DNA from: Kitasatospora atroaurantiaca
GTDB lineage: Bacteria > Actinomycetota > Actinomycetes > Streptomycetales > Streptomycetaceae
Reading direction: 5' to 3'
Assembly: GCF_007828955.1 (NCBI RefSeq)
Contig: NZ_VIVR01000001.1
Coordinates: 6,510,001-6,574,000 of the forward strand
DNA: 64,000 bases
Position numbers and translations under genes: made by a program. This document shows, piece after piece, positions 1 through 64,000 of this stretch (position 1 is the stretch's first letter; each line of letters opens with the position of its first letter). The notes under the pieces are model-generated. The model was given only the letters and a program-made list of their open reading frames with translations, had not been told where the DNA came from and searched no databases.

Positions 1-1
1 G

Positions 2-514
2 GTCGCCCCGATGGGTGCCGAGGAGTGGGGCTGGATGGCCCAGCTCACGGACCCGCAGGGCGGTCAGTTCGCCGTCTGGCAGCCGGGGAAGAGCCCGGGC
101 CTGGAGACGGTCGACAAGCCGGGCAGCCTGAGCTGGACGGAGCTCTACACCACCGACGCGGCGGCGGCGAAGGAGTTCTACAGCGGCCTCTTCGGCTGGC
201 AGTACGAGGACATGGACCTGCCGGGCGGCGGAGGGACGTACGTCCTCATCACCCCGGGCGGCCTCCCCAAGGAGCGCATGCACGGCGGCCTCATGCAGCT
301 CCCGTCGGAGATGCTGACCCTGACCGGCGGCCGGCCCTACTGGCACCCGGTGTTCGCGGTAGCCGACTGCGACGCCACGGTCGCCAAGGTCACCGGGAAC
401 GGCGGCACCGTGCAGATGGGCCCGGAGGACGCGGAGGGCGTCGGGCGGCTCGCCGTCTGCGTCGACCCGTCCGGGGCGGACTTCGTGGTGCTCACCCCGA
501 CGACCCCTGCGTGA
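2..514 (+). CDS. VOC (glyoxalase-fold) family protein, C-terminal part
   Basis: The reading frame is open from base 2, so the gene starts left of the window. The first visible residues (DPQGGQFAVWQPG) look like the last strand of one VOC module. They are followed by a linker and a second module beginning LSWTELYTTDAAAAKEFYSG. This is the usual layout of two-module actinobacterial VOC proteins of about 250-260 aa, so roughly the first 90-110 residues are missing. The family uses paired beta-alpha-beta-beta-beta units to hold a metal or small ligand, and the substrate cannot be told from the sequence. A strong hairpin follows the stop. Family call firm, function unknown. Confidence 0.85.
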   Translation, partial: VAPMGAEEWGWMAQLTDPQGGQFAVWQPGKSPGLETVDKPGSLSWTELYTTDAAAAKEFYSGLFGWQYEDMDLPGGGGTYVLITPGGLPKERMHGGLMQLPSEMLTLTGGRPYWHPVFAVADCDATVAKVTGNGGTVQMGPEDAEGVGRLAVCVDPSGADFVVLTPTTPA

Positions 515-536
515 CCGTCCGGGCCGGCTCCGGCTC

Positions 537-576
537 TGCGAGAGGTGTCCGGCCGGTCGGCCGGGCACCTCTCGCA
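537..576 (+). terminator. Hairpin terminator after the VOC gene
   Basis: An 11-bp perfect inverted repeat (TGCGAGAGGTG / CACCTCTCGCA) encloses a second GC-rich repeat (CCGGCCG / CGGCCGG). Almost the whole 40 bp can fold. There is no U tract, as is common for Streptomyces terminators. Confidence 0.65.
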
Positions 577-781
577 GGTTCGGGGTGGAGCCGGGTCACC
601 CGGACGGCAGTCGGGCCGGCGCGGTGTCAGGAAGCCTCGCTCGGTCACATCTGTGCTGGTCACAGGCGGTGCATACGGCCGGAGGAGGGAGCCCCGCTGC
701 TGTGGCGCGAGCGCGAGGTGGGCCGAACACTGGGCGCAGGCAGGGCAGCATCACGGACCGACTTCACCGGGAGAGCGGATC

Positions 782-1873
782 ATGCGGACGAACAACGTGC
801 TCCGAGTCATCGCCGTCGTGGTCGGTGCGGTCCTGATCGCCGGCGCGTTCGTGCTCGCGTACTTCGTCACGCCGAACTACGTGGCCCGGCTGCCCGGAGA
901 CACCGACACCAAACGCACCTACACCGGTACCTTCAAGACCCTGCTCGACGCCCAGGAGGTGGCGAAGGGCAACCTGGTGTCGGCCGTCAAGCAGAACGTC
1001 CCGCTGGCCATCGAGCGGGCCGTCAAGGTCGAGGCCACCTCGGGCAACACCGCCCTGGTCAGCGACAGCCGGACGACGACCGCCGCGGGCAACGCGGTCG
1101 AGAAGACGACCTGGCAGTATGCCGTCAACCGCAAGACCCTCGAGCCGGCCAGCAGCCACCCCTCGAGCTGGACGGTGGTCGATGCCCAGGGCCTGACGGT
1201 GAGTTGGCCGATCGGGTCGAAGAAGACGACGTACACCGGATGGCGGCCGGAGACCAAGACCACGACCCCGCTGACGTACTCGCGTACGGAGAGCAAGTCG
1301 GGCCTCAACACCTACGTGTACGAGGCGAGTCTGCCTCCCACCCGCATCACCGACACCGAGGTGCTCGCCGGGCTGCCGCCGGCCGTCCCGCAGAAGACCC
1401 TGGCGCTGGTCGCCCAGCTCGGAACCCTCTCGGCCGCGGCCAAGCTGCAACTGGCCGCACTGCTGCCGACCTTGGGTGATCCGGTGCCGCTCTCCTACAC
1501 GCTGCAGAGCGCCGACACCTTCTGGATCGAGCCCGAGACCGGCGTGGTGGTCGACACGCACCGCTCCCAGCAGCGCGTGGCCGGGGTCGTCGCCCCGAAG
1601 GACGGCACCTTCCTTCCGCTGCTGCCGGTCTCCGACGTCTCCTACCAGCAGACCGCCGACTCCGTGAAGGGCGCTGCGGACGACGCCAAGGACGGCCGCG
1701 ACGCCATCTCGCTGGTGGGCACCATCCTGCCCATCGTGTGCGGTGTGGTCGGAGCGATCCTGATCGCGGTGGCGCTTTTCCTCCGGCGTCGGGGCACCCG
1801 CGGCGCCGCCGGCCCGGATGCCGCCGGCCCGGATGCTGCCGCCACGGGCGCCGACGCCCCCGATCGCCCTTGA
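782..1873 (+). CDS. DUF3068 (PorA-like) membrane protein
   Basis: A 363-aa protein with an N-terminal transmembrane segment (about residues 7-29), a large presumably extracytoplasmic domain rich in Thr/Ser, a second transmembrane segment (about 312-334) and a short basic then Ala/Asp/Pro-rich tail. This two-TM layout and the start VARLPGDTDTKRTYTGTF match the actinobacterial DUF3068 family, sometimes labelled PorA family. No molecular function is established. The start is the ATG at 782, which opens directly into the hydrophobic segment; a longer in-frame reading would add a non-conserved Arg/Gly-rich leader. It converges on the RNA-repair operon with only 22 bp between the stops. Confidence 0.8.
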   Translation: MRTNNVLRVIAVVVGAVLIAGAFVLAYFVTPNYVARLPGDTDTKRTYTGTFKTLLDAQEVAKGNLVSAVKQNVPLAIERAVKVEATSGNTALVSDSRTTTAAGNAVEKTTWQYAVNRKTLEPASSHPSSWTVVDAQGLTVSWPIGSKKTTYTGWRPETKTTTPLTYSRTESKSGLNTYVYEASLPPTRITDTEVLAGLPPAVPQKTLALVAQLGTLSAAAKLQLAALLPTLGDPVPLSYTLQSADTFWIEPETGVVVDTHRSQQRVAGVVAPKDGTFLPLLPVSDVSYQQTADSVKGAADDAKDGRDAISLVGTILPIVCGVVGAILIAVALFLRRRGTRGAAGPDAAGPDAAATGADAPDRP

Positions 1874-1895
1874 GCGCAGTCCGGGCTCTCTCCCG

Positions 1896-4757
1896 TCAGT
1901 GCAGGGTCGGCACGGCGCCGCACTCGACCACCGTGAGCTCCACACCGGGCAGGCCCCGGCCCCACCGCTCCGCGATCTCGGTGAGCCGGGCCGTGTCCGG
2001 CGGTGTGTGACCGAGGCCGATCGCGTACCGGGTCACCGCCGGTCCGGTCTCGAACGGGCGGGGCCAGGCATGGGCGTCCGCTGCTCCGATGCCCTCGATG
2101 GCGGTGAGCAGGGCCCGGATGCGACCTCTGACGCGGCCCACGGTCTCCTCGAACTCCTCGGCGTGGACGGGGTGTACGGCCAGGACCGCCCAGGCCGCGT
2201 GCCGACGGTGCAGGGGTGGGGGCGAGAGCAGCTCGGGCCATGGGTCGGCGCCGGTCTCGGCTGCCGCTTCCAGGATCTCCCAGGCTCGGTACAGCTCCTG
2301 GGTCAGCAGGTCCAGGCCGCCCCAGCCGACCTGCTCGGTGCAGCTTCGCACCGGACGGGTCGGCGTCGTGACCGACACCGCCGCCGAGGGCGCCTGGTCG
2401 GTCGTGGTGGTGAGGCCGACCGGTTCCCGCCAGTCCCAGGCGGCCCAGGTGCCGAAGAAGTGCCGGAGCAGCTCATCGTCCGCAAGGTCCCCGGCCTCGC
2501 GCGTCGTCCGAGCGGCCAGCACGGACCAGGCAAGCCCCGGCAGTCCGCCGAACGGGGCCGAGTCGAGGCCGCGCGCCTTCGCCCATGCCTTCACCTGCCG
2601 GGCCAGCCGGGCGAAGTCGGCGTGATGGCCGACCGCGGCGCGCACCGCGTCCGCGTCGCTGACCGCGCTCAACGCGATGGCGGCAGCCTCGCCCAGCTCG
2701 GCGCGACGGGCCACCGCCTCGGCCGGGGCGAGCGCTCCGGTGCCGACCACGACGAGGTCGACGTCCAGACCACCGGTGTCCGGATCCCCGATGCTCAGCC
2801 GTAGGCCCGGCACCCTGTTGCCGGTCACCTGCCTCATCCGGGTGGCGTCCGGCACCGCCTCGGCGACCCGCGCCAGGACCTCCGACATGTCGACGTCGCC
2901 CGGGAGCGCCGCCACGAGGTCGAGGTCCGCCCCGGCCAGGGCACAGCCCATCCGCCGCGATCCGACGACGTGGACGACTCCTTCGTGCAGCGCCTCGGAG
3001 ACACGCTGGGCGATCTGCTGCGCGCGAGCGTCCCGGGCGTCGTCGCCGTCGGTGGCGGGCTTGCCCGTGCCGGCCTCGGGAAGCCAGCGGAGCTCGCCCG
3101 TGCCCAGCGCGATCGTGGCCCGTGGCCGCATCGGCTCGCCGCCCCGGCGGGAGAGCAGGACAACGTCCCCTACTCGTGCCGACATGGTGCCGAGCCGGGC
3201 GGCGCACTCGGCGGCGAGCTGCCGCGGCTGCCGGGTCCGGCCCAGGGACAGGTGCGGGGTGAAACCCTCGGAGCGACCACGGCAGCGCGGGAACCGCTCC
3301 TCCAGCGCCCGGTAGAGCTCGGCCCAAGGCTTGTCGCCGGCCGCTGCCGGGTCGAGCCAGACCGTGGCGTCCTCGCGGTGCCTGAAGCTGTGCACCCCGG
3401 CCAGCCGGGCGGTGAACGCCGCAGTTCCGGCCGCCGCCGCGGCGAGCAGTGGGGCCGCTCGCTCGAAGTCGGACTCCGGCACGAAACCGAAGAGCAGATT
3501 GACGTGCGGCGGCCACCGGCGGATCTGGGGATCGTGCTCCCAGCGGATGTCCTGGATCGTCGGCCAGAGTTCCTCGGGCGGCATCCACGCCACCGCCGTG
3601 CGGGCCGTCGGTGCGGCGTCGAGGACGTCGGCGGGCTCGGCCCCACCGAAGCTCAGTTCCGCTTCCACACCGTAATGGTCCGACACGAACAGCCCGTCCG
3701 GCGCGGGCGAGTCGCCTCGAAGGCGGGCTCGGGTCGCCTGCGGCCCGCCCGCACGCAGCAGGACCCGGTCCAGCCGGGAGGCCCGGCCGGACAGTGAGGA
3801 CACCGCAGCCAGTGGATTGACGCCCGGGTCGAACGTGGGGGTCCGGTCCTCGGGCCCGTGGGCCTGGGTCCAGGCGTCCCGCATCCCGAGCACGGCGGCC
3901 GGGCCGTCCGGGCCGTCGCTGCCGTCGTTGAAGTCGCCCACCAGGATCAGGTTGCCGTCCACGCCGGCCAACCCCTCGGTGATTCGGGCCAGTTCGGCCT
4001 GCCGCCGGGCTGCTCCCTGGTCGGAGTGGTCGCTGCTCAGGTGGGTGGCGGCCACCACGAGCGGGCCGGAGGCGGCCTGGACGGTGACGGCGGTGACGGC
4101 TTTGTGCGGGCCGAGGAGGTGGTACCCCGCCTCACGTACGGGCAGCCGGCTGAGCAGCAGCAGCCCGCTGTCCTCGACGTCCCGCCCGGTCGGGTCGGTG
4201 CCCAGGGTGTAGCCCGCGCGGACCCAGGGGGCCTGCGTCAGCATGGCGAGCAGCCCGGCCTCGACCTCCTGCAAGGCGATGATGTCCGCGTCGGCCTCCT
4301 CCAGAGCCGCCAGGAGCAGTGGGCGGCGCCGGGCGGTGTCGATCCGGTCGCTGTCGTACCGGTCCCACAGGGTGTTCCAGGTCAGCACCCGCAGGCTCGC
4401 CGTGGCCGGCGCGGCCGTCGTCGGTGTGCCGTCCGCGGGGCGCCACCCGGCGGCGGGCTCCCACGTGTACGGCGTCCTGGCCGTGAAGAAGGGCGCCCGT
4501 AGCCGACGCGGGTCCCTCACCCGGCCGGCCTCCATCGCATCGAGCCGGTCCACCCCGGCGGACCGGTCCCACACCAGCTCGCCGTCCGCCTCGACGAACA
4601 GCACCCGGTGCCAGGGGATGTCGCCTCCCGGGGCGAAGGTGTCGAGCGGTATCCGCTTGGGGGCGGCGCCGCGCTGATAGACACCCAGCACGAACCTGCC
4701 CGGGTCGAACCGAGGGTCCCAGCGCACCCGGTGGTAGATCTCCTCGCTCGTGCGCAT
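1896..4757 (-). CDS. Multidomain RNA-repair protein: MJ1316 + EEP + 2H phosphoesterase + nucleotidyltransferase
   Basis: A 953-aa protein. Residues 1-75 match the MJ1316 (former DUF504) RNA cyclic-end recognition domain ([33 protein letters not shown]). Residues 121-370 are an endonuclease/exonuclease/phosphatase fold with intact motifs (WNTLWD, LQEVE with E164, ATHL, VGDFND, RLDRVLL, SDHYGV). Residues 385-560 are a LigT-like 2H phosphoesterase with HVN at 418-420 and HLS at 502-504. Residues 575 to the end resemble archaeal/eukaryotic CCA-adding or poly(A) polymerases, with GSRRMG at 599-604, DLD at 611-613 and a third carboxylate at DVD 665-667. The likely job is recognising and healing cleaved RNA 3' ends and perhaps rebuilding lost nucleotides. 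The ATG overlaps the stop of the upstream ligase gene (TGATG), so the two proteins should be made together. Domains are firm; the pathway is inferred. Confidence 0.88.
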
Positions 4758-6520
4758 CAGACGCCCTCCCCCTCGAGCGAGGCAGCTCCACCGAGCGTGC
4801 CGGCGACGTCTCCGACGTCTCCGTCCGGCCCGACGTACCAGGTGCGGTGCGCCTGGCCGGGGTACGGCGGGGTGAAGCGGTGCAGCTGCGAGGCGAGCAC
4901 GTCGGGTGGCACTGGGTGGGCCCGGCCCGCGTTGCGGCGGGTCAGCTCGGCCTCCTCGACCAGCACGACCGCGTGCGTGACCAGGGCGTCGCGGCGCTGC
5001 GCCACCGCCTGGACCAGGGACCGCTGGTGCTGGTTGAGAGAGGTGGCGTCCCACACCACGGTTGCGCCGGGGGCCAGGGCGCGGTCCAGGCGGTCCAGAC
5101 CCGCCCGCAGGACGTCCCCGTTGTCCCGTTGGTCCGCGCGGGACCCTCGTGCCGCGCGCAGGTCGTCGAGGCTGACGTGCGCGTCGACACCGGGGAGACG
5201 GCCCGCGAAGGTGCTCTTCCCGCTGCCGGACGGACCGACCAGGTGGATCAGCCGCGGAAAGCCCCCGGACCGCCAGCGCCAGACGGCCGCCACGGCCTCC
5301 TCGACGACGGCGATCCGCCCCCGGGCGTACGCCTCCCGCGCCTCGGCCCAGCACCGGTCTGCCGCCTCGGTCTCCAGGCCGGAGAGCGCCTCGCGCAGGC
5401 CCGCCCGCAGCGGCTCGAGCGGCGCCTCGCCGAGCAGGCCGGCGTCCTCGGAGTACAGTGCGGACCAGTCGATCTGCGCACGCGCCTCGGTAACTTCCGT
5501 ACCTGCACTGCCGTTCAGGGCTGCTGCGGCGACCGCGTGCAGGACTCCGAGATCGGCGGCGAGCGACATGCGTACCAGACCGGTCCGGCGCTCCTCGTCC
5601 GGGTAGGGGCGGTGCAGGCGGGGGTGCAGCCCGACGAGATCGGCGACGCGTCGGGCCAGCGGCAGGCCCAAGGGCCCGATCAGCCGGGGCGCCAGCGAGG
5701 CCCGCCGGGCGTCGCGCAACAACGCGGCCAGCACACCGGCCAGCCGCGCGTCGCCCGAACGCCCCAGCGCATCAAGGCTGGCGGAGACATCTGCCACGGC
5801 TGCCTCGGCGGAGGCCGGCTCCTCCCCGGCCATCCCCACGGCCGCGAGCAGGGCGGGCACATCGGGGGCCGCGCCCGAACGCACCGCCCACAGGGCGGCG
5901 GCCGGGGCCAGCCCGTTCTCCACGACGGCGGCGTGCATCCAGTGCGTGTCGGTCTGTACGTGCCTCGGGCGCACCCACTTGGCCACCCGCCGGGTGAACT
6001 CCGCCCGGCCGAAGCCCTCGACCGTCCGGACGACGTACCCCTCCTGCCGTTCGGTGTCCAGCCGCAGTGCTCGCAGTGCCCGCTCGTCGAAGGTGCCGCG
6101 CCACAGCACACGCGGCGTCGGCACTCCCCGACGGCGCAGGAAGAGCACCGTCCGGTCCCAGTCCAGGCAGCGGTCCCCGCCGTCCCAGACGGAGAACCCG
6201 TAGAACCAGCTCTCCAGCTCCTCGTACGCGATCGAGTGCCGCGCGTACAGGTTCTCCCCGCACACCCGCCACCCCTGCGGGATCGCCGCGCCGATCCGCC
6301 CATGCAGGGCCTTGACCCAGGCCCGTGACGGATGGTGTGCGGAATCCAGCGAGCGGGCGTGCAGCCCGTCCGGATAGAGGGTGGTGTTCTCCCCGTCGAG
6401 CTTCTCGGTGACCACGACCTCCTGGCCCCGCAGCCCTGACAGCTCACCGACCCGTACGTCGTCCGACGCCGCGCCCGGAGACCAGGGGAGATGCGGCGTG
6501 CGGGGGTACTGCACGTGCAT
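4757..6520 (-). CDS. RNA ligase fused to a polynucleotide-kinase-like P-loop domain
   Basis: A 587-aa protein. The N-terminal 200 residues carry nucleotidyltransferase ligase motifs: motif I EKLDGEN with the adenylated lysine at K40, [10 protein letters not shown] at 88-97, motif IV EGYVVR at 160-165 and motif V AKWVR at 180-184. This set is typical of the RNA_ligase family. Residues 230-410 are an Ala-rich helical region I do not recognise. Residues 424-587 form a P-loop kinase: Walker [10 protein letters not shown] at 429-437, LDDL at 451-454, VVWDATSLN with D491, and an Arg-rich lid around 528-533. The expected chemistry is phosphorylation of 5'-OH RNA ends followed by ATP-dependent sealing. 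It is the first gene of a two-gene operon and about 107 bp separates it from the next gene. No phosphatase domain is present; the partner supplies the EEP and 2H domains. Confidence 0.9.
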
Positions 6521-6627
6521 GATCCGCTCCCGGCGACGAGGTTGTGACTCGCCACAATGTACGAACCCGAGGAGTGCGAATCCATCGATTAACAGCCACC
6601 GCGTGGCAGTCCTGAAAGCCCCGGGCC

Positions 6628-7440
6628 TCAGGGCGCCCTGAAGTACGTGGGGAAGCCGGGTGCGAGCCAGGGTTTGCGGCCCCAGGCGAGTGTTTTGCCC
6701 CGGGAGATGGCCTGCATGGGGGTGCAGCGACCGAGGGCCATGAGGAAGAAGGTGACGTGTTCGGAGACGATCGTGCAGTCGGGGCGGTGCGGCGGTTGCC
6801 GAGTGACCGTCACCGTGCCGTCGGCGATGGTGACGCCGAAGCGCGCGCCACCGCGCAGTCCGATCGCGTAGCGGGCGTGGCGGCCGGCGGTCGCGCGGGG
6901 GTCGACGACGCGGGGCATGGCGGTGAGGAGGAACGGAAGGGACAGGTCGACGCGCTCGCGGTCGATCATGTGCGGCTGCTTCAGGGCGCGGGCCAGGTCG
7001 TATCCGTGCCCCAGCATGTGGGTGAGCAGGTAGGAGGCCAGCGTCTCCAGGTCCATCGGGCCCATCGGGGTGAGCACGGGCTCGGTGGCGGGCCGAGCGG
7101 CGCTGTCCTCGGCGAAGGTACGGGTGTGGTGGACGATCGCGTCGGCGAGGACGGCCGGGTCGCGCTCGGGGTAGGCCGCTAGCGATTCGGCGTTGGCCGC
7201 CGCGAGGCCCGCCGGGGTTCCGTCGCCGTAGGGGCGGTCCAGGCCGCGGGCGACCTCCGCCATCAGCTGGTTGGCCAGTGCGAGGTGTGCTGCCGCCTCA
7301 CCCACGGACCACGCTGCTCCCGGTATTCGAGCCGTCGCGTAAGGGGTGGACCGGAGTATCCGGGCGATGTCCTCGGCCGTGGCCACGGTCGCCTCGATCA
7401 GTTGTGTACTCACGGAGGTACGAGCAGAGGACTCGGTCAT
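6628..7440 (-). CDS. Maleylpyruvate isomerase/DinB-type mycothiol-dependent family protein
   Basis: 270 aa. The N-terminal half is a DinB/MDMPI four-helix bundle: WSVGEAAAHLA (H52) and LLTHMLGHGYDLA (H141, H145) supply the three histidines that bind a divalent metal in this superfamily. The C-terminal 90 residues (from about 170) resemble the SCP2-like domain found behind MDMPI in actinobacteria. Members use mycothiol as thiol cofactor in isomerisation or transfer reactions, and mshC for mycothiol synthesis lies elsewhere in the window. The substrate is unknown. The gene is transcribed alone on the minus strand, ahead of the RNA-repair operon but separated by more than 100 bp. Confidence 0.78.
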   Translation of the reverse strand: MTESSARTSVSTQLIEATVATAEDIARILRSTPYATARIPGAAWSVGEAAAHLALANQLMAEVARGLDRPYGDGTPAGLAAANAESLAAYPERDPAVLADAIVHHTRTFAEDSAARPATEPVLTPMGPMDLETLASYLLTHMLGHGYDLARALKQPHMIDRERVDLSLPFLLTAMPRVVDPRATAGRHARYAIGLRGGARFGVTIADGTVTVTRQPPHRPDCTIVSEHVTFFLMALGRCTPMQAISRGKTLAWGRKPWLAPGFPTYFRAP

Positions 7441-7530
7441 GGGGACGAAGCCTGGACCATCACCGATCGGACTGTCCAGACGTTCGACGCGCCCAGGAGC
7501 GGGTACGACCGTGAGGTCCTGCCTCCCGGT

Positions 7531-8760
7531 CTACCTGCCGATGCCGCGACGCTCGCGCCAGGCTCCGGCCACCATGCGAGCTGCTGACGGGACGGAGCGC
7601 GCGAGCATGGCGAGGACGGGCGCCAGGTCGTCCCTTGCCCACCAGCCCCACTCCGTCTCCGTGGCCCGCGCAGGGGCCGACGGGGAGGTGTAGCCGTTGC
7701 GCCGGTAAGCCCACCGCGTCCGTGGGTCGATGTGCTCGACGATCAACCGGCGTCCGTTGACCGGCGGTGATTCCGGAGTCCGACGTCCCGTCATCTCCAG
7801 GTGCAGTGCGCGCACCACATCAACTCCGCCTTCGGTCTCGAAGACGCGAAACTGAGCGCCGATCCGCGGATTGAAGTCGACCAGCTTGTACTGTCCGTCC
7901 CGGCGGTCGAAGCGCCAGTCCAGAGAGGCGACCCCCACGTACCCGATCTTTTTGCAGAAGTCTGCTGCCATCTCCGCGAGCTGAGTGTTGGGTACCGAGT
8001 ACGCGCAGGCCGTGATCCCCGCATCCGCGGGAAAGGAGCGGACCTTGACCCCGGTGAACAGCAGCCGCGAACCGGACTCCGCCCCGAGGTGCAGTTGGAC
8101 TGCCCAGTCCTCGGCCTCGCTGCGCGGCAGCCACTCCTGGAGGATCACCTCGGGCTGCCGGCCCCACTCCGCTGCCCGGGTGAGCAGTTCGCGGGGGGTT
8201 GCGACGAGGGTGGTCCTGCGGAGCGGCGTTTCGACCGTCCGGGCGCACGGGTCCCGGTTCTTGGCGATGACCGGGAAGCGCGCACTGGCGGCGAACTCCT
8301 CAATCTCCCTGTAGTGGGCGGGAGATGTGGTCGCCGGCGTAGGAACGTCGTGCTGCAGGCAGAGCTCGTACAACCCCTGCTTGCTGGCGAGCCGGCGGGT
8401 CAGTCCCGCCGGGGTTCTCGGCGCGAGGAAGTACTCCGCGAGCTCGTCCAGGTGCTCCGCGATCAGGACTGCGGCTCGCTCGTCGGTGGGGATGAGCAGA
8501 GTGCGGCGCCCGATCCGCCGACCGATCCGGACCAGGCCTGCCACGAGCCTCTCCGGGTCTTCGGCACCCGTCGTCGGCCAGACGAAGGCCTCCCTGAGAT
8601 AGCGCGAGACGCCGGCTGGAGTGAAGCGGTCCTCGGTGACGGCGTACATCGGTACCCCGAGCCGTCCCAGGGTGCGGATCGCCGCTACGCCGCCGTGATG
8701 CAGTGGATAGTGGCCGATCTTCACGAGCAGGGCCGGAACGGAAACATCAAGGGAAAGCAT
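7531..8760 (-). CDS. ATP-grasp family carboxylate ligase
   Basis: 409 aa with a pre-ATP-grasp N-terminal part (KIGHYPLHHGGVAAIRTLGR) and an ATP-grasp core: FPVIAKNRDP as the ATP-binding lysine strand, VILQEWLPRSEAEDW as the adenine-binding strand, and FDRRDGQYKLVDFNPRIGAQF with the metal-binding D..N pair near the end. ATP-grasp enzymes join a carboxylate to an amine or thiol through an acyl-phosphate. It heads the minus-strand side of a glycan-like gene cluster, so it may decorate a polymer or make an activated precursor. The substrate cannot be read from the sequence. Weaker alternative: a carbamoyl-phosphate-synthase-like ligase in natural-product assembly. Confidence 0.8.
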   Translation of the reverse strand: MLSLDVSVPALLVKIGHYPLHHGGVAAIRTLGRLGVPMYAVTEDRFTPAGVSRYLREAFVWPTTGAEDPERLVAGLVRIGRRIGRRTLLIPTDERAAVLIAEHLDELAEYFLAPRTPAGLTRRLASKQGLYELCLQHDVPTPATTSPAHYREIEEFAASARFPVIAKNRDPCARTVETPLRRTTLVATPRELLTRAAEWGRQPEVILQEWLPRSEAEDWAVQLHLGAESGSRLLFTGVKVRSFPADAGITACAYSVPNTQLAEMAADFCKKIGYVGVASLDWRFDRRDGQYKLVDFNPRIGAQFRVFETEGGVDVVRALHLEMTGRRTPESPPVNGRRLIVEHIDPRTRWAYRRNGYTSPSAPARATETEWGWWARDDLAPVLAMLARSVPSAARMVAGAWRERRGIGR

Positions 8761-9073
8761 CTGGCACCCCTTTTTGCGATACGTGCACAGAAAGGCGGTG
8801 AAACCAATCGCCGGCCTGGAGCATATGCCCAGCAGCGTCCGTGAGCTCGCAAGGCGGCACGTGTGTCGATGGCCGGTCGTCCGTCCGGCTTGCGCCTATC
8901 GGCCAAGGGAGGTGGCTGAAGTCGAGGCACCGGATGGAGCGGCTGCCGACGTTAGGCCATCGGGGCGTGACCGGTGTGTCGGGCCCGCCGAAGTCGGATC
9001 GGTATCGAACGTTGCGCTAGCGTGCCGTTGAGTGGGCCGAATGGTGGCTATTTGAAGTGATGGAGATCATTCG
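8761..9073. other. Divergent intergenic region, no gene seen
   Basis: A 313-bp gap between the divergent ATP-grasp and glycosyltransferase genes that must hold both promoters. A TAGCGT hexamer at 9018-9023 is a possible -10 for the plus-strand gene, with no convincing -35. GGAG at 9062-9065 is the ribosome-binding site for the ATG at 9074. I see no RNA gene or long repeat. Confidence 0.4.
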
Positions 9074-10138
9074 ATGTCAGCTTCACTCCCCAGGATTACC
9101 GTGGCTGTCGCCTTCGCCAGGATGCCGTCCTCTCAGAATCCCCTGTCCAAGGGCAGGATCGGAGAAGATGCCATGTGTGCTTATTATCGATGCATCGTGG
9201 TGTGTTTCGCTTCGATTCGCCGCTGGAACCCGAATGTCGACCTTGTGCTTGTCTCGGCGGATTCCCTGCCGGAGCCGTTCTGCGGCCAGTTGGATCGACT
9301 GGGTGTCCAGATCGTGCTGGCACACTTCGGGCATCGTCCCCCCGAAGGCCTCGGAAAATGGGGAGGTTCGCTCTTCCTGTTCGATGCTCTGGAGAAGCTG
9401 AGAGGGAAGGGCGGGCTCCAGATTTTCATTGATCCGGACGTTCTCTGTGTGCGCCCTCTCGATGATCTGGTGGCCTCGCTCGGTGAGGCGGTCGGGGTGC
9501 AGGGGGAGCGGCTTCAGGATCTCCAGAAGCCGTCCTCGGACAAGTTCAAGGGATATCGCCAGACATGTGCGGAGATGTATCCGGAGCTGGGAGAGGCGAC
9601 GCTCGAGCACGGGATGTACGGCGGTCACTTCTACGCCGTCCCGGAGCGTTGGACGCCGTTGCTGCTGGAGCGCATCGAGAGGGCGTGGAAGCTGTCGCTG
9701 GTGCGATTCGAGCAAGGCAGGCCGACGTTCTCGACGGAGGAGCCGATCATGAACTATGCGGTTCGTGCCGTGCCTGTGATGGAGATGGGCAGTTATGTCC
9801 GGAGTATCCCCACCGCGCCGTGGCGTCGCTTCCTCACCGACCCGGACATTATCCGCGGGTTGACTCTGTGGCATCTCATCCATGAGAAGGATATGGGTTT
9901 CCAGCGTATGTACGGCTGTGCTGCTGATCCGCTGTCGTGGTTCTGGAGATCCTCCCCGGAGGAGTTCCGTGACAAGGCCGGGGCAATGATGTCGGCCACC
10001 CATCAGACTCCGCAGCGGGCTCTGCTCAACTTCTGCGGTGACATCATCGAGCGGGTCACCAGTGAGCGTGCGCAGAATCGCCTGAAGCCGCTCTACACGC
10101 AGCTGGTCAGGATCAGCACGCTCCTGCGACGTCCGTGA
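9074..10138 (+). CDS. GT-A-fold glycosyltransferase-like protein
   Basis: 354 aa. The layout (N-terminal ITVAVAFAR strand, LVLVSADSLP, a central IFIDPDVL with a DxD-like pair at D120/D122, and KWGGSLFLFDAL) is typical of nucleotide-diphospho-sugar transferases of the GT-A fold that act on surface glycans. No signal peptide or transmembrane segment is apparent, so it should act in the cytoplasm. GGAG 8 bp upstream supports the ATG at 9074. Codon use is visibly less GC-biased than its neighbours (for example ATTTTCATTGAT, TATGCGGTTCGT), which suggests transfer. It lies divergent from the ATP-grasp gene and converges on the flippase. Donor and acceptor are unknown. Confidence 0.68.
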   Translation: MSASLPRITVAVAFARMPSSQNPLSKGRIGEDAMCAYYRCIVVCFASIRRWNPNVDLVLVSADSLPEPFCGQLDRLGVQIVLAHFGHRPPEGLGKWGGSLFLFDALEKLRGKGGLQIFIDPDVLCVRPLDDLVASLGEAVGVQGERLQDLQKPSSDKFKGYRQTCAEMYPELGEATLEHGMYGGHFYAVPERWTPLLLERIERAWKLSLVRFEQGRPTFSTEEPIMNYAVRAVPVMEMGSYVRSIPTAPWRRFLTDPDIIRGLTLWHLIHEKDMGFQRMYGCAADPLSWFWRSSPEEFRDKAGAMMSATHQTPQRALLNFCGDIIERVTSERAQNRLKPLYTQLVRISTLLRRP

Positions 10139-10177
10139 CCGGCTTCGAGCTCGCCCGTACCGGAAGAGAGCGTCGGT

Positions 10178-11647
10178 TCACTGGGTGACGAGCCCGCGGG
10201 CGACGGCGGTGGAGTAGAAGGGAAGCCGGCGCCGGGCTGCTACGCACACCAGGGCAACAGGTGCCATGCCGAGCAGCCCGTGCATGATCTGTGACAGCGG
10301 CCCGTCCCCCCATCGCGCAGCCAGGGATCCGCTGACGTACAGGGCCCCTCCGACCGCCGCGTGGATGAGATAAGGCCGGACGAGCGACGGCAGATGGCAC
10401 AGCCGTGCGCGATGCCAGCGGACGAGCTGCGCCAGATGACCGACGGCGGAGGCGGCGGAGTAGGCCGCGGCGACGAGCGCAAGGCTTCGGCCCGCGGCTA
10501 CCCCGAGCGCGACGACACCGGCCGTGATCGCCACGACGAGTAGTTGGGTCTGCAGCAGCGCTCCCATGGCTTTGCGGACCTCATCGACCGTGTAGCCGAC
10601 TTGACACAACAGCACCAACGGCGCGCCCGCGGCGAAGACCGTCATCAACTCACCCGCGGTTCCCCAGCCGGGCCCCAGCAAGAGCCGTAGCGCCGCTGGA
10701 CCGACGGCGGCCAGCACGCCGAAGGAGACGAAGGCGATGGCCGAGGCGGCGCTGAGCAGATCGGGCAGGGCGTTGCCGAGTGTCCGGCCTTCGCCGTTGA
10801 TTCGCGCCAGAGAGGGCATGACGGAGCAGCGCAGGCGGTGGCACAGGGTGCCCATCGGCAGCCCCACCACGAGCGAAGCCCGGGAGTACTGACCGGTGGC
10901 GGTCGGCCCGAGGACGCGGGTGACCGCGTACATGGGTACGTTGGTGGCGAGAATCTGGATCACTCTGTACCCGGCGAAGGCCCCGGACACTCCGACCATG
11001 GAGCGGGCCGGTACCCGGGGGCCCACCGGTAGCGGACAGCGGGCGAGCCGTAGGCCGGCAATTCCCAGCGTCACCACCGTAGTGACGATCCGAGCGGCCA
11101 CCAAGCCGTACGGGCTCCATCCTGCGGCAAGCAGGGCCGAGCCGACGGCCATGCCGACGAGGAGCGCGCCCGTCTCGGTGAACGAGGCGAAGCGGGCGAG
11201 ATCCATGCGCCGTAGCGCCGCAGTGGATGCGTAGAGAAGAGGCTCGGTGAGAAAGAGCAACCCGAACAGTCGGACTGTGGGCTCGATCTCCGGCAGCCCC
11301 CACACGTTGGCGCACAGCGAGGCCACCGCCTGGGTCGTGGCGAAGCACAGCGCGCCGCTGACCGCCGCGACGCGGTAGGCGGTGCGCACCGTCTGCCGGG
11401 TCAGGTGCTCTGCACGCAGCAGGTAGGTGAACAGGCCCGCGTCTGCGATGTTGCCGAGAGCGGCAAGGGAGGCGCTCGCCGCGGCGTAGTCACCGAAGTG
11501 GCGGGGGGACACCACGCGAGCGGTGTAGGCCGTGTAGCAGAGCTGGAGGAGCACCCCCGCGACGGCTGCGGAGTAGTTCCAGAGCAGTGCCCTGAAACTG
11601 GTGCGCGCCTCCGGGCTTGCGGTTCCGACGGACAAGGACTCTCCCAT
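10178..11647 (-). CDS. Wzx-type polysaccharide flippase (MOP/MATE superfamily)
   Basis: 489 aa, almost entirely hydrophobic helices, about 12-14 in number, beginning ALLWNYSAAVAGVLLQLCYTAYTARVVSPRHFGDYAAASASLA, a characteristic first helix pair of oligosaccharide flippases and teichoic-type exporters (quoted in two adjoining pieces: residues about 20-40 and 41-62). Such proteins move undecaprenyl-linked glycans across the plasma membrane. It lies between a GT-A-like transferase and a polysaccharide deacetylase, which fits a surface-polymer pathway. No Wzy-type polymerase was found in the window, so polymerisation, if any, must be encoded elsewhere. Confidence 0.82.
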   Translation of the reverse strand: MGESLSVGTASPEARTSFRALLWNYSAAVAGVLLQLCYTAYTARVVSPRHFGDYAAASASLAALGNIADAGLFTYLLRAEHLTRQTVRTAYRVAAVSGALCFATTQAVASLCANVWGLPEIEPTVRLFGLLFLTEPLLYASTAALRRMDLARFASFTETGALLVGMAVGSALLAAGWSPYGLVAARIVTTVVTLGIAGLRLARCPLPVGPRVPARSMVGVSGAFAGYRVIQILATNVPMYAVTRVLGPTATGQYSRASLVVGLPMGTLCHRLRCSVMPSLARINGEGRTLGNALPDLLSAASAIAFVSFGVLAAVGPAALRLLLGPGWGTAGELMTVFAAGAPLVLLCQVGYTVDEVRKAMGALLQTQLLVVAITAGVVALGVAAGRSLALVAAAYSAASAVGHLAQLVRWHRARLCHLPSLVRPYLIHAAVGGALYVSGSLAARWGDGPLSQIMHGLLGMAPVALVCVAARRRLPFYSTAVARGLVTQ

Positions 11648-11810
11648 CGAGGTCCGGCTGCGCCGTTCTCGGCGGAGGCGTCGACGTCGTGTCCACGATA
11701 GGTCGGCCGGGCGAGCAGCCGGATCGCGTCAGCGGCGGGTCCGGCGGAAATCATCCATTTGCGGATTCGTTCCGGATCGTGCGCCGGATCGCCGCACAAC
11801 CGACTTTCCG

Positions 11811-12815
11811 TCAGGACTTGCTGCTGAGCAGCTGACCCGCGTGCGCCGCGGTACGGGCGGCGCGGCGGGCGACCCTGAACACGGCCGGGTGGAGGCCGGA
11901 CAGGATCGTCTCCAGCCGGTCCGAGCTGGTCCGGGTGGAGACCACCAGCCGGTCGATCCGCAGGGGATTCAGGCCCTCGAGAGCGGCCAGCCGGTGGTTG
12001 TACAGGAACCCTGAGCGGTACCCGGCACCGGCGAGGAGGCGGTGCGCCCGCTCGTCGGTGTTGCCGTTGGGATAGGCGAAGGTGGTCGGCGGACGGCCGA
12101 GCGCCCGACTCAGCAGCGCGTGAGCCTCCAGCACCTCGGCCCGCACCTGGTCGTCGTCGCAGCGGTCGAGGCACGGGTGGGTCAGGGTGTGGTTGCCGAT
12201 GACGACACCGCCCGCCTCCAGCTCCTGCAGGTCGTCGGCGGTGAGCTGGTGTCGCCGGGGCGCGGGCGTGGCGGCGCTCGCGCGCAACTCGTCCAGGGCC
12301 AGCTGCCGTTCGTGCTCCGACAGCAGCTTCAGCAGGTGGACGGTGGCCTCGGGCCGGGCGGCGGGGACACGGCCGGTGGTGCCGCCGTGGCGGGCCAGAT
12401 GCTCCACCTCGTCCCACCAGAACGGCTGGTCGGTCCCGAGGAGACCGGGGATGACGAAGCACACGGCCGGGATCCCGCGCGCTGCCAGCAGGGGCAGGGC
12501 GTGCGTGTGCACGGTTCGGTCCCCGTCGTCAAAGGTGATCAGCACACTGCGCGGCGGCAAGGGCGGACCGCCGCGCGCGGCCTCCTCGACCTGGCGCAGC
12601 GAGACCGGCACCGAAGAGCGCTGCAGCTGGTCGAGATGGGCCTCGAACCCCGCGGCATCCTCGATCCCGTGATAGCCGAGGACGGCGAGCCGGCCCGCGG
12701 ACCTGCGCCGGAACCAGGCCTGAGCCGGGGATCGACGCAGTGCGGCATCTGCACCCTCCCAGGCGTTGCAGCGCGCGTACCAGGGCGCGAGCCTCGCCCT
12801 GACGGCCGGGTTCAC
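11811..12815 (-). CDS. Polysaccharide deacetylase (NodB homology domain)
   Basis: 334 aa. NodB signatures are intact: VLGYHGI, motif 1 LITFDDG (catalytic base and metal Asp), motif 2 IGNHTLTHP (metal histidines), and motif 3 FAYPNGN. The family removes N- or O-acetyl groups from chitin-like, peptidoglycan or exopolysaccharide sugars (CE4). No signal peptide is visible: the N-terminus MNPAVRARLAPWYAR is basic and amphipathic rather than a signal sequence. It may therefore act on cytoplasmic lipid-linked intermediates. It is cotranscribed with, or just upstream of, the flippase with a 163-bp gap. Confidence 0.85.
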   Translation of the reverse strand: MNPAVRARLAPWYARCNAWEGADAALRRSPAQAWFRRRSAGRLAVLGYHGIEDAAGFEAHLDQLQRSSVPVSLRQVEEAARGGPPLPPRSVLITFDDGDRTVHTHALPLLAARGIPAVCFVIPGLLGTDQPFWWDEVEHLARHGGTTGRVPAARPEATVHLLKLLSEHERQLALDELRASAATPAPRRHQLTADDLQELEAGGVVIGNHTLTHPCLDRCDDDQVRAEVLEAHALLSRALGRPPTTFAYPNGNTDERAHRLLAGAGYRSGFLYNHRLAALEGLNPLRIDRLVVSTRTSSDRLETILSGLHPAVFRVARRAARTAAHAGQLLSSKS

Positions 12816-12989
12816 GCCCGGACCGGAGCGGGGAAGGAGGCGCCGAGGCCGCCCCCCGCGTTGTGGCGGGCCGCGGCCGCGAGGCGATCAGGAAGCGTGG
12901 CGAGAGGAGCCGGCGGGCTCGTGGCGATGCGCCGGGTCGGCTCATCGTGCTTCATGACTGCTCCTAATGTGTCACTTATCCCGCGTTGG

Positions 12990-13010
12990 ACCGGACTTCT
13001 GACGTCCGGT
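12990..13010. promoter_or_regulatory. Inverted repeat in the leader of the GT4 gene
   Basis: ACCGGAC and GTCCGGT flank a 7-bp spacer in the divergent region between the deacetylase and the glycosyltransferase, 28 bp before the chosen start. It could be an operator or a small leader hairpin. Confidence 0.35.
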
Positions 13011-13037
13011 TGGTCGGGCTATGGCAATTTATCCACC

Positions 13038-14216
13038 ATGACTACGGAGCACCGGGCGACACGCCACTGCGCGCGGCGTCCACAGATCACCTTGATCATG
13101 CCGTTCCTCTCGGAGTTCCGGCAGTCCTTCTTCCGGAGGATGGCGGAGGACCTGAACGACCGGGGGGTAGGCCTCGTGGTTGCCTACGGAGCCCCGTACA
13201 ACCGAGATCAGCGCGAGCGCCAGGACGTCGTCGACATCGAGGGCGCGGTACGGCTGCCGCAGTGGAGCGCCCATGTGGCAGGCCGCCCGCTGGTCCACAA
13301 GCGGCTCGGCTCCCTGGTGCGCTCCTCGGACGTGCTGGTGGTCGACCAGTCGCTGCGCAACCTGGAGCTGTACCCGCTCCTGCTCCGGCAGCTGGTCGGC
13401 CGGGGGCCGACGGTCGCCATGTGGGATCACGGCCGGACCTACACCCGGCCGCAGTCGCGGCTGGAACAGTCGCTCAAGTACGCCCTCACGCGGCGCGCCA
13501 GCTGGTTCTTCTCCTACACCGCAGGCGGTGCGCAGGCGGTGACCGAGCGGGGATTCCCCCGACAGCGGGTGACGGTCGTGCAGAACACCATCGACACCGC
13601 CGAGCTCAGCGCGGCCTATCGGAATGTGACGGATGACCAGCTCTCGGAACTGCACCACGAGTACGGGCTCACACCCGGCCGGACCGGGCTGTTCGTCGGC
13701 GCGCTGAGCCCCAGCAAGCGCATCCCGTTCCTGATCGAGGCGGCCGACGAGATCGCCGCAAGGTTGCCGGGGTTCCGGCTGCTGGTCGCGGGAACGGGCC
13801 AGCAGAGGGCTCTGGTCGAGGAAGCGGCGGCCAGATCGAGCGCGGTGGTCCCGGTGGGCCAGGCGTTCGGCGCGCGCAAGGCGTTGCTCGGGGCGGTGTC
13901 CGACGTGCTGCTGATGCCAGGTCTGGTGGGGCTGTGCGCGGTGGACTCCTTCGTCCTCCAGGTACCTGTCGTCACGACCGCCTGGCCGTGGCACGCTCCG
14001 GAGTTCGAATACCTGGAGCACGGCCGCAACGCACTCGTCGCACCGGATGACCCTGGGCAGTACGCCCGCGCCGTGGCCGATCTGCTCGGCAACCCCGGAG
14101 AGCTCGACGCCATGCGACGCGAATGCGGAAACGACGCGCAGCGCTACACCATCGAGGAGATGAGCCGCCGGTTCGTCGAGGGGCTCGTACGCCTGCTGGA
14201 GGACACCGCGCGATGA
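13038..14216 (+). CDS. GT4-family glycosyltransferase
   Basis: 392 aa. It has an N-terminal Rossmann half (ITLIMPFLSEFRQSFFRRMA), a linker, and a GT-B C-terminal half with GLFVGALSPSKRIPFLIEAA, FRLLVAGTG and a sugar-nucleotide-binding region ending EFEYLEHGRNALVAPDDP, in which the E-x-G-like arrangement of GT4 enzymes is recognisable. It transfers a hexose from an NDP-sugar to a glycan acceptor. The start is uncertain: ATG 13038 begins just before the fold, but an in-frame ATG at 12954 would add 28 poorly conserved residues, and neither has a strong Shine-Dalgarno. Its stop overlaps the next start (ATGA), implying translational coupling with the FemAB-like gene. Confidence 0.82.
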   Translation: MTTEHRATRHCARRPQITLIMPFLSEFRQSFFRRMAEDLNDRGVGLVVAYGAPYNRDQRERQDVVDIEGAVRLPQWSAHVAGRPLVHKRLGSLVRSSDVLVVDQSLRNLELYPLLLRQLVGRGPTVAMWDHGRTYTRPQSRLEQSLKYALTRRASWFFSYTAGGAQAVTERGFPRQRVTVVQNTIDTAELSAAYRNVTDDQLSELHHEYGLTPGRTGLFVGALSPSKRIPFLIEAADEIAARLPGFRLLVAGTGQQRALVEEAAARSSAVVPVGQAFGARKALLGAVSDVLLMPGLVGLCAVDSFVLQVPVVTTAWPWHAPEFEYLEHGRNALVAPDDPGQYARAVADLLGNPGELDAMRRECGNDAQRYTIEEMSRRFVEGLVRLLEDTAR

Positions 14217-15355
14217 CCCGACCCGCTGACCCGTCCAGCGCGCTTGCTGCGCAGGCCACCCCCGGCCTGCAGGTCCACCGCACACCCGGCACGCTCGCGC
14301 CGCTGGAACCGGGCTGGCGGGACCTGGTCGCATCGCTGCCCGGCTCCTCGTACTTCATGACCCCCGACTGGGTGCTCGGTGCCTGGGAGACCATGGACCC
14401 GGACACCCCGGCCACGGTCGAGGTGGCGGTATGGAGCGGGCCAGCCGGTCGGGTCGAGGCGGTGGCCCCGGTCCTCCGCGTCCGAGGCAGACTGCACCAT
14501 CGGCTCCCGCTGCCCGTGACCAGTTGGACCCTCCTGGGGTACGCGGCCGACGCGGCCGACCACGGTCTCCTCCCCGCCGCGCCGCACCGCCGAGAGGAGG
14601 TCAGGGCCTGGCTTCGTCGCCGCACTCGGTGGAGCAGCTTCTGGTTGCCGGCCATGGATCCCGAGGCCGACCCCTACCTCCTCCCACCCGGTACTCGCCG
14701 CATCGCCAGGAACACCTGCCCCCGGCTGGCGATCGGTCCGGGCGCCGCCGTCGGATCCAGCGGGTTCCGCAAGGACGTCCGCCGCTACGAGCGACAACTC
14801 GCCCAGCAGGAGGTGTCCTTCCGCTGGGTGGCGCCGCCGGACATGACCGCCGAGGTGCTGGACGCCGTGCTGAGGCTGCACCGGCTGCGCCAGGACCACA
14901 AGGGGAACACCACCGGCTTCGGCCCCGAGCGGCGAGGCTTCCACCTGCGGCTCCAGCAGCGCGCCGACGCAGACCGCGGGCCCGCGGCACTGGTGGCCGA
15001 ACACCAGGGCACTGTGATCGGAGCGGTCTACGGCTTTCTGTGGAGCAACACCTTCGCCTACTACAACGGCGGATGGGACCCGGCCTACGCCCGCCTGAGC
15101 CTCGGTACAGTCCTCGTCAACCGAGCCATCTCCGCAGCGGCCGAGCACGGAGTGCGGACCTTCGACTTCCTGCGCGGCGACGAGCCGTACAAGTACCGCC
15201 CGTTCGGCGCGCACGATCGCCATGACGTCCAGTGGCTCCGCCCCCGCAGCCTGACGGCCGTCCTCGCCGGCACCGCCATCCACCAGCACGACCGCCGCCG
15301 GCCTCACGGGGCGACCCCACCACCGCCGGACGGATCGGCCAGCCCGGAGATCTGA
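14213..15355 (+). CDS. GNAT/FemAB-type acyltransferase (BioF2-like)
   Basis: 380 aa. Two GNAT-like halves are visible: an N-terminal half around YFMTPDWVLGAWETMDP, and a C-terminal half with FRKDVRRYERQL, IGAVYGFLWSNTFAYYNGGW, LGTVLVNRAI and FDFLRGDEPYKYRPFG. The last block is the hallmark of the FemAB/CelD (BioF2) group found in polysaccharide clusters. Members transfer amino-acyl or acyl groups to cell-wall or exopolysaccharide sugars. It starts inside the preceding gene's stop (ATGA at 14213-14216) and closes the accessory cluster just before the tRNA-Leu. Confidence 0.8.
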   Translation: MTRPADPSSALAAQATPGLQVHRTPGTLAPLEPGWRDLVASLPGSSYFMTPDWVLGAWETMDPDTPATVEVAVWSGPAGRVEAVAPVLRVRGRLHHRLPLPVTSWTLLGYAADAADHGLLPAAPHRREEVRAWLRRRTRWSSFWLPAMDPEADPYLLPPGTRRIARNTCPRLAIGPGAAVGSSGFRKDVRRYERQLAQQEVSFRWVAPPDMTAEVLDAVLRLHRLRQDHKGNTTGFGPERRGFHLRLQQRADADRGPAALVAEHQGTVIGAVYGFLWSNTFAYYNGGWDPAYARLSLGTVLVNRAISAAAEHGVRTFDFLRGDEPYKYRPFGAHDRHDVQWLRPRSLTAVLAGTAIHQHDRRRPHGATPPPPDGSASPEI

Positions 15356-15372
15356 ATCGTGTCCACGACGTG

Positions 15373-15407
15373 AAAAAGCGGACCGTGACTGTTGAGTCAC
15401 GGTCCGC
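15373..15407 (-). terminator. Rho-independent terminator of tRNA-Leu
   Basis: A 13-bp perfect stem (GCGGACCGTGACT / AGTCACGGTCCGC, 4-base loop) is followed on the minus strand by five U residues (15377-15373). This is a textbook intrinsic terminator for the leftward tRNA transcript. Confidence 0.85.
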
Positions 15408-15429
15408 ACATCTCACCTATGGAGCTGAG

Positions 15430-15514
15430 TGTCCGAGGGGGGACTTGAACCCCCACGCCCGATAAAGGGCACTAGCACCTCAAGCTAGCGCGTCTGCCAT
15501 TCCGCCACCCGGAC
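15430..15514 (-). tRNA. tRNA-Leu (anticodon GAG)
   Basis: The acceptor arms GTCCGGG and CTCGGAC pair over 7 bp (one G-U), and 15430 supplies the discriminator A. The anticodon stem CTAGC/GCTAG encloses the loop TTGAGGT with anticodon GAG at 15481-15479, reading CUC. A long variable arm (class II) and the T-arm GGGGGTTCAAGTCCCCC are present. CCA is not encoded. It reads leftward, so its 3' end faces the accessory cluster. Confidence 0.95.
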
Positions 15515-15745
15515 CGGGTGTCGCCCTCGCGGCTCTCCGCCGCGCTGACTCCATAACTGTAGCAAAGATCGGCTTGCGGGCCCAAAACCGTCCGTGGCGG
15601 GGGCCATGGGGCTTCGATCCGCGGGAATGGCCTTGGGGTGGCGCGATTGCTGAGGGAGGATGGCGGCATCGTGCCCGAAGGACCTCGGCCGTGGGCCGGG
15701 GGTGGCGCGGCGGTGCGCCGGCCGGGCCAGAGACGAGGAGTGACC

Positions 15746-17083
15746 GTGAGCGAGTCGAAGGCGGAGCGGGTGGCTGCCCCGAAGGTGACGGCCGAGTCGG
15801 AGGTCGCCGAGATCTGCCGCGACCTGATCCGGATCGACACCAGTAACTACGGTGACGGCACGGGCCCGGGGGAGCGGGGCGCGGCGGAGTACGTCGCGGA
15901 GCAGCTGGCCGAGTTCGGGCTCGAGCCGCAGATCTTCGAGTCCGCCAAGGGACGGGCCTCGACGGTGGTCCGGATCGAGGGCGAGGACCGCTCCCGTCCC
16001 GGCCTGCTGATCCACGGCCACACCGACGTGGTGCCGGCCAACGCCGCCGACTGGACGTACGACCCGTTCTCCGGGGAGATCGCGGACGGCTGCGTCTGGG
16101 GCCGTGGCGCGGTGGACATGAAGGACATGGACGCGATGACGCTCGCGGTGATCCGCGACCGGCTGCGGACGGGGCGCAAGCCCCCGCGTGACATCGTGCT
16201 CGCCTTCGTCGCGGACGAGGAGGCGGGCGGCACGTACGGCGCCCGCTACCTGGTCGACAAGCACCCCGAGCTGTTCGAGGGTGTCACGGAGGGCATCGGG
16301 GAGGTCGGCGGGTTCTCCTTCACGGTCAACAACGACGTGCGGCTGTACCTGATCGAGACGGCCGAGAAGGGCATGCACTGGATGCGGCTCACGGTCGAGG
16401 GCCGGGCCGGGCACGGGTCGATGGAGAACGACGACAACGCCATCACCGAGCTCTGCGAGGCGGTCGCCCGGCTGGGGCGGCACAAGTTCCCGCTGCGGAT
16501 CACCAAGACCGTCCGGGCCTTCCTCGACGAGCTGTCGGACGCGCTCGGGGTCGAGCTCGACCCCGAGAACATGGACGAGACGCTGCGGGTGCTCGGCGGC
16601 ATCGCCAAGATGATCGGCACCACGCTGCGCAACACCGCCCAGCCGACCATGCTCGGCGCCGGCTACAAGGTGAACGTCATCCCCGGCCAGGCCACCGCGC
16701 ACGTGGACGGGCGCTTCCTGCCCGGCTACGAGGAGGAGTTCCTGGCCGACCTGGACCGGGTGCTCGGGCCGCGGGTGAAGCGGGAGAGCCTGCACTCGGA
16801 CAAGGCGATCGAGACCAGCTTCGACGGCGCCCTGGTGGAGGCGATGCAGTCCGCACTGCGCGCCGAGGACCCGATCGCCCGGGCCGTGCCGTACTGCCTG
16901 TCGGGCGGCACCGATGCCAAGTCCTTCCAGGACCTCGGCATCCGCTGCTTCGGGTTCGCGCCGCTGCAGCTGCCGCCGGAGCTGGACTTCGCCGGGATGT
17001 TCCACGGCGTGGACGAGCGGGTGCCGGTGGAGGGGCTCAAGTTCGGCGTGCGCGTGCTGGACAGGTTCATCGACGCCTGCTGA
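15746..17083 (+). CDS. M20/M25/M40 family zinc peptidase
   Basis: 445 aa. Metal-binding motifs of the M20 clan are present: HGHTDVVPA (H92, with D94 orienting it), GRGAVDMKD (bridging D124), and the EE pair in VADEEAGG (residues 158-159, general base and metal ligand). A dimerisation (lid) domain spans about residues 190-330. Enzymes of this group are dinuclear-zinc dipeptidases or amidohydrolases; the exact substrate is unknown. GTG at 15746 is chosen because GAGGAG lies 5-6 bp upstream; an in-frame GTG at 15740 overlaps that site. There is no signal peptide. A long hairpin terminates the transcript. Confidence 0.87.
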   Translation: MSESKAERVAAPKVTAESEVAEICRDLIRIDTSNYGDGTGPGERGAAEYVAEQLAEFGLEPQIFESAKGRASTVVRIEGEDRSRPGLLIHGHTDVVPANAADWTYDPFSGEIADGCVWGRGAVDMKDMDAMTLAVIRDRLRTGRKPPRDIVLAFVADEEAGGTYGARYLVDKHPELFEGVTEGIGEVGGFSFTVNNDVRLYLIETAEKGMHWMRLTVEGRAGHGSMENDDNAITELCEAVARLGRHKFPLRITKTVRAFLDELSDALGVELDPENMDETLRVLGGIAKMIGTTLRNTAQPTMLGAGYKVNVIPGQATAHVDGRFLPGYEEEFLADLDRVLGPRVKRESLHSDKAIETSFDGALVEAMQSALRAEDPIARAVPYCLSGGTDAKSFQDLGIRCFGFAPLQLPPELDFAGMFHGVDERVPVEGLKFGVRVLDRFIDAC

Positions 17084-17106
17084 GAGCTTCTCGGATTCCG
17101 GACCGG

Positions 17107-17146
17107 ATGCGGACGGCCCGCCCTCCCGAGGGCGGGCCGTCCGCAT
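17107..17146 (+). terminator. Terminator after the M20 peptidase
   Basis: A 19-bp perfect inverted repeat with a 2-base loop, centred at 17126-17127 (arms 17107-17125 and 17128-17146). It is extremely GC-rich, with no U tract. Confidence 0.8.
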
Positions 17147-17342
17147 TGTCGGAGCTAATGACCGGAGAGCGGCTCTGGAAGCGTCGGAGAAACGATACTT
17201 CCCCCAATAGATGGTCGATTACGTGTGCGAGCTGTCACCGCTGCGGGTGAATGGGTGATCGCCTCCGTACCCCGTTTGCCACACCCTCGTTCACCCATAT
17301 GCAGCTCGGAGAACGGGTTGCGGAATCGACCAGGAGGAACCC

Positions 17343-17585
17343 ATGAAGGTCAAGAAGATCGCTGCTGTCGCCGCCGCCACCGGTGGGCTGGTTCTCGCGG
17401 GTGCGGGTGTCGCCGCCGCCCACGGTGGTGCGCAGGCCGAGGGTGCTGCCGTGAACTCCCCGGGCGTGGCCTCGGGCAACCTGATCCAGGTCCCCGTGCA
17501 CGTGCCGGTGAACGTCTGCGGCAACACCATCAACGTGATCGGCCTGCTGAACCCGGCGTTCGGCAACAACTGCCAGAACTTCTGA
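17343..17585 (+). CDS. Short chaplin
   Basis: 80 aa: a signal peptide (basic MKVKK, hydrophobic core, AAA-HG cleavage region around residue 27) then one chaplin domain (about 36-78) with the family pattern NSPGVASGNLIQVPVHVPVN, GNTINVIGLLNPAFGN and the two conserved cysteines C59 and C77. Short chaplins are secreted, assemble into amyloid-like hydrophobic fibrils on aerial hyphae and spores, and lower surface tension. AGGAGG-type sequence just upstream of the ATG supports the start. It lies next to a long, sortase-anchored chaplin, the arrangement of chpH and chpC in model streptomycetes as I recall it. Confidence 0.93.
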   Translation: MKVKKIAAVAAATGGLVLAGAGVAAAHGGAQAEGAAVNSPGVASGNLIQVPVHVPVNVCGNTINVIGLLNPAFGNNCQNF

Positions 17586-17620
17586 TCAATACCCGGTTGT
17601 TGATACCGGTCTCATGATCG

Positions 17621-17724
17621 ATGTGCCCTCGGGCGGCGAATGAACCGCCACCGGGGGCACATCCTTGTCCGCGTTCACGCGAATCCCGGATACCGGATCC
17701 CGGGGCCCCGGATCGGCGTGAACG
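17621..17724 (+). terminator. Imperfect hairpins between the two chaplin genes
   Basis: Two structures lie in the 270-bp gap. The first is an imperfect GC-rich hairpin at about 17621-17660 (TGCCC..GCGG paired with CCGC..GGGCA). The second is a repeat CGTTCACGC (17672-17680) / GCGTGAACG (17716-17724) enclosing further CCGG-rich self-complementary sequence. They probably separate the two transcripts, although the second could be an operator. Confidence 0.4.
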
Positions 17725-17855
17725 TGATGGGCGATGGATCACTCGATCGGGTGAGTCGGCTCCGTTCGGCTCAACCTTTGCCGGTGCGCCTCGTTGTGGG
17801 TTGTACGGGCAAAGGCCTCGTCAGGAATTCTTACAATCACAAGTCAGGGGAGTAC

Positions 17856-18659
17856 ATGCGACAGGTCGCAAAGAGGGGAATCCTCACCGCCGTCGCCACC
17901 GGCAGCGTGCTGGCCTCGACCGCAGGCTACGCGTACGCGAGTGCCGAGGCCCAGGGCGGCGCGGCGAACTCGCCCGGGGTGGGCTCCGGGAATGCCGTTC
18001 AGGCTCCCGTGGACGTCCCCGTGAACGCCTGCGGCAACACGGTCAGCGTGGTCGGCCTGCTCAACCCGGCCATGGGCAACCACTGCGGCAACACCGAGTC
18101 GGGCGACGCAGGTCACGGAGGCTCGGGGTCCGGAGGCTCGGGGTCCGCGGGCTCCGGGTCCTCGGCGGAGGGTGGGACGCACGGCTCGCCGGGCGTCGCC
18201 TCGGGGAACAACGTGCAGGCCCCGGTGAGCGTCCCGGTGGACGCCTGCGGGAACTCGGTCAACGTGGTCGGCCTCGGTAACCCCGCGTTCGGCAACGACT
18301 GCGGCAACCACGGCTCGTCCACCGCCACCCCGCCCAGCAGCCCGCCCGGTCACGAGGAGGACTGCCCGCCCGGTGGCACGGAGCACACCCCGCCGCCGCG
18401 CAGCACCCCGCCCACCAGCACGCCCCCTGGTAACACGCCGCCGAGCACCGGCGGCACCAACCAGACCCCGCCGGCGGGCACCGGCACCACCCGGGTCAGC
18501 ATCCCCGAGCAGCCCACCCAGTCGACCACCACGTCGGCCGCCCGTGAGCAGCTCGCCTCGACCGGAGCGAACGGCCTTGAGCTGATCGCGCCGGCCGGCA
18601 TCGCGCTGCTGCTCGCCGGTGGTGTGCTCTACCGCCGCTCCCGCGTCGGGGCTCGTTGA
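17856..18659 (+). CDS. Long chaplin with two chaplin domains and a sortase signal
   Basis: 267 aa: signal peptide (cleavage near ASA at about 28-30), chaplin domain 1 (about 36-78), a Gly/Ser-rich linker, chaplin domain 2 (about 110-150), a long Pro/Thr-rich wall-spanning stalk, then the sortase motif LASTG (233-237), a hydrophobic helix and a basic RRSRVGAR tail. The LAxTG motif is the substrate of class E sortases, which fix long chaplins to peptidoglycan to anchor the short ones. Each domain keeps its pair of cysteines. AGGGGAG before the ATG at 17856 fixes the start; the longer open frame upstream lacks such a site. Confidence 0.93.
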   Translation: MRQVAKRGILTAVATGSVLASTAGYAYASAEAQGGAANSPGVGSGNAVQAPVDVPVNACGNTVSVVGLLNPAMGNHCGNTESGDAGHGGSGSGGSGSAGSGSSAEGGTHGSPGVASGNNVQAPVSVPVDACGNSVNVVGLGNPAFGNDCGNHGSSTATPPSSPPGHEEDCPPGGTEHTPPPRSTPPTSTPPGNTPPSTGGTNQTPPAGTGTTRVSIPEQPTQSTTTSAAREQLASTGANGLELIAPAGIALLLAGGVLYRRSRVGAR

Positions 18660-18806
18660 CCGCCGCCGCTCGGCCCACCGGCTGAGCATGCGCCCGTAGC
18701 TGTGGGGGTACGGCTGCGGGCGCGCACCACCCTGGGCGTCGCAGAGCGGCGTCCAGGGGCCCGGCACCGGACCCGGGCGGCCGGTGACCGACCGGCCTGC
18801 CCGGCT

Positions 18807-19016
18807 CTACCAGCTCCTGACCTGCCGGATGATCCGGCGACGGAGCAGCACCGTACGGCTGCCGTCGGGGAAGAGCCGCAGGCGGTCCAACTCCCAGTGC
18901 CCGTACTCGGCGTGCTCGGTGAGCAGCTGCCGGGCGGCATTGCGGGTCGTGCCGCGCGGCATGCGCAGCGACTGGTACTCGTACTCCGGTTGCCGGACCA
19001 GCTTGGGTGGGGTCAA
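18807..19016 (-). CDS. DUF5703 family small protein
   Basis: 69 aa, basic. The pattern PEYEYQSLRMPRGTTRNAARQ, then LLTEHAEYGHWELDRLRLF, then a terminal RRRIIRQVRSW matches the small DUF5703 family, which is conserved next to chaplin and peptidase genes in streptomycetes. No signal peptide, transmembrane segment or catalytic motif is visible and its role is unknown. It is divergent from the 205-aa acidic protein to the right. Confidence 0.8.
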   Translation of the reverse strand: MTPPKLVRQPEYEYQSLRMPRGTTRNAARQLLTEHAEYGHWELDRLRLFPDGSRTVLLRRRIIRQVRSW

Positions 19017-19341
19017 CGCTCTCCTCCTGCGGGACGCATGCAGGCAAGGGTACGACCTGCCTGCGACAACTGGACCGGCCCCGGGGGCCGGGGGTGCTCC
19101 TCCTGGCAGTGAGACTGTCGCCGACGGCGGTGACAGTCAATCAGTTTTGGTCCTGGTGACGAGATACCCCGGACCGGCGCCGGAGATGCAAGCGGAGGGC
19201 CGCGCGGAGGTCCTACGGGGCGCGTCCGGCCGGTCACAGAACCACCCGGACCGGACATCCGGGCGTAAGTTGCGGCGAAATCGGGGACGTACGCGACAAC
19301 CCCTGTGCGTGTCGCCACCTGGGAGAGATAGCGTCAGCACC
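19017..19341. other. Divergent intergenic region
   Basis: 325 bp between DUF5703 (leftward) and the 205-aa protein (rightward), holding both promoters. One notable element is the inverted repeat GACTGTC (19113-19119) / GACAGTC (19132-19138), with partly self-complementary GCCGACGGC between the arms. I see no RNA gene and no open reading frame that looks coding. Confidence 0.4.
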
Positions 19342-19959
19342 ATGTCTGATGCCGCGCAGCCCACCATCACCGAGGTACGCGCCGCCGCCGAGGCGGTCAA
19401 GGCCGCCATCGACCGTCACCTGGAAGCGGTTTCCACTCCGGCCGCAGCGGATGATCCCGCTGTCGCCACCGCTTACGAGGAGCTCGCCGCGGCGGCCATC
19501 GCCTACGACCAGATCCTGTACGAGGTCTACGACGAGGTCACTCCGTTCGAAGTCCCCGGCGACGAGAGCCCCGGCGGCTACCTCGGCCCTGAGCAGCCCG
19601 AGGCGATCAGTGTGCTGATCCGCCGCGACTACCTGGTCACCGATGCCAAGCGGCTGCGGGCCCAGGCCGAGCGGGTGGAGAGCTCGCTCACGCCGGGCGG
19701 CGGGCCGGCCGGCGGCGTGAACGCGGCGATCGGGGTGCTGTTCGGCGAGTTCGAACCGGACGAGATCGCGGCCCGGTGCGAGGAGTTCGGTCTGGAGGAG
19801 GGCGACTCGACGCTCTGGGTCGCCGCGACCGAGCCCGCCGAACCGGGGGAGTGGCTGCCCGAGCCCTTCGAGGGGGCCGACCCGCAGCTGCTGATCTGCC
19901 GCTTCGACGTCAGCGAGGTCTACGACGACGACCTGGACGGCCTCGACGCGGACACCTGA
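19342..19959 (+). CDS. Conserved hypothetical acidic cytoplasmic protein
   Basis: 205 aa, strongly acidic, ending in a Asp-rich tail (SEVYDDDLDGLDADT). The N-terminal half is helical (TEVRAAAEAVKAAIDRHLEA, then YEELAAAAIAYDQILYEVYD). I recognise it only as a conserved actinomycete protein without assigned function. There is no signal peptide, transmembrane segment or metal motif. The ATG at 19342 is the first start in a frame that becomes protein-like here. It converges on the RecD-like gene across a long bidirectional hairpin. Confidence 0.75.
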   Translation: MSDAAQPTITEVRAAAEAVKAAIDRHLEAVSTPAAADDPAVATAYEELAAAAIAYDQILYEVYDEVTPFEVPGDESPGGYLGPEQPEAISVLIRRDYLVTDAKRLRAQAERVESSLTPGGGPAGGVNAAIGVLFGEFEPDEIAARCEEFGLEEGDSTLWVAATEPAEPGEWLPEPFEGADPQLLICRFDVSEVYDDDLDGLDADT

Positions 19960-19965
19960 CATCCC

Positions 19966-20006
19966 GGCCGGTGGTGCGGGAGCGAGCCGCTCCCGCACCA
20001 CCGGCC
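19966..20006. terminator. Bidirectional terminator
   Basis: A 19-bp perfect inverted repeat with the 3-base loop AGC fills the 51-bp gap between two convergent genes (arms 19966-19984 and 19988-20006). Confidence 0.8.
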
Positions 20007-20010
20007 ACGG

Positions 20011-21954
20011 TCAGTGCGCCTGCTCGCCGTGCTCGGCCAGGATGGCCCGCAGACGCGTGGTGCGCGGCCGGGCCGGCCGCTCGGCGACGGCCTGCGGCAG
20101 CGCCTGACCGGCCGCGTGCACCACGGACAGGTGCCGCTCGGCCCGGCCGAAGGCCGTGTAGACCCACTGCCGGGTCAGCCCGGCGGCCGCGTCGTCCGGC
20201 AGCACCGCCACCACGCCGGGCCAGCGCCGCCCGACCGCCTGGTGGACGGTCAGTGCCCAGCCGTGCCGGAGCCGCGAGGCCTGGGCCGGGGTGACCGTCA
20301 GGCGCGTGCCGTCGGAGAGCTCCAGGTGCAGCCCGGACGCGTCGCCGTCGAGCACCCGGCCCGGGCGGGTGATGCCGGGGGCGGGGGAGTACACCACCCG
20401 GTCGCCCGGGTCGAAGCCACCGAACCTCCCCGGGCCCGGGTTGAGCCTGGCCTTGGCCGCGGCGTTCAGGGCCCGGGTGCCGGCGCTTCCGCCGTGGCCC
20501 GGAGTCAGCAGCACCACCTGCTCGACCGGGATGCCCAGCGCGCGCGGGATGGAGTCGGTGAGCAGCTGGACGGCGCGGTGCACGGCCTCGCCGCCGTCCT
20601 TGGCGGTGAGGATCACCACCTCCTTCTCCGGCGCCTCGACGGTCTGCAGCTCGCCGATGCCGATGCCGGAGACCAGCTCGCCGATCGGCCCGAAGTCGGG
20701 CGTCCGGGAGGCGACCGTCGGGCATGCCTTGGCCGCCAGCAGGTCGGCGAAGAACCGGCCGGGCCCGGCGGACCAGAGCTGGCCGGGGTCGCCGCTGAGG
20801 ACCAGCCGGGTGCCGTCGGCCACGGCCTCCAGGAGGGTCGCGGCGAGTTCGACGTCCAGCAGCGGGGCGTCGAGGACCAGGAGGACGTCGAGCGCGAGCG
20901 AGCCGTCCTCGGCCCGGCCGGGACCGGCGGTGCCCGCCAGAAGCTCGGGGAGGGTGGTCACCTGCGCGGCCGTCGAACCGGAGTCCGGCAGCAGGGCGGC
21001 CAGGCTGTCACGGCCCTGGTCCGTCCAGGTGGCCGCCCAGGCGCGGAGCCCGAGGCCCTGCGCAGCGCTCAGCAGCGCGGCCGGCTCGGCGCGGGACGCC
21101 TCGCCGCCGGTGTGCGCGACCAGGGCGCTGTCGGCGACGGCCCGGATCAGCGCGGCGGCCGAGGCAGACGGAGCGGCGGCGGCCGCGGCCTCCCAGGCGG
21201 CAGGCCCGGGAGCGGCTGCCTCCTCCTCAGCAGCCTCCTCGCCCGGACCGTCCTCGCCTGGTTCCTCCTCGCCCGGTACGAAGGTCGACATCACCCGTAC
21301 CAGCCCGTCCGCCAGGCTCTCCTCGGCGAGCGCGAGCCGCTCCAGGGCGAGCACCGTCCGCATCGGCGGCTCGTCCTCCTCGGAGGTGCTCCGGTGGCCG
21401 GGCAGCTCCTCCTGAAAGGCCATCACCCGGCCGTCCACCACGACCTCCTGGAGCGCGGCGGCCGCGTCCGGCAGGGCGAGCTTCTCCAGGCCCGTGGCCA
21501 CCTCGCCGATCTCCACCGCCGAGTGCCCGCGCAGCGCCTCCTGCTCCAGCAACCAGGGGACCAGGGCCTGCGCGCGGCGCGGGTCGCCGGGGCCGGCCTC
21601 TGAGCCCAGCAGCCCGCGCGCGAAACCGTCCGCCTGCTCGGGCCGTACGCCCGGCAGCGAGAGCACCGCCCACGGGTCGGCCTTCAGCGTCTCGGCCGCG
21701 CCCTCGCCGAGCGCGGTCACGGCGGCGGCCGCGAACTCCGCCGGGGCGCCGCCCGCCGTCAGCACCTCGCCGGTGGCCCGCAGCGCCTCGGCCCGGTGCT
21801 CGTCGGCTGCGGCGGCCGGGGCGGCCTCGGCGCCGGCCGTGTCGGGGCCGGGCGGCTGCTGCCCCACCACCCGGATCGCCTCAGCCAGCGCCGCGACGGC
21901 GTCCGCACGTTGCCCGGGAGCGTTGTCCCTGCCGGGATCCACGTCGCTCATCAT
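20011..21954 (-). CDS. RecD2-like protein with lost ATPase motifs
   Basis: 647 aa. The order of elements follows RecD2-type superfamily 1B helicases. A helix-hairpin-helix region lies at about 75-115 (LKADPWAVLSLPGVRPEQAD). There follows a motor-like domain with motif III LVLSGDPGQLWSAGPGRFFADL, here quoted as LSGDPGQLWSAGPGRF. Near the C-terminus are motif V GWALTVHQAVGRRWPGVV and motif VI WVYTAFGRAERHL. Two essential motifs are degenerate: the P-loop position reads HTGGEASRAEP with no GKT, and the Walker B DE is DA in LVLDAPLLD. An active helicase is therefore unlikely, and a DNA-binding or structural role is more plausible. An acidic Glu/Ala-rich insert lies near 225-250. It follows the aldo/keto reductase gene by 18 bp, probably in one transcript. 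Confidence 0.75.
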   Translation of the reverse strand: MMSDVDPGRDNAPGQRADAVAALAEAIRVVGQQPPGPDTAGAEAAPAAAADEHRAEALRATGEVLTAGGAPAEFAAAAVTALGEGAAETLKADPWAVLSLPGVRPEQADGFARGLLGSEAGPGDPRRAQALVPWLLEQEALRGHSAVEIGEVATGLEKLALPDAAAALQEVVVDGRVMAFQEELPGHRSTSEEDEPPMRTVLALERLALAEESLADGLVRVMSTFVPGEEEPGEDGPGEEAAEEEAAAPGPAAWEAAAAAAPSASAAALIRAVADSALVAHTGGEASRAEPAALLSAAQGLGLRAWAATWTDQGRDSLAALLPDSGSTAAQVTTLPELLAGTAGPGRAEDGSLALDVLLVLDAPLLDVELAATLLEAVADGTRLVLSGDPGQLWSAGPGRFFADLLAAKACPTVASRTPDFGPIGELVSGIGIGELQTVEAPEKEVVILTAKDGGEAVHRAVQLLTDSIPRALGIPVEQVVLLTPGHGGSAGTRALNAAAKARLNPGPGRFGGFDPGDRVVYSPAPGITRPGRVLDGDASGLHLELSDGTRLTVTPAQASRLRHGWALTVHQAVGRRWPGVVAVLPDDAAAGLTRQWVYTAFGRAERHLSVVHAAGQALPQAVAERPARPRTTRLRAILAEHGEQAH

Positions 21955-21972
21955 TCGCTCCTCACAGCTTCG

Positions 21973-22953
21973 TCACAGCTCCGTCCAGCCCGGATCGGGG
22001 TAGCGGTGCACCGGCGCCGACACGTCGTCCAGCGCACCGCGGATCTCACCCGGAAGCGTAAGGGCCTCCACCGACAGTGCCGACTGCAGCTGAGTGGCCG
22101 TCCGGGCGCCGACCAGCGTGCTCGAAACACCGGGCCGGTCCCGGACCCAGGCGAGCGCGACCGCGAGCGGGCTGCTGGCCAACCCGTCGGCGGCGGTGGC
22201 GAGGGCGTCGACGATGCGTCGCGAGCGGTCGCCGAGGTAGGGCTGGACGAAGCCGGAGAGGTACGGGGAGGCGCCGCGGGAGTCCGGCGGGACACCGTGC
22301 CGGTACTTGCCGGTGAGCACGCCCCGGCCGAGCGGGGAGGAGGCGAGCAGCCCGACCCCGGCGTCGAGCGCGGCGGGCAGCACCTCGCGTTCGATGCCGC
22401 GCTGCAGCAGGGAGTACTCCATCTGCGTACTGGCGAGCGGCACCCGGGAGGCGTGGCCGCGCTGCCAGGTGGCGGCCTTGGCGAGCTGCCAGCCGCTGAA
22501 GTTGGAAACCCCGACGTACCGGGCGCGCCCGGAGGCGACCGCCAGGTCGAGGGCCTGGAGGGTCTCCTCGGCCGGGGTGGCCGGGTCGAAGGCGTGGACC
22601 TGCCACAGGTCGACGTAGTCGGTGCCGAGCCGGTGCAGGGAGGCGTCGAGGGCGGCCAGCAGCCGCCCGCGGGAGGCGTCGAAGCGGCGGTCGGAGTCCG
22701 GGACGCTGCCGGCCTTGGTGGCGATCACCAGCTCGGAACGCGGGATCAGACTGTCCGTCAGCCGGGAGAGCAGGTACTCGGCGCCGCCGTCCGCGTACAC
22801 GTCCGCGGTGTCCACCAGGGTGCCGCCCGCGTCGACGAAGGCCTTGAGCTGCTCGGCGGCCTCGTGCTCGTCGGTGTCCCGGCCCCAGGTCATGGTGCCG
22901 AGACCGAGTCTGGAGACCCGCAGCCCGGTCCGGCCGAGATGACGCTTTTCCAT
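21973..22953 (-). CDS. Aldo/keto reductase
   Basis: 326 aa (beta/alpha)8 NADPH-dependent oxidoreductase. The catalytic tetrad is visible: D and Y in LVDTADVYADGG, K in LVIATKAGS, and H in DLWQVHAFDP. GVSNFSGWQLAKAA and the late GARTATQLQSAL supply typical cofactor-binding contacts. It reduces aldehydes or ketones; the substrate is unknown. It is the first gene of a probable two-gene unit with the RecD-like gene and is divergent from the F420-type oxidoreductase across 202 bp. Confidence 0.9.
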   Translation of the reverse strand: MEKRHLGRTGLRVSRLGLGTMTWGRDTDEHEAAEQLKAFVDAGGTLVDTADVYADGGAEYLLSRLTDSLIPRSELVIATKAGSVPDSDRRFDASRGRLLAALDASLHRLGTDYVDLWQVHAFDPATPAEETLQALDLAVASGRARYVGVSNFSGWQLAKAATWQRGHASRVPLASTQMEYSLLQRGIEREVLPAALDAGVGLLASSPLGRGVLTGKYRHGVPPDSRGASPYLSGFVQPYLGDRSRRIVDALATAADGLASSPLAVALAWVRDRPGVSSTLVGARTATQLQSALSVEALTLPGEIRGALDDVSAPVHRYPDPGWTEL

Positions 22954-23155
22954 CGGGAAGAGCCTCCGTCAGCTGATAAAGACGCAGGTGAGGAGGGTTC
23001 TCCCCACGTCGGCAGAGCGTAGCGGCCCGTGCCCGGCCTGGCCTCGCCGACCCGCAGGGCCGGGTGACGCAGGACACACCTACCGGCCAGTAGCATGAGC
23101 CGCGACAACGCGGTTACGCTCGGCACAACGACCGACTGGAAGGCTTGGCATCCCT

Positions 23156-24202
23156 ATGCGACTCGGCATCAACCTCGGCTACTGGGGACTCGGCATGGAC
23201 GCCGACAACATCGCGGTCGCCCAGGAGGCCGACCGGCTCGGCTACTCGGTGTGCTGGGCCGCCGAGGCGTACGGCTCCGACGCCGCGACCGTCCTCAGCT
23301 TCGTCGCCGCCAAGACCGAGCGGATCGACGTCGGCTCGGCCATCTTCCAGATCCCGGCCCGCACCCCCGCGATGACCGCGATGACGGCAGCCACCCTCGA
23401 CACCCTCTCCGGCGGCCGCTTCCGCCTGGGCCTGGGCGTCTCCGGGCCGCAGGTCTCCGAGGGCTGGTACGGCGTCAAGTTCGACAAGCCGCTGGCCCGC
23501 ACCCGCGAGTACGTGGAGATCATCCGCAAGGCGATGTCCCGCGAGCGCCTGGTCCACGAGGGCGCCAACTGGACGCTCCCGCTGCCCGGCGGCCCCGGCA
23601 AGCCGCTCAAGCTGACCGTGCACCCGGTGCGCGAGCACATCCCGCTCTACATCGCCGCGATCGGCCCGAAGAACCTGGAGCAGACCGGCGAGATCGCCGA
23701 CGGCTGGCTGGGCATCTTCTTCGACCCCGAGCACGCCGCGCTCTCCATCGACCCGCTGAAGGCCGGCCGCGCCAAGGTGGGCCAGACCCTGGACGGCTTC
23801 GACCTCTGCCCCACCGTCACCATCTCGGTCGGCGAGGACGTCAAGGCCGCCGCCGACACCCAGCGCTCGTACGCGGCGCTCTACATCGGCGGCATGGGCA
23901 GCAAGGAGAAGAACTTCTACAACCAGCTCGCCCGCCGGATGGGCTACGAGCAGGCCGCCGACGAGATCCAGGAGAAGTACCTCGCCAAGGACTACGCGGG
24001 TGCCGCCGCGGCCGTCCCGCACGACCTGATCGACTCCACCTCGCTGCTCGGCACCAAGGAGCGGATCGCCGACCGTATGCAGGCCTACGCCGACGCGGGC
24101 GTCACCACCCTGACCCTGGCCCCGGCCGGGTTCACGCTGGAGGAGCGGATCACCGCGCTGCGCACCGGCGTCGAGGCCTTGGAGCTCGCCGGTCTCGCGT
24201 GA
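23156..24202 (+). CDS. LLM-class F420-dependent oxidoreductase
   Basis: 348 aa luciferase-like TIM barrel, beginning MRLGINLGYWGLGMDADN. It carries the family features VLSFVAAKTERIDVGSAIFQ, FRLGLGVSGPQVSEGWYG and the VHPVREHIPLYIAAIGPKN region, which place it with the actinobacterial F420-type (rather than FMN-type) members. These enzymes use reduced deazaflavin F420 for hydride transfer; the substrate is unknown. It is followed by a copy of a degenerate inverted-repeat element and converges on corA. Confidence 0.85.
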   Translation: MRLGINLGYWGLGMDADNIAVAQEADRLGYSVCWAAEAYGSDAATVLSFVAAKTERIDVGSAIFQIPARTPAMTAMTAATLDTLSGGRFRLGLGVSGPQVSEGWYGVKFDKPLARTREYVEIIRKAMSRERLVHEGANWTLPLPGGPGKPLKLTVHPVREHIPLYIAAIGPKNLEQTGEIADGWLGIFFDPEHAALSIDPLKAGRAKVGQTLDGFDLCPTVTISVGEDVKAAADTQRSYAALYIGGMGSKEKNFYNQLARRMGYEQAADEIQEKYLAKDYAGAAAAVPHDLIDSTSLLGTKERIADRMQAYADAGVTTLTLAPAGFTLEERITALRTGVEALELAGLA

Positions 24203-24211
24203 GGCGCCCCT

Positions 24212-24278
24212 GGGTGCGGGGATCTGGGCGAGCGGCCCTCCACGGAGGTGCATGGTTCTCGCGCAGTTCCCCGCCCCT
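24212..24278. repeat. Dispersed inverted-repeat element, degenerate copy C
   Basis: The left arm (24212-24231) matches the GGGCGCGGGGAACTGCGCGA consensus seen in copies A and B with three substitutions. The right arm (24259-24278) begins TCGCGCAGTTCCCC and lacks one CG. It lies in the convergent gap between the oxidoreductase and corA. Confidence 0.7.
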
Positions 24279-24316
24279 GATGGTGCCCTCCCGGTCCGCC
24301 GTTCCCGGTCCGCCGT

Positions 24317-25297
24317 TCAGAGCCAGCCGCTGCGCTTGAAGACGCGGTACAGCAGGATGCACACCAGCACCATCGCCGCGACCGCGGCCGGGTACCCCCA
24401 GATCAGCCTGAGCTCCGGCATGTGCTGGAAGTTCATCCCGTAGATGCCGGCGATCATGGTCGGCACGGCCACCAGGGCCGCCCAGGCCGAGATCTTCCGC
24501 ATGTCGTTGTTCTGCTGCACGCTGACCTGGGCGAGGTTGGCGCTCAGGATGTCGGAGAGCAGCCGGTCCAGCGACTCCACCTGATCGTTGGCCTTGGCCA
24601 GGTGGTCCGCCACGTCCCGCAGGTAGGGCAGCGCCTTCTCCTCGATGAACGGGACGCTGCCCCCGGCCAGCCGCAGCAGCGGTTCCTGGAGCGGGGCGGT
24701 GGCGCGCCGGCAGGCCACCAACTGCCGCTTGAAGTCGTAGATGCGCTCGGCCGTGCCGACCGCGGCCCGGCCCGGGGCGAAGACCGAGGCCTCCAGCTCG
24801 TCGAGGTCGGTCTGCAGCTCGGCGGCGACGTCGACGTAGTGGTCCACCACGGTGTCGCAGACCGAGTGCAGCACCGCGCTCGGCCCGTGCTTCAGGACGT
24901 CCGGCTGCTTCTCCAGCTCGGCCCGCAGCTTGGCGAGCGGACTGTCGGTGCCGTGGCGGACGGTCACCACGAAGCAGTCGCCCAGGAAGATCATCACCTC
25001 GCCGGTGCTGACCGCATGGCCGTCCTCGTGGTAGCCGATCGTCTTCAGCACCATGAAGAGGGAGTCCTGGTAGGTCTCCAGCTTCGGCCGCTGGTGCGCG
25101 CTCACCGCGTCCTCGATGGCCAGCGGGTGCAGGCTGAACTCATCCGAGACCAGGTCGAACTCCTCCTCGGTCGGCTCGTACATCCCGAGCCAGACGAAGC
25201 TGTCGCCCGCCGCCCGGGCGGCATCGAGGGCGTCCGAGAAGTCGACCGGGTCCTCGGTGCGGTGGCCGTTCCGGTAGACGGCACAATCGACGATCAT
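24317..25297 (-). CDS. corA: CorA-type magnesium/cobalt transporter
   Basis: 326 aa. It has a long soluble N-terminal domain (about 1-265), including the acidic start and the stalk helix with FKRQLVACRRATAPLQEP, followed by two C-terminal transmembrane helices. Between them is the signature YGMNFQHMPEL (GMN at 287-289), the selectivity loop of the pentameric Mg2+ channel, and the protein ends with the usual basic tail (KRSGWL). It imports Mg2+ (also Co2+/Ni2+) driven by membrane potential. It is a single gene, divergent from the phosphatase and facing the F420-type oxidoreductase. Confidence 0.93.
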   Translation of the reverse strand: MIVDCAVYRNGHRTEDPVDFSDALDAARAAGDSFVWLGMYEPTEEEFDLVSDEFSLHPLAIEDAVSAHQRPKLETYQDSLFMVLKTIGYHEDGHAVSTGEVMIFLGDCFVVTVRHGTDSPLAKLRAELEKQPDVLKHGPSAVLHSVCDTVVDHYVDVAAELQTDLDELEASVFAPGRAAVGTAERIYDFKRQLVACRRATAPLQEPLLRLAGGSVPFIEEKALPYLRDVADHLAKANDQVESLDRLLSDILSANLAQVSVQQNNDMRKISAWAALVAVPTMIAGIYGMNFQHMPELRLIWGYPAAVAAMVLVCILLYRVFKRSGWL

Positions 25298-25406
25298 GTG
25301 GGCAATTGTCGCGCCTGCGGGCTCCGGCGGACGTCACATCCGCTGAAAGCGCACAGGACCCGCCATCTCCGCTGATCACCTCCGCCGGAGGCCGTACGCT
25401 GGCCCC

Positions 25407-26102
25407 ATGCCGACCCTGCTGCTCGTCCGCCACGGCCGCTCGACCGCGAACACGGCCGGAATCCTCGCCGGTTGGACCCCGGGGGTGGACCTCGACGACA
25501 CCGGACGCACCCAGGCCGTGGCGCTGGCAGGCCGGCTGGCCGGGATCCCGCTGGTCCAGGCCGTCAGCAGCCCGCTGGAGCGCTGCCGGCAGACCCTGGA
25601 GCCGCTGCTCGCGGCCCGCCCCGAGCTCGGACCGGCCGCGCTGGACGAGCGGCTGGGTGAGTGCCACTACGGCGACTGGACCGGCCGCCCGCTCGGCGAG
25701 CTGGCCACCGAGCCGCTGTGGCGCACCGTCCAGGACCACGCCGCGGCCGCCGCCTTCCCGGGCGGGGAGTCGCTGCGGGAGCTCAGCCACCGCACCGTCA
25801 CCGCCGTCCGGGAGTGGAACGACAAGATCGCCGTCGAGCACGGCGCCGACGCGGTGTGGATCGCCTGCTCGCACGGCGACGTCATCAAGGCCGTCGTCGC
25901 CGACGCGCTCGGTCTGCACCTCGACCACTTCCAGCGGATCTCCGTCGAGCCCTGCTCCGTCACCGCGATCCGCTACACCCCGCAGCGCCCGTTCGTCCTG
26001 CGTGTCGGCGACACCGGCAGCCTCGCCTCGCTGGCACCGCGGCCCGACGCACCGGCCCCGAGCGGCGACGCCGTCGTCGGCGGCGACACCGGCCGGAGCT
26101 GA
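25407..26102 (+). CDS. Histidine phosphatase (phosphoglycerate-mutase-like) family protein
   Basis: 231 aa. The catalytic RHG is at residues 8-10 (LLVRHGRSTANT), a second catalytic arginine in SSPLERCRQT, the acid in ERLGECHYGDWTGR, and the second histidine in IACSHGDVIKAVV. The C-terminal tail is disordered and Ala/Pro-rich. It belongs to the MSMEG_4193-type putative phosphomutases conserved beside DUF3090 and mshC in actinobacteria. The substrate is unknown. It is the first gene of a run transcribed rightward to mshC. Confidence 0.88.
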   Translation: MPTLLLVRHGRSTANTAGILAGWTPGVDLDDTGRTQAVALAGRLAGIPLVQAVSSPLERCRQTLEPLLAARPELGPAALDERLGECHYGDWTGRPLGELATEPLWRTVQDHAAAAAFPGGESLRELSHRTVTAVREWNDKIAVEHGADAVWIACSHGDVIKAVVADALGLHLDHFQRISVEPCSVTAIRYTPQRPFVLRVGDTGSLASLAPRPDAPAPSGDAVVGGDTGRS

Positions 26103-26259
26103 GGCCGGGGCGGACCGGGCCGGTACCTGACGGACTGCTCGGCACCTGACGGACCGCTCGGCACCTGACGGACGAGTCGGCACCTGACGCCGCCGGGCCG
26201 TCGCCCAGGCCGTAGGGTGGCCAGTGAGCCCACGATCGATCAGAACCCGGAGCGAGAGA

Positions 26260-26832
26260 GTGCCTCGTCAGGTCTTCTTCTACGACCAGCCCGAGCGGTT
26301 CGTGGCCGGCACCGTCGGTCAGCCAGGCGCGCGGGCGTTCTACCTGCAGGCCAGCGCCAGAGGCCGGATCACCAGCGTGCTGCTGGAGAAGACCCAGGTC
26401 GCGGCGCTCGCCGAACGGATCGACCAGGTCCTGGACGAGGCCCTGCGGCGCAGCGGGGGCTCGGCCGCGATCCCCGCCGTCGCCCCGTCCGAGCTGGCCG
26501 ACGCCGCACCGCTGGACCTCCCGCTGGAGCAGGAGTTCCGGGTCGGCACGATGGCCCTCGCCTGGGACAGCCTGGACGAGTGCCTGGTGGTCGAGGCGCA
26601 GGCTGTGGTGGAGGGCGCCGAGGACGACGAGGAGGAGGCCGAGGCCGTCTTCGAGGACGAGGAGAACGGCCCCGACATGCTCCGGGTCCGGATGACCGGT
26701 GCGATGGCCCGGGTCTTCGCCAAGCGCGCCCTCGACCTCGTCGCCGCCGGGCGCAGGCCCTGCCCGTTCTGCAACCTGCCGCTGGACCCGGAGGGCCACC
26801 TGTGCCCGCGCGCGAACGGCTACCGGCGCTGA
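26260..26832 (+). CDS. DUF3090 family protein
   Basis: 190 aa. It begins PRQVFFYDQPERFVAGTVGQ and has an acidic Glu/Asp insert near 130-145. It ends in a small zinc-binding knuckle, CPFC...GHLCPR, with two Cys, a His and a third Cys. Function is not established; the family is confined largely to actinobacteria and travels with the histidine phosphatase, SCO1664 and mshC genes. GTG 26260 is preferred because GGAG lies 7-8 bp upstream and it begins at the conserved PRQVF; an in-frame start at 26224 has no ribosome-binding site. Confidence 0.85.
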   Translation: MPRQVFFYDQPERFVAGTVGQPGARAFYLQASARGRITSVLLEKTQVAALAERIDQVLDEALRRSGGSAAIPAVAPSELADAAPLDLPLEQEFRVGTMALAWDSLDECLVVEAQAVVEGAEDDEEEAEAVFEDEENGPDMLRVRMTGAMARVFAKRALDLVAAGRRPCPFCNLPLDPEGHLCPRANGYRR

Positions 26833-26849
26833 ACGCCGAAGCCGTACCC

Positions 26850-27674
26850 ATGGCCGACCCCGCCGTCAGCGCGGCCCTGGCCGCCGATGCCGACGGCGCC
26901 CTGAGGCTGCTGCGCGAGGGCGCCCTCACCGTCCACGGCCGGGTCGCCGACGCGTCCAACGCGGTGCTGTACTGCACCGCCACCCTCGACGGGGTGACCG
27001 CCCCCTGCGTCTACAAGCCCGTCGCGGGCGAGCGGCCGCTCTGGGACTTCCCCGACGGCACGCTGGCCGGCCGCGAGGTCGCCTCGTACGAGGTGTCCGC
27101 CGCCACCGGCTGGGCGCTGATACCGCCCACCGTGCTGCGCGAGGGGCCGCACGGCGCCGGGATGGTCCAGCTCTGGGTCGAGCCCGACCCCGAGGCCCCC
27201 GAGCTGCTCGACCTGCAGGACCCGGCGGGTGCCGAGCCCGGCTGGCTGCCGATCATCCGGGCCGAGGTGGGGGAGGGCCGTACGGCGCTGCTGGTCCACC
27301 GGGACGACGACCGGCTCCGTCGGCTGGCTCTGCTGGACGCCGTCCTGAACAACGCCGACCGCAAGGGCGGCCACTGGATCGCGGCCGCCGACGGCCGGCT
27401 CTACGGCATCGACCACGGTGTCACCTTCGCCGTCCCCGGCAAGCTCAGGACGCTGCTCTGGGGCTGGGCCGAACAGCCCGTCCCCGAGGACGCCCTCGAC
27501 GTCCTCGGCGGGCTTGCGGAGACGCTGGACGGCGCACTTGCCGAGCGTCTGCGCCCTCACCTCACCGAGGCCGAGCTGCAGGCCACCCGGGGCCGCGTCG
27601 CCGAGCTGCGCCGCACCGGACGCCACCCGCTGCCCTCGCCTGACTGGCCGTCGATTCCCTGGCCGCCGGTCTGA
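26850..27674 (+). CDS. SCO1664-family protein (PI-kinase/HipA-like fold)
   Basis: 274 aa. A kinase-like fold is suggested by the ATP-site lysine in [17 protein letters not shown], by [10 protein letters not shown] (HipA/PI3K-like catalytic N-x-DR..GH), and by [12 protein letters not shown] as the metal-binding aspartate segment. Annotated relatives are called SCO1664 family or phosphatidylinositol-kinase-related, but no substrate is known. The start is uncertain: ATG 26850 lies 17 bp after the DUF3090 stop, while an in-frame GTG at 26802 would overlap it. Tight spacing implies cotranscription with DUF3090. Confidence 0.82.
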
Positions 27675-27801
27675 CCCGCCGGGCCCGGACGGGCACGATC
27701 GCCCGCCGGGCCCCGACGAGCACGATCGGTCGGAAACTGATTCAAGCCGATCCAGGCCACTGGTTAGCCTTTCAAATGATCGCAAGGTTAGAGTCGGTGC
27801 C

Positions 27802-29031
27802 ATGCATGCCTGGCCCGCCTCCGAGGTTCCCGCCCTGCCTGGTCAGGGGCTCCCCCTTCGTATCCACGACACCGCCGCGGGCTGTACCCGGGAGGTCGTG
27901 CCGCAGGACGGCACCGCCCGGCTGTACGTCTGCGGCATCACCCCCTACGACGCCACCCACCTGGGCCACGCCGCGACCTACAACGCCTTCGACCTGGTGC
28001 AGCGGGTCTGGAAGGACGCCGGCCACGACGTCCTCTACGTCCAGAACGTCACCGACGTGGACGACCCGCTGCTGGCGCGGGCCGTCGAGACCGGCCAGGA
28101 CTGGACGGTGCTGGCCGAGCGTGAGACCGCGCTGTTCCGCGAGGACATGACCGCGCTGCGGATGCTCCCGCCGGCCCACTACATCGGCGCCGTCGAGTCC
28201 ATCCCGTGGATCGTCCCGCTGGTCAAGAAGCTGCTGGCGAGCGGCGCCGCGTACGAGGTCGACGGCGACATCTACTTCTCCGTGGAGTCCGACCCGCGCT
28301 TCGGCCAGGTGTCGGGGCTCAGCCGCGAGGAGATGATCCCGGTCTTCGCCGAGCGCGGCGGCGACCCGGACCGCCCCGGCAAGAAGCACCCGCTGGACGC
28401 CCTGCTCTGGCTCTCGGCCCGCCCCGGCGAACCCGCCTGGGACACCGAGCTCGGCCACGGCCGCCCCGGCTGGCACATCGAGTGCGTGGCCATCGCGCTG
28501 GAGTTCCTGGGCATGTCCTTCGACATCCAGGGCGGAGGCAGCGACCTCTCCTTCCCGCACCACGAGATGGGCGCCTCGCACGCCCAGGTCGCCAGCGGGA
28601 ACCACCCGTACGCCCGCGCGTACGTCCACGCCGGCATGGTGGCGCTGGACGGCCACAAGATGTCCAAGTCCCGGGGCAACCTGGTCTTCGTCTCCACGCT
28701 TCGCCGCGAGGGCGTCGACCCGGCGGCGATCCGGCTCGCGCTGCTCGCGCACCACTACCGCAGTGACTGGGAGTGGACCAAGGGCGACCTGGACCGCGCC
28801 GTGGAGCGGCTGGCCCGCTGGCGTGCGGCGGTGTCCCGTCCTGACGGGCCGTCGGCCGAGGCGCTGCTGGCCGAGGTCCGGGCCGCGCTCGCGGAGGACC
28901 TGGACGCACCCGCGGCGCTGGCCGCGGTGGACCGCTGGGCGGCGCAGCAGGCCGAGACCGGCGGCACCGAGATCGGCGCACCCGGGCTGGTGTCGCGCAC
29001 GGTGGACGCGCTGCTGGGCGTCGCGCTCTAG
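27802..29031 (+). CDS. mshC: Cysteine:GlcN-Ins ligase MshC (mycothiol biosynthesis)
   Basis: 409 aa. It is a class I tRNA-synthetase-like ligase with the HIGH-type motif THLGH in [15 protein letters not shown], the zinc region around [24 protein letters not shown], and KMSKSRGN. The domain set is that of a cysteinyl-tRNA synthetase lacking the tRNA-binding C-terminus, as expected for MshC. It joins cysteine to 1-O-(2-amino-2-deoxyglucosyl)-myo-inositol in an ATP-dependent step before acetylation to mycothiol. TTCAAG-N18-TAGCCT at about 27743-27772 is a plausible promoter. A perfect bidirectional hairpin follows. Confidence 0.95.
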
Positions 29032-29036
29032 GAGGT

Positions 29037-29076
29037 GGTGAAGGGGCGTCAGGGATCTCCCTGACGCCCCTTCACC
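29037..29076. terminator. Bidirectional terminator between mshC and the PAC2 gene
   Basis: A 19-bp perfect inverted repeat (arms 29037-29055 and 29058-29076) with a 2-base loop between convergent genes. Confidence 0.85.
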
Positions 29077-29080
29077 GTTC

Positions 29081-30076
29081 TCACTCCTCGTCGGACTCCG
29101 GTTCGTCGTCCCCGTCCTCCGTGGTGTCCTTGCCGTCCTTGGTCTCCTTGGAGTCCTTGCCGTCCTTCGGCTCCGGCTCGGTCGGGCGCTCCGCCGTGGC
29201 GTGCCCGGCGACCGGCTTCTCGCCCGTCGGCCCGAGGTTGTCCCGGCGCCGCAGGTAGCGCTCGAACTCCCGGGCGATCGCATCGCCCGAGGCCTCCGGC
29301 AGCTCCGCGGTGTCCTGGGCCTCCTCCAACTGCTGGACGTACTCGGCCACCTCGCTGTCCTCGGCGGCGAGCTGGTCCACCCCGAGCTGCCAGGCGCGGG
29401 AGTCCTCGGTCAGGTCGCCCGGCGGGATCCGCAGGTCGAGCAGGTCCTCCAGCTTGTTGATGAGCGCCAGGGTGGCCTTGGGGTTCGGCGGCTGGGCGAC
29501 GTAGTGCGGCACGGCCGCCCAGAGCGTGACGGCCGGCACCCCGGCGTGCGCGCAGGCCTCCTGCAGCACGCCGACGATCCCGGTCGGCCCCTCGTACCGG
29601 CTCTCCTCGAGGTCCAGCGACCTGGCCAGCGCGGCGTCCGAGGTGACCCCGCTGACCGGCACCGGACGGCTGTGCGGGGTGTCCCCGAGCAGCGCGCCGA
29701 GGATCACCACCAGCTCGACGCCCAGCTCGTGGGCGAAGCCGAGCAGCTCGTTGCAGTACGAGCGCCAGCGCATGCTCGGCTCGATGCCGCGGACCAGGAC
29801 CAGGTCCCGGGTCTTGGGCTCGGTCACCCGCACCACCGAGAGCCGGGTGGTCGGCCAGGTGATCCGGCGCACCCCGCCGTCCAGCCACACGGTGGGCCGG
29901 TTGACCTGGAAGTCGTAGTAGTCCTCGGCATCCAGCGCGGCGAACACCTTGCCGCCCCAGGTCTCGTCCAGATGCCCCACGGCCGCCGAGGCGGCGTCAC
30001 CCGCGTCGTTCCAGCCCTCGAACGCGCAGACCATCACCGGGTCGATCAACTCGGGAACATCTTCCAGCTCGATCAC
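29081..30076 (-). CDS. PAC2 family protein
   Basis: 331 aa. The PAC2 domain (about 5-270) starts with VMVCAFEGWNDAGDAA, carries LVLVRGIEPSMRW, LGALLGDTPHSRPVPVSG and a late VPHYVAQPPNPKATLAL. This is the bacterial branch of the family named after eukaryotic proteasome assembly chaperones. The last 50 residues are a charged low-complexity tail with repeated Lys-Asp/Glu (KDGKDSKETKDGKD). The biochemical role is unknown. Its presence in a genome with a 20S proteasome is suggestive but not evidence of a link. It converges on mshC. Confidence 0.88.
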   Translation of the reverse strand: MIELEDVPELIDPVMVCAFEGWNDAGDAASAAVGHLDETWGGKVFAALDAEDYYDFQVNRPTVWLDGGVRRITWPTTRLSVVRVTEPKTRDLVLVRGIEPSMRWRSYCNELLGFAHELGVELVVILGALLGDTPHSRPVPVSGVTSDAALARSLDLEESRYEGPTGIVGVLQEACAHAGVPAVTLWAAVPHYVAQPPNPKATLALINKLEDLLDLRIPPGDLTEDSRAWQLGVDQLAAEDSEVAEYVQQLEEAQDTAELPEASGDAIAREFERYLRRRDNLGPTGEKPVAGHATAERPTEPEPKDGKDSKETKDGKDTTEDGDDEPESDEE

Positions 30077-30250
30077 CCAGCGTCTCCCTCCGGTCGGTCA
30101 GCGGCCCGCCCCGCCTTGCCAGTACGGGAACCTGCGGCCGGCTGCCGACTGCTGAACCTCTGAACGTTGTCCGCATGGAACGGCCTGTCCCATGGTCCCT
30201 ACCTGCCCAGCCTACGGGTTTTTGATACCCGGCCCGGCAAGGGGCAGAGC

Positions 30251-31051
30251 CTACTCGGCGGCGGCCGCGGACACGTTCGGGAGGTAGCCGCGGGCCTGGC
30301 CCTCGGGGGTCGGGTGGAAGGACTCCCAGATACTGGTGAGGACGATGCGGGTGATCCACTCCTCGCCACTCCTGGCGCACACTCCGTGACCGGAGAAGGG
30401 GCTCCGGACGTCGGCGAACCGGAAGCCCTGCTTGTCGGCCTGACGTTGGATCAGCTCGTCGAGCCGGTCGGTGAGCGCGTTGAACCGGGCCCGGCGGGCG
30501 TCCGTGCCGACCCAGCAGGTGGTCCCGGTCTCCAGCAGGTGCGGGTAGCCCGTCACCACCACGCGGGCCGCCGGGGCCGCCGCGCTGACGGCCCGGTAGG
30601 TCTGTTCCAGGTTCCCCGGCAGCTCCTCCCGCAGGAGGCGCTCGGACTCGTCCAGGGCCCGGTCGCAGCGGGCGTCGGTGGTGAGCGGCTGCAGGCAGGC
30701 GGCCGCCGCGGTGGCGAAGTCCAGGTCGTTGCCGCCCACGGTGAGCGTGACCAGGGTGCTGTCGGCCGGGACTCTCGGGAGCTGGTCGCGGATCACGTGC
30801 TGGGTGGCGGCACCACTGCAGGCGACGGACAGGAAGGCGGCCGGGTGGTGCTCGGCGGCCCAGAGCGCGGGGTAGGAGCGGGCGCTGCGGTGGCAGTCGC
30901 CGCTGGCCTTGTCGTACGAGCCGGCGGCGACCCCGGCGGCGTACGAGTCGCCGAGGGCGGCGTAGTGCGCGCCGGGCTGGGCGGCAGAGGCGGGGCTCGC
31001 GCCCAGGACGAGGGGGAGGGCGACGGCGGCGGCGAGGATCTGGTGGCGCAC
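30251..31051 (-). CDS. Secreted SGNH/GDSL-type hydrolase
   Basis: 266 aa. There is a signal peptide (ILAAAVALPLVLGASPASAA, cleavage near residue 24), then SGNH block I ALGDSYAAGVAAG with the nucleophile serine, block III VTLTVGGNDLDF, and a late block V SIWESFHPTPEGQ with the catalytic His. Six cysteines suggest disulfides, as in secreted actinobacterial lipases/esterases of this fold. Likely substrates are extracellular esters or acylated glycans. It is divergent from the LacI regulator, so the operator-like repeats in the shared 150 bp could govern it too. Confidence 0.88.
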   Translation of the reverse strand: MRHQILAAAVALPLVLGASPASAAQPGAHYAALGDSYAAGVAAGSYDKASGDCHRSARSYPALWAAEHHPAAFLSVACSGAATQHVIRDQLPRVPADSTLVTLTVGGNDLDFATAAAACLQPLTTDARCDRALDESERLLREELPGNLEQTYRAVSAAAPAARVVVTGYPHLLETGTTCWVGTDARRARFNALTDRLDELIQRQADKQGFRFADVRSPFSGHGVCARSGEEWITRIVLTSIWESFHPTPEGQARGYLPNVSAAAAE

Positions 31052-31150
31052 GGGGTACTCCGATGGCTGGCCGGCGGCCGTGCGCGGTCTGCCACGGCCC
31101 GTTGATCACGCATCGTAATGTCACGATCACTCAAGGTCGCGCTCTGGCGA

Positions 31151-31200
31151 GATTGCAAATCTACGCAAGGAATTTGCGTAGAGTGACGTACAATCGCAAA
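31151..31200. promoter_or_regulatory. Operator-like repeats before the LacI gene
   Basis: GATTGCAA (31151-31158), then the inverted repeat CTACGCAA (31161-31168) / TTGCGTAG (31174-31181), then ACAATCGCAAA just before the ATG at 31202 (TTTGCGATTGT on the other strand). The GATTGCAA and TTTGCG elements recur before the glucanase and before the sugar-binding protein, so autoregulation by the LacI protein is likely. Confidence 0.6.
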
Positions 31201-31201
31201 C

Positions 31202-32215
31202 ATGACACGACGACTTGCCCAGGTGGCCCAGAAGGTCGGGGTGAGCGAGGCCACGGTCAGCCGGGTGCTCAACGAGAAGCCCGGGGTGTCCGACGCCACC
31301 AGGGCGGCGGTGCTGACGGCGCTCGACGTGCTCGGCTACGAGCGGCCCACCCAACTGCGCGGCGAGCGGGCCCGGTTGGTCGGCCTGGTACTGCCTGAGC
31401 TGCAGAACCCGATCTTCCCGGCATTCGCCGAGGTGGTCGGCGGAGCGCTGGCCGGCCAGGGCTTCACCCCGGTGCTGTGCACCCAGACCGCCGGAGGGGT
31501 CTCCGAGGCCGACTACGTGGACCTGCTGCTGGAGCAGCACGTCTCCGGCGTGGTCTTCTTCGGCGGCCTGTACGCCCAGGGCGACGCCCCGCACGACCAC
31601 TACGACCGGCTCGCCGAGCGCAGCCTGCCGACGGTGCTGCTGAACGCGGCCATCGACGACCTCGACTTCCCCCGGGTGTCCTGCGACGACGCGGTGGCGG
31701 TCGAGCAGGCGGTGGGCCACCTGCGGCAGTTGGGGCACCGGAAGATCGGCCTGGTGCTCGGCCCGGCCGACCATGTGCCGTCCCGGCGGAAGCTCGCCGC
31801 GGCGCGCACGGCGGCCGAGCGGGCCGGTCTCGAGCTGCCGGACGAGCAGGTCGAGCGGGCGCTGTTCAGCCTGGAGGGCGGGCAGGCGGCGACCACCCGG
31901 CTGCTGCGCCAGGGCGTCACGGGCCTGGTCTGTGCGAGCGACCCGCTGGCGCTCGGTGCGATCCGGGCGGTGCGGCGGGCCGGACTCTCCGTACCTGACG
32001 ACGTGTCGGTGATCGGGTACGACGACTCCTCCTTCATGACCTGCACCGATCCGCCGCTGACCACCGTGCGGCAGCCGATCGAGGCGATGGGCCGGGCTGC
32101 GGTGGAGCTGCTGGTGGGCGAGATCGCCGGCGCCAAGGTCACCCACGACGAGCTGCTCTTCGAGCCGGAGCTGGTGGTGCGCGGTTCCACCGCCCCGGCC
32201 CGCGATCGAGGCTGA
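31202..32215 (+). CDS. LacI-family transcriptional regulator
   Basis: 337 aa. The N-terminal helix-turn-helix is RLAQVAQKVGVSEATVSRVL (residues 4-23), with hinge residues following. The periplasmic-binding-like sensor domain runs from about 60 (LVGLVLPELQNPIFPAF) to the C-terminus (VIGYDDSSFMTCTDPPLTTV). Such proteins bind palindromic operators and release them when a sugar binds. The adjacent glucanase-transporter-glucosidase genes make an alpha-glucan oligosaccharide the likely effector. It is followed by an intrinsic terminator, so it is a separate transcript. Confidence 0.92.
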   Translation: MTRRLAQVAQKVGVSEATVSRVLNEKPGVSDATRAAVLTALDVLGYERPTQLRGERARLVGLVLPELQNPIFPAFAEVVGGALAGQGFTPVLCTQTAGGVSEADYVDLLLEQHVSGVVFFGGLYAQGDAPHDHYDRLAERSLPTVLLNAAIDDLDFPRVSCDDAVAVEQAVGHLRQLGHRKIGLVLGPADHVPSRRKLAAARTAAERAGLELPDEQVERALFSLEGGQAATTRLLRQGVTGLVCASDPLALGAIRAVRRAGLSVPDDVSVIGYDDSSFMTCTDPPLTTVRQPIEAMGRAAVELLVGEIAGAKVTHDELLFEPELVVRGSTAPARDRG

Positions 32216-32242
32216 TCGCACTCGCGAACCTCCGTACGGACC

Positions 32243-32270
32243 AAGGGCGGGCACTCCGGTGCCCGCCCTT
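32243..32270 (+). terminator. Intrinsic terminator of the LacI gene
   Basis: 12-bp perfect stem AAGGGCGGGCAC / GTGCCCGCCCTT with a TCCG loop, ending in a TTTT tract (32269-32272). Confidence 0.85.
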
Positions 32271-32331
32271 TTCCGCCTCTCCTGACGCCGTGGATCCGTT
32301 GACATGTCTGTAGCACCTCTGTAACTCTTGC

Positions 32332-32348
32332 CTGCAATCGCGCAAAAC
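32332..32348. promoter_or_regulatory. Candidate LacI operator before the glucanase gene
   Basis: CTGCAATCGCGCAAAAC reads TTTTGCGCGATTGCAG on the other strand, combining the TTTGCG and GATTGCA elements found at the LacI promoter. It lies 42-58 bp upstream of the ATG at 32390. Confidence 0.5.
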
Positions 32349-32389
32349 ATTAACAGATCAACGTCAGTTCCTTGACTGAGAGGGACGTA

Positions 32390-35300
32390 ATGAGATCTCA
32401 GCGCATACTGTCGCGGCTGACGGCCGCGGTGGTCACGATCGGGCTGCTCCTCCTGGCCGGGCCGGTACTCCCGGCCTCGGCGGCGGGCGGCCCCAACCTC
32501 GCGGCGGGCCGGACGGTCACGGCCAGTAGTGCCACCGGCCCCCAGGCGGTCGGCAACGTCAACGACGGGAACCAGGCCACCTACTGGGAGAGCACCAACA
32601 ACGCGCTGCCGCAGTGGGTCCAGGTCGACCTCGGCAGTGCCACCGCCATCGAGCAGCTGGTACTCCGACTCCCGGCGAGCTGGGAGGCACGTACCCAGAC
32701 ACTGGCGGTGCAGGGCAGCGCCGACGGGACCAGCTTCACCACCCTGGTGGGATCGGCGGGTTACACCTTCGATCCGGCCTCCGCCAACACCGTCCGGATC
32801 GACTTCGGGGCCACCATCACCCGGTACGTGCGGTTGAACGTGACGGCCAACACCGGCTGGCCGGCCGCCCAGGTCGCCGAGTTCGAGGTCTACGGCGCGA
32901 CCAGTGCGAGTGCCGACCTCGCCCAGGGCAGGACGCTGACGGCCAACAGCTCCAACTCCCCGTACGTGCCCGGCAACGCGAACGACGGAAACCAGGCCAC
33001 CTACTGGGAGAGCGCCAACAACGCCTTCCCGCAGTGGATCCAGGTGGACCTCGGCGCGGCCGTTCCGGTCAACAAGCTGGTCCTCAAGCTCCCCACCGGC
33101 TGGGGGACCAGGACGGAATCCCTGACGGTGCAGGGCAGCACCAACGGCAGCAGCTTCGCCGACCTCGTCGCCTCGGCCGGCTACACCTTCAACCCGGCGA
33201 GCGGCAACACCGTCACCGTCAACCTCAGCACCACCACGACCCGTTACCTGCGGCTGAACGTCACGGCCAACTCGGTCTGGCCGGCGGCCCAGCTCTCGGA
33301 GTTCGAGGTCTACGGCCCGGCCGGCGGCGACACCCAGGCGCCCACCGCACCGTCCAATCTCGCGTACACGCAGCCGGCCTCGGGGCAGATCAAGCTGACC
33401 TGGAACGCCTCCACCGACAACGTGGGGGTGACCGGGTACGACGTCTACGCCGACAACGTGCTGCTCACCAGTGTGGCGGGCACCGTGCTCACCTACACGG
33501 ACAGCCGCCCGGACAGCGCGACCGTCTCGTACTTCGTCCGGGCCAAGGACGCGGCGGGCAACCAGTCCGCCAACAGCAACACCGTGGTCCGTACCGGCAG
33601 CGGCGGCACCGGCACCAACCTGGCGGCGGGCAAAGCCATCACGGCCTCCTCCAGCATCTACACCTTCGTCGCGGCCAACGCGAACGACAACGACGTGACC
33701 ACCTACTGGGAGGGCAACGCCAACAGCTACCCCGACACGCTGACCGTGGCCCTGGGCGCCAACGCCGAGGTCGGCTCGGTGGTGCTCAAGCTCAACCCGG
33801 CGGCCGCCTGGTCGAGCCGTATCCAGACCATCGAGGTGCTCGGCCGGGAGCAGAGCTCGGGCAGTTTCACCAGCCTGGTCGCCCCGAAGACGTACACCTT
33901 CGACCCGGCGTCCGGTAACACGGTGACCGTTCCGCTCGCCGCGACGGTGGCCGACGTCCAGCTGAGGATCACCGCCAACTCCGGGTCCACCGGCGGGCAG
34001 GTTGCCGAGTTCCAGGTCATCGGCACCCCGGCGCCGAACCCGGACCTGACCGTCACGGCCGTGTCGTCCGCGCCCGCCGGTCCGGTCGAGACCGACGCCG
34101 TCACCCTCTCGGCCACGGTGAAGAACCTCGGCACCGCGGGCTCCGGCGCGACGAGCGTGAACTTCTACCTGGGCGCCGCCAAGGTGGGTACCACGCAGGT
34201 CGGTGCGCTGGCCGCCGGTGCGTCCGCCACGGTCTCGGCCGCCGTCGGCGCGCAGAACGCGGGCACCTACCAACTCACCGCCAAGGTCGACGAGTCCAAC
34301 GCCGTCATCGAGCAGGACGAGACCAACAACGGTTTCACGGGCTCACTGACCGTCAGCCCGGTCGCAAGCTCCGACCTGATCGCCTCCCCGGTCGGCTGGA
34401 CCCCGGGCAACCCGGCCGCGGGCAACACCGTCAGCTTCACCGTGGCCATCAAGAACCAGGGGACCACCGCCTCGGCGAGCGGCGCCCACGGCATCACCCT
34501 GACGGTCGCCGATGCCACCACCGGCACCGTCGTGCGCACCCTGACCGGCTCGTACGGCGGCACGATCGCGCCCGGCGCCACCACCGCCCCGGTCAACCTG
34601 GGGACGTGGACGGCGGCCAACGGCAAGTACACCGTGAAGACGGTGCTGGCCAACGACGCCAACGAGCTGCCGGTCAAGCAGGCCAACAACACCGGCAGCC
34701 AGGCGCTGTACGTCGGCCGGGGCGCCAACATGCCGTACGACACCTACGAGGCGGAGGACGGCGTGCTCGCCGGCGGGGCCGCGGTCGTCGGCCCGAACCG
34801 GACGGTGGGGGACCTGGCGGGCGAGGCCTCCGGCCGAAGGGCCGTCACCCTGAACAGCACCGGCAGCTCGGTCGAGTTCACCACGAAGGCCAGCACCAAC
34901 ACCCTGGTCACCCGCTTCTCCATCCCGGACGCGGCGGGCGGCGACGGCATCAACGCGACGCTCGACGTCTACGTCAACGGCAGCTTCCTCAAGGCCATCG
35001 ACCTCACCTCGAAGTACGCCTGGCTGTACGGGAGCGAGACCGGCCCGGGCAACTTGCCGAGCGCGGGCGGCCCGCGCCACATCTACGACGAGGCCAACGT
35101 GCTGCTCGGGACCACCGTCCCGGCCGGCAGCAGGATCCGGCTGCAGAAGGACGCGGCCAACACCACCTCCTACGCGATCGACTTCATCAGCCTTGAGCAG
35201 GCGACGCCGATCGCCAACCCGGATCCGGCCAAGTACGCGGTGCCGGCCGGCTTCACCCACCAGGACGTCCAGAACGCGCTCGACAAGGTCCGGATGGACA

Positions 35301-36397
35301 CCACCGGTTCGCTGGTCGGCGTCTACCTGCCGGCGGGCGAGTACCAGACGGCGAGCAAGTTCCAGGTGTACGGCAAGGCCGTCCAGGTGATCGGGGCAGG
35401 GCCCTGGTTCACCCGGTTCTCCGCACCGTCGAGCCAGGCGAACACGGACATCGGCTTCCGCTCGGAGGCCTCGGCGAACGGCTCCACCTTCGCGGGCTTC
35501 GCCTACTTCGGGAACTACACCTCGCGCATCGACGGGCCGGGGAAGGTGTTCGACTTCGCCAACCTCGCCCATATGACGATCGACAACATCTGGACCGAGC
35601 ACATGGTCTGCATGTACTGGGGTGCCAACACGGACTTCATGACGATCAGGAACTCGCGGATCCGCGACACCTTCGCCGACGGCATCAACATGACCAACGG
35701 CAGCACGGACAACCTCGTCAGCAACAACGAGGCCCGGGCGACGGGTGACGACAGCTTCGCGCTGTTCTCCGCCATCGACGCGGGCGGGGCCGACGAGAAG
35801 AACAACGTGTTCGAGAACCTGACCGCCGTCCTGACCTGGCGCGCCGCCGGGATCGCGGTCTACGGCGGGTACGCGAACACCTTCCGGAACATCTACATCG
35901 CGGACACCCTGGTCTACTCGGGCGTCACCATCAGCTCGCTGGACTTCGGCTACCCGATGAACGGCTTCGGCACCGACCCGACGAACCTCCAGAACATCTC
36001 CGTCGTCCGGGCCGGCGGCCACTTCTGGGGATCGCAGACCTTCCCGGGCATCTGGGTGTTCTCGGCCTCGAAGGTCTTCCAGGGCATCAGGGTGAGCGAC
36101 GTGGACATCGTCGACCCGACGTACCACGGGATCATGTTCCAGACCAACTACTCGGGCGGTCAGCCGCAGAACCCGGTCACGGACACGGTCTTCACCAACA
36201 TCTCGATCACGGGCGCCCGGAAGAGCGGTGACGCCTTCGACGCCAAGTCCGGCTTCGGGATCTGGGCCAACGAGTCGGCCGAGCCCGGTCAGGGACCGGC
36301 GGTCGGGTCGGTGACGTTCAACCACCTGACGCTGAGCAACAACTACCAGGACATCAAGAACACCACGTCCACCTTCACCATCACCGTCAACCCGTAG
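32390..36397 (+). CDS. Secreted multi-domain GH87 alpha-1,3-glucanase (mutanase/mycodextranase type)
   Basis: 1335 aa. Order: signal peptide (1 to about 33); discoidin/CBM32-like domains at about 35-168 and 175-312; fibronectin III (about 315-402); a third, diverged discoidin (about 408-545); two CARDB-type Ig domains (about 547-655, 657-775); a CBM35/6-like domain starting YDTYEAEDG (about 783-940); and a C-terminal parallel beta-helix (about 945-1335). In the beta-helix, D1097 (FADGINMTNG) lies 23 residues before the D1120-D1121 pair (ATGDDSFALF), the spacing I recall for the three catalytic aspartates of GH87. It should cleave alpha-1,3-glucan or mixed-link nigeran of fungal walls outside the cell. 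ATG 32390 follows GAGAGGGA; a TTG at 32372 is less likely. Confidence 0.87.
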   Translation: MRSQRILSRLTAAVVTIGLLLLAGPVLPASAAGGPNLAAGRTVTASSATGPQAVGNVNDGNQATYWESTNNALPQWVQVDLGSATAIEQLVLRLPASWEARTQTLAVQGSADGTSFTTLVGSAGYTFDPASANTVRIDFGATITRYVRLNVTANTGWPAAQVAEFEVYGATSASADLAQGRTLTANSSNSPYVPGNANDGNQATYWESANNAFPQWIQVDLGAAVPVNKLVLKLPTGWGTRTESLTVQGSTNGSSFADLVASAGYTFNPASGNTVTVNLSTTTTRYLRLNVTANSVWPAAQLSEFEVYGPAGGDTQAPTAPSNLAYTQPASGQIKLTWNASTDNVGVTGYDVYADNVLLTSVAGTVLTYTDSRPDSATVSYFVRAKDAAGNQSANSNTVVRTGSGGTGTNLAAGKAITASSSIYTFVAANANDNDVTTYWEGNANSYPDTLTVALGANAEVGSVVLKLNPAAAWSSRIQTIEVLGREQSSGSFTSLVAPKTYTFDPASGNTVTVPLAATVADVQLRITANSGSTGGQVAEFQVIGTPAPNPDLTVTAVSSAPAGPVETDAVTLSATVKNLGTAGSGATSVNFYLGAAKVGTTQVGALAAGASATVSAAVGAQNAGTYQLTAKVDESNAVIEQDETNNGFTGSLTVSPVASSDLIASPVGWTPGNPAAGNTVSFTVAIKNQGTTASASGAHGITLTVADATTGTVVRTLTGSYGGTIAPGATTAPVNLGTWTAANGKYTVKTVLANDANELPVKQANNTGSQALYVGRGANMPYDTYEAEDGVLAGGAAVVGPNRTVGDLAGEASGRRAVTLNSTGSSVEFTTKASTNTLVTRFSIPDAAGGDGINATLDVYVNGSFLKAIDLTSKYAWLYGSETGPGNLPSAGGPRHIYDEANVLLGTTVPAGSRIRLQKDAANTTSYAIDFISLEQATPIANPDPAKYAVPAGFTHQDVQNALDKVRMDTTGSLVGVYLPAGEYQTASKFQVYGKAVQVIGAGPWFTRFSAPSSQANTDIGFRSEASANGSTFAGFAYFGNYTSRIDGPGKVFDFANLAHMTIDNIWTEHMVCMYWGANTDFMTIRNSRIRDTFADGINMTNGSTDNLVSNNEARATGDDSFALFSAIDAGGADEKNNVFENLTAVLTWRAAGIAVYGGYANTFRNIYIADTLVYSGVTISSLDFGYPMNGFGTDPTNLQNISVVRAGGHFWGSQTFPGIWVFSASKVFQGIRVSDVDIVDPTYHGIMFQTNYSGGQPQNPVTDTVFTNISITGARKSGDAFDAKSGFGIWANESAEPGQGPAVGSVTFNHLTLSNNYQDIKNTTSTFTITVNP

Positions 36398-36408
36398 CGG
36401 GAGCCACC

Positions 36409-36446
36409 CGGGCAGGGCGGACACACCACCGTGTCCGCCCTGCCCG
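36409..36446 (+). terminator. Hairpin after the glucanase gene
   Basis: A 16-bp perfect stem CGGGCAGGGCGGACAC / GTGTCCGCCCTGCCCG with a 6-base loop. Confidence 0.8.
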
Positions 36447-36465
36447 GCATGCCCGCGCGCGGTGG

Positions 36466-36497
36466 GCGATTGCAAGAGCAGTCGAATTTTTGCGAAG
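36466..36497. promoter_or_regulatory. Candidate LacI operator before the sugar-binding protein gene
   Basis: GCGATTGCAAGAGC (GATTGCAA at 36468-36475) and TTTTTGCGAAG (from about 36487) repeat the two elements seen upstream of the LacI and glucanase genes. Located about 130-160 bp before the start codon, it suggests the transporter has its own LacI-controlled promoter. Confidence 0.5.
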
Positions 36498-36623
36498 TTT
36501 CGTCGATATCTTGTGGGCAGCTGTCCGCGCTGGTTAAGTAATCGCCATCTCCCTCTTCGCGCCCCGGCGCCGTGCCCTCGGCACCGCCTGCCCCCACCCG
36601 TGCATGAAGAAAGGCCCAGTCCC

Positions 36624-38024
36624 GTGAACACAGACCTGTTCCTGCACAGATCGGTCGCGCTGGCCGCCGCGGCCGGCCTGGCCCTCTCCGTCGCGGCCTG
36701 CTCCGGCAGCGCCAGCGGCAGCGGCTCGTCGAAGGACGGCGCCGGCAGCAGCGTCTCCGCGACGCTGGACCCGGCCGCCAAGGTGACGATCAGCATCGAC
36801 TGCGAGCCGCCGGTCACCAAGACCGCCGAGCGCAAGCAGTGGGCGGAGGACATCGCGGCGTTCAACAGGCTCTACCCGAACGTCACGATCAACAGCAAGG
36901 ACGCGTCCCCCTGCGAGGAGCCGGCGCCGTTCACCGCACAGCTCAAGGGCAGGACGCAGACCGACGTCTTCTACACCTACTTCACCGACCTGGGCCAGGT
37001 GCTCGACGAGGGCCAGGCCGAGGACATCACGCCGTACGTCAACGAGACCACCGTGCCGGCCCTCAAGGACATCGACCCGTCCGTCCTCGCCACCCTCAAG
37101 GCCGACGGCAAGCTCTACGGCCTGCCGACCTCCAACTACAGGATGGGCCTGCTCTACAACCGCAAGCTCTTCACCCGGGCCGGCCTCGACCCCGACAAGC
37201 CGCCGGCCACCTGGGACGAGGTCCGCGCCGCCGCCAGGAAGCTCGCCGCGCTCGGCAACGGCGTCAACGGCTACGGCGACTACAGCGCCACCAACCAGGG
37301 CGGCTGGCACTACACCGCCGAGCTCTACGGCCTGGGCGGTGCGATGGTCAGCGAGGACGGCAAGAAGGCCGCCTTCAACACCCCCGAGGGCAGGCAGGTC
37401 CTGCAGAACCTGTACGACATGCGGTGGACCGACAACAGCATGGGCGCCACTCAGGGCCTCAAGTGGCCCGACCTGATGACCCGGATGGCCTCCGACAAGC
37501 TCGGCATGTACGTCGGCGCCCCGGACGACATCACGTACATGGTGCAGACCCTCAAGGGCAACTACGCCGACTACGGCATGGGCCCCATGCCCGGCGGGAA
37601 GAGCGCACTGCTCGGCGGCAACGACTACATGTTCAAGAAGGGGTCCAGCCCGGACCAGATCAAGGCGGGCATCGCCTGGATCAACTTCAAGTACCTCACC
37701 CTCGGCAAGGGCCAGTTCGACTACGCCCGCACCAAGGCCGACAACCTGCCCGTCGGCCTCCCGCAGCCGTTCTTCTTCACCGGCGCGAGCCTGGCGGGCG
37801 ACAACCGGGCCAAGGCCGCCAGCGCGACCGTCCCGGTCCAGAACTACGCCCCGTACCTGGCCACTTCGGTGCCCGGCAGGACCGAGCCGGCCAACGCCCA
37901 GCAGATCTACAAGGTGCTGGACAACCCGGTCTCGGCCGTCCTGACCGACCGGAACGCCAACGTCTCGAAGCTGCTGTCCGACGCCGAGACCCAGGTCAAC
38001 CAGGTCCTGGCGAGCCTCCAGTAG
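36624..38024 (+). CDS. ABC sugar transporter, extracellular solute-binding lipoprotein
   Basis: 466 aa. A lipoprotein signal peptide ends in the lipobox SVAAC. The mature part is a type-1 (MalE-like) binding protein: KVTISIDCEPPVTKT, EDIAAFNRLYPNVTIN, GLPTSNYRMGLLYNRKLF, then FKKGSSPDQIKAGIAWINF. It captures an oligosaccharide, here probably an alpha-glucan fragment from the neighbouring glucanase, and hands it to the two permeases downstream. GTG 36624 is preceded by AAAGG at a 9-bp distance. A GC-rich hairpin just after the stop may keep this mRNA segment more abundant than the permease part. Confidence 0.9.
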   Translation: MNTDLFLHRSVALAAAAGLALSVAACSGSASGSGSSKDGAGSSVSATLDPAAKVTISIDCEPPVTKTAERKQWAEDIAAFNRLYPNVTINSKDASPCEEPAPFTAQLKGRTQTDVFYTYFTDLGQVLDEGQAEDITPYVNETTVPALKDIDPSVLATLKADGKLYGLPTSNYRMGLLYNRKLFTRAGLDPDKPPATWDEVRAAARKLAALGNGVNGYGDYSATNQGGWHYTAELYGLGGAMVSEDGKKAAFNTPEGRQVLQNLYDMRWTDNSMGATQGLKWPDLMTRMASDKLGMYVGAPDDITYMVQTLKGNYADYGMGPMPGGKSALLGGNDYMFKKGSSPDQIKAGIAWINFKYLTLGKGQFDYARTKADNLPVGLPQPFFFTGASLAGDNRAKAASATVPVQNYAPYLATSVPGRTEPANAQQIYKVLDNPVSAVLTDRNANVSKLLSDAETQVNQVLASLQ

Positions 38025-38032
38025 CCGACCGG

Positions 38033-38062
38033 GCGGGGGGCCGTCCGGGGGCGGCCCCCCGC
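38033..38062 (+). terminator. Hairpin between binding-protein and permease genes
   Basis: 11-bp stem GCGGGGGGCCG / CGGCCCCCCGC with an 8-base loop, only 22 bp before the permease start. It more likely works as an mRNA-stabilising or partial-attenuation hairpin than as a full stop. Confidence 0.6.
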
Positions 38063-38083
38063 CACCATCAACCAGGAGTACCG

Positions 38084-38971
38084 ATGGCAGCGATCAACGT
38101 CTCACTTCGCCGGAAGGTGCGTCAGAACCTCACCGCACACGGCTTCCTGATCGGTGCGGTGCTCTGCTTCGGGTACTTCTCGTGGTACCCGATGGTCCGC
38201 GAGATCGTCATGAGCTTCCAGCGGACCAGGCGGGGCAGGACCACCTGGGTCGGTCTCGACAACCTGGACCACATCCTCCAGGACCCGGCCTTCTGGCAGG
38301 CCTGGCGCAACACCCTGCTCTTCACCGTGCTGGCCCTGCTGTTCGGCTTCGCCGTGCCGTTCCTGGTCGCGATCCTGCTCAACGAGCTCCGGCACGCGCG
38401 GTCCTACCTGCGGATCCTGGTCTACCTGCCGGTGATGATGCCGCCGGTCGCCTCGGTGCTGCTCTTCAAGTACTTCTACGACCCGGGCCACGGGCTCTTC
38501 AACCACCTGTTGGCGGCCCTGCACCTGCCGACCTCGGCCTGGCTCAACTCGCCCGACACGGCGATGGTCTCGGTGGTGATCGCGGCCACCTGGATGAACA
38601 TGGGCGGCGCCACCCTGATCTACCTCGCCGCTCTCCAGGGCATCCCCGGCGAGCTCTACGAGGCCGCCGAACTCGACGGCGCCGGACTGCTGCGGAGGAT
38701 CTGGTACGTCACCGTCCCGCAGACCAGGCTGATCCTCTCGCTCCTGCTGCTGCTCCAGATCGTCGCCACCATGCAGGTCTTCGTCGAACCGTACCTGCTC
38801 ACCGGCGGCAACGGCCCGCAGGGCTCCACGCTCACCGTCGTCCACCTCATCTACCAGTACGCCTTCAACTTCAACAACTACGGAAGCGCCTCGGCGCTCG
38901 GCCTGGTCATGCTGCTGCTACTCGCCGGGTTCTCCGGTCTGTACGTGCGGCTGAGCCGCAACGCCGACTAG
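38084..38971 (+). CDS. ABC sugar transporter permease (MalF/UgpA type)
   Basis: 295 aa with six predicted transmembrane helices. The cytoplasmic EAA loop reads YEAAELDGAGLLRRIWYVTV, the segment that contacts the ATPase. A typical N-terminal amphipathic stretch with FSWYPMVREIVMSF and YLPVMMPPVASVLLFKYF follow. AGGAG lies before the ATG at 38084. It pairs with the next gene to form the membrane channel. No ATPase gene occurs in the operon, as in many streptomycete sugar operons that share the MsiK ATPase. Confidence 0.92.
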   Translation: MAAINVSLRRKVRQNLTAHGFLIGAVLCFGYFSWYPMVREIVMSFQRTRRGRTTWVGLDNLDHILQDPAFWQAWRNTLLFTVLALLFGFAVPFLVAILLNELRHARSYLRILVYLPVMMPPVASVLLFKYFYDPGHGLFNHLLAALHLPTSAWLNSPDTAMVSVVIAATWMNMGGATLIYLAALQGIPGELYEAAELDGAGLLRRIWYVTVPQTRLILSLLLLLQIVATMQVFVEPYLLTGGNGPQGSTLTVVHLIYQYAFNFNNYGSASALGLVMLLLLAGFSGLYVRLSRNAD

Positions 38972-38982
38972 GGGGATCAGCG

Positions 38983-39855
38983 ATGGCCCGCACTCTCATC
39001 TCGCAGACCCAGCTCGACCGCCGCAGCGGGAAGATCGCCTACTGGACGGTTCTCACCCTGGTGGTGGCGGTCTTCACCCTGGTCTTCCTCGGCCCGCTGT
39101 ACTGGCTGGTCACCGGCGGCCTCAAGTCCACGGCGGAGGTGATCCAGAACCCGCCGACCCTCTTCCCCGAGCAGCTGCACCCGGACACCTACGCGACGGC
39201 GTGGAGCAAGCTCCGGATGGGCCGACTGCTCTTCAACACCCTCTACTACGCCTTCGGCGCGCTCGCCTTCCAGTTGGTCCTCGACGTCGCGGCGGCGTAC
39301 GCGCTGTCGAAACTGCGGCCGGTGCTGGGGAACCTGATCCTCGGCATGATGCTGGCCACCCTGATGATCCCGGCGGCCGTGCTGATCGTTCCGCAGTACC
39401 TGACCGTCCTCGATCTGCCGCTCCTGCACCTGAACCTGATCAACACCCCGTGGGCGATCTGGCTGCCCACGGTGGCCAACGCCTTCAACATCTTCCTGCT
39501 GAAGCGGTTCTTCGACTCGATCCCGGAGGACCTGATGGCGGCCGCGGCCATGGACGGGGCGACCCCGCTGCGGGCCCTGTGGTCGATCGTGCTGCCGATG
39601 TCCCGGCCGATCCTCGGGGTCGTCTCGATCTTCGCCGTGGTGAACGTCTGGAAGGACTTCCTCTGGCCGATGCTGGTACAGCCGGACCCGGCGAACCAGC
39701 CGCTCAACATCGGCATCAACTCACTGTCGACGGGGGTACCGCAGAACGTGATCATCGCCGCGCTGGCGATCGCCTCGGCACCGACCGTCGTGGTCTTCCT
39801 GGTCTTCCAGCGCAACATCATGGCCGGCCTGACCTCGGGCAGCCTCAAGGGCTGA
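38983..39855 (+). CDS. ABC sugar transporter permease (MalG/UgpE type)
   Basis: 290 aa, six predicted transmembrane helices. The EAA-type loop is MAAAAMDGATPLRALWSIVL. Also visible are LVFLGPLYWLVTGGLKS near the N-terminus and a long first periplasmic loop, as in MalG. It starts 11 bp after the previous stop with GGGGGAT upstream, so the two permeases are translated from one message and form the heterodimeric pore. Confidence 0.92.
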   Translation: MARTLISQTQLDRRSGKIAYWTVLTLVVAVFTLVFLGPLYWLVTGGLKSTAEVIQNPPTLFPEQLHPDTYATAWSKLRMGRLLFNTLYYAFGALAFQLVLDVAAAYALSKLRPVLGNLILGMMLATLMIPAAVLIVPQYLTVLDLPLLHLNLINTPWAIWLPTVANAFNIFLLKRFFDSIPEDLMAAAAMDGATPLRALWSIVLPMSRPILGVVSIFAVVNVWKDFLWPMLVQPDPANQPLNIGINSLSTGVPQNVIIAALAIASAPTVVVFLVFQRNIMAGLTSGSLKG

Positions 39856-39884
39856 CCGCCCCTCCTCCGAAAGGACCTCCCACC

Positions 39885-41510
39885 GTGGTACAGCAGCCCC
39901 CGCGCCGACCCGAGCACTCGGACTGGTGGCGAGACGCGGCGATCTACCAGGTGTACCCGCGCAGCTTCGCCGACGGCAACGGCGACGGCACCGGGGACCT
40001 CGCCGGGGTCCGCTCCCGACTCCCGTACCTGGCCGAACTCGGCGTCGACGCCGTCTGGTTCAACCCCTGGTACCCCTCACCGATGGCCGACGGAGGCTAC
40101 GACGTCGCCGACTACCGCGACGTGGACCCGGTCTTCGGCACGCTCGCCGAGGCCGAGAAGCTGATCGCCGAGGGGCTCGGACTCGGCATCCGCACCATCG
40201 TCGACATCGTCCCCAACCATGTCTCCGACGCCCACCCCTGGTTCCGCGCCGCGCTCGCCGCCGGGCCGGGCGGGGCGGAACGGGAGCTCTTCCACTTCCG
40301 GCCGGGGCGCGGGACCGACGGTGCGCTGCCGCCCAACGACTGGGTCTCCGAGTTCGGCGGCTGCGCCTGGACGCGGACGGTCGACGCCGACGGCCGGCCG
40401 GGGGAGTGGTACCTGCACCTCTTCGCCGCCGGCCAGCCCGACCTCAACTGGGCGCACCCGCAGGTGCGTTCCGAGCACGAGGCGATCCTGCGGTTCTGGT
40501 TCGACCGGGGCGCGGCGGGCGTCCGGATCGACTCCGCCGGCCTGCTCACCAAGGACCCGGCCCTGCCCGACCTCACTCCGGGCAGCGGCCCGCACCCGTA
40601 CGCCGACCGGGACGACCTGCACGAGATCTACCGCTCCTGGCGGGCCATCGCCGACTCCTACGCGGAGCCGCGCGTCCTGATCGGCGAGATCTGGGTGCCC
40701 GACGCCGAACGCTTCGCCCGCTACCTGCGGCCGGACGAGCTGCACACGGCCTTCAACTTCGACTTCCTGGCCCGCCCTTGGGAGGCCGGGCAGCTGCGGG
40801 CCTCGATCGACACCACCCTCGCCGCCCACGCCCCGGTCGGCGCCCCGGCCACCTGGGTGCTCAGCAACCACGACATCACCCGGACGGTCACCCGCTACGG
40901 CCGCGCCGACACCCGCTTCGAGTTCGCCGCCAAGGCCTTCGGCACGCCCAGCGACCTCGTACTCGGCCGGCGCAGGGCCCGGGCGGCGGCGCTGCTCTCA
41001 CTGGCCCTGCCCGGCGCCGTCTACCTGTACCAGGGCGAGGAGTTGGGCCTGCCCGAGGTCGAGGACCTGCCGCTCGACCGCCTCCAGGACCCGATGCACT
41101 TCCGCTCCGGCGGCACCGACCCCGGCCGCGACGGCTGCCGCGTGCCGCTTCCCTGGTCGGGCACCGAGCCGCCGTACGGCTTCTCGCCGGAGGGGGTGGT
41201 GACCTGGCTTCCCCAGCCCGCCGACTGGTCGGGGCTGACGGTTGAGGCTCAGTCGGGCGACCCCGGCTCGATGCTGGAGCTCTACCGGGAGGCCCTGCGC
41301 CTGCGGCGGACCGTCGTGGACGGCCCCTTCAGCTGGGTGCCGTCAGGCCCGGGCGTGCTGGAGTTCCGTCGCGGTGAGGTCTTCCGCTGCCTGGTCAACC
41401 TGTCGGCCGAGGCCGTCCCGCTGCCCACGGACGCCGCCGTGCTGCTCGCCGGCGGGCCGACGGCCGACGGCCTGCTGCCCACGGACACGGCGGTCTGGCT
41501 CAGCTGCTGA
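39885..41510 (+). CDS. GH13 alpha-glucosidase (cytoplasmic)
   Basis: 541 aa. GH13 conserved regions: region I DIVPNHV (108-112), region II GVRIDSA with the nucleophile D216, region III LIGEIW with the acid/base E268, and region IV LSNHD with D330. The start DAAIYQVYPRSFAD and GDLAGVRSRLPYL are those of exo-acting alpha-glucosidases. There is no signal peptide, so it should hydrolyse imported oligosaccharides to glucose. GTG 39885 follows AAAGGA and lies 29 bp after the permease stop. Its last 11 bp overlap the convergent hydrolase gene. Confidence 0.92.
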   Translation: MVQQPPRRPEHSDWWRDAAIYQVYPRSFADGNGDGTGDLAGVRSRLPYLAELGVDAVWFNPWYPSPMADGGYDVADYRDVDPVFGTLAEAEKLIAEGLGLGIRTIVDIVPNHVSDAHPWFRAALAAGPGGAERELFHFRPGRGTDGALPPNDWVSEFGGCAWTRTVDADGRPGEWYLHLFAAGQPDLNWAHPQVRSEHEAILRFWFDRGAAGVRIDSAGLLTKDPALPDLTPGSGPHPYADRDDLHEIYRSWRAIADSYAEPRVLIGEIWVPDAERFARYLRPDELHTAFNFDFLARPWEAGQLRASIDTTLAAHAPVGAPATWVLSNHDITRTVTRYGRADTRFEFAAKAFGTPSDLVLGRRRARAAALLSLALPGAVYLYQGEELGLPEVEDLPLDRLQDPMHFRSGGTDPGRDGCRVPLPWSGTEPPYGFSPEGVVTWLPQPADWSGLTVEAQSGDPGSMLELYREALRLRRTVVDGPFSWVPSGPGVLEFRRGEVFRCLVNLSAEAVPLPTDAAVLLAGGPTADGLLPTDTAVWLSC

Positions 41511-42312
41511 GGAGCCTGCGGGCGAGGAAGTCGACGGAGGCGGTGATCAGGCCGGGGACGTCGTCGTAGCCCTCGAAGATGTGCCCGGCGCCGGGCACCA
41601 GGAGGTAGGTCGAGTCGGCGCCGGCCTTCAGCAGCAGCTCGTGCAGGCGCTCGCTGTGGCCGGCGGGCACGACCGTGTCCCCGGTGCCGTGGATCAGCAG
41701 GAACGGGGGAGCGGCGGCCGAGACGTGCGTCACGGGGCTTGCCTCGGCGGCGAGTTCGGGCAGCTCGTCGGGCGGGCCGCCGAGCAGCAGCGCTTCCGTG
41801 GTGTCGGCGTCGGCGGGGCGGCGGGTACGCATGTCGGTCGGCGCGTACCAGGTGACGACCGCCGACACCGGGCTGCCGGTGAGCGCGGCCTGTGCCGCGA
41901 GGGCGGCGCCTGCGGACTCGCCCCAGACGCCGATCCGGCCGGCGTCCAGCCCCAGCACCTCGGCGTACTCCTGCAGGTAGGAGAGGGCCGCGTTGACGTC
42001 GTCCAGCTGCGCCGGGTAGTGCGCCTCGGCGGTGTGGCGGTAGTCGATGGTCGCGACGGCGATACCGGCGCCGGTCAGCGCCTCGAAGATCGCCCCGGGA
42101 GCGACGGTCTCCGGCAGGTAGCGGCGGTCTCCCGACTGGAAGCCGCCGCCGTGGATCCAGACGACCACGGGGACGGGGCCCTCGGCCGGGGGCCGGTGCA
42201 GGTCCATGAGGACGGGGCGGTAGCCGAGCGGCATCGAGTAGCTGATGCCGTCGTACACCAGCCCGCCGTCGACGGTCTGACGCGGCGTCACGGGAGGCAG
42301 GTGCTCGGTCAT
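41500..42312 (-). CDS. Alpha/beta hydrolase (esterase, HSL-like)
   Basis: 270 aa. The oxyanion motif HGGGF in VVWIHGGGFQSGDRR, the nucleophile elbow GESAGAALAA, an Asp near LIHGTGDTVV and the terminal His in VPGAGHIFEG make a complete catalytic triad of the HSL/BD-FAE type. It hydrolyses carboxylic esters; the substrate is unknown. The ATG at 42312 (MTEHLPPV) is preferred; upstream codons in frame encode a non-conserved Pro/Arg stretch that would run into the DUF1304 promoter. The 3' end overlaps the GH13 gene by 11 bp. Confidence 0.87.
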   Translation of the reverse strand: MTEHLPPVTPRQTVDGGLVYDGISYSMPLGYRPVLMDLHRPPAEGPVPVVVWIHGGGFQSGDRRYLPETVAPGAIFEALTGAGIAVATIDYRHTAEAHYPAQLDDVNAALSYLQEYAEVLGLDAGRIGVWGESAGAALAAQAALTGSPVSAVVTWYAPTDMRTRRPADADTTEALLLGGPPDELPELAAEASPVTHVSAAAPPFLLIHGTGDTVVPAGHSERLHELLLKAGADSTYLLVPGAGHIFEGYDDVPGLITASVDFLARRLLSS

Positions 42313-42367
42313 GCTTCCGAGCCTAGGCCGGGCGCCGGGCGGGGGCAAGGCTCGGGGTGGTGATATT

Positions 42368-42404
42368 CTGGACAGGTGTCTATAGTTCATGGACAGGTGT
42401 CCAT
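42368..42404. promoter_or_regulatory. Twin TetR-type operators before DUF1304-tetR
   Basis: The perfect inverted repeat ATGGACA-GG-TGTCCAT (42389-42404) is preceded 21 bp upstream by a near copy CTGGACAGGTGTCTAT (42368-42383). A TATAGT hexamer at 42381-42386 between them could be the -10. Two turns of helix between copies fit two repressor dimers on one face. Confidence 0.75.
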
Positions 42405-42422
42405 CAACGAGAGCGAGTGATC

Positions 42423-42785
42423 ATGCAGACGGCCGCGAACATACTGGTGGGCCTGGTGGCCGCGTTGCACGCGTACATCCTGGTGCTGGAGATGTTTCTC
42501 TGGGAGCGCAAGCCCGGGCGGAAGCTCTCGGGCTTCGATGCCTCGATGGCCAAGGCCACCGCGCCGCTCGCGGCCAACCAGGGCCTCTACAACGGCTTCC
42601 TCGCCGCAGGCCTGGTCTGGGGGCTGATCGCGGCCGACCCGACCGGCTACCGGGTACAGGTGTTCTTCCTGAGCTGCGTGGTCGTTGCCGGCCTGTACGG
42701 CGCGGCCACCGCGAACCGCCGCATCCTGTTCGCGCAGGCCCTGCCCGGCGCGATCGCCCTCGCCGCCGTCCTGGCGGCCGGATGA
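42423..42785 (+). CDS. DUF1304 family membrane protein
   Basis: 120 aa with four hydrophobic segments. Family features: ALHAYILVLEMFLWERK, ANQGLYNGFLAAGLVWGL and a C-terminal hydrophobic helix. It is a small integral membrane protein of unknown function. ATG 42423 is chosen because it begins the first transmembrane segment; an upstream in-frame start would translate through the operator. Its stop overlaps the next start (ATGA), so it is coupled to the TetR regulator. Confidence 0.88.
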   Translation: MQTAANILVGLVAALHAYILVLEMFLWERKPGRKLSGFDASMAKATAPLAANQGLYNGFLAAGLVWGLIAADPTGYRVQVFFLSCVVVAGLYGAATANRRILFAQALPGAIALAAVLAAG

Positions 42786-43348
42786 GCTCCCCGGCCGGCG
42801 ACCCCCGCGCCGAGCGCACCAGGGCCAGGCTCCGCGAGGCGCTGCTCGCCGAGTGCGCCGAGCGGCCGCTCGAGGGGGTCAGCGTCTCGGCCCTGGTCCG
42901 CCGCGCGGGCCTCGGCCGGGCCACCTTCTACCTGCACTACGAGGACCTCCAGGCGCTCGCCGTGGACGCCTGTGCCGAGGTGGTCCGCGACGCGGTCGAC
43001 GCGCTTCACGCCTGGCGCGGCACGGCCGACCCGGCCGCGCCCCCGCCGGCCCTGGCCGCCTTCTTCGCGGGCATCACCCCGCACGCTGCGCTCTACCGCA
43101 CCTTGCTGCGGCCCGGCGGGAGCGGTCCACTCGGCGAGCTGATGAACCGTCAGTTGCGTGAACGCAGCCGCACCGAGCGCGAGTTGGCCGGCGCCCCGCA
43201 CGCGGACCTGATCGCCACGGCCGTCGCCGCGACCTTCGCGGGCCTGCTGGCCGACTGGCTGCACGACCTCGTGCCCGGCACCCCGGAGGAGATCGCCGCC
43301 CAGGTCTGGCGCCTCCTCCTCGCCCTCCACCGCACGCCCCTCGGCTAG
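42782..43348 (+). CDS. TetR/AcrR-family repressor
   Basis: 188 aa. The N-terminal helix-turn-helix is VSVSALVRRAGLGRATFYLH (about residues 38-57) after RTRARLREALLAECAERPLE. The C-terminal ligand domain is all-helical with FFAGITPHAALYRTLL, a pattern seen in TetR proteins with a TetR_C_33-like C-terminus. It probably represses its own operon through the twin palindromes upstream and responds to an unknown small molecule exported or sensed by the DUF1304 partner. The start ATG overlaps the preceding stop. Confidence 0.9.
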   Translation: MSSPAGDPRAERTRARLREALLAECAERPLEGVSVSALVRRAGLGRATFYLHYEDLQALAVDACAEVVRDAVDALHAWRGTADPAAPPPALAAFFAGITPHAALYRTLLRPGGSGPLGELMNRQLRERSRTERELAGAPHADLIATAVAATFAGLLADWLHDLVPGTPEEIAAQVWRLLLALHRTPLG

Positions 43349-43380
43349 CTCGTAGGCACGTGCTCAGCCATGCACTGTCC

Positions 43381-43461
43381 AGGGGCGCGGGGAACTGGAA
43401 CTGCGCGAGGCGGGAGGGTGCAGGCCGGTGCCTTCCGAACTCGCGCAGTTCCCCGCGCCCC
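43381..43461. repeat. Dispersed inverted-repeat element, copy A
   Basis: The left arm AGGGGCGCGGGGAACT at 43381-43396 carries a 6-bp GGAACT duplication before CTGCGCGAGG. The right arm (43441-43461) is TCGCGCAGTTCCCCGCG followed by CCCC. The 10 bp to the left (TGCACTGTCC, 43371-43380) reappear in inverted orientation beside copy B. It lies between convergent genes. Confidence 0.85.
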
Positions 43462-43488
43462 TTCTTGGTTGGCCGCCTGCGTAGGGGG

Positions 43489-44544
43489 CTACGCGCCCCA
43501 GCCGCGGCGGTACGCGGCCCAGTGCTCGGGGGTGGCCGTGAAGTCGACGTACAGGGCGAGTCCGAAGGCCTGACGTCCGGGGGCGTTCCGGCTCAGCGAG
43601 AGCCGGGCCCCGCGTACCGCCGCCGACACGGTCTCGGCCGAGCCGCGGTGGCTGAAGGTGTCGTCCCAGTAGGCGGGCAGGCCCATCAGCAGGTCGACCC
43701 CGGGCGGCGTGACCTCCAGGGCGAGCGTGGTCTGCTGCGCGACATAGCCGCCGTAGAGGGATTCCAGCTGCATCGAGGTGTCGTAGGACATCAGCGCGAT
43801 CTGGTCCACCCGGCGCGCCACCTGCGCGAAGTAGGCCTGTGACCACCACTTGGCGTGACCGGAGAACGCGAGGCCCGCCGCGTGCAGTCCGGGCAGCGGG
43901 TCGATCTGCGGCGCGGCCGCGGACAGCGGCACCCCGCGCGCGGCCGTCACCGCGTGCACCTGGTCGAGCAGGGCGAGGAAGCCGTCCGAGCCCGAGTGGA
44001 CCGGCTCCATGTCGAAGTGGACGCCGTCGAAGCCCTGCGCCAGCACCTGCCCGGAAGAGGCGGTGATCCGGTCCCGTACGTCCGGGCGGTCCAGGTGCAG
44101 GCCGTCCTTCTCGGGCGCCACCACGTCGCCGAGCCAGGCCTGTACCCGCAGCCGGGGAAGCGTCCGGTGCACGTTCTCCACGAACGTCCGGGCCTGCGGG
44201 TACCGCGCCGGGTCGAGTGAGCCGTCGTGCTCCAGCGGGCCGGCGTGGACGTACAGGTCGCGTACGCCCGTCCCGGCGAGCAGCTGCGCCAGTCCGGCGA
44301 CGTCGGCCTCCCCCTTTCGGCCGTCCACCCACGCATGGCCGAGCCAGACCGCGTCCCGCCCCCGGGTACGGGCCTCGGCGGACGGTTCGCCCGCGTACTG
44401 GAGGCGTAACGCGAGTGCTGCCGACGCGACCGGCACCAGCAGGACGGCCAGCCCCAGCACGGCCGCCGTCGCCACCCGCCGCCACCGCGACCAGCCTCGC
44501 CAGACGGCCCGCGCCGCACGCAGCCGTGCCTTGATCATCCGCAT
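43489..44544 (-). CDS. Membrane-anchored TIM-barrel-like (GH18-like) protein
   Basis: 351 aa. A basic N-terminus (MRMIKARLRAARAVWRGWSR) is followed by one hydrophobic helix (about 22-45), suggesting a signal anchor. The extracytoplasmic domain has strand-like segments DLYVHAGPL, VQAWLGDVVAP, and GFDGVHFDMEPVHSG, which recalls the DxxDxE catalytic strand of GH18 glycosidases (here DGVHFDME), then VDQIALMSYDTSM and VDLLMGLPAYW. These are GH18-like barrel features, so a carbohydrate-binding or hydrolytic role at the cell surface is likely, although activity is unproved. ATG 44544 precedes the anchor directly. It is divergent from metH. Confidence 0.7.
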   Translation of the reverse strand: MRMIKARLRAARAVWRGWSRWRRVATAAVLGLAVLLVPVASAALALRLQYAGEPSAEARTRGRDAVWLGHAWVDGRKGEADVAGLAQLLAGTGVRDLYVHAGPLEHDGSLDPARYPQARTFVENVHRTLPRLRVQAWLGDVVAPEKDGLHLDRPDVRDRITASSGQVLAQGFDGVHFDMEPVHSGSDGFLALLDQVHAVTAARGVPLSAAAPQIDPLPGLHAAGLAFSGHAKWWSQAYFAQVARRVDQIALMSYDTSMQLESLYGGYVAQQTTLALEVTPPGVDLLMGLPAYWDDTFSHRGSAETVSAAVRGARLSLSRNAPGRQAFGLALYVDFTATPEHWAAYRRGWGA

Positions 44545-44628
44545 CTCGGATCTGCCCCCCGCGACTCGAAACGCCCAGGATACGGAACACGCTCGGAGCG
44601 TGACCGTCGGTCCGGCTACCCTGACCTC

Positions 44629-44690
44629 GTGCGACCCCGTAATCGGAGGGGCCGCAAAGCCGACAGCCGTCGCACCCAGGGAGTAGCCCC
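44629..44690 (+). promoter_or_regulatory. Possible structured leader of metH
   Basis: GTGCGAC (44629-44635) can pair with GTCGCAC (44669-44675), enclosing the stem-loop GGCCGCAAAGCC. GGGAG at 44680-44684 is the ribosome-binding site. It matches no riboswitch class I can name. Confidence 0.3.
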
Positions 44691-48197
<3,507 letters not shown>

Positions 48198-48334
48198 CCC
48201 GTACGCTGCGCTGCGTTCGCCCCTTTCGGGCGGAGTGGGCGTATTCTGGATGATCCCTAACGGGCCGGTCCGCAGACCAGCGGGCCGGCCCGTGCCCATC
48301 CCCGGGGTGCGCACGACTGGGAAGGACCCGCAGC

Positions 48335-49039
48335 ATGACGACCATCTCGACTCTCACCGGCACCCTCGACCGCGCCGGGGGCGACGGACTGCAGGCCGTG
48401 CTGCTCGACATGGACGGCACGCTGGTCGACACCGAGGACTTCTGGTGGCAGGCCGAGTTCTCGCTCTTCGCCGAGCTGGGCCACCAGCTGGACGAGACGG
48501 ACCGCGCCCATGTGGTGGGCGGCCCGATGAGCCGGGTCATCGACTACCTGATCGCCACCACCAAGGTGAACCTCAGCCCGGCCGAGCTGACCGTGCTGAT
48601 CAACCAGCGCTTCGTCGACCTGCTGGCCGGCGGTGTGCCGCTGATGCCGGGCGCCGAGCTCCTGCTCAACACCCTGAACGCGCACGGCATCCCGGCCGCG
48701 CTGGTCTCCGCCTCGCACCGGCACATCATCGACATCGTGCTGGAGAGCCTGGGCGCCCACCACTTCGCCTTCTCGGTGGCGGGGGACGAGGTGCCGCGCA
48801 CCAAGCCGCACCCGGACCCGTACCTGGCCGCCGTCGCCCGGCTCGGTGCCGAGCCCGGGCGCTGCGTGGTCGTCGAGGACGCGCCGACGGGCGTACTGGC
48901 CGCCGAGGCGGCCGGCTGCCCGGTGATCGCCGTCCCGTCCGTGGCGCGGATCGAGCCGGGCCCCGGGCGTACCGTGCTGTCCTCGCTGGAGCTGGTCGAC
49001 CTGCCCCTGCTGCACTCGCTGGTCGCCGCCCGAGTGTGA
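48335..49039 (+). CDS. HAD-superfamily phosphatase/phosphonatase-like hydrolase
   Basis: 234 aa. Motif I VLLDMDGTLVDTEDFWWQAE (nucleophile D and acid D), motif II VSASH, motif III lysine in PRTKPHPDPYL, and motif IV VVEDAPTGVLAAEAAG are all intact. The cap inserted after motif I is helical, so it belongs to subfamily IA with beta-phosphoglucomutase-like and phosphatase members. The substrate is unknown. It lies 137 bp after metH; a TATTCT hexamer near 48242 suggests its own promoter. Confidence 0.9.
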   Translation: MTTISTLTGTLDRAGGDGLQAVLLDMDGTLVDTEDFWWQAEFSLFAELGHQLDETDRAHVVGGPMSRVIDYLIATTKVNLSPAELTVLINQRFVDLLAGGVPLMPGAELLLNTLNAHGIPAALVSASHRHIIDIVLESLGAHHFAFSVAGDEVPRTKPHPDPYLAAVARLGAEPGRCVVVEDAPTGVLAAEAAGCPVIAVPSVARIEPGPGRTVLSSLELVDLPLLHSLVAARV

Positions 49040-49411
49040 GATTGGTCTCTTTCTCCGCGCCCGTTGCTGTCGCGCTGCGGCCCGGTGGCAACGGGCTGTG
49101 CATGCCGAAGGGGAGAAATCGGGCATTGTCTGACAACTCGTCGGCTCGGCCGGACTGACCGCCGCCGGGCCGCTCACTGAGCGTACGAAGTGGTGATATT
49201 CGTACGTGTTCGATGTGGCACGCTAACTCCGACCAGTCCCCCCACGGCTGCCCCGACCCCCATACCGCACCACCGAGACCGGCGGGTGATCCCACCGGTT
49301 CCCCGGCGTTGCGGTCGTACGGACCCGCAGGCACTCGCCACACCCCGGCAGCGTCACGCGGCAGCCACCGGCATTCACGGCCGGTCCGCATGGAGAAGGA
49401 ACGTATTCCGC
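49040..49411. promoter_or_regulatory. Long leader with a palindromic operator candidate
   Basis: 372 bp without a gene. It contains the palindrome TTGTC-T-GACAA (about 49127-49137) and a striking inverted repeat CGTACGAA (49182-49189) / TTCGTACG (49199-49206) separated by 9 bp, with an AT-rich TGATATTC inside. GGAGAAGGA (49392-49400) is the ribosome-binding site for the lipoprotein gene. No RNA gene is recognised. Confidence 0.5.
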
Positions 49412-51019
49412 ATGACTTCAGCCAACCGCCTGGCCGTGCTCGGCTGTGCCGCACTGGTCGCCACCACGGCTGCGGGCTGCGCCTCGGCCACCAAGGCCGT
49501 CACGGGCGGCGACTCGAAGAGCAGCGCGATCACCATGGGCACGGTCAACGTGACCAACGTGCTGGACCCGGCCGGTGCCTACGACGCGGGCTCCTGGCTG
49601 CTCCTGAACAACACCTTCCAGTCGCTGCTCAGGTTCCCCTCCGGCGCCACCGTGCCGCAGCCGGACGCGGCGCAGTCCTGCGCGTTCGCCGGCTCCGACG
49701 CGACCACGTACCAGTGCACGGTGCGCAGCGGGCTGAAGTTCTCCAACGGGCACCCGCTGACCGCCGAGGACGTGGTCTTCTCCATCCAGCGGATGCAGAA
49801 GATCAACGACCCCAGCGGCCCCTCCTCGCTGCTGTCGACGATCAAGTCGGTCGAGGCCAAGGGTGCCGACGTGGTGTTCCACCTCTCCACGCCGGACGCG
49901 GTGCTCCCTGCCAAGCTGGCCTCGGCCGCGGGCGCCATCGTGGACCACCAGGTCTTCCCGGCCGACAAGCTCCTCGACAACGACAAGCTGGTCGGCTCCG
50001 GCCCGTACAAGATCGACTCGATCGAGCCGATGGCCGGCGGTGACGGCCACGCCCCCGGCAAGGTCACGCTCTCCGCCAACAGCCAGTACCAGGGCGAGGA
50101 CAAGCTGCAGAACAACAAGTTCGTGCTGCGGTACTTCGACAAGGCCGAGGACCTCAAGGCCGCCTTGGACAAGGGCGACATCGACCTCGCGGACAACAGC
50201 CTCGAGCCCCCCACGGCCGCCAAGCTGAAGGACGACCAGCTGACCGGCAAGAGCGACTTCAAGGTCGCCGAGGGCGAGAGCGCGGAGGTCCGCTTCCTCG
50301 TCTTCAACACCAAGGACGCCGTCACCGGCAACCCGGCCGTGCGCCAGGCGATCGCCCAGCTGCTGGACCGCAAGGTGCTCGCCCGTGACGTCTACGCGCG
50401 GACCGTCCAGCCGCTCTACTCGGTCGTCCCGGCCGGGATCGCCGGCCACAACACCGCCTTCTTCGACAGGTACGTCGAGCCGGACGCCGGCAAGGCGAAG
50501 AAGATCCTCAACGGCGCCAGGGTCTCGCTGCCGGTGAAGCTGAACCTCACGTGGTCCCGGGCCCGTGCCGGTGCCGCCGAGATGAACGAGATCAAGAAGC
50601 AGCTGGAGGCCAGCGGCCTGTTCCAGGTGACGGTCCAGCAGGAGCCGGACTGGAAGGCCTTCCAGAAGGGCTGGAAGGCCGGCAGCTACCAGGCCTACAC
50701 CGTCGGCTGGACCCCGGACTACGCCGACGCGGACGACTTCATCACCCCGCTGGTGGTCGACGGCGGTGCCTTCCACAACGGCTGGGACGACCCGAAGATC
50801 AGCCAGAAGCTGGTCCCGGAGAGCATCAAGCAGACCGACCGTACGGCGGGTGGCGCCTACGGGCAGATCCAGTCCATCGTGGCGGACGCCGTCCCGGTGC
50901 TGCCGCTGTTCCAGAACAAGTCCTTCTACGCCTCGCGCGCCGACATCACCGGCGTGGACTCGACGGTGGACACCTCGGGCGTCTTCCGCTTCTGGGAGAT
51001 CGGCCGAACCAAGAAGTAG
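49412..51019 (+). CDS. ABC transporter substrate-binding lipoprotein (peptide/nickel, family 5)
   Basis: 535 aa. A lipoprotein signal peptide ends in the lipobox TTAAGC. The mature protein has the family-5 signature around FSNGHPLTAEDVVFSIQRM and a C-terminal VGWTPDYADADDF block. It binds oligopeptides or similar ligands outside the membrane. No permease or ATPase genes are adjacent, so it is an orphan receptor in this window. A perfect 18-bp hairpin ends the transcript. Confidence 0.9.
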   Translation: MTSANRLAVLGCAALVATTAAGCASATKAVTGGDSKSSAITMGTVNVTNVLDPAGAYDAGSWLLLNNTFQSLLRFPSGATVPQPDAAQSCAFAGSDATTYQCTVRSGLKFSNGHPLTAEDVVFSIQRMQKINDPSGPSSLLSTIKSVEAKGADVVFHLSTPDAVLPAKLASAAGAIVDHQVFPADKLLDNDKLVGSGPYKIDSIEPMAGGDGHAPGKVTLSANSQYQGEDKLQNNKFVLRYFDKAEDLKAALDKGDIDLADNSLEPPTAAKLKDDQLTGKSDFKVAEGESAEVRFLVFNTKDAVTGNPAVRQAIAQLLDRKVLARDVYARTVQPLYSVVPAGIAGHNTAFFDRYVEPDAGKAKKILNGARVSLPVKLNLTWSRARAGAAEMNEIKKQLEASGLFQVTVQQEPDWKAFQKGWKAGSYQAYTVGWTPDYADADDFITPLVVDGGAFHNGWDDPKISQKLVPESIKQTDRTAGGAYGQIQSIVADAVPVLPLFQNKSFYASRADITGVDSTVDTSGVFRFWEIGRTKK

Positions 51020-51030
51020 CCGTACGCCGG

Positions 51031-51068
51031 AAGGCCCGCCCCTCCTCGCACGAGGAGGGGCGGGCCTT
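51031..51068. terminator. Bidirectional terminator
   Basis: 18-bp perfect inverted repeat AAGGCCCGCCCCTCCTCG / CGAGGAGGGGCGGGCCTT with a 2-base loop, between the lipoprotein gene and the convergent response-regulator gene. Confidence 0.9.
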
Positions 51069-51079
51069 CGGCTTTCCCG

Positions 51080-51751
51080 CTACTGCGCGCCCGGGCGGAC
51101 CAGGCCGCTCTCGTAGGCGTACACGGCGGCCTGCACCCGGTCGCGCAGCTGAAGCTTGGTCAGCACATGGCCGACGTGCGTCTTCACCGTCGTCTCGCTG
51201 ACGAAGAGTTCGCCGGCGATCTCCGCGTTGGACAGGCCCCGGGCGACCAGCTTCAGCACCTCCAGCTCACGCTCCGTCAGTGCGGTGAGCGCCTGCGGCG
51301 GCGCCTCGTCGCCGGAGGGCAGCTTGGTGGCGTACATGTCCAGCAGCCGTCGGGTGATGCTCGGGGCGAGCATCGCGGCGCCGTCCGCGACCACCCGGAT
51401 CGCCTGCACCAGCTCCTCGGCCGGGACGTCCTTGAGCAGGAAGCCGCTGGCCCCCGCCCGCAGCGCCTCGACCACGTACTCGTCCAGGTCGAAGGTGGTC
51501 AGCACCAGGACCTTGGCCGGGCCGTCCCGGCCGGGCCCGGCGATCCGTCGGGTGGCCTCCACCCCGTCCATCCGGGGCATCCGGATGTCCATCAGCACCA
51601 CATCCGGCTGCAGCGCGCGGACCTGCTCCAGCGCCTGCTGCCCGTCCCCGGCCTCGCCGACCACCACCAGGTCGGACTCGGCCTCCAGGATCATCCGGAA
51701 ACCGGTGCGCAGCAGTGGCTGGTCGTCGACCAGCAGCACTCGGATCGTCAC
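51080..51751 (-). CDS. NarL/LuxR-family response regulator (orphan)
   Basis: 223 aa. The receiver domain (1-125) has the acidic pair in VLLVDDQPLLR, phosphoacceptor in VVLMDIRMPRMDG and the conserved Lys in LLKDVPAEELVQ. The C-terminal LuxR helix-turn-helix reads ELEVLKLVARGLSNAEIAGE followed by LFVSETTVKTHVGHVL. No sensor kinase gene lies beside it. Its GTG start at 51751 directly abuts the stop of the RecB-like gene, and AAGGAG inside that gene provides the ribosome-binding site, so the two are translationally coupled. Confidence 0.93.
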   Translation of the reverse strand: MTIRVLLVDDQPLLRTGFRMILEAESDLVVVGEAGDGQQALEQVRALQPDVVLMDIRMPRMDGVEATRRIAGPGRDGPAKVLVLTTFDLDEYVVEALRAGASGFLLKDVPAEELVQAIRVVADGAAMLAPSITRRLLDMYATKLPSGDEAPPQALTALTERELEVLKLVARGLSNAEIAGELFVSETTVKTHVGHVLTKLQLRDRVQAAVYAYESGLVRPGAQ

Positions 51752-52657
51752 CTACGACTCCTTGCTCATCTGGCCCCCCGTGGGACCGTCGTCAGGTCTC
51801 GCCCTGATGGGCAGCGGGTACGGCGGGGGAGTCCCACCGAACTCGGGGCAGCTCGCCTGGTGGTCGCACCAGTCGCACAGCCGGTTGCGGGTGGCCGGGA
51901 ACTCCCCGGTGGCGACCGCCTGGGAGATCGTCTCCCAGAGGGCCTGAAGCTTGCGCTCCGTCGACAGCAGGTCGGCCTCGTCGGGGTCGTACGTGACCAC
52001 GTCGCCACCGCCGCCCAGGTAGACCAGCTGCAGGCGCTTGGGGATCACACCCTTCCAGCGCCACACCACCAGGGCGTAGAACTTCATCTGGAACATGGCC
52101 TTGCCCTCGAAGTCCCGCGAGGGCGCCCGCCCGGTCTTGTAGTCCACCAGCCGGACCTCGCCCGTCGGGGCGACGTCGACCCGGTCGATGTACCCGCGCA
52201 GCAGCAGGCCCGACTCCAGCACCGTCTCCACGTACAGCTCGCGCTCCACGGGGTGCAGACGGGTCGGGTCCTCCAGCCGGAACCACTGGCCCAGCAGCTT
52301 CTCCGCGTCGGCCAGCCAGCGGGTCAGCGCGGCGCCGTCCTCGTCCCCCGGGAACAGTTCGCCCAGCTGAGGGCGCTCGCCGAGCAGCCGCTCCCACTGC
52401 GGGCGCAGCAGGCCCAGCGCACGCTCGGGCGTACGCTCGGCCGCCGGGCTGTCGAAGAGCCGCTCCAGCACCGCGTGCACCACCGTGCCGCGCGTGGCCG
52501 CCGCGCTCGGGGGCTCAGGCAGCCGGTCGATCACGCGCAGGCGGTACAACAGCGGGCAGGTCATGAAATCCCCCGCCCGGGACGGGGAGAGCCCCGTCGG
52601 CGCCACGGCCTGCCTGGGCACGACGGCGGTGGTCGGGGCGCTGTCGGTCTGGTGCAT
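51752..52657 (-). CDS. RecB-family PD-(D/E)XK nuclease with an Fe-S cluster motif
   Basis: 301 aa. The nuclease core shows the D..xK motif in VRLVDYKTGRAP and an upstream Asp/Glu strand. An N-terminal Cys (FMTCPLLYRLRV) and a C-terminal cluster CDWCDHQASCPEF provide four cysteines, as in AddB/Cas4-like iron-sulfur nucleases. It probably cleaves or resects DNA ends. In streptomycetes it is usually annotated RecB family exonuclease. The ATG at 52657 is used; it is divergent from the site-2 protease gene and coupled to the response regulator. Confidence 0.9.
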   Translation of the reverse strand: MHQTDSAPTTAVVPRQAVAPTGLSPSRAGDFMTCPLLYRLRVIDRLPEPPSAAATRGTVVHAVLERLFDSPAAERTPERALGLLRPQWERLLGERPQLGELFPGDEDGAALTRWLADAEKLLGQWFRLEDPTRLHPVERELYVETVLESGLLLRGYIDRVDVAPTGEVRLVDYKTGRAPSRDFEGKAMFQMKFYALVVWRWKGVIPKRLQLVYLGGGGDVVTYDPDEADLLSTERKLQALWETISQAVATGEFPATRNRLCDWCDHQASCPEFGGTPPPYPLPIRARPDDGPTGGQMSKES

Positions 52658-52847
52658 ACCCCGACCCTATTGCCCGTTGCTGTCATCCCGCTGCCAAGCC
52701 ACCCACACCGGTCGGTTCCGAGTGGCACCGAGGCCGCTGCCGCAGGCGTTGAACGGGTATGACAGCTAGGAGGGGCGCGCGCCGGAATCCCGAAGAGATC
52801 ACGTAGCGTGGGCGCACAGCGGGGATGTACCGAGCGAAGGGGCCACG

Positions 52848-54065
52848 GTGAGTGACATCAGGGGGCAGCAGACCTCCGCACAGCCACCGACGGGCGGCGC
52901 CAAGACGCCCGACGGATCCGATCGGCCCGGCGGCATCCTGATGGGCCGTCCGTTCGGCGTGCCGATCTACGTCACCCCGTCCTGGTTCGTCATCGCGGCC
53001 CTGATCACCTGGATCTTCGGCGGCCAGCTGGCCAGCGTCCTCCCCGAGCTCGGCGGCACCCGCTACCTGGTCTCACTCTCCTTCGCGATCGCCTTCTACG
53101 GCTCCGTCCTGGTCCACGAACTCGCCCACACCCTGGTCGCGCTCCGCTACAAGCTGGGTGTGCGCCGTATCCAGCTGCAGTTCTTCGGCGGCGTCTCGGA
53201 GATCGACAAGGAGGCCGAGACCCCCGGCCGCGAGTTCTGGCTGGCCTTCGTCGGCCCGCTGCTCTCGCTGCTGCTCGGCGGCGTCTTCTACCTCGCCCTT
53301 CTCGGTGTCGAGCCGTCCACCGTCCCCGGGGTGCTGCTGGCCGGGCTGATGGTCAGCAACCTCGTGGTAGCCGCCTTCAACCTGCTGCCCGGCCTGCCGC
53401 TGGACGGCGGCCGGATGCTGCGCGCCCTCGTCTGGGCCGTGACCGGCCGCGCGATGACCGGTACGGTCGCCGCCGCCTGGGTCGGCCGGGCGCTCGCCGT
53501 CGCGGTGCTCTTCGGCCTGCCGGCCATCGCCGCCGCCCGGGGCGGCCCGGACCGCACCACCACCGACAGCCTGATCGACGGGGTGCTCTCCGCAGTCCTC
53601 GCCGTGATCATCTGGAACGGCGCGACCGGCAGCGTACGCAACGCCCGCCTCAAGGAAGCACTGCCCGGGCTGCACATCCCCGACCTGGCCCGCCGCGCGG
53701 TGGAGGTCACCGCCGACACCCCGCTCGGCGAGGCGCTGCGCCGGGCCCGCGAGGCCGAGGCCGGTGCGGTGGTCGTGGTCGACGGCCGCGGCGAGCCCAC
53801 CGGCCTGGTCAAGGAGGCCGCCGTCCGGGGCGTGCCCGAACACCGCCGCCCGTGGATCGCGGTCGGCGCCCTCGCCCGCGACCTGGAGCCGGGGATGCGG
53901 CTGCGGGTCGACCTCACCGGCGAGGAGCTGCTCGCCGCCCTGCGCCGCTCGCCCGCGACCGAGTACCTGGTGGTCCGCCCCGACGGCTCGGTGTACGGCG
54001 TGCTCTCGCTGATGGACGTCGAGCGGCGGCTCAGCGCGGCAGTCTCCGGGCGTCCGAGAGGCTGA
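52848..54065 (+). CDS. Site-2 protease family (M50) with two CBS domains
   Basis: 405 aa. Transmembrane helices surround the zinc motif HELAH (90-94) and the third ligand in LLPGLPLDGGR (D186). The C-terminal 120 residues (about 283-400) hold a CBS pair (HIPDLARRAVEVTADTPLGE and LVVRPDGSVYGVLSLMDVER), the typical actinobacterial Rip/S2P-CBS arrangement. It should cut transmembrane substrates within the membrane, perhaps controlled by a nucleotide bound to CBS. The GTG at 52848 has AAGGGG upstream. It precedes the TrmI gene by 49 bp. Confidence 0.92.
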   Translation: MSDIRGQQTSAQPPTGGAKTPDGSDRPGGILMGRPFGVPIYVTPSWFVIAALITWIFGGQLASVLPELGGTRYLVSLSFAIAFYGSVLVHELAHTLVALRYKLGVRRIQLQFFGGVSEIDKEAETPGREFWLAFVGPLLSLLLGGVFYLALLGVEPSTVPGVLLAGLMVSNLVVAAFNLLPGLPLDGGRMLRALVWAVTGRAMTGTVAAAWVGRALAVAVLFGLPAIAAARGGPDRTTTDSLIDGVLSAVLAVIIWNGATGSVRNARLKEALPGLHIPDLARRAVEVTADTPLGEALRRAREAEAGAVVVVDGRGEPTGLVKEAAVRGVPEHRRPWIAVGALARDLEPGMRLRVDLTGEELLAALRRSPATEYLVVRPDGSVYGVLSLMDVERRLSAAVSGRPRG

Positions 54066-54114
54066 AACGATCTACTGGTCGGCGGAGCGTCCCGGTTCCC
54101 TTAGGATTGTCCGC

Positions 54115-55071
54115 ATGTCCGAACCGACCGGTGCCACCCGCCGACGCGGGCCCTTCCAGGTCGGGGACCAGGTCCAGCTGACCGACCCCAAGGGCCGCCA
54201 CTACACGTTCACGCTCCAGGCCGGGAACCAGTTCCACACCCACAAGGGTGCGTTCCCCCACGACGAGCTGATCGGCGCCCCCGAGGGCACTGTCGTGCGC
54301 ACCACGGGGAACGTCCCGTATCTCGCGCTGCGCCCCCTGCTCCCCGACTACGTCCTGTCCATGCCGCGCGGCGCCGCCGTGATCTACCCCAAGGACGCGG
54401 GGCAGATCCTGGCGATGGCCGACATCTTCGCGGGCGCCCGCGTGGTCGAGGCCGGCGTCGGATCCGGCGCGCTCAGCACCTACCTGCTGCGCGCCGTCGG
54501 CGACACCGGCATGCTCGCCTCGTACGAGCGCCGCCAGGACTTCGCCGACATCGCGAAGGCCAACGTCGAGCGCTACTTCGGCAGCCCCCACCCGGCCTGG
54601 AAGCTCACCGTGGGCGACCTCCAGGACAACCTGGTGGAGACCGAGGTCGACCGCATCATCCTCGACATGCTCGCCCCCTGGGAGTGCCTGGACGTCGCCT
54701 CCAAGGCGCTCGTCCCCGGCGGCCTGATCTGCTGCTACGTGGCCACCACCACCCAGCTGTCGCGGACCGTCGAGGCGCTGCGCGAGCACGGCACCTTCAC
54801 CGAGCCGCAGTCCTGGGAGACCATGGTCCGCACCTGGCACGTCGAGGGCCTCGCCGTCCGCCCGGACCACCGCATGATCGGCCACACCGGCTTCCTGCTG
54901 ACCTCCCGCCGGCTCGCGGACGGCGTCGAGCCGCCGCTGCGCCGCCGCCGCCCCGCCAAGGGCGCGTACGGTGAGGACTACGACAACGGCTCGCCCGAGC
55001 CGAGCCTGCAGGAGCGTGCCGCGGCCCGTGCCGCCGCCCGCGAGACGAGCGAAACCCCCGACCTGGGCTGA
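54115..55071 (+). CDS. trmI: tRNA (adenine-58-N1)-methyltransferase TrmI
   Basis: 318 aa. An N-terminal beta-domain (GPFQVGDQVQLTDPKGRHYT, FHTHKGAF) is followed by a Rossmann methyltransferase with the AdoMet motif VVEAGVGSGALSTYLL and the later LDMLAPWECLD. It methylates A58 in the T-loop of tRNA as a tetramer and uses AdoMet as methyl donor. In actinobacteria it commonly lies next to the proteasome locus and the RecB/S2P genes, as here. A GC-rich hairpin follows. Confidence 0.95.
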   Translation: MSEPTGATRRRGPFQVGDQVQLTDPKGRHYTFTLQAGNQFHTHKGAFPHDELIGAPEGTVVRTTGNVPYLALRPLLPDYVLSMPRGAAVIYPKDAGQILAMADIFAGARVVEAGVGSGALSTYLLRAVGDTGMLASYERRQDFADIAKANVERYFGSPHPAWKLTVGDLQDNLVETEVDRIILDMLAPWECLDVASKALVPGGLICCYVATTTQLSRTVEALREHGTFTEPQSWETMVRTWHVEGLAVRPDHRMIGHTGFLLTSRRLADGVEPPLRRRRPAKGAYGEDYDNGSPEPSLQERAAARAAARETSETPDLG

Positions 55072-55088
55072 CGCCATGACAGCACGAC

Positions 55089-55136
55089 CGCAAGGGGCGG
55101 TACGACGGGCCACCACCCGCCGTACCGCCCCTTGCG
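55089..55136 (+). terminator. Terminator after trmI
   Basis: 16-bp perfect arms CGCAAGGGGCGGTACG / CGTACCGCCCCTTGCG, with additional GGG/CCC pairing inside the 16-base loop. Confidence 0.8.
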
Positions 55137-55233
55137 TATGCGCTCTGACGGCCGGTCCGCCCCGGTGGGTGCACCTGCGCCGGGGTATGGGACGATGCTC
55201 GCTCACACCACCCACCGCGGAGGGGAATGCCTG

Positions 55234-55836
55234 GTGGAAGCAGCGGTCGAGACGGTTCAGGACGTGCCGATGACGGACGAGACGAAGGCCCCCGCGCACG
55301 CCAGATCCGGCTTCCGGCACTGGGCCGTGGTGGCCGCCGGCTGTGCCGCAGTGGTCGCCGGCGCACTGGCCGCCAACCCGGCCGAGGGCGGGGTCACCCC
55401 GACCAGGCCGCCCGTCCAGGCGCTCCAGCCCGCCGAGGCGCCCGACCCGACGAAGGCCGAACTTCCCCTTGACTGCGGGCCGTTCCCCGTGACCGTGGGC
55501 CTCCACTTCAGCGCGCAGCTGGAGGGTCGGCCCACCACCGTGGCCGCCGCACACTGCGCGGCCGACAACGGCACCCCGCCGGACGGCGCGTACCTGCTGA
55601 CCGCGGGGCCGGACGGCAAGCCGGTGGTCAAGGCGACGCTGGTGCGGCCCGAGGAGGGGCTCACCGTCACCGAGCTCAAGCTCCGCAGCGACGGCACCAT
55701 CGTCGGCCGGGCCAGGGGCTACTCCAACGACGACGTCCCGCGCTGCTGCCCCGACCTCGTCCTCGACCTCACCTGGACCCACAAGGCCGGCCAGTGGGTC
55801 CGCACCGAGACCAGGGCCCCGGCAGCCGGCGTCTAG
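55234..55836 (+). CDS. Small exported or membrane-anchored protein of unknown function
   Basis: 200 aa from GTG 55234, which has a strong GGAGGGG at 55219-55225. A single hydrophobic helix (about residues 33-50, HWAVVAAGCAAVVAGALAA) is followed by a Pro-rich linker, then a mostly beta domain of about 130 residues with four cysteines (LDCGPF, AAHCAA, RCCPDL). The ATG at 55270 is an alternative start that keeps the hydrophobic segment intact. I do not recognise the family. Confidence 0.7.
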   Translation: MEAAVETVQDVPMTDETKAPAHARSGFRHWAVVAAGCAAVVAGALAANPAEGGVTPTRPPVQALQPAEAPDPTKAELPLDCGPFPVTVGLHFSAQLEGRPTTVAAAHCAADNGTPPDGAYLLTAGPDGKPVVKATLVRPEEGLTVTELKLRSDGTIVGRARGYSNDDVPRCCPDLVLDLTWTHKAGQWVRTETRAPAAGV

Positions 55837-55855
55837 GCATACGAGCAACCACAAC

Positions 55856-55931
55856 AGGGGCGCGGGGAACTGCGCGAGGTCGGAAGGTGCAGGCCCGCAG
55901 TCTTCCGCTTCGCGCAGTTCCCCGCGCCCCT
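55856..55931. repeat. Dispersed inverted-repeat element, copy B
   Basis: 22-bp perfect arms (55856-55877 and 55910-55931) starting AGGGGCGCGGGGAACTGC. A 32-bp centre includes GTGCAGGCC, also found in copy A. The flank GGACAGTGCA (55932-55941) is the inverse of the sequence preceding copy A. It lies between convergent genes. Confidence 0.9.
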
Positions 55932-55960
55932 GGACAGTGCAACTGGCTCCTGGCGGAGTG

Positions 55961-56263
55961 TTAGTCCGCGTCGGGCCCGAAGACCTCGACCTGGTCGTGC
56001 ACCCGGCGGACGTGGATGCAGTCGCCGGGGCACTCCTTCGCAGAGTCCACCACGTCCTGAAGCAGCGTCAGCGGCACGGGCACGGTCTCGCCCGGCTGCT
56101 GGCGCAGCTCGTCGTCGTCGCCCTTCACGTACGCCAGCCCGTCGATGTCCAGCTCGAAGACCTCCGGCGCGTACTGCGCACAGATGCCGTCTCCGGTGCA
56201 CAGATCCTGGTCGATCCAGACTTCGAGCGCTTCGCCCGTCGCCGCCTCGCCGGTTACCGACAT
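55961..56263 (-). CDS. Ferredoxin (3Fe-4S/4Fe-4S, P450-type)
   Basis: 100 aa, very acidic. The iron-sulfur residues are in CTGDGICAQYAPEVFELD and KECPGDCIHV. The Asp in C-x2-D-x2-C in place of one cysteine favours a [3Fe-4S] or convertible cluster, and an inserted stretch lies between the halves. It carries single electrons to an unknown partner; it is divergent from the proteasomal ATPase. The ATG at 56263 (MSVTGEAAT) is chosen over one 60 bp upstream because the intervening peptide is not conserved-looking. Confidence 0.85.
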   Translation of the reverse strand: MSVTGEAATGEALEVWIDQDLCTGDGICAQYAPEVFELDIDGLAYVKGDDDELRQQPGETVPVPLTLLQDVVDSAKECPGDCIHVRRVHDQVEVFGPDAD

Positions 56264-56546
56264 GTCCCCTGCCGTTTCTGTCCCAGGTCGCCCCTTCTTG
56301 GGGCATTCCTGCCATTCGTACAACGATCCGACCGCAATCCACGGTCACGATCAGGTATTGACTCGACCGACGATACATCTGGTCCGCTTTGAGCGTTGAG
56401 CGGTGGGTATCTCCCTAGCAGAGGGGAAGCATGCAAGGGCGAAGATCGGACACGCCCGTTCCATCTTTCTGATCTAGGGGTTTACGGACCCCTGGTCCCA
56501 GGTAGGGTCTGGAAGCGTCCAGCTCCCCCCGGAGGAGGTGAGGACC

Positions 56547-58313
56547 GTGGCAGCCCACGATGACGACTACAACCGCAACGCCGGCCGGCCCGCTCGTGGT
56601 TCCGACGAGGCCGCAGAGGTCTCGTACCTCGAGCAGGAGATCGCCGTCCTGCGCCGCAAGCTCGCCGACTCGCCGCGCAACTCGAGAATCCTCGAGGAGC
56701 GCATCGTCGAGCTCCAGACCAATCTGGCCGGAGTCACCGCCCAGAACGAACGGCTCGCCTCCACCCTGCGCGAGGCCCGCGACCAGATCGTGGCCCTCAA
56801 GGAGGAAGTGGACCGGCTCGCCCAGCCCCCCGCCGGATTCGGCACGTTCCTCAGCCAGAACGAGGACGGCACGGCCGACATCTTCACCGGCGGCCGCAAG
56901 CTCCGCGTCAACGTCAGTCCGAGCGTGGACCTCGACGAGCTGCGCCGCGGCCAGGAAGTCATGCTCAACGAGGCCCTCAACATCGTGGACGCGATGGCCT
57001 TCGAGAGCATCGGCGACATCGTCACCCTCAAGGAGGTCCTCGAGGACGGCGAGCGCGCCCTGGTCACCGGGCACGCGGACGAGGAGCGGGTGGTCCGCCT
57101 CGCCGAGCCGCTGCGCGACATCAAGCTCCGCCCGGGGGAGGCCCTCCTGCTGGAGCCCCGCTCCGGCTACGTCTACGAGGTGATCCCCAAGTCGGAGGTC
57201 GAGGAGCTCGTCCTCGAAGAGGTCCCGGACATCGACTACCGGCAGATCGGCGGTCTGCACAACCAGATCGAGCAGATCCGCGACGCGGTCGAGCTCCCGT
57301 ACCTGCACTCCGAGCTGTTCAAGGAGTACGAGCTGCGCCCGCCCAAGGGCGTGCTGCTCTACGGTCCGCCCGGCTGTGGCAAGACGCTCATCGCCAAGGC
57401 GGTCGCCAACTCCCTGGCCAAGAAGGTGGCGGAGGTCACCGGCCGGCCGCAGGGGAAGAGCTACTTCCTGAACATCAAGGGCCCGGAGCTGCTCAACAAG
57501 TACGTGGGCGAGACCGAGCGGCAGATCCGGCTGGTCTTCCAGCGGGCGCGGGAGAAGGCGAGCGAGGGCACGCCCGTCATCGTCTTCTTCGACGAGATGG
57601 AGTCGCTCTTCCGCACCCGTGGCTCGGGCGTCAGCTCGGACGTGGAGAACACCATCGTCCCGCAGCTGCTGGCCGAGATCGACGGTGTGGAGGGCCTCGA
57701 GAACGTCATCGTGATCGGTGCCTCGAACCGCGAGGACATGATCGACCCGGCGATCCTGCGGCCCGGCCGCCTGGACGTCAAGATCAAGATCGAGCGTCCG
57801 GACGCCGAGGCGGCCAAGGACATCTTCTCGAAGTACCTCAAGGACTCGCTGCCGTTCCACCCGGACGACCTCAAGGAGCACGACGGCTCCGTCGGGGCCA
57901 CGGTGGCCGCGATGATCCAGGCGGTCGTCGAGCGGATGTACACCGAGACCGAGGAGAACCGTTTCCTGGAGGTCACCTACGCCAACGGTGACAAGGAAGT
58001 CCTGTACTTCAAGGACTTCAACTCCGGCGCGATGATCCAGAACATCGTGGACCGGGCGAAGAAGATGGCCATCAAGGACTTCCTCGACCACGGTCAGCGC
58101 GGTCTTCGCGTCTCCCACCTGCTCGCCGCCTGCGTGGACGAGTTCAAGGAGAACGAGGACCTGCCGAACACCACCAACCCGGACGACTGGGCCCGGATCT
58201 CCGGAAAGAAGGGCGAGCGGATCGTCTTCATCCGCACCCTCGTCACCGGAAAGCAGGGCGCCGAGTCCGGCCGCTCCATCGACACTGTCGCCAACACGGG
58301 GCAGTACCTGTAG
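56547..58313 (+). CDS. arc: Proteasome-activating AAA ATPase (Arc/Mpa)
   Basis: 588 aa. An N-terminal coiled coil (about 24-75, [17 protein letters not shown]) binds Pup. Two OB folds follow (about 95-230), then the AAA module with Walker A GPPGCGKT (273-280), Walker B IVFFDEME and the arginine-finger region ILRPGRLD. It ends in GQYL, the proteasome-docking C-terminal motif. It unfolds pupylated proteins and threads them into the 20S core. The GTG at 56547 lies 8 bp after GGAGGAGG. A perfect hairpin separates it from dop. Confidence 0.96.
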
Positions 58314-58325
58314 TTCGTCGTACTT

Positions 58326-58369
58326 CACCGTCCGGCTGCGGCGCCCATCGGCCCCGCAGCCGGACGGTG
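58326..58369 (+). terminator. Hairpin between arc and dop
   Basis: 16-bp perfect arms CACCGTCCGGCTGCGG / CCGCAGCCGGACGGTG around a 12-base loop. Confidence 0.75.
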
Positions 58370-58548
58370 TGTCTCGGGAGGCGCTCCGGCGACCGGTCAG
58401 GGGCCGTCGGGGTGGTGCTCTCCCGATTGTCGGTACGGCGATCTAGGCTCGACCCATCGCCGACGGGACGGCCCGGCGGCGTTGGTGATGTAGGCGGTAC
58501 GTCAGTGCTCGGCCCGGTGGGGGCGGAGCGCAGGGCAAGGAGGGCCGC

Positions 58549-60060
58549 ATGACCGTACGGCGCGTGATGGGGATCGAGACCGAGTACGGAATCTCCGTGC
58601 CCGGGCACCCGAACGCCAACGCCATGCTCACCTCGTCCCAGATCGTCAACGCGTACGCGGCGGCGATGCACCGGGCGCGGCGGGCTCGCTGGGACTTCGA
58701 GGAGGAGAATCCGCTGCGCGACGCCCGGGGCTTCGACCTCGCGCGCGACGTCGCGGACGCCAGCCAGCTCACCGACGAGGACATCGGCCTCGCCAACATC
58801 ATCCTCACCAACGGGGCCCGGTTCTACGTGGACCACGCGCACCCCGAGTACAGCTCGCCGGAGGTCACCAACCCGCGCGACGCCGTGCTCTGGGACAAGG
58901 CCGGCGAGCGCGTCATGGCGGAGGCCGCCGCCCGCGCCCTGGAGCTGCCGAACGGGCAGAAGATCAACCTTTACAAGAACAACACCGACAACAAGGGCGC
59001 CTCCTACGGCACCCACGAGAACTACCTGATGAAGCGGGCGACCCCGTTCGCCGACATCGTCCGCCACCTCACCCCGTTCTTCGTCTCCCGCCAGGTGATC
59101 ACCGGCGCCGGCCGGGTCGGCATCGGCCAGGACGGCTCCGCCAACGGCTTCCAGCTCAGTCAGCGCGCCGACTACTTCGAGGTCGAGGTCGGCCTGGAGA
59201 CGACCCTCAAGCGCCCGATCATCAACACCCGCGACGAGCCGCACGCCGACGCCGAGAAGTACCGCCGGCTGCATGTGATCATCGGGGACGCCAACCTCTC
59301 CGAGATCTCCACCTACCTCAAGCTGGGCATGACCTCGCTGGTGCTGGCGATGATCGAGGAGGGCTTCATCGCGGTCGACCTCGCCGTCGACCAGCCCGTC
59401 CGCACCCTGCACCGGGTCTCCCACGACCCAGCGCTCGAGTACCTGATCACGCTGCGCAGCGGCCGGAAACTCACCGCGGTCCAGCTCCAGATGGAGTACT
59501 GCGAGCTGGCCCGCAAGTACGTCGAGGACCGCTACGGGCAGGACGCCGACGACCAGACCGTGGACGTCCTAGCCCGCTGGGAGGACGTCCTGGGCCGCCT
59601 GGAGCGGGATCCGATGAGCCTGTCCAAGCAGCTCGACTGGATCGCCAAGAAGGAGCTCCTGGAGGGCTACCGCCAGCGCGACGGCCTCGACTGGGACAAC
59701 TCCAGGCTGCACCTGGTCGACCTCCAGTACAGCGACGTACGGCTCGACAAGGGCCTGTACAACCGCCTGGTGGCCCGTGGGCGCTTCGAGAGGCTGGTGA
59801 CCGAGGAGGAGGTCGCCAGGGCCGTCGGCAAGCCGCCGGAGGACACCAGGGCGTACTTCCGGGGCCGCTGTCTGGAGCAGTACGCCGAGCACGTCGCGGC
59901 GGCCTCCTGGGACTCGGTCATCTTCGACCTCCCGGGGCGGGACTCGCTGCAGCGGGTCCCCACCCTGGAGCCGCTGCGGGGTACCCGCAACCACGTCAAG
60001 GAACTGCTGGACAGGTGCCGTACGGCCGAGGACCTGGTCCGGGTGCTGTCCGGCGGCTGA
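58549..60060 (+). CDS. dop: Pup deamidase/depupylase Dop
   Basis: 503 aa glutamine-synthetase-like fold. It starts [20 protein letters not shown], carrying the GxETEYG metal motif. The extra Dop loop is represented by [20 protein letters not shown]. Further conserved runs are [20 protein letters not shown] and [18 protein letters not shown]. It converts the C-terminal Gln of Pup to Glu and also removes Pup from substrates. It is required here because the neighbouring Pup ends in GGQ. It shares the fold and many motifs with PafA at the end of the locus. Confidence 0.97.
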
Positions 60061-60094
60061 GACGTCGGGTAACTTTTCGATCACCACGGGTGAA

Positions 60095-60126
60095 CGCTCC
60101 CCGGATGGGAATCATCCGGGGGAGCG
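60095..60126 (+). terminator. Hairpin between dop and pup
   Basis: CGCTCCCCGGATG pairs with CATCCGGGGGAGCG around GGAAT, with one bulged base. Confidence 0.7.
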
Positions 60127-60232
60127 CGGAGCGTTGAAGTAGAACTGGAGGCGATATCCGCCCCCGGTGTATAGGGTCTGAGCAGTAGTGCTAGACCAAG
60201 CCGTGCCAGACGAATCGAGCGGGGTGAGGGAA

Positions 60233-60451
60233 ATGGCGAGCAAGGACACCGGTGGCGGCCAGCAGCGGGCGAACCGCTCCTCCGAGGAGGTCGAGGAGCA
60301 GGCTGCGGAGGCGCAGAACTCCGAGGACCTCAAGGAACGCCAGGAAAAGCTGAGCGATGACGTCGACGCGGTCCTGGACGAAATCGACGACGTTCTCGAG
60401 TCGAATGCCGAAGATTTCGTGCGGCAATTTGTCCAGAAGGGTGGACAGTGA
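60233..60451 (+). CDS. pup: Prokaryotic ubiquitin-like protein Pup
   Basis: 72 aa, hydrophilic and mostly disordered. It starts MASKDTGGGQQRANRSS, has the helix EDLKERQEKLSDDVDAVLDE, and ends FVRQFVQKGGQ. The C-terminal Gln must be deamidated by Dop before PafA can join Pup to substrate lysines. The helix binds the Arc coiled coil. GTGAGGG before the ATG at 60233 supports the start over a longer frame. Confidence 0.97.
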   Translation: MASKDTGGGQQRANRSSEEVEEQAAEAQNSEDLKERQEKLSDDVDAVLDEIDDVLESNAEDFVRQFVQKGGQ

Positions 60452-60481
60452 CCTGGATGTCCGATTCCTGATCGGGCACCG

Positions 60482-60566
60482 CTCGATATCGAGAGTGACT
60501 CGATATCTGACATGACCTGGGTTTCGTTCGCGCGCAATGAGTCGACGCCGACTCGTTGCGCGCGAA
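60482..60566 (+). promoter_or_regulatory. Repeats and a long hairpin between pup and prcB
   Basis: The 12-bp palindrome CTCGATATCGAG (60482-60493) and a second CTCGATATC (60499-60507) are followed by an 18-bp near-perfect hairpin (60527-60544 / 60549-60566, one G-U pair, ACGC loop). No U tract follows. This could separate an abundant pup message from prcBA, or host a regulator. Confidence 0.55.
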
Positions 60567-60656
60567 TGCAGAATCGGATGGTCCGGCATGTGGATCACGG
60601 CCTCGAACCGGGTAGGGTCCGAGGCATCCGCTGTTGATCTACCTGGAAGGAATCGA

Positions 60657-61499
60657 GTGGAAGCCAACACTGGTGGCACCGGGCGTCTACCGGCTGCCTT
60701 CCTGACCCCCGGGTCCTCGTCGTTCATCGACTTCCTGGGCCGGCACTCGCCGGAGCTGATCCCCGGCCGCCGCGGCCTGCCCGAGGGGATGACGATCGAG
60801 GCGCCGCACGGCACCACCATCGTCTCCGCGGTGTTCGACGGCGGTGTGGTGATCGCCGGCGACCGCCGCGCCACCATGGGAAACGTGATCGCCCAGCGGG
60901 ACATCGAGAAGGTCTTCCCGGCCGACGAGTACAGCGCGGTCGGCATCGCCGGCACGGCGGGCCTCGCGGTCGAGATGGTCCGGCTGTTCCAACTGGAGCT
61001 CGAGCACTACGAGAAGATCGAGGGCACCGTCCTCTCCCTGGAGGGCAAGGCCAACCGCCTCACCACGATGATCCGGGGCAACCTCGGGATGGCCATGCAG
61101 GGCCTGGCCGTGGTCCCGATGTTCGCCGGCTACGACCTGGACCTCGGCCGGGGCCGGATCTTCACCTACGACGTCACCGGCGGCCGGTCCGAGGAGCGCG
61201 GCTTCGCGGCCACCGGCTCCGGCTCGGTCTTCGCCCGGGGCTCGATGAAGAAGCTCTACCGCGACGATCTGACGGCCCAGCAGGCCTCCACACTCGTCGT
61301 CCAGGCGCTCTACGACGCCGCCGACGACGACTCGGCGACCGGTGGGCCGGACCTCGCACGGAAGATCTTCCCGATCGTCTCGCTGATCACCGACGAGGGC
61401 TTCCGCCGCCTGTCCGAGCCGGAGGTCTCCGAGATCGCGCACTCGATCACCGACCAGCGCCTGGAGCACCCCAACGGGCCCCAGGCCCCGCTCCTCTAG
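60657..61499 (+). CDS. prcB: 20S proteasome beta subunit
   Basis: 280 aa. A 52-residue propeptide ends ...MTIEAPHG and the mature chain begins with the catalytic Thr53 ([20 protein letters not shown]). D and K of the Ntn-hydrolase site follow in GDRRA and [11 protein letters not shown]. Self-cleavage exposes the Thr. The protein forms the two inner rings with PrcA outside. The GTG at 60657 is 8 bp after GGAAGG. It is cotranscribed with prcA 36 bp downstream. Confidence 0.96.
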
Positions 61500-61535
61500 T
61501 CCGCCACACTTCTCACCGGAAGGAGACGACCGCCG

Positions 61536-62324
61536 GTGTCCACACCGTTCTACGTCTCGCCTCAGCAGGCCATGGCGGACCGCGCGGAGTACGCCCGCAA
61601 GGGCATCGCGCGCGGCCGCAGTGTGGTCGTGCTCACCTATGCCGACGGCATCGTCTTCGTCGCCGAGAACACCTCCCGCGCCCTGCACAAGGTCTCCGAG
61701 ATCTACGACAAGATCGCCTTCGCGGCGGTCGGCCGCTACAACGAGTTCGAGAACCTGCGGATCGGCGGCGTCCGCTACGCCGACCTGCGCGGGTACTCCT
61801 ACGACCGGGCCGATGTGACGGCCCGTGGCCTCGCCAACGTCTACGCCCAGACGCTCGGCACGATCTTCTCCTCGGTCGGCGAGAAGCCGTACGAGGTCGA
61901 GCTGATCGTGGCCGAGGTCGGCCGGACGGCCGAGGACGACCAGATCTACCGGCTGACGCCGGACGGTTCGGTGGTCGACGAGAAGAACTCGGTCGTGGTC
62001 GGCGGGAACTCCGACTCCATCGGCAACTACATCGGTCAGCGCCACCGCGCCGGGCTGAGCCTCGCCGAGGCCCTCAAGGTGGCCGTGGACGGCCTCGCCA
62101 GGGACCCGAACGGCGGCACTCCGCGCACCCTGACCCCCGAGCAGCTGGAGGTCGCGGTACTGGACCGCCAGCGCTTCCAGAAGCGCAAGTTCAAGCGTAT
62201 TCTCGGCAGCCAGCTCAGCCGGCTGCTGAGCGGTGACGAATCCGCCGCCACGGACGACACCGAAGAGGCCGCCGCCGAGATCGCGGCCGACATCGACAAG
62301 GATCCGCCGGCCACGGCCGAGTAG
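61536..62324 (+). CDS. prcA: 20S proteasome alpha subunit
   Basis: 262 aa. The alpha N-terminal helix motif [20 protein letters not shown] is followed by the Ntn-hydrolase fold without catalytic Thr. A C-terminal acidic tail ([14 protein letters not shown]) is usual in actinobacteria. It forms the outer rings and the gate that docks the GQYL motif of Arc. GTG start with AAGGAG upstream. A hairpin lies between it and pafA. Confidence 0.95.
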
Positions 62325-62332
62325 CCCGGCCG

Positions 62333-62377
62333 CGTGAATCCCGTACGACGGCGACGAGCCGTCGTGCGGGATTCACG
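62333..62377 (+). terminator. Hairpin between prcA and pafA
   Basis: 20-bp arms at 62333-62352 and 62358-62377 with a single G-U mismatch and a GACGA loop. A TTGACA hexamer at 62393-62398 could be the -35 of a separate pafA promoter. Confidence 0.75.
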
Positions 62378-62467
62378 TGCGCCTGCGGTCAATTGACAGC
62401 GCATCGTGATCGGATTGCCATCACCCGAAGGGGTTTCGGATGGCCCCGATAAGAGAAAAGATGCCTC

Positions 62468-63829
62468 ATGGACCGCCGAATTTTCGGGCTGGAGAACGAG
62501 TACGGTGTCACGTGTACGTTCCGGGGACAACGACGTCTGTCTCCGGACGAGGTGGCCAGGTACCTCTTCCGCCGCGTAGTTTCCTGGGGCCGCAGCAGCA
62601 ATGTCTTCCTGCGCAACGGTGCTCGCCTGTACCTCGACGTCGGCTCGCACCCCGAGTACGCAACTCCGGAGTGCGATGACGTCACCGAGCTGGTGACGCA
62701 CGACAAGGCGGGCGAACGCATCCTCGAAGGTCTCCTGGTGGACGCCGAGCGGCGGCTGCACGAGGAGGGCATCGCCGGGGACGTCTACCTCTTCAAGAAC
62801 AACACCGACTCGGCCGGCAACTCCTACGGCTGCCACGAGAACTACCTGGTGGCCCGGCACGGCGAGTTCTCCCGGCTGGCCGACGTCCTGATCCCCTTCC
62901 TGGTGACCCGCCAGCTGATCTGCGGCGCCGGCAAGGTGCTGCAGACGCCGCGCGGCGCGGTCTACTGCGTCAGCCAGCGGGCCGAGCACATCTGGGAGGG
63001 CGTCAGCTCGGCGACCACCCGCTCCCGTCCGATCATCAACACCCGCGACGAGCCGCACGCCGACGCCGAGCGCTACCGCAGGCTGCACGTGATCGTCGGC
63101 GACTCCAACATGTCGGAGACCACCACCCTGCTCAAGGTCGGCGCCACCGACCTGGTGCTGCGCCTGATCGAGGCCGGAGTGGTGATGCGCGACCTCACCC
63201 TGGAGAACCCGATCCGGGCGATCCGCGAGGTCAGCCACGACCTCACCGGCACCCACCAGGTCCGGCTCGCCAACGGCCGGGAGGCCAGCGCGCTGGACAT
63301 CCAGGAGGAGTACTTCACCAAGGCGCTGGACTTCGCCGACCGCAAGGGCATCAACACCGGCACGGTGGCCCGGGTGCTGGACCTCTGGGGCCGCACGCTG
63401 GAGGCGGTGCGGACGGAGGACCTCGCCAGGGTCTCCACCGAGATCGACTGGATCATGAAGTACAAGCTCATCGAGCGCTACCGCGAGAAGCACCAGATGA
63501 GCATGTCCAACCCGCGGATCGCCCAGATCGACCTCGCGTACCACGACATCCACCGCCGGCGCGGGCTCTTCTACCTGCTGCAGAACAAGGGGCAGGCCGC
63601 GCGGGTGACCACGGACCTGAAGACCTTCGAGGCCAAGTCGGTGCCGCCGCAGACCACCCGGGCCCGGCTGCGCGGCGACTTCATCCGCCGCGCGCAGGAG
63701 CAGCGCCGCGACTTCACGGTGGACTGGGTGCACCTGAAGCTGAACGACCAGGCGCAGCGCACGGTGCTGTGCAAGGACCCGTTCCGCTCGGTGGACGAGC
63801 GGGTGGAGAAGCTCATCGCGGGGATGTAG
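62468..63829 (+). CDS. pafA: Pup-protein ligase PafA
   Basis: 453 aa glutamine-synthetase-like ligase. It begins [18 protein letters not shown] (ExEYG metal motif), with [36 protein letters not shown] and [18 protein letters not shown]. It lacks the Dop-type insertion after the first motif, so it is PafA rather than Dop. It activates the C-terminal Glu of deamidated Pup with ATP and joins it to a substrate lysine. Last gene of the Pup-proteasome locus; a strong hairpin follows. Confidence 0.97.
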
Positions 63830-63858
63830 CGGACGCAGGGGTCCTGATGCGGGGCGGT

Positions 63859-63897
63859 AGGGGTGGTGATCGGGCGGATTGTCCGATCACCACCCCT
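63859..63897 (+). terminator. Terminator after pafA
   Basis: 15-bp perfect arms AGGGGTGGTGATCGG / CCGATCACCACCCCT with a 9-base loop, followed by TTC. Confidence 0.85.
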
Positions 63898-63954
63898 TTC
63901 GTTCCTGCTTGTGCCTCCGGCGCGACGGGCGGATCGGGCCATACGCTGGCGGGC

Positions 63955-64000
63955 ATGCGTCGTATCGCCGGATGGCTGGTAGTGCTGCCCATGCTCCTGC
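63955..64000 (+). CDS. Start of an exported protein, cut by the window end
   Basis: MRRIAGWLVVLPMLL: a basic start then a hydrophobic run, as in a signal peptide. In related genomes a secreted FKBP-type prolyl isomerase follows pafA, which is a guess from gene order only; 15 codons are visible. Confidence 0.4.
   Translation, partial: MRRIAGWLVVLPMLL

Follow-up and report, generated by a model that had tools for sequence, protein, structure and literature searches.

A two-gene operon of Kitasatospora atroaurantiaca predicted to heal and seal RNA ends

In bacteria, broken RNA is healed and sealed by the Pnkp/Hen1 system, which combines kinase, phosphoesterase and ligase activities, and RtcB/RtcA/RtcR serves in the repair of RNA breaks that leave a cyclic phosphate and a 5'-OH. 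In fungi and plants, Trl1/AtRNL with Tpt1/KptA brings together a ligase, a kinase and a 2H cyclic phosphodiesterase; the ligase of Trl1 belongs to a family other than PF09414. A 5'-P/3'-OH ligase accompanied by a kinase is also found in T4 (Pnkp-Rnl1) and among the RNA ligases of jumbo phages. In Deinococcus radiodurans, the operon DRB0100-DRB0099-DRB0098 encodes an ATP-dependent ligase, a PARG and an HD-Pnk, and is induced by gamma-irradiation (PMC1997131). DRB0100 accepts AMP from ATP, but in the assays tried it sealed neither DNA nor RNA; nor was any ligation of DNA seen when its operon partners were added (PMC1997131). The kinase of the operon, DRB0098, acts on 5'-OH ends, according to PMC11833690, which cites PMC1997131. 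Fusions of MJ1316 to RNA repair domains were reported by Burroughs and Aravind in 2016 (NAR gkw722), as cited in PMC6514570, and the architecture described below may already be contained in that survey.

The window analysed here, a stretch of 64,000 nucleotides from the K. atroaurantiaca genome (contig NZ_VIVR01000001.1), contains two genes, A and B, joined by a TGATG overlap in which one base is common to both (Table 1). The first-pass annotation had given the coordinates correctly. It had also named six activities or recognition functions for the pair, and all six are found, with Pfam matches well over cut-off: RNA_ligase (PF09414; aa 34-183, 2.6e-34) and AAA_33 (aa 424-552, 6.5e-22) in A, and MJ1316, Exo_endo_phos (PF03372; aa 125-361, 1.4e-18), 2_5_RNA_ligase2 (PF13563; aa 393-540, 3.2e-32) and PAP_central (5.3e-11) in B. 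The middle region of A, a degenerate HD domain of ~210 aa, had been overlooked. The combination does not appear to have been studied experimentally.

Table 1. Features of the A-B operon (positions within the window)
Feature	Part of protein	Position	Strand	Description or basis
Gene A	587 aa	4757-6520	minus	RNA ligase + degenerate HD domain + 5'-OH polynucleotide kinase
DRB0100-type RNA ligase domain	A aa 1-205	5906..6520	minus	PF09414, DRB0100 identity, invariant motifs
Degenerate HD domain of HD-Pnk type, all-helical	A aa 205-418	5267..5908	minus	hhalign, hmmsearch, alignment
P-loop 5'-OH polynucleotide kinase	A aa 423-562	4835..5254	minus	AAA_33, profile matches, Foldseek, invariant residues
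Gene B	953 aa	1896-4757	minus	MJ1316 - EEP - 2H - poly(A)-polymerase-type nucleotidyltransferase
MJ1316 domain	B aa 1-65	4563..4757	minus	PF04457 1e-18; WDxRxD, IPWHR, WDR
EEP phosphatase/nuclease	B aa 121-369	3651..4397	minus	PF03372, TDP2-like structure, conserved residues
2H phosphoesterase	B aa 384-552	3102..3608	minus	PF13563; HxN/T (H418), HxS/T (H502)
Eukaryote-type (class I) poly(A)-polymerase-like nucleotidyltransferase with C-terminal domain	B aa 572-953	1899..3044	minus	Profile, Foldseek, metal ligands
Conserved bipartite promoter of the operon (predicted), GTTAATCGATGGAT-N17-GTACATTG		6555..6593	minus	~35 bp ahead of the A start codon

The ligase domain of A carries the 5'-P/3'-OH RNA ligase signature of PF09414, KxDG with the other nucleotidyltransferase motifs, as K40-LDG (motif I), EG-VVR (motif IV) and AKWVR (motif V), which are invariant in ~70 homologs. 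It is 58% identical to DRB0100 and 64-66% identical to other Deinococcus plasmid ligases, in alignments of 201-205 aa. Phage ligases match aa 1-207 at ~40-53% identity, but they are without the fused HD-kinase of A. The kinase motifs (GxxGSGKS, D452/R455 and R529) have residues invariant among homologs; profiles match the Pnkp kinase of C. thermocellum (6e-10) and T4 Pnk (4e-6), and the best Foldseek matches are bacterial Pnk. Aligned with DRB0098, the HD-like and kinase part of A matches over aa 276-561 at 36%.

The region between ligase and kinase matches the HD-Pnk proteins of Deinococcus and Catellatospora (hhalign 97.3%, E 7e-11; hmmsearch 23 bits, with no more than 5.7 from any of 200 shuffles). 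Its metal-binding histidine/aspartate HD motifs are missing from the alignment to HD-Pnk, and Pfam gives no HD match in A. The Foldseek matches listed for A are of kinase type, so that it is sequence profiles, not structure, that support the HD assignment. In A, as judged from these profiles, a ligase and an HD-Pnk are fused and the phosphatase is dead; the ancestor of A would have joined a DRB0100-type ligase to an HD-Pnk whose phosphatase has since decayed. With the phosphatase decayed, 3' ends would not be healed by A alone and A would depend on B, which probably supplies the missing step. An HD domain that is recognizable yet motif-less would also account for the presence of two phosphoesterases in B. 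The operon differs from that of Deinococcus in that ligase and kinase are fused, the HD motifs are lost and PARG is absent, whereas the second protein, with its MJ1316-EEP-2H-PAP architecture, is not seen in the Deinococcus operon.

The MJ1316 signature of B is invariant among homologs, and the domain is the sole one in the genome; AF2 confidence is low across it. The EEP motifs TWN-LQE-GDFN-SDH (N128, E164, D275, N277, D330, D360, H361) are present in 86/86 homologs, as are both 2H histidines. The closest solved structures to the EEP domain are those of TDP2 (profile 7e-8; Foldseek TM ~0.8). The C-terminal 380 aa share their fold and catalytic aspartates with canonical eukaryotic poly(A) polymerases, which are otherwise characteristic of animals and fungi: in profile comparison they match human PAP gamma at 2.8e-36, Foldseek pairs this part with mammalian and yeast PAP at TM 0.59-0.68, and the metal ligands of the motif GS-D611xD613-D667 are kept in 84-86 of 86 homologs. 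The first-pass annotation had called this module a nucleotidyltransferase, which is correct as to fold. Y237 and N239 of bovine PAP, which contact ATP, are replaced in B by D732 and A734, invariant across the actinobacterial B family, whereas the Calothrix B keeps the poly(A) polymerase residues. With two such positions changed, poly(A) activity of B is not to be assumed. The catalytic residues of all five enzymes of the pair are essentially invariant (70-86 homologs), which argues that every activity is in use.

As read from these domains, this is a real, dedicated RNA repair operon, its parts known and its two proteins predicted to carry nearly all the repair steps. We consider it likely that A and B form a dedicated two-protein system for healing and sealing RNA ends, in which A depends on B. 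Damage would be the trigger, and tRNA or rRNA cut by toxins or phage nucleases, as proposed in the first-pass annotation, a candidate substrate. MJ1316 would recognize an end of the RNA that probably carries a 2',3'-cyclic phosphate; the 2H domain would open the cyclic phosphate and the EEP domain would take off what phosphate is left, giving a 3'-OH, with the order and the exact products presumed. Because LigT-type 2H enzymes normally leave a 2'-phosphate behind, this phosphate would still have to be removed, by EEP or by KptA, whose gene is present in the genome. The kinase of A would phosphorylate the 5'-OH of the other fragment, the nucleotidyltransferase of B would restore nucleotides lost from the 3' end, and the DRB0100-type ligase would finally seal 5'-phosphate to 3'-OH via a Lys40-AMP intermediate. 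The match of the A ligase and kinase to the Deinococcus operon speaks for this model, as does the availability of KptA should EEP not act on the 2'-phosphate. Against it stand the behaviour of DRB0100, the nearest tested ligase, which was autoadenylated without sealing DNA or RNA, and the likeness of the EEP domain to TDP2, a 5'-end enzyme, rather than to the 2',3'-cyclic phosphatase ANGEL2.

The last two points bear also on whether the pair repairs DNA breaks, or both DNA and RNA, with ligase and kinase acting as in Deinococcus, the EEP domain removing 5' adducts as TDP2 does and the polymerase filling ends. What reportedly first drew attention to the DRB0100 operon was its induction by radiation, and a role in DNA repair was proposed, which counts against an RNA model; the 58% identity to DRB0100 and the TDP2-like motifs fit a role on DNA. 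The MJ1316, 2H and PAP-type folds of B, in contrast, all point to RNA, as folds of RNA-end recognition and RNA tailing, and the failure of DRB0100 to join DNA, alone or with its partners (PMC1997131), likewise speaks against a DNA substrate. Repair of DNA thus seems unlikely.

The pair also differs from the other known systems, as the first-pass annotation had held for Pnkp/Hen1 and RtcB. Pnkp, unlike A and B, is a single chain that includes a metallophosphoesterase and has Hen1 as its partner; the kinase domains are related (1.1e-9), but A scores only 37 bits against the Pnkp model TIGR04075 (cut-off 750) and so lies outside this single kinase-phosphatase-ligase family. A separate, full Pnkp is encoded in the genome at 2509469-2512018 (1353 bits). 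RtcB is unrelated to A in ligase and chemistry; PF01139 is unmatched in A and B, and two RtcB genes lie elsewhere in the genome. That Pnkp and two RtcB are already present counts against the repair model.

Relatives of B number 339 in 84,980 species genomes. Conservation of A and B as a pair, whose absence would have refuted the first-pass reading, is borne out: in 81 of the 85 actinobacterial loci examined A is the gene immediately upstream of B, and among 70 species of the host genus it is present in 39/39 genomes with full-length B. Together with the near-complete catalytic conservation, these figures argue that the pair is not due to chance, and they speak for the repair model. B occurs without adjacent A in four actinobacterial genomes and on one Calothrix plasmid, which also weighs against the model; in one of the four, that of Catellatospora sichuanensis, an unfused ligase and HD-Pnk are encoded elsewhere in the genome, which favours the model. 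The solo B of Catellatospora and that of Calothrix show that B does not need A beside it in every case. The loci show no third conserved operon member, and neighbouring genes vary among lineages. A phage or mobile origin was rejected, B being absent from the phages and viral contigs searched.

The ligase-kinase-2H logic of Trl1, here split over two proteins rather than held in one chain and extended by MJ1316, EEP and PAP, raises the question of normal RNA maturation, in which a specific host RNA would be cut and rejoined as in the tRNA splicing of yeast and plants. The presence of KptA would suit such a role, and the A-B loci are chromosomal and apparently stable, in some Streptomyces sited between tuf and the S10 operon. 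But neither A nor B is found in 30 of the 70 species of the genus, which is hard to reconcile with an essential maturation step, and no RNA family was detected within 12 kb of the operon; we regard maturation as improbable. The patchy distribution within the genus might instead suggest a module for defence or toxicity, with the EEP, 2H and tailing activities of B serving to break down or tag RNA of phage or host and A as an accessory. Phage genomes that encode the same ligase domain alone suggest an arms race around such chemistry. Yet the defence-system library (PADLOC) gave no relevant match for the pair, neighbours are not conserved, viral copies of B were not found and a sealing enzyme lies in the same operon, so that a defence role is very improbable.

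The promoter sequence ahead of A is found at 66 of 69 loci and, in a leave-one-out test, ranks first among all locus positions in 65/66. It occurs once in the window, and in the 7.87 Mb genome it is the only exact match, the next best having 2 mismatches. Genome-wide, at a single spacer length, no regulon with the same promoter was seen beside this one 0-mismatch site; about half of the 2-mismatch sites are copies of one identical repeat. LexA boxes, RecA-NDp/PafBC and SigR promoters upstream of A did not exceed shuffles, except for a loose palindrome at two loci, and this lack of an SOS or RecA-NDp/PafBC box is a further point against DNA repair.

Returning to RNA repair, a more ambitious version is possible, and we advance it tentatively: a third bacterial RNA-repair architecture, in which a phosphatase-less ligase/HD-Pnk would be obligately dependent on B, while B would read the damaged end, heal it by two phosphoesterase reactions and rebuild it by means of a eukaryote-type polymerase whose choice of nucleotide has changed. 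A private promoter with its own regulator would switch the operon on.

The decayed HD domain offers a concrete, testable reason for the mutual need of A and B. It possibly also explains the inactivity of purified DRB0100, as ligases of this kind may require a partner protein. The presence of a eukaryote-type poly(A) polymerase within a bacterial repair protein is relevant to how that enzyme family arose, and the conserved promoter is a direct route toward the inducing signal. If the model is true, antibiotic-producing bacteria would possess a self-contained system to heal, rebuild and seal RNA, and its coexistence with Pnkp and RtcB in the same cell raises the question of which damage is reserved for A and B.

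The two genes (Table) have the make-up that the first-pass annotation ascribed to them: Pfam matches for every named domain of gene A (587 aa) and gene B (953 aa) lie far above chance, and the proposed overlap at TGATG stands, one base being shared on the minus strand. The host has a single chromosome of 7.87 Mb, which includes the window.

Table. Gene pair and predicted promoter in the window
Feature	Position	Strand	Content
Gene A	6520 to 4757	minus	Pfam RNA_ligase, AAA_33 kinase
Gene B	4757 to 1896	minus	Pfam MJ1316, Exo_endo_phos (EEP), 2H, PAP-type nucleotidyltransferase
Predicted private promoter of operon	6555-6593	minus	conserved boxes upstream of A

Across 84,980 species genomes scanned, B has 339 relatives; Streptomyces, Kitasatospora, Embleya, Nonomuraea and further actinobacteria carry them. 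Among 85 loci inspected (the best 80 of the 339 and five other actinobacterial loci, including the window), A lies directly upstream of B in 81, with a one-base overlap at 46 junctions, a gap of 0-10 bp at 30, a longer overlap at four and a 50 bp gap at one. Within Kitasatospora, full-length B occurs in 39 of 70 species and A accompanies it in all 39; 30 species lack both genes, and in one A is paired with a damaged B (Fisher 5.6e-19, the species not being independent). The pair is thus conserved in other genomes; its absence there would have counted against the first-pass annotation. At L033, L054 and about ten more Streptomyces loci, it lies antiparallel between tuf and rpsJ in the str/S10 ribosomal gene region.

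In the alignments of homologs, conservation at the active sites is complete or almost complete: in A at Lys40, the remaining ligase motifs and the kinase P-loop and lid, and in B at the EEP residues N128, E164, D275, N277, D330, D360 and H361, the two histidines of 2H and the aspartates of the nucleotidyltransferase. Of 86 homologs, 80 have HxN as their first 2H motif and six have HxT.

Residues 1-205 of A are 58% identical to the D. radiodurans ligase DRB0100 and 64-66% identical to ligases of other Deinococcus plasmids. The Deinococcus ligase gene precedes one for HD-Pnk, a kinase with an HD phosphoesterase domain; in D. radiodurans, a PARG gene lies between the two. Beyond its ligase, A aligns with HD-Pnk, residues 276-561 being 36% identical to DRB0098, the HD-Pnk of D. 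radiodurans. The middle alone (residues 205-418; all-helical in the AlphaFold model of A, whose mean pLDDT is 82) matches the HD part of HD-Pnk with 97.3% probability (E 7e-11) and scores 23 bits in hmmsearch, where 200 shuffled sequences reach at most 5.7. HD metal-binding motifs were found in none of the A proteins aligned, whereas Deinococcus and Catellatospora proteins have them, and the middle of A gives no Pfam HD match, though relatives do. This homology and these absences make a fusion of ligase and HD-Pnk, with a dead phosphoesterase, the best reading of A. DRB0100 alone formed the AMP adduct at Lys40 but in the assays reported sealed neither DNA nor RNA (PMC1997131); such ligases could need a partner, or another substrate could be required. 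Jumbo phages carry the A-type ligase domain by itself, without a kinase fusion (L120, L121 and others; ~40-53% identity to that of A).

By its predicted domains, B supplies what A is without: a reader of RNA ends as well as two domains of phosphoesterase type. ANGEL2, an EEP enzyme whose phosphatase activity is required for RNA processing (PMC9525292), is a precedent in function, yet TDP2 is closer, being nearest to the B EEP among solved structures by profile search and Foldseek. The C-terminal 380 residues form a poly(A) polymerase of eukaryote type (profile match to human PAP gamma, 2.8e-36; Foldseek TM up to 0.68); the predicted B model has a mean pLDDT of 84, its MJ1316 part being poor. 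Bovine PAP Y237 and N239, both ATP contacts, correspond to D732 and A734 of B, both invariant in the actinobacterial family, and actinobacterial B may therefore not add A's. A Calothrix homolog with the identical four-domain order (31% identity overall) retains Y and N, and its polymerase is closer to true PAPs (1.7e-38). It stands alone on conjugative plasmid AP018209 (L010, 8995-11970), where A was not found. Short relatives of B include one with MJ1316-2H only on a Streptomyces plasmid (L011, 4298-5161) and two chromosomal copies, both checked, with 2H only (L122, L123); 17 of 70 Kitasatospora genomes have short hits of this kind, which share 56-74% identity with B in the region of the 2H domain.

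Upstream of A, usually about 33 bp before its start, 66 of 69 loci carry GTTATTCGnTGGAt, then 17 or 18 bp, then cTACAGTg. In leave-one-out scans, these boxes are the best site of the whole locus in 65 of 66, and identity between loci is 66% in the boxes, 45% in the spacer and 33% in the flank. The element resembles a promoter whose -10 box is TAnnnT and whose -35 region is unusual, and a dedicated regulator is therefore likely. The window site is its only exact match in the host genome (single spacer length searched). No regulator gene was found as a conserved neighbour in the loci compared, nor any known DNA-damage box upstream of A in the loci scanned.

MJ1316 fusions are already placed in RNA repair by PMC6514570, and the architecture may be listed in the main survey, that of Burroughs and Aravind 2016; no experimental study of the pair was found in the literature searched. 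New, as far as checked, are the observations of a dead HD domain in A, of changed PAP positions in B, of co-inheritance with counts and of a promoter private to the operon.

Catellatospora genomes with B and no adjacent A have related kinase genes elsewhere, and weak promoter remnants near the B starts; in C. sichuanensis, an unfused ligase adjoins HD-Pnk. At L056, L065, L080, L086 and L092, B is followed after 1.1-1.8 kb by a second RNA ligase, encoded on the other strand and resembling Deinococcus DRB0094 (PF09414 plus PHA02142 OB-fold). The host chromosome (G000:C1) also encodes a full Pnkp, two RtcB and KptA (2509469, 4188719, 5493641, 5808025), and the pair is therefore an additional system. 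In it, the MJ1316 domain of B would bind the damaged RNA end, 2H would open the cyclic phosphate, EEP, or KptA, would strip the remaining phosphate and the nucleotidyltransferase would restore lost bases; the kinase of A would prepare the 5' end and its ligase would seal.
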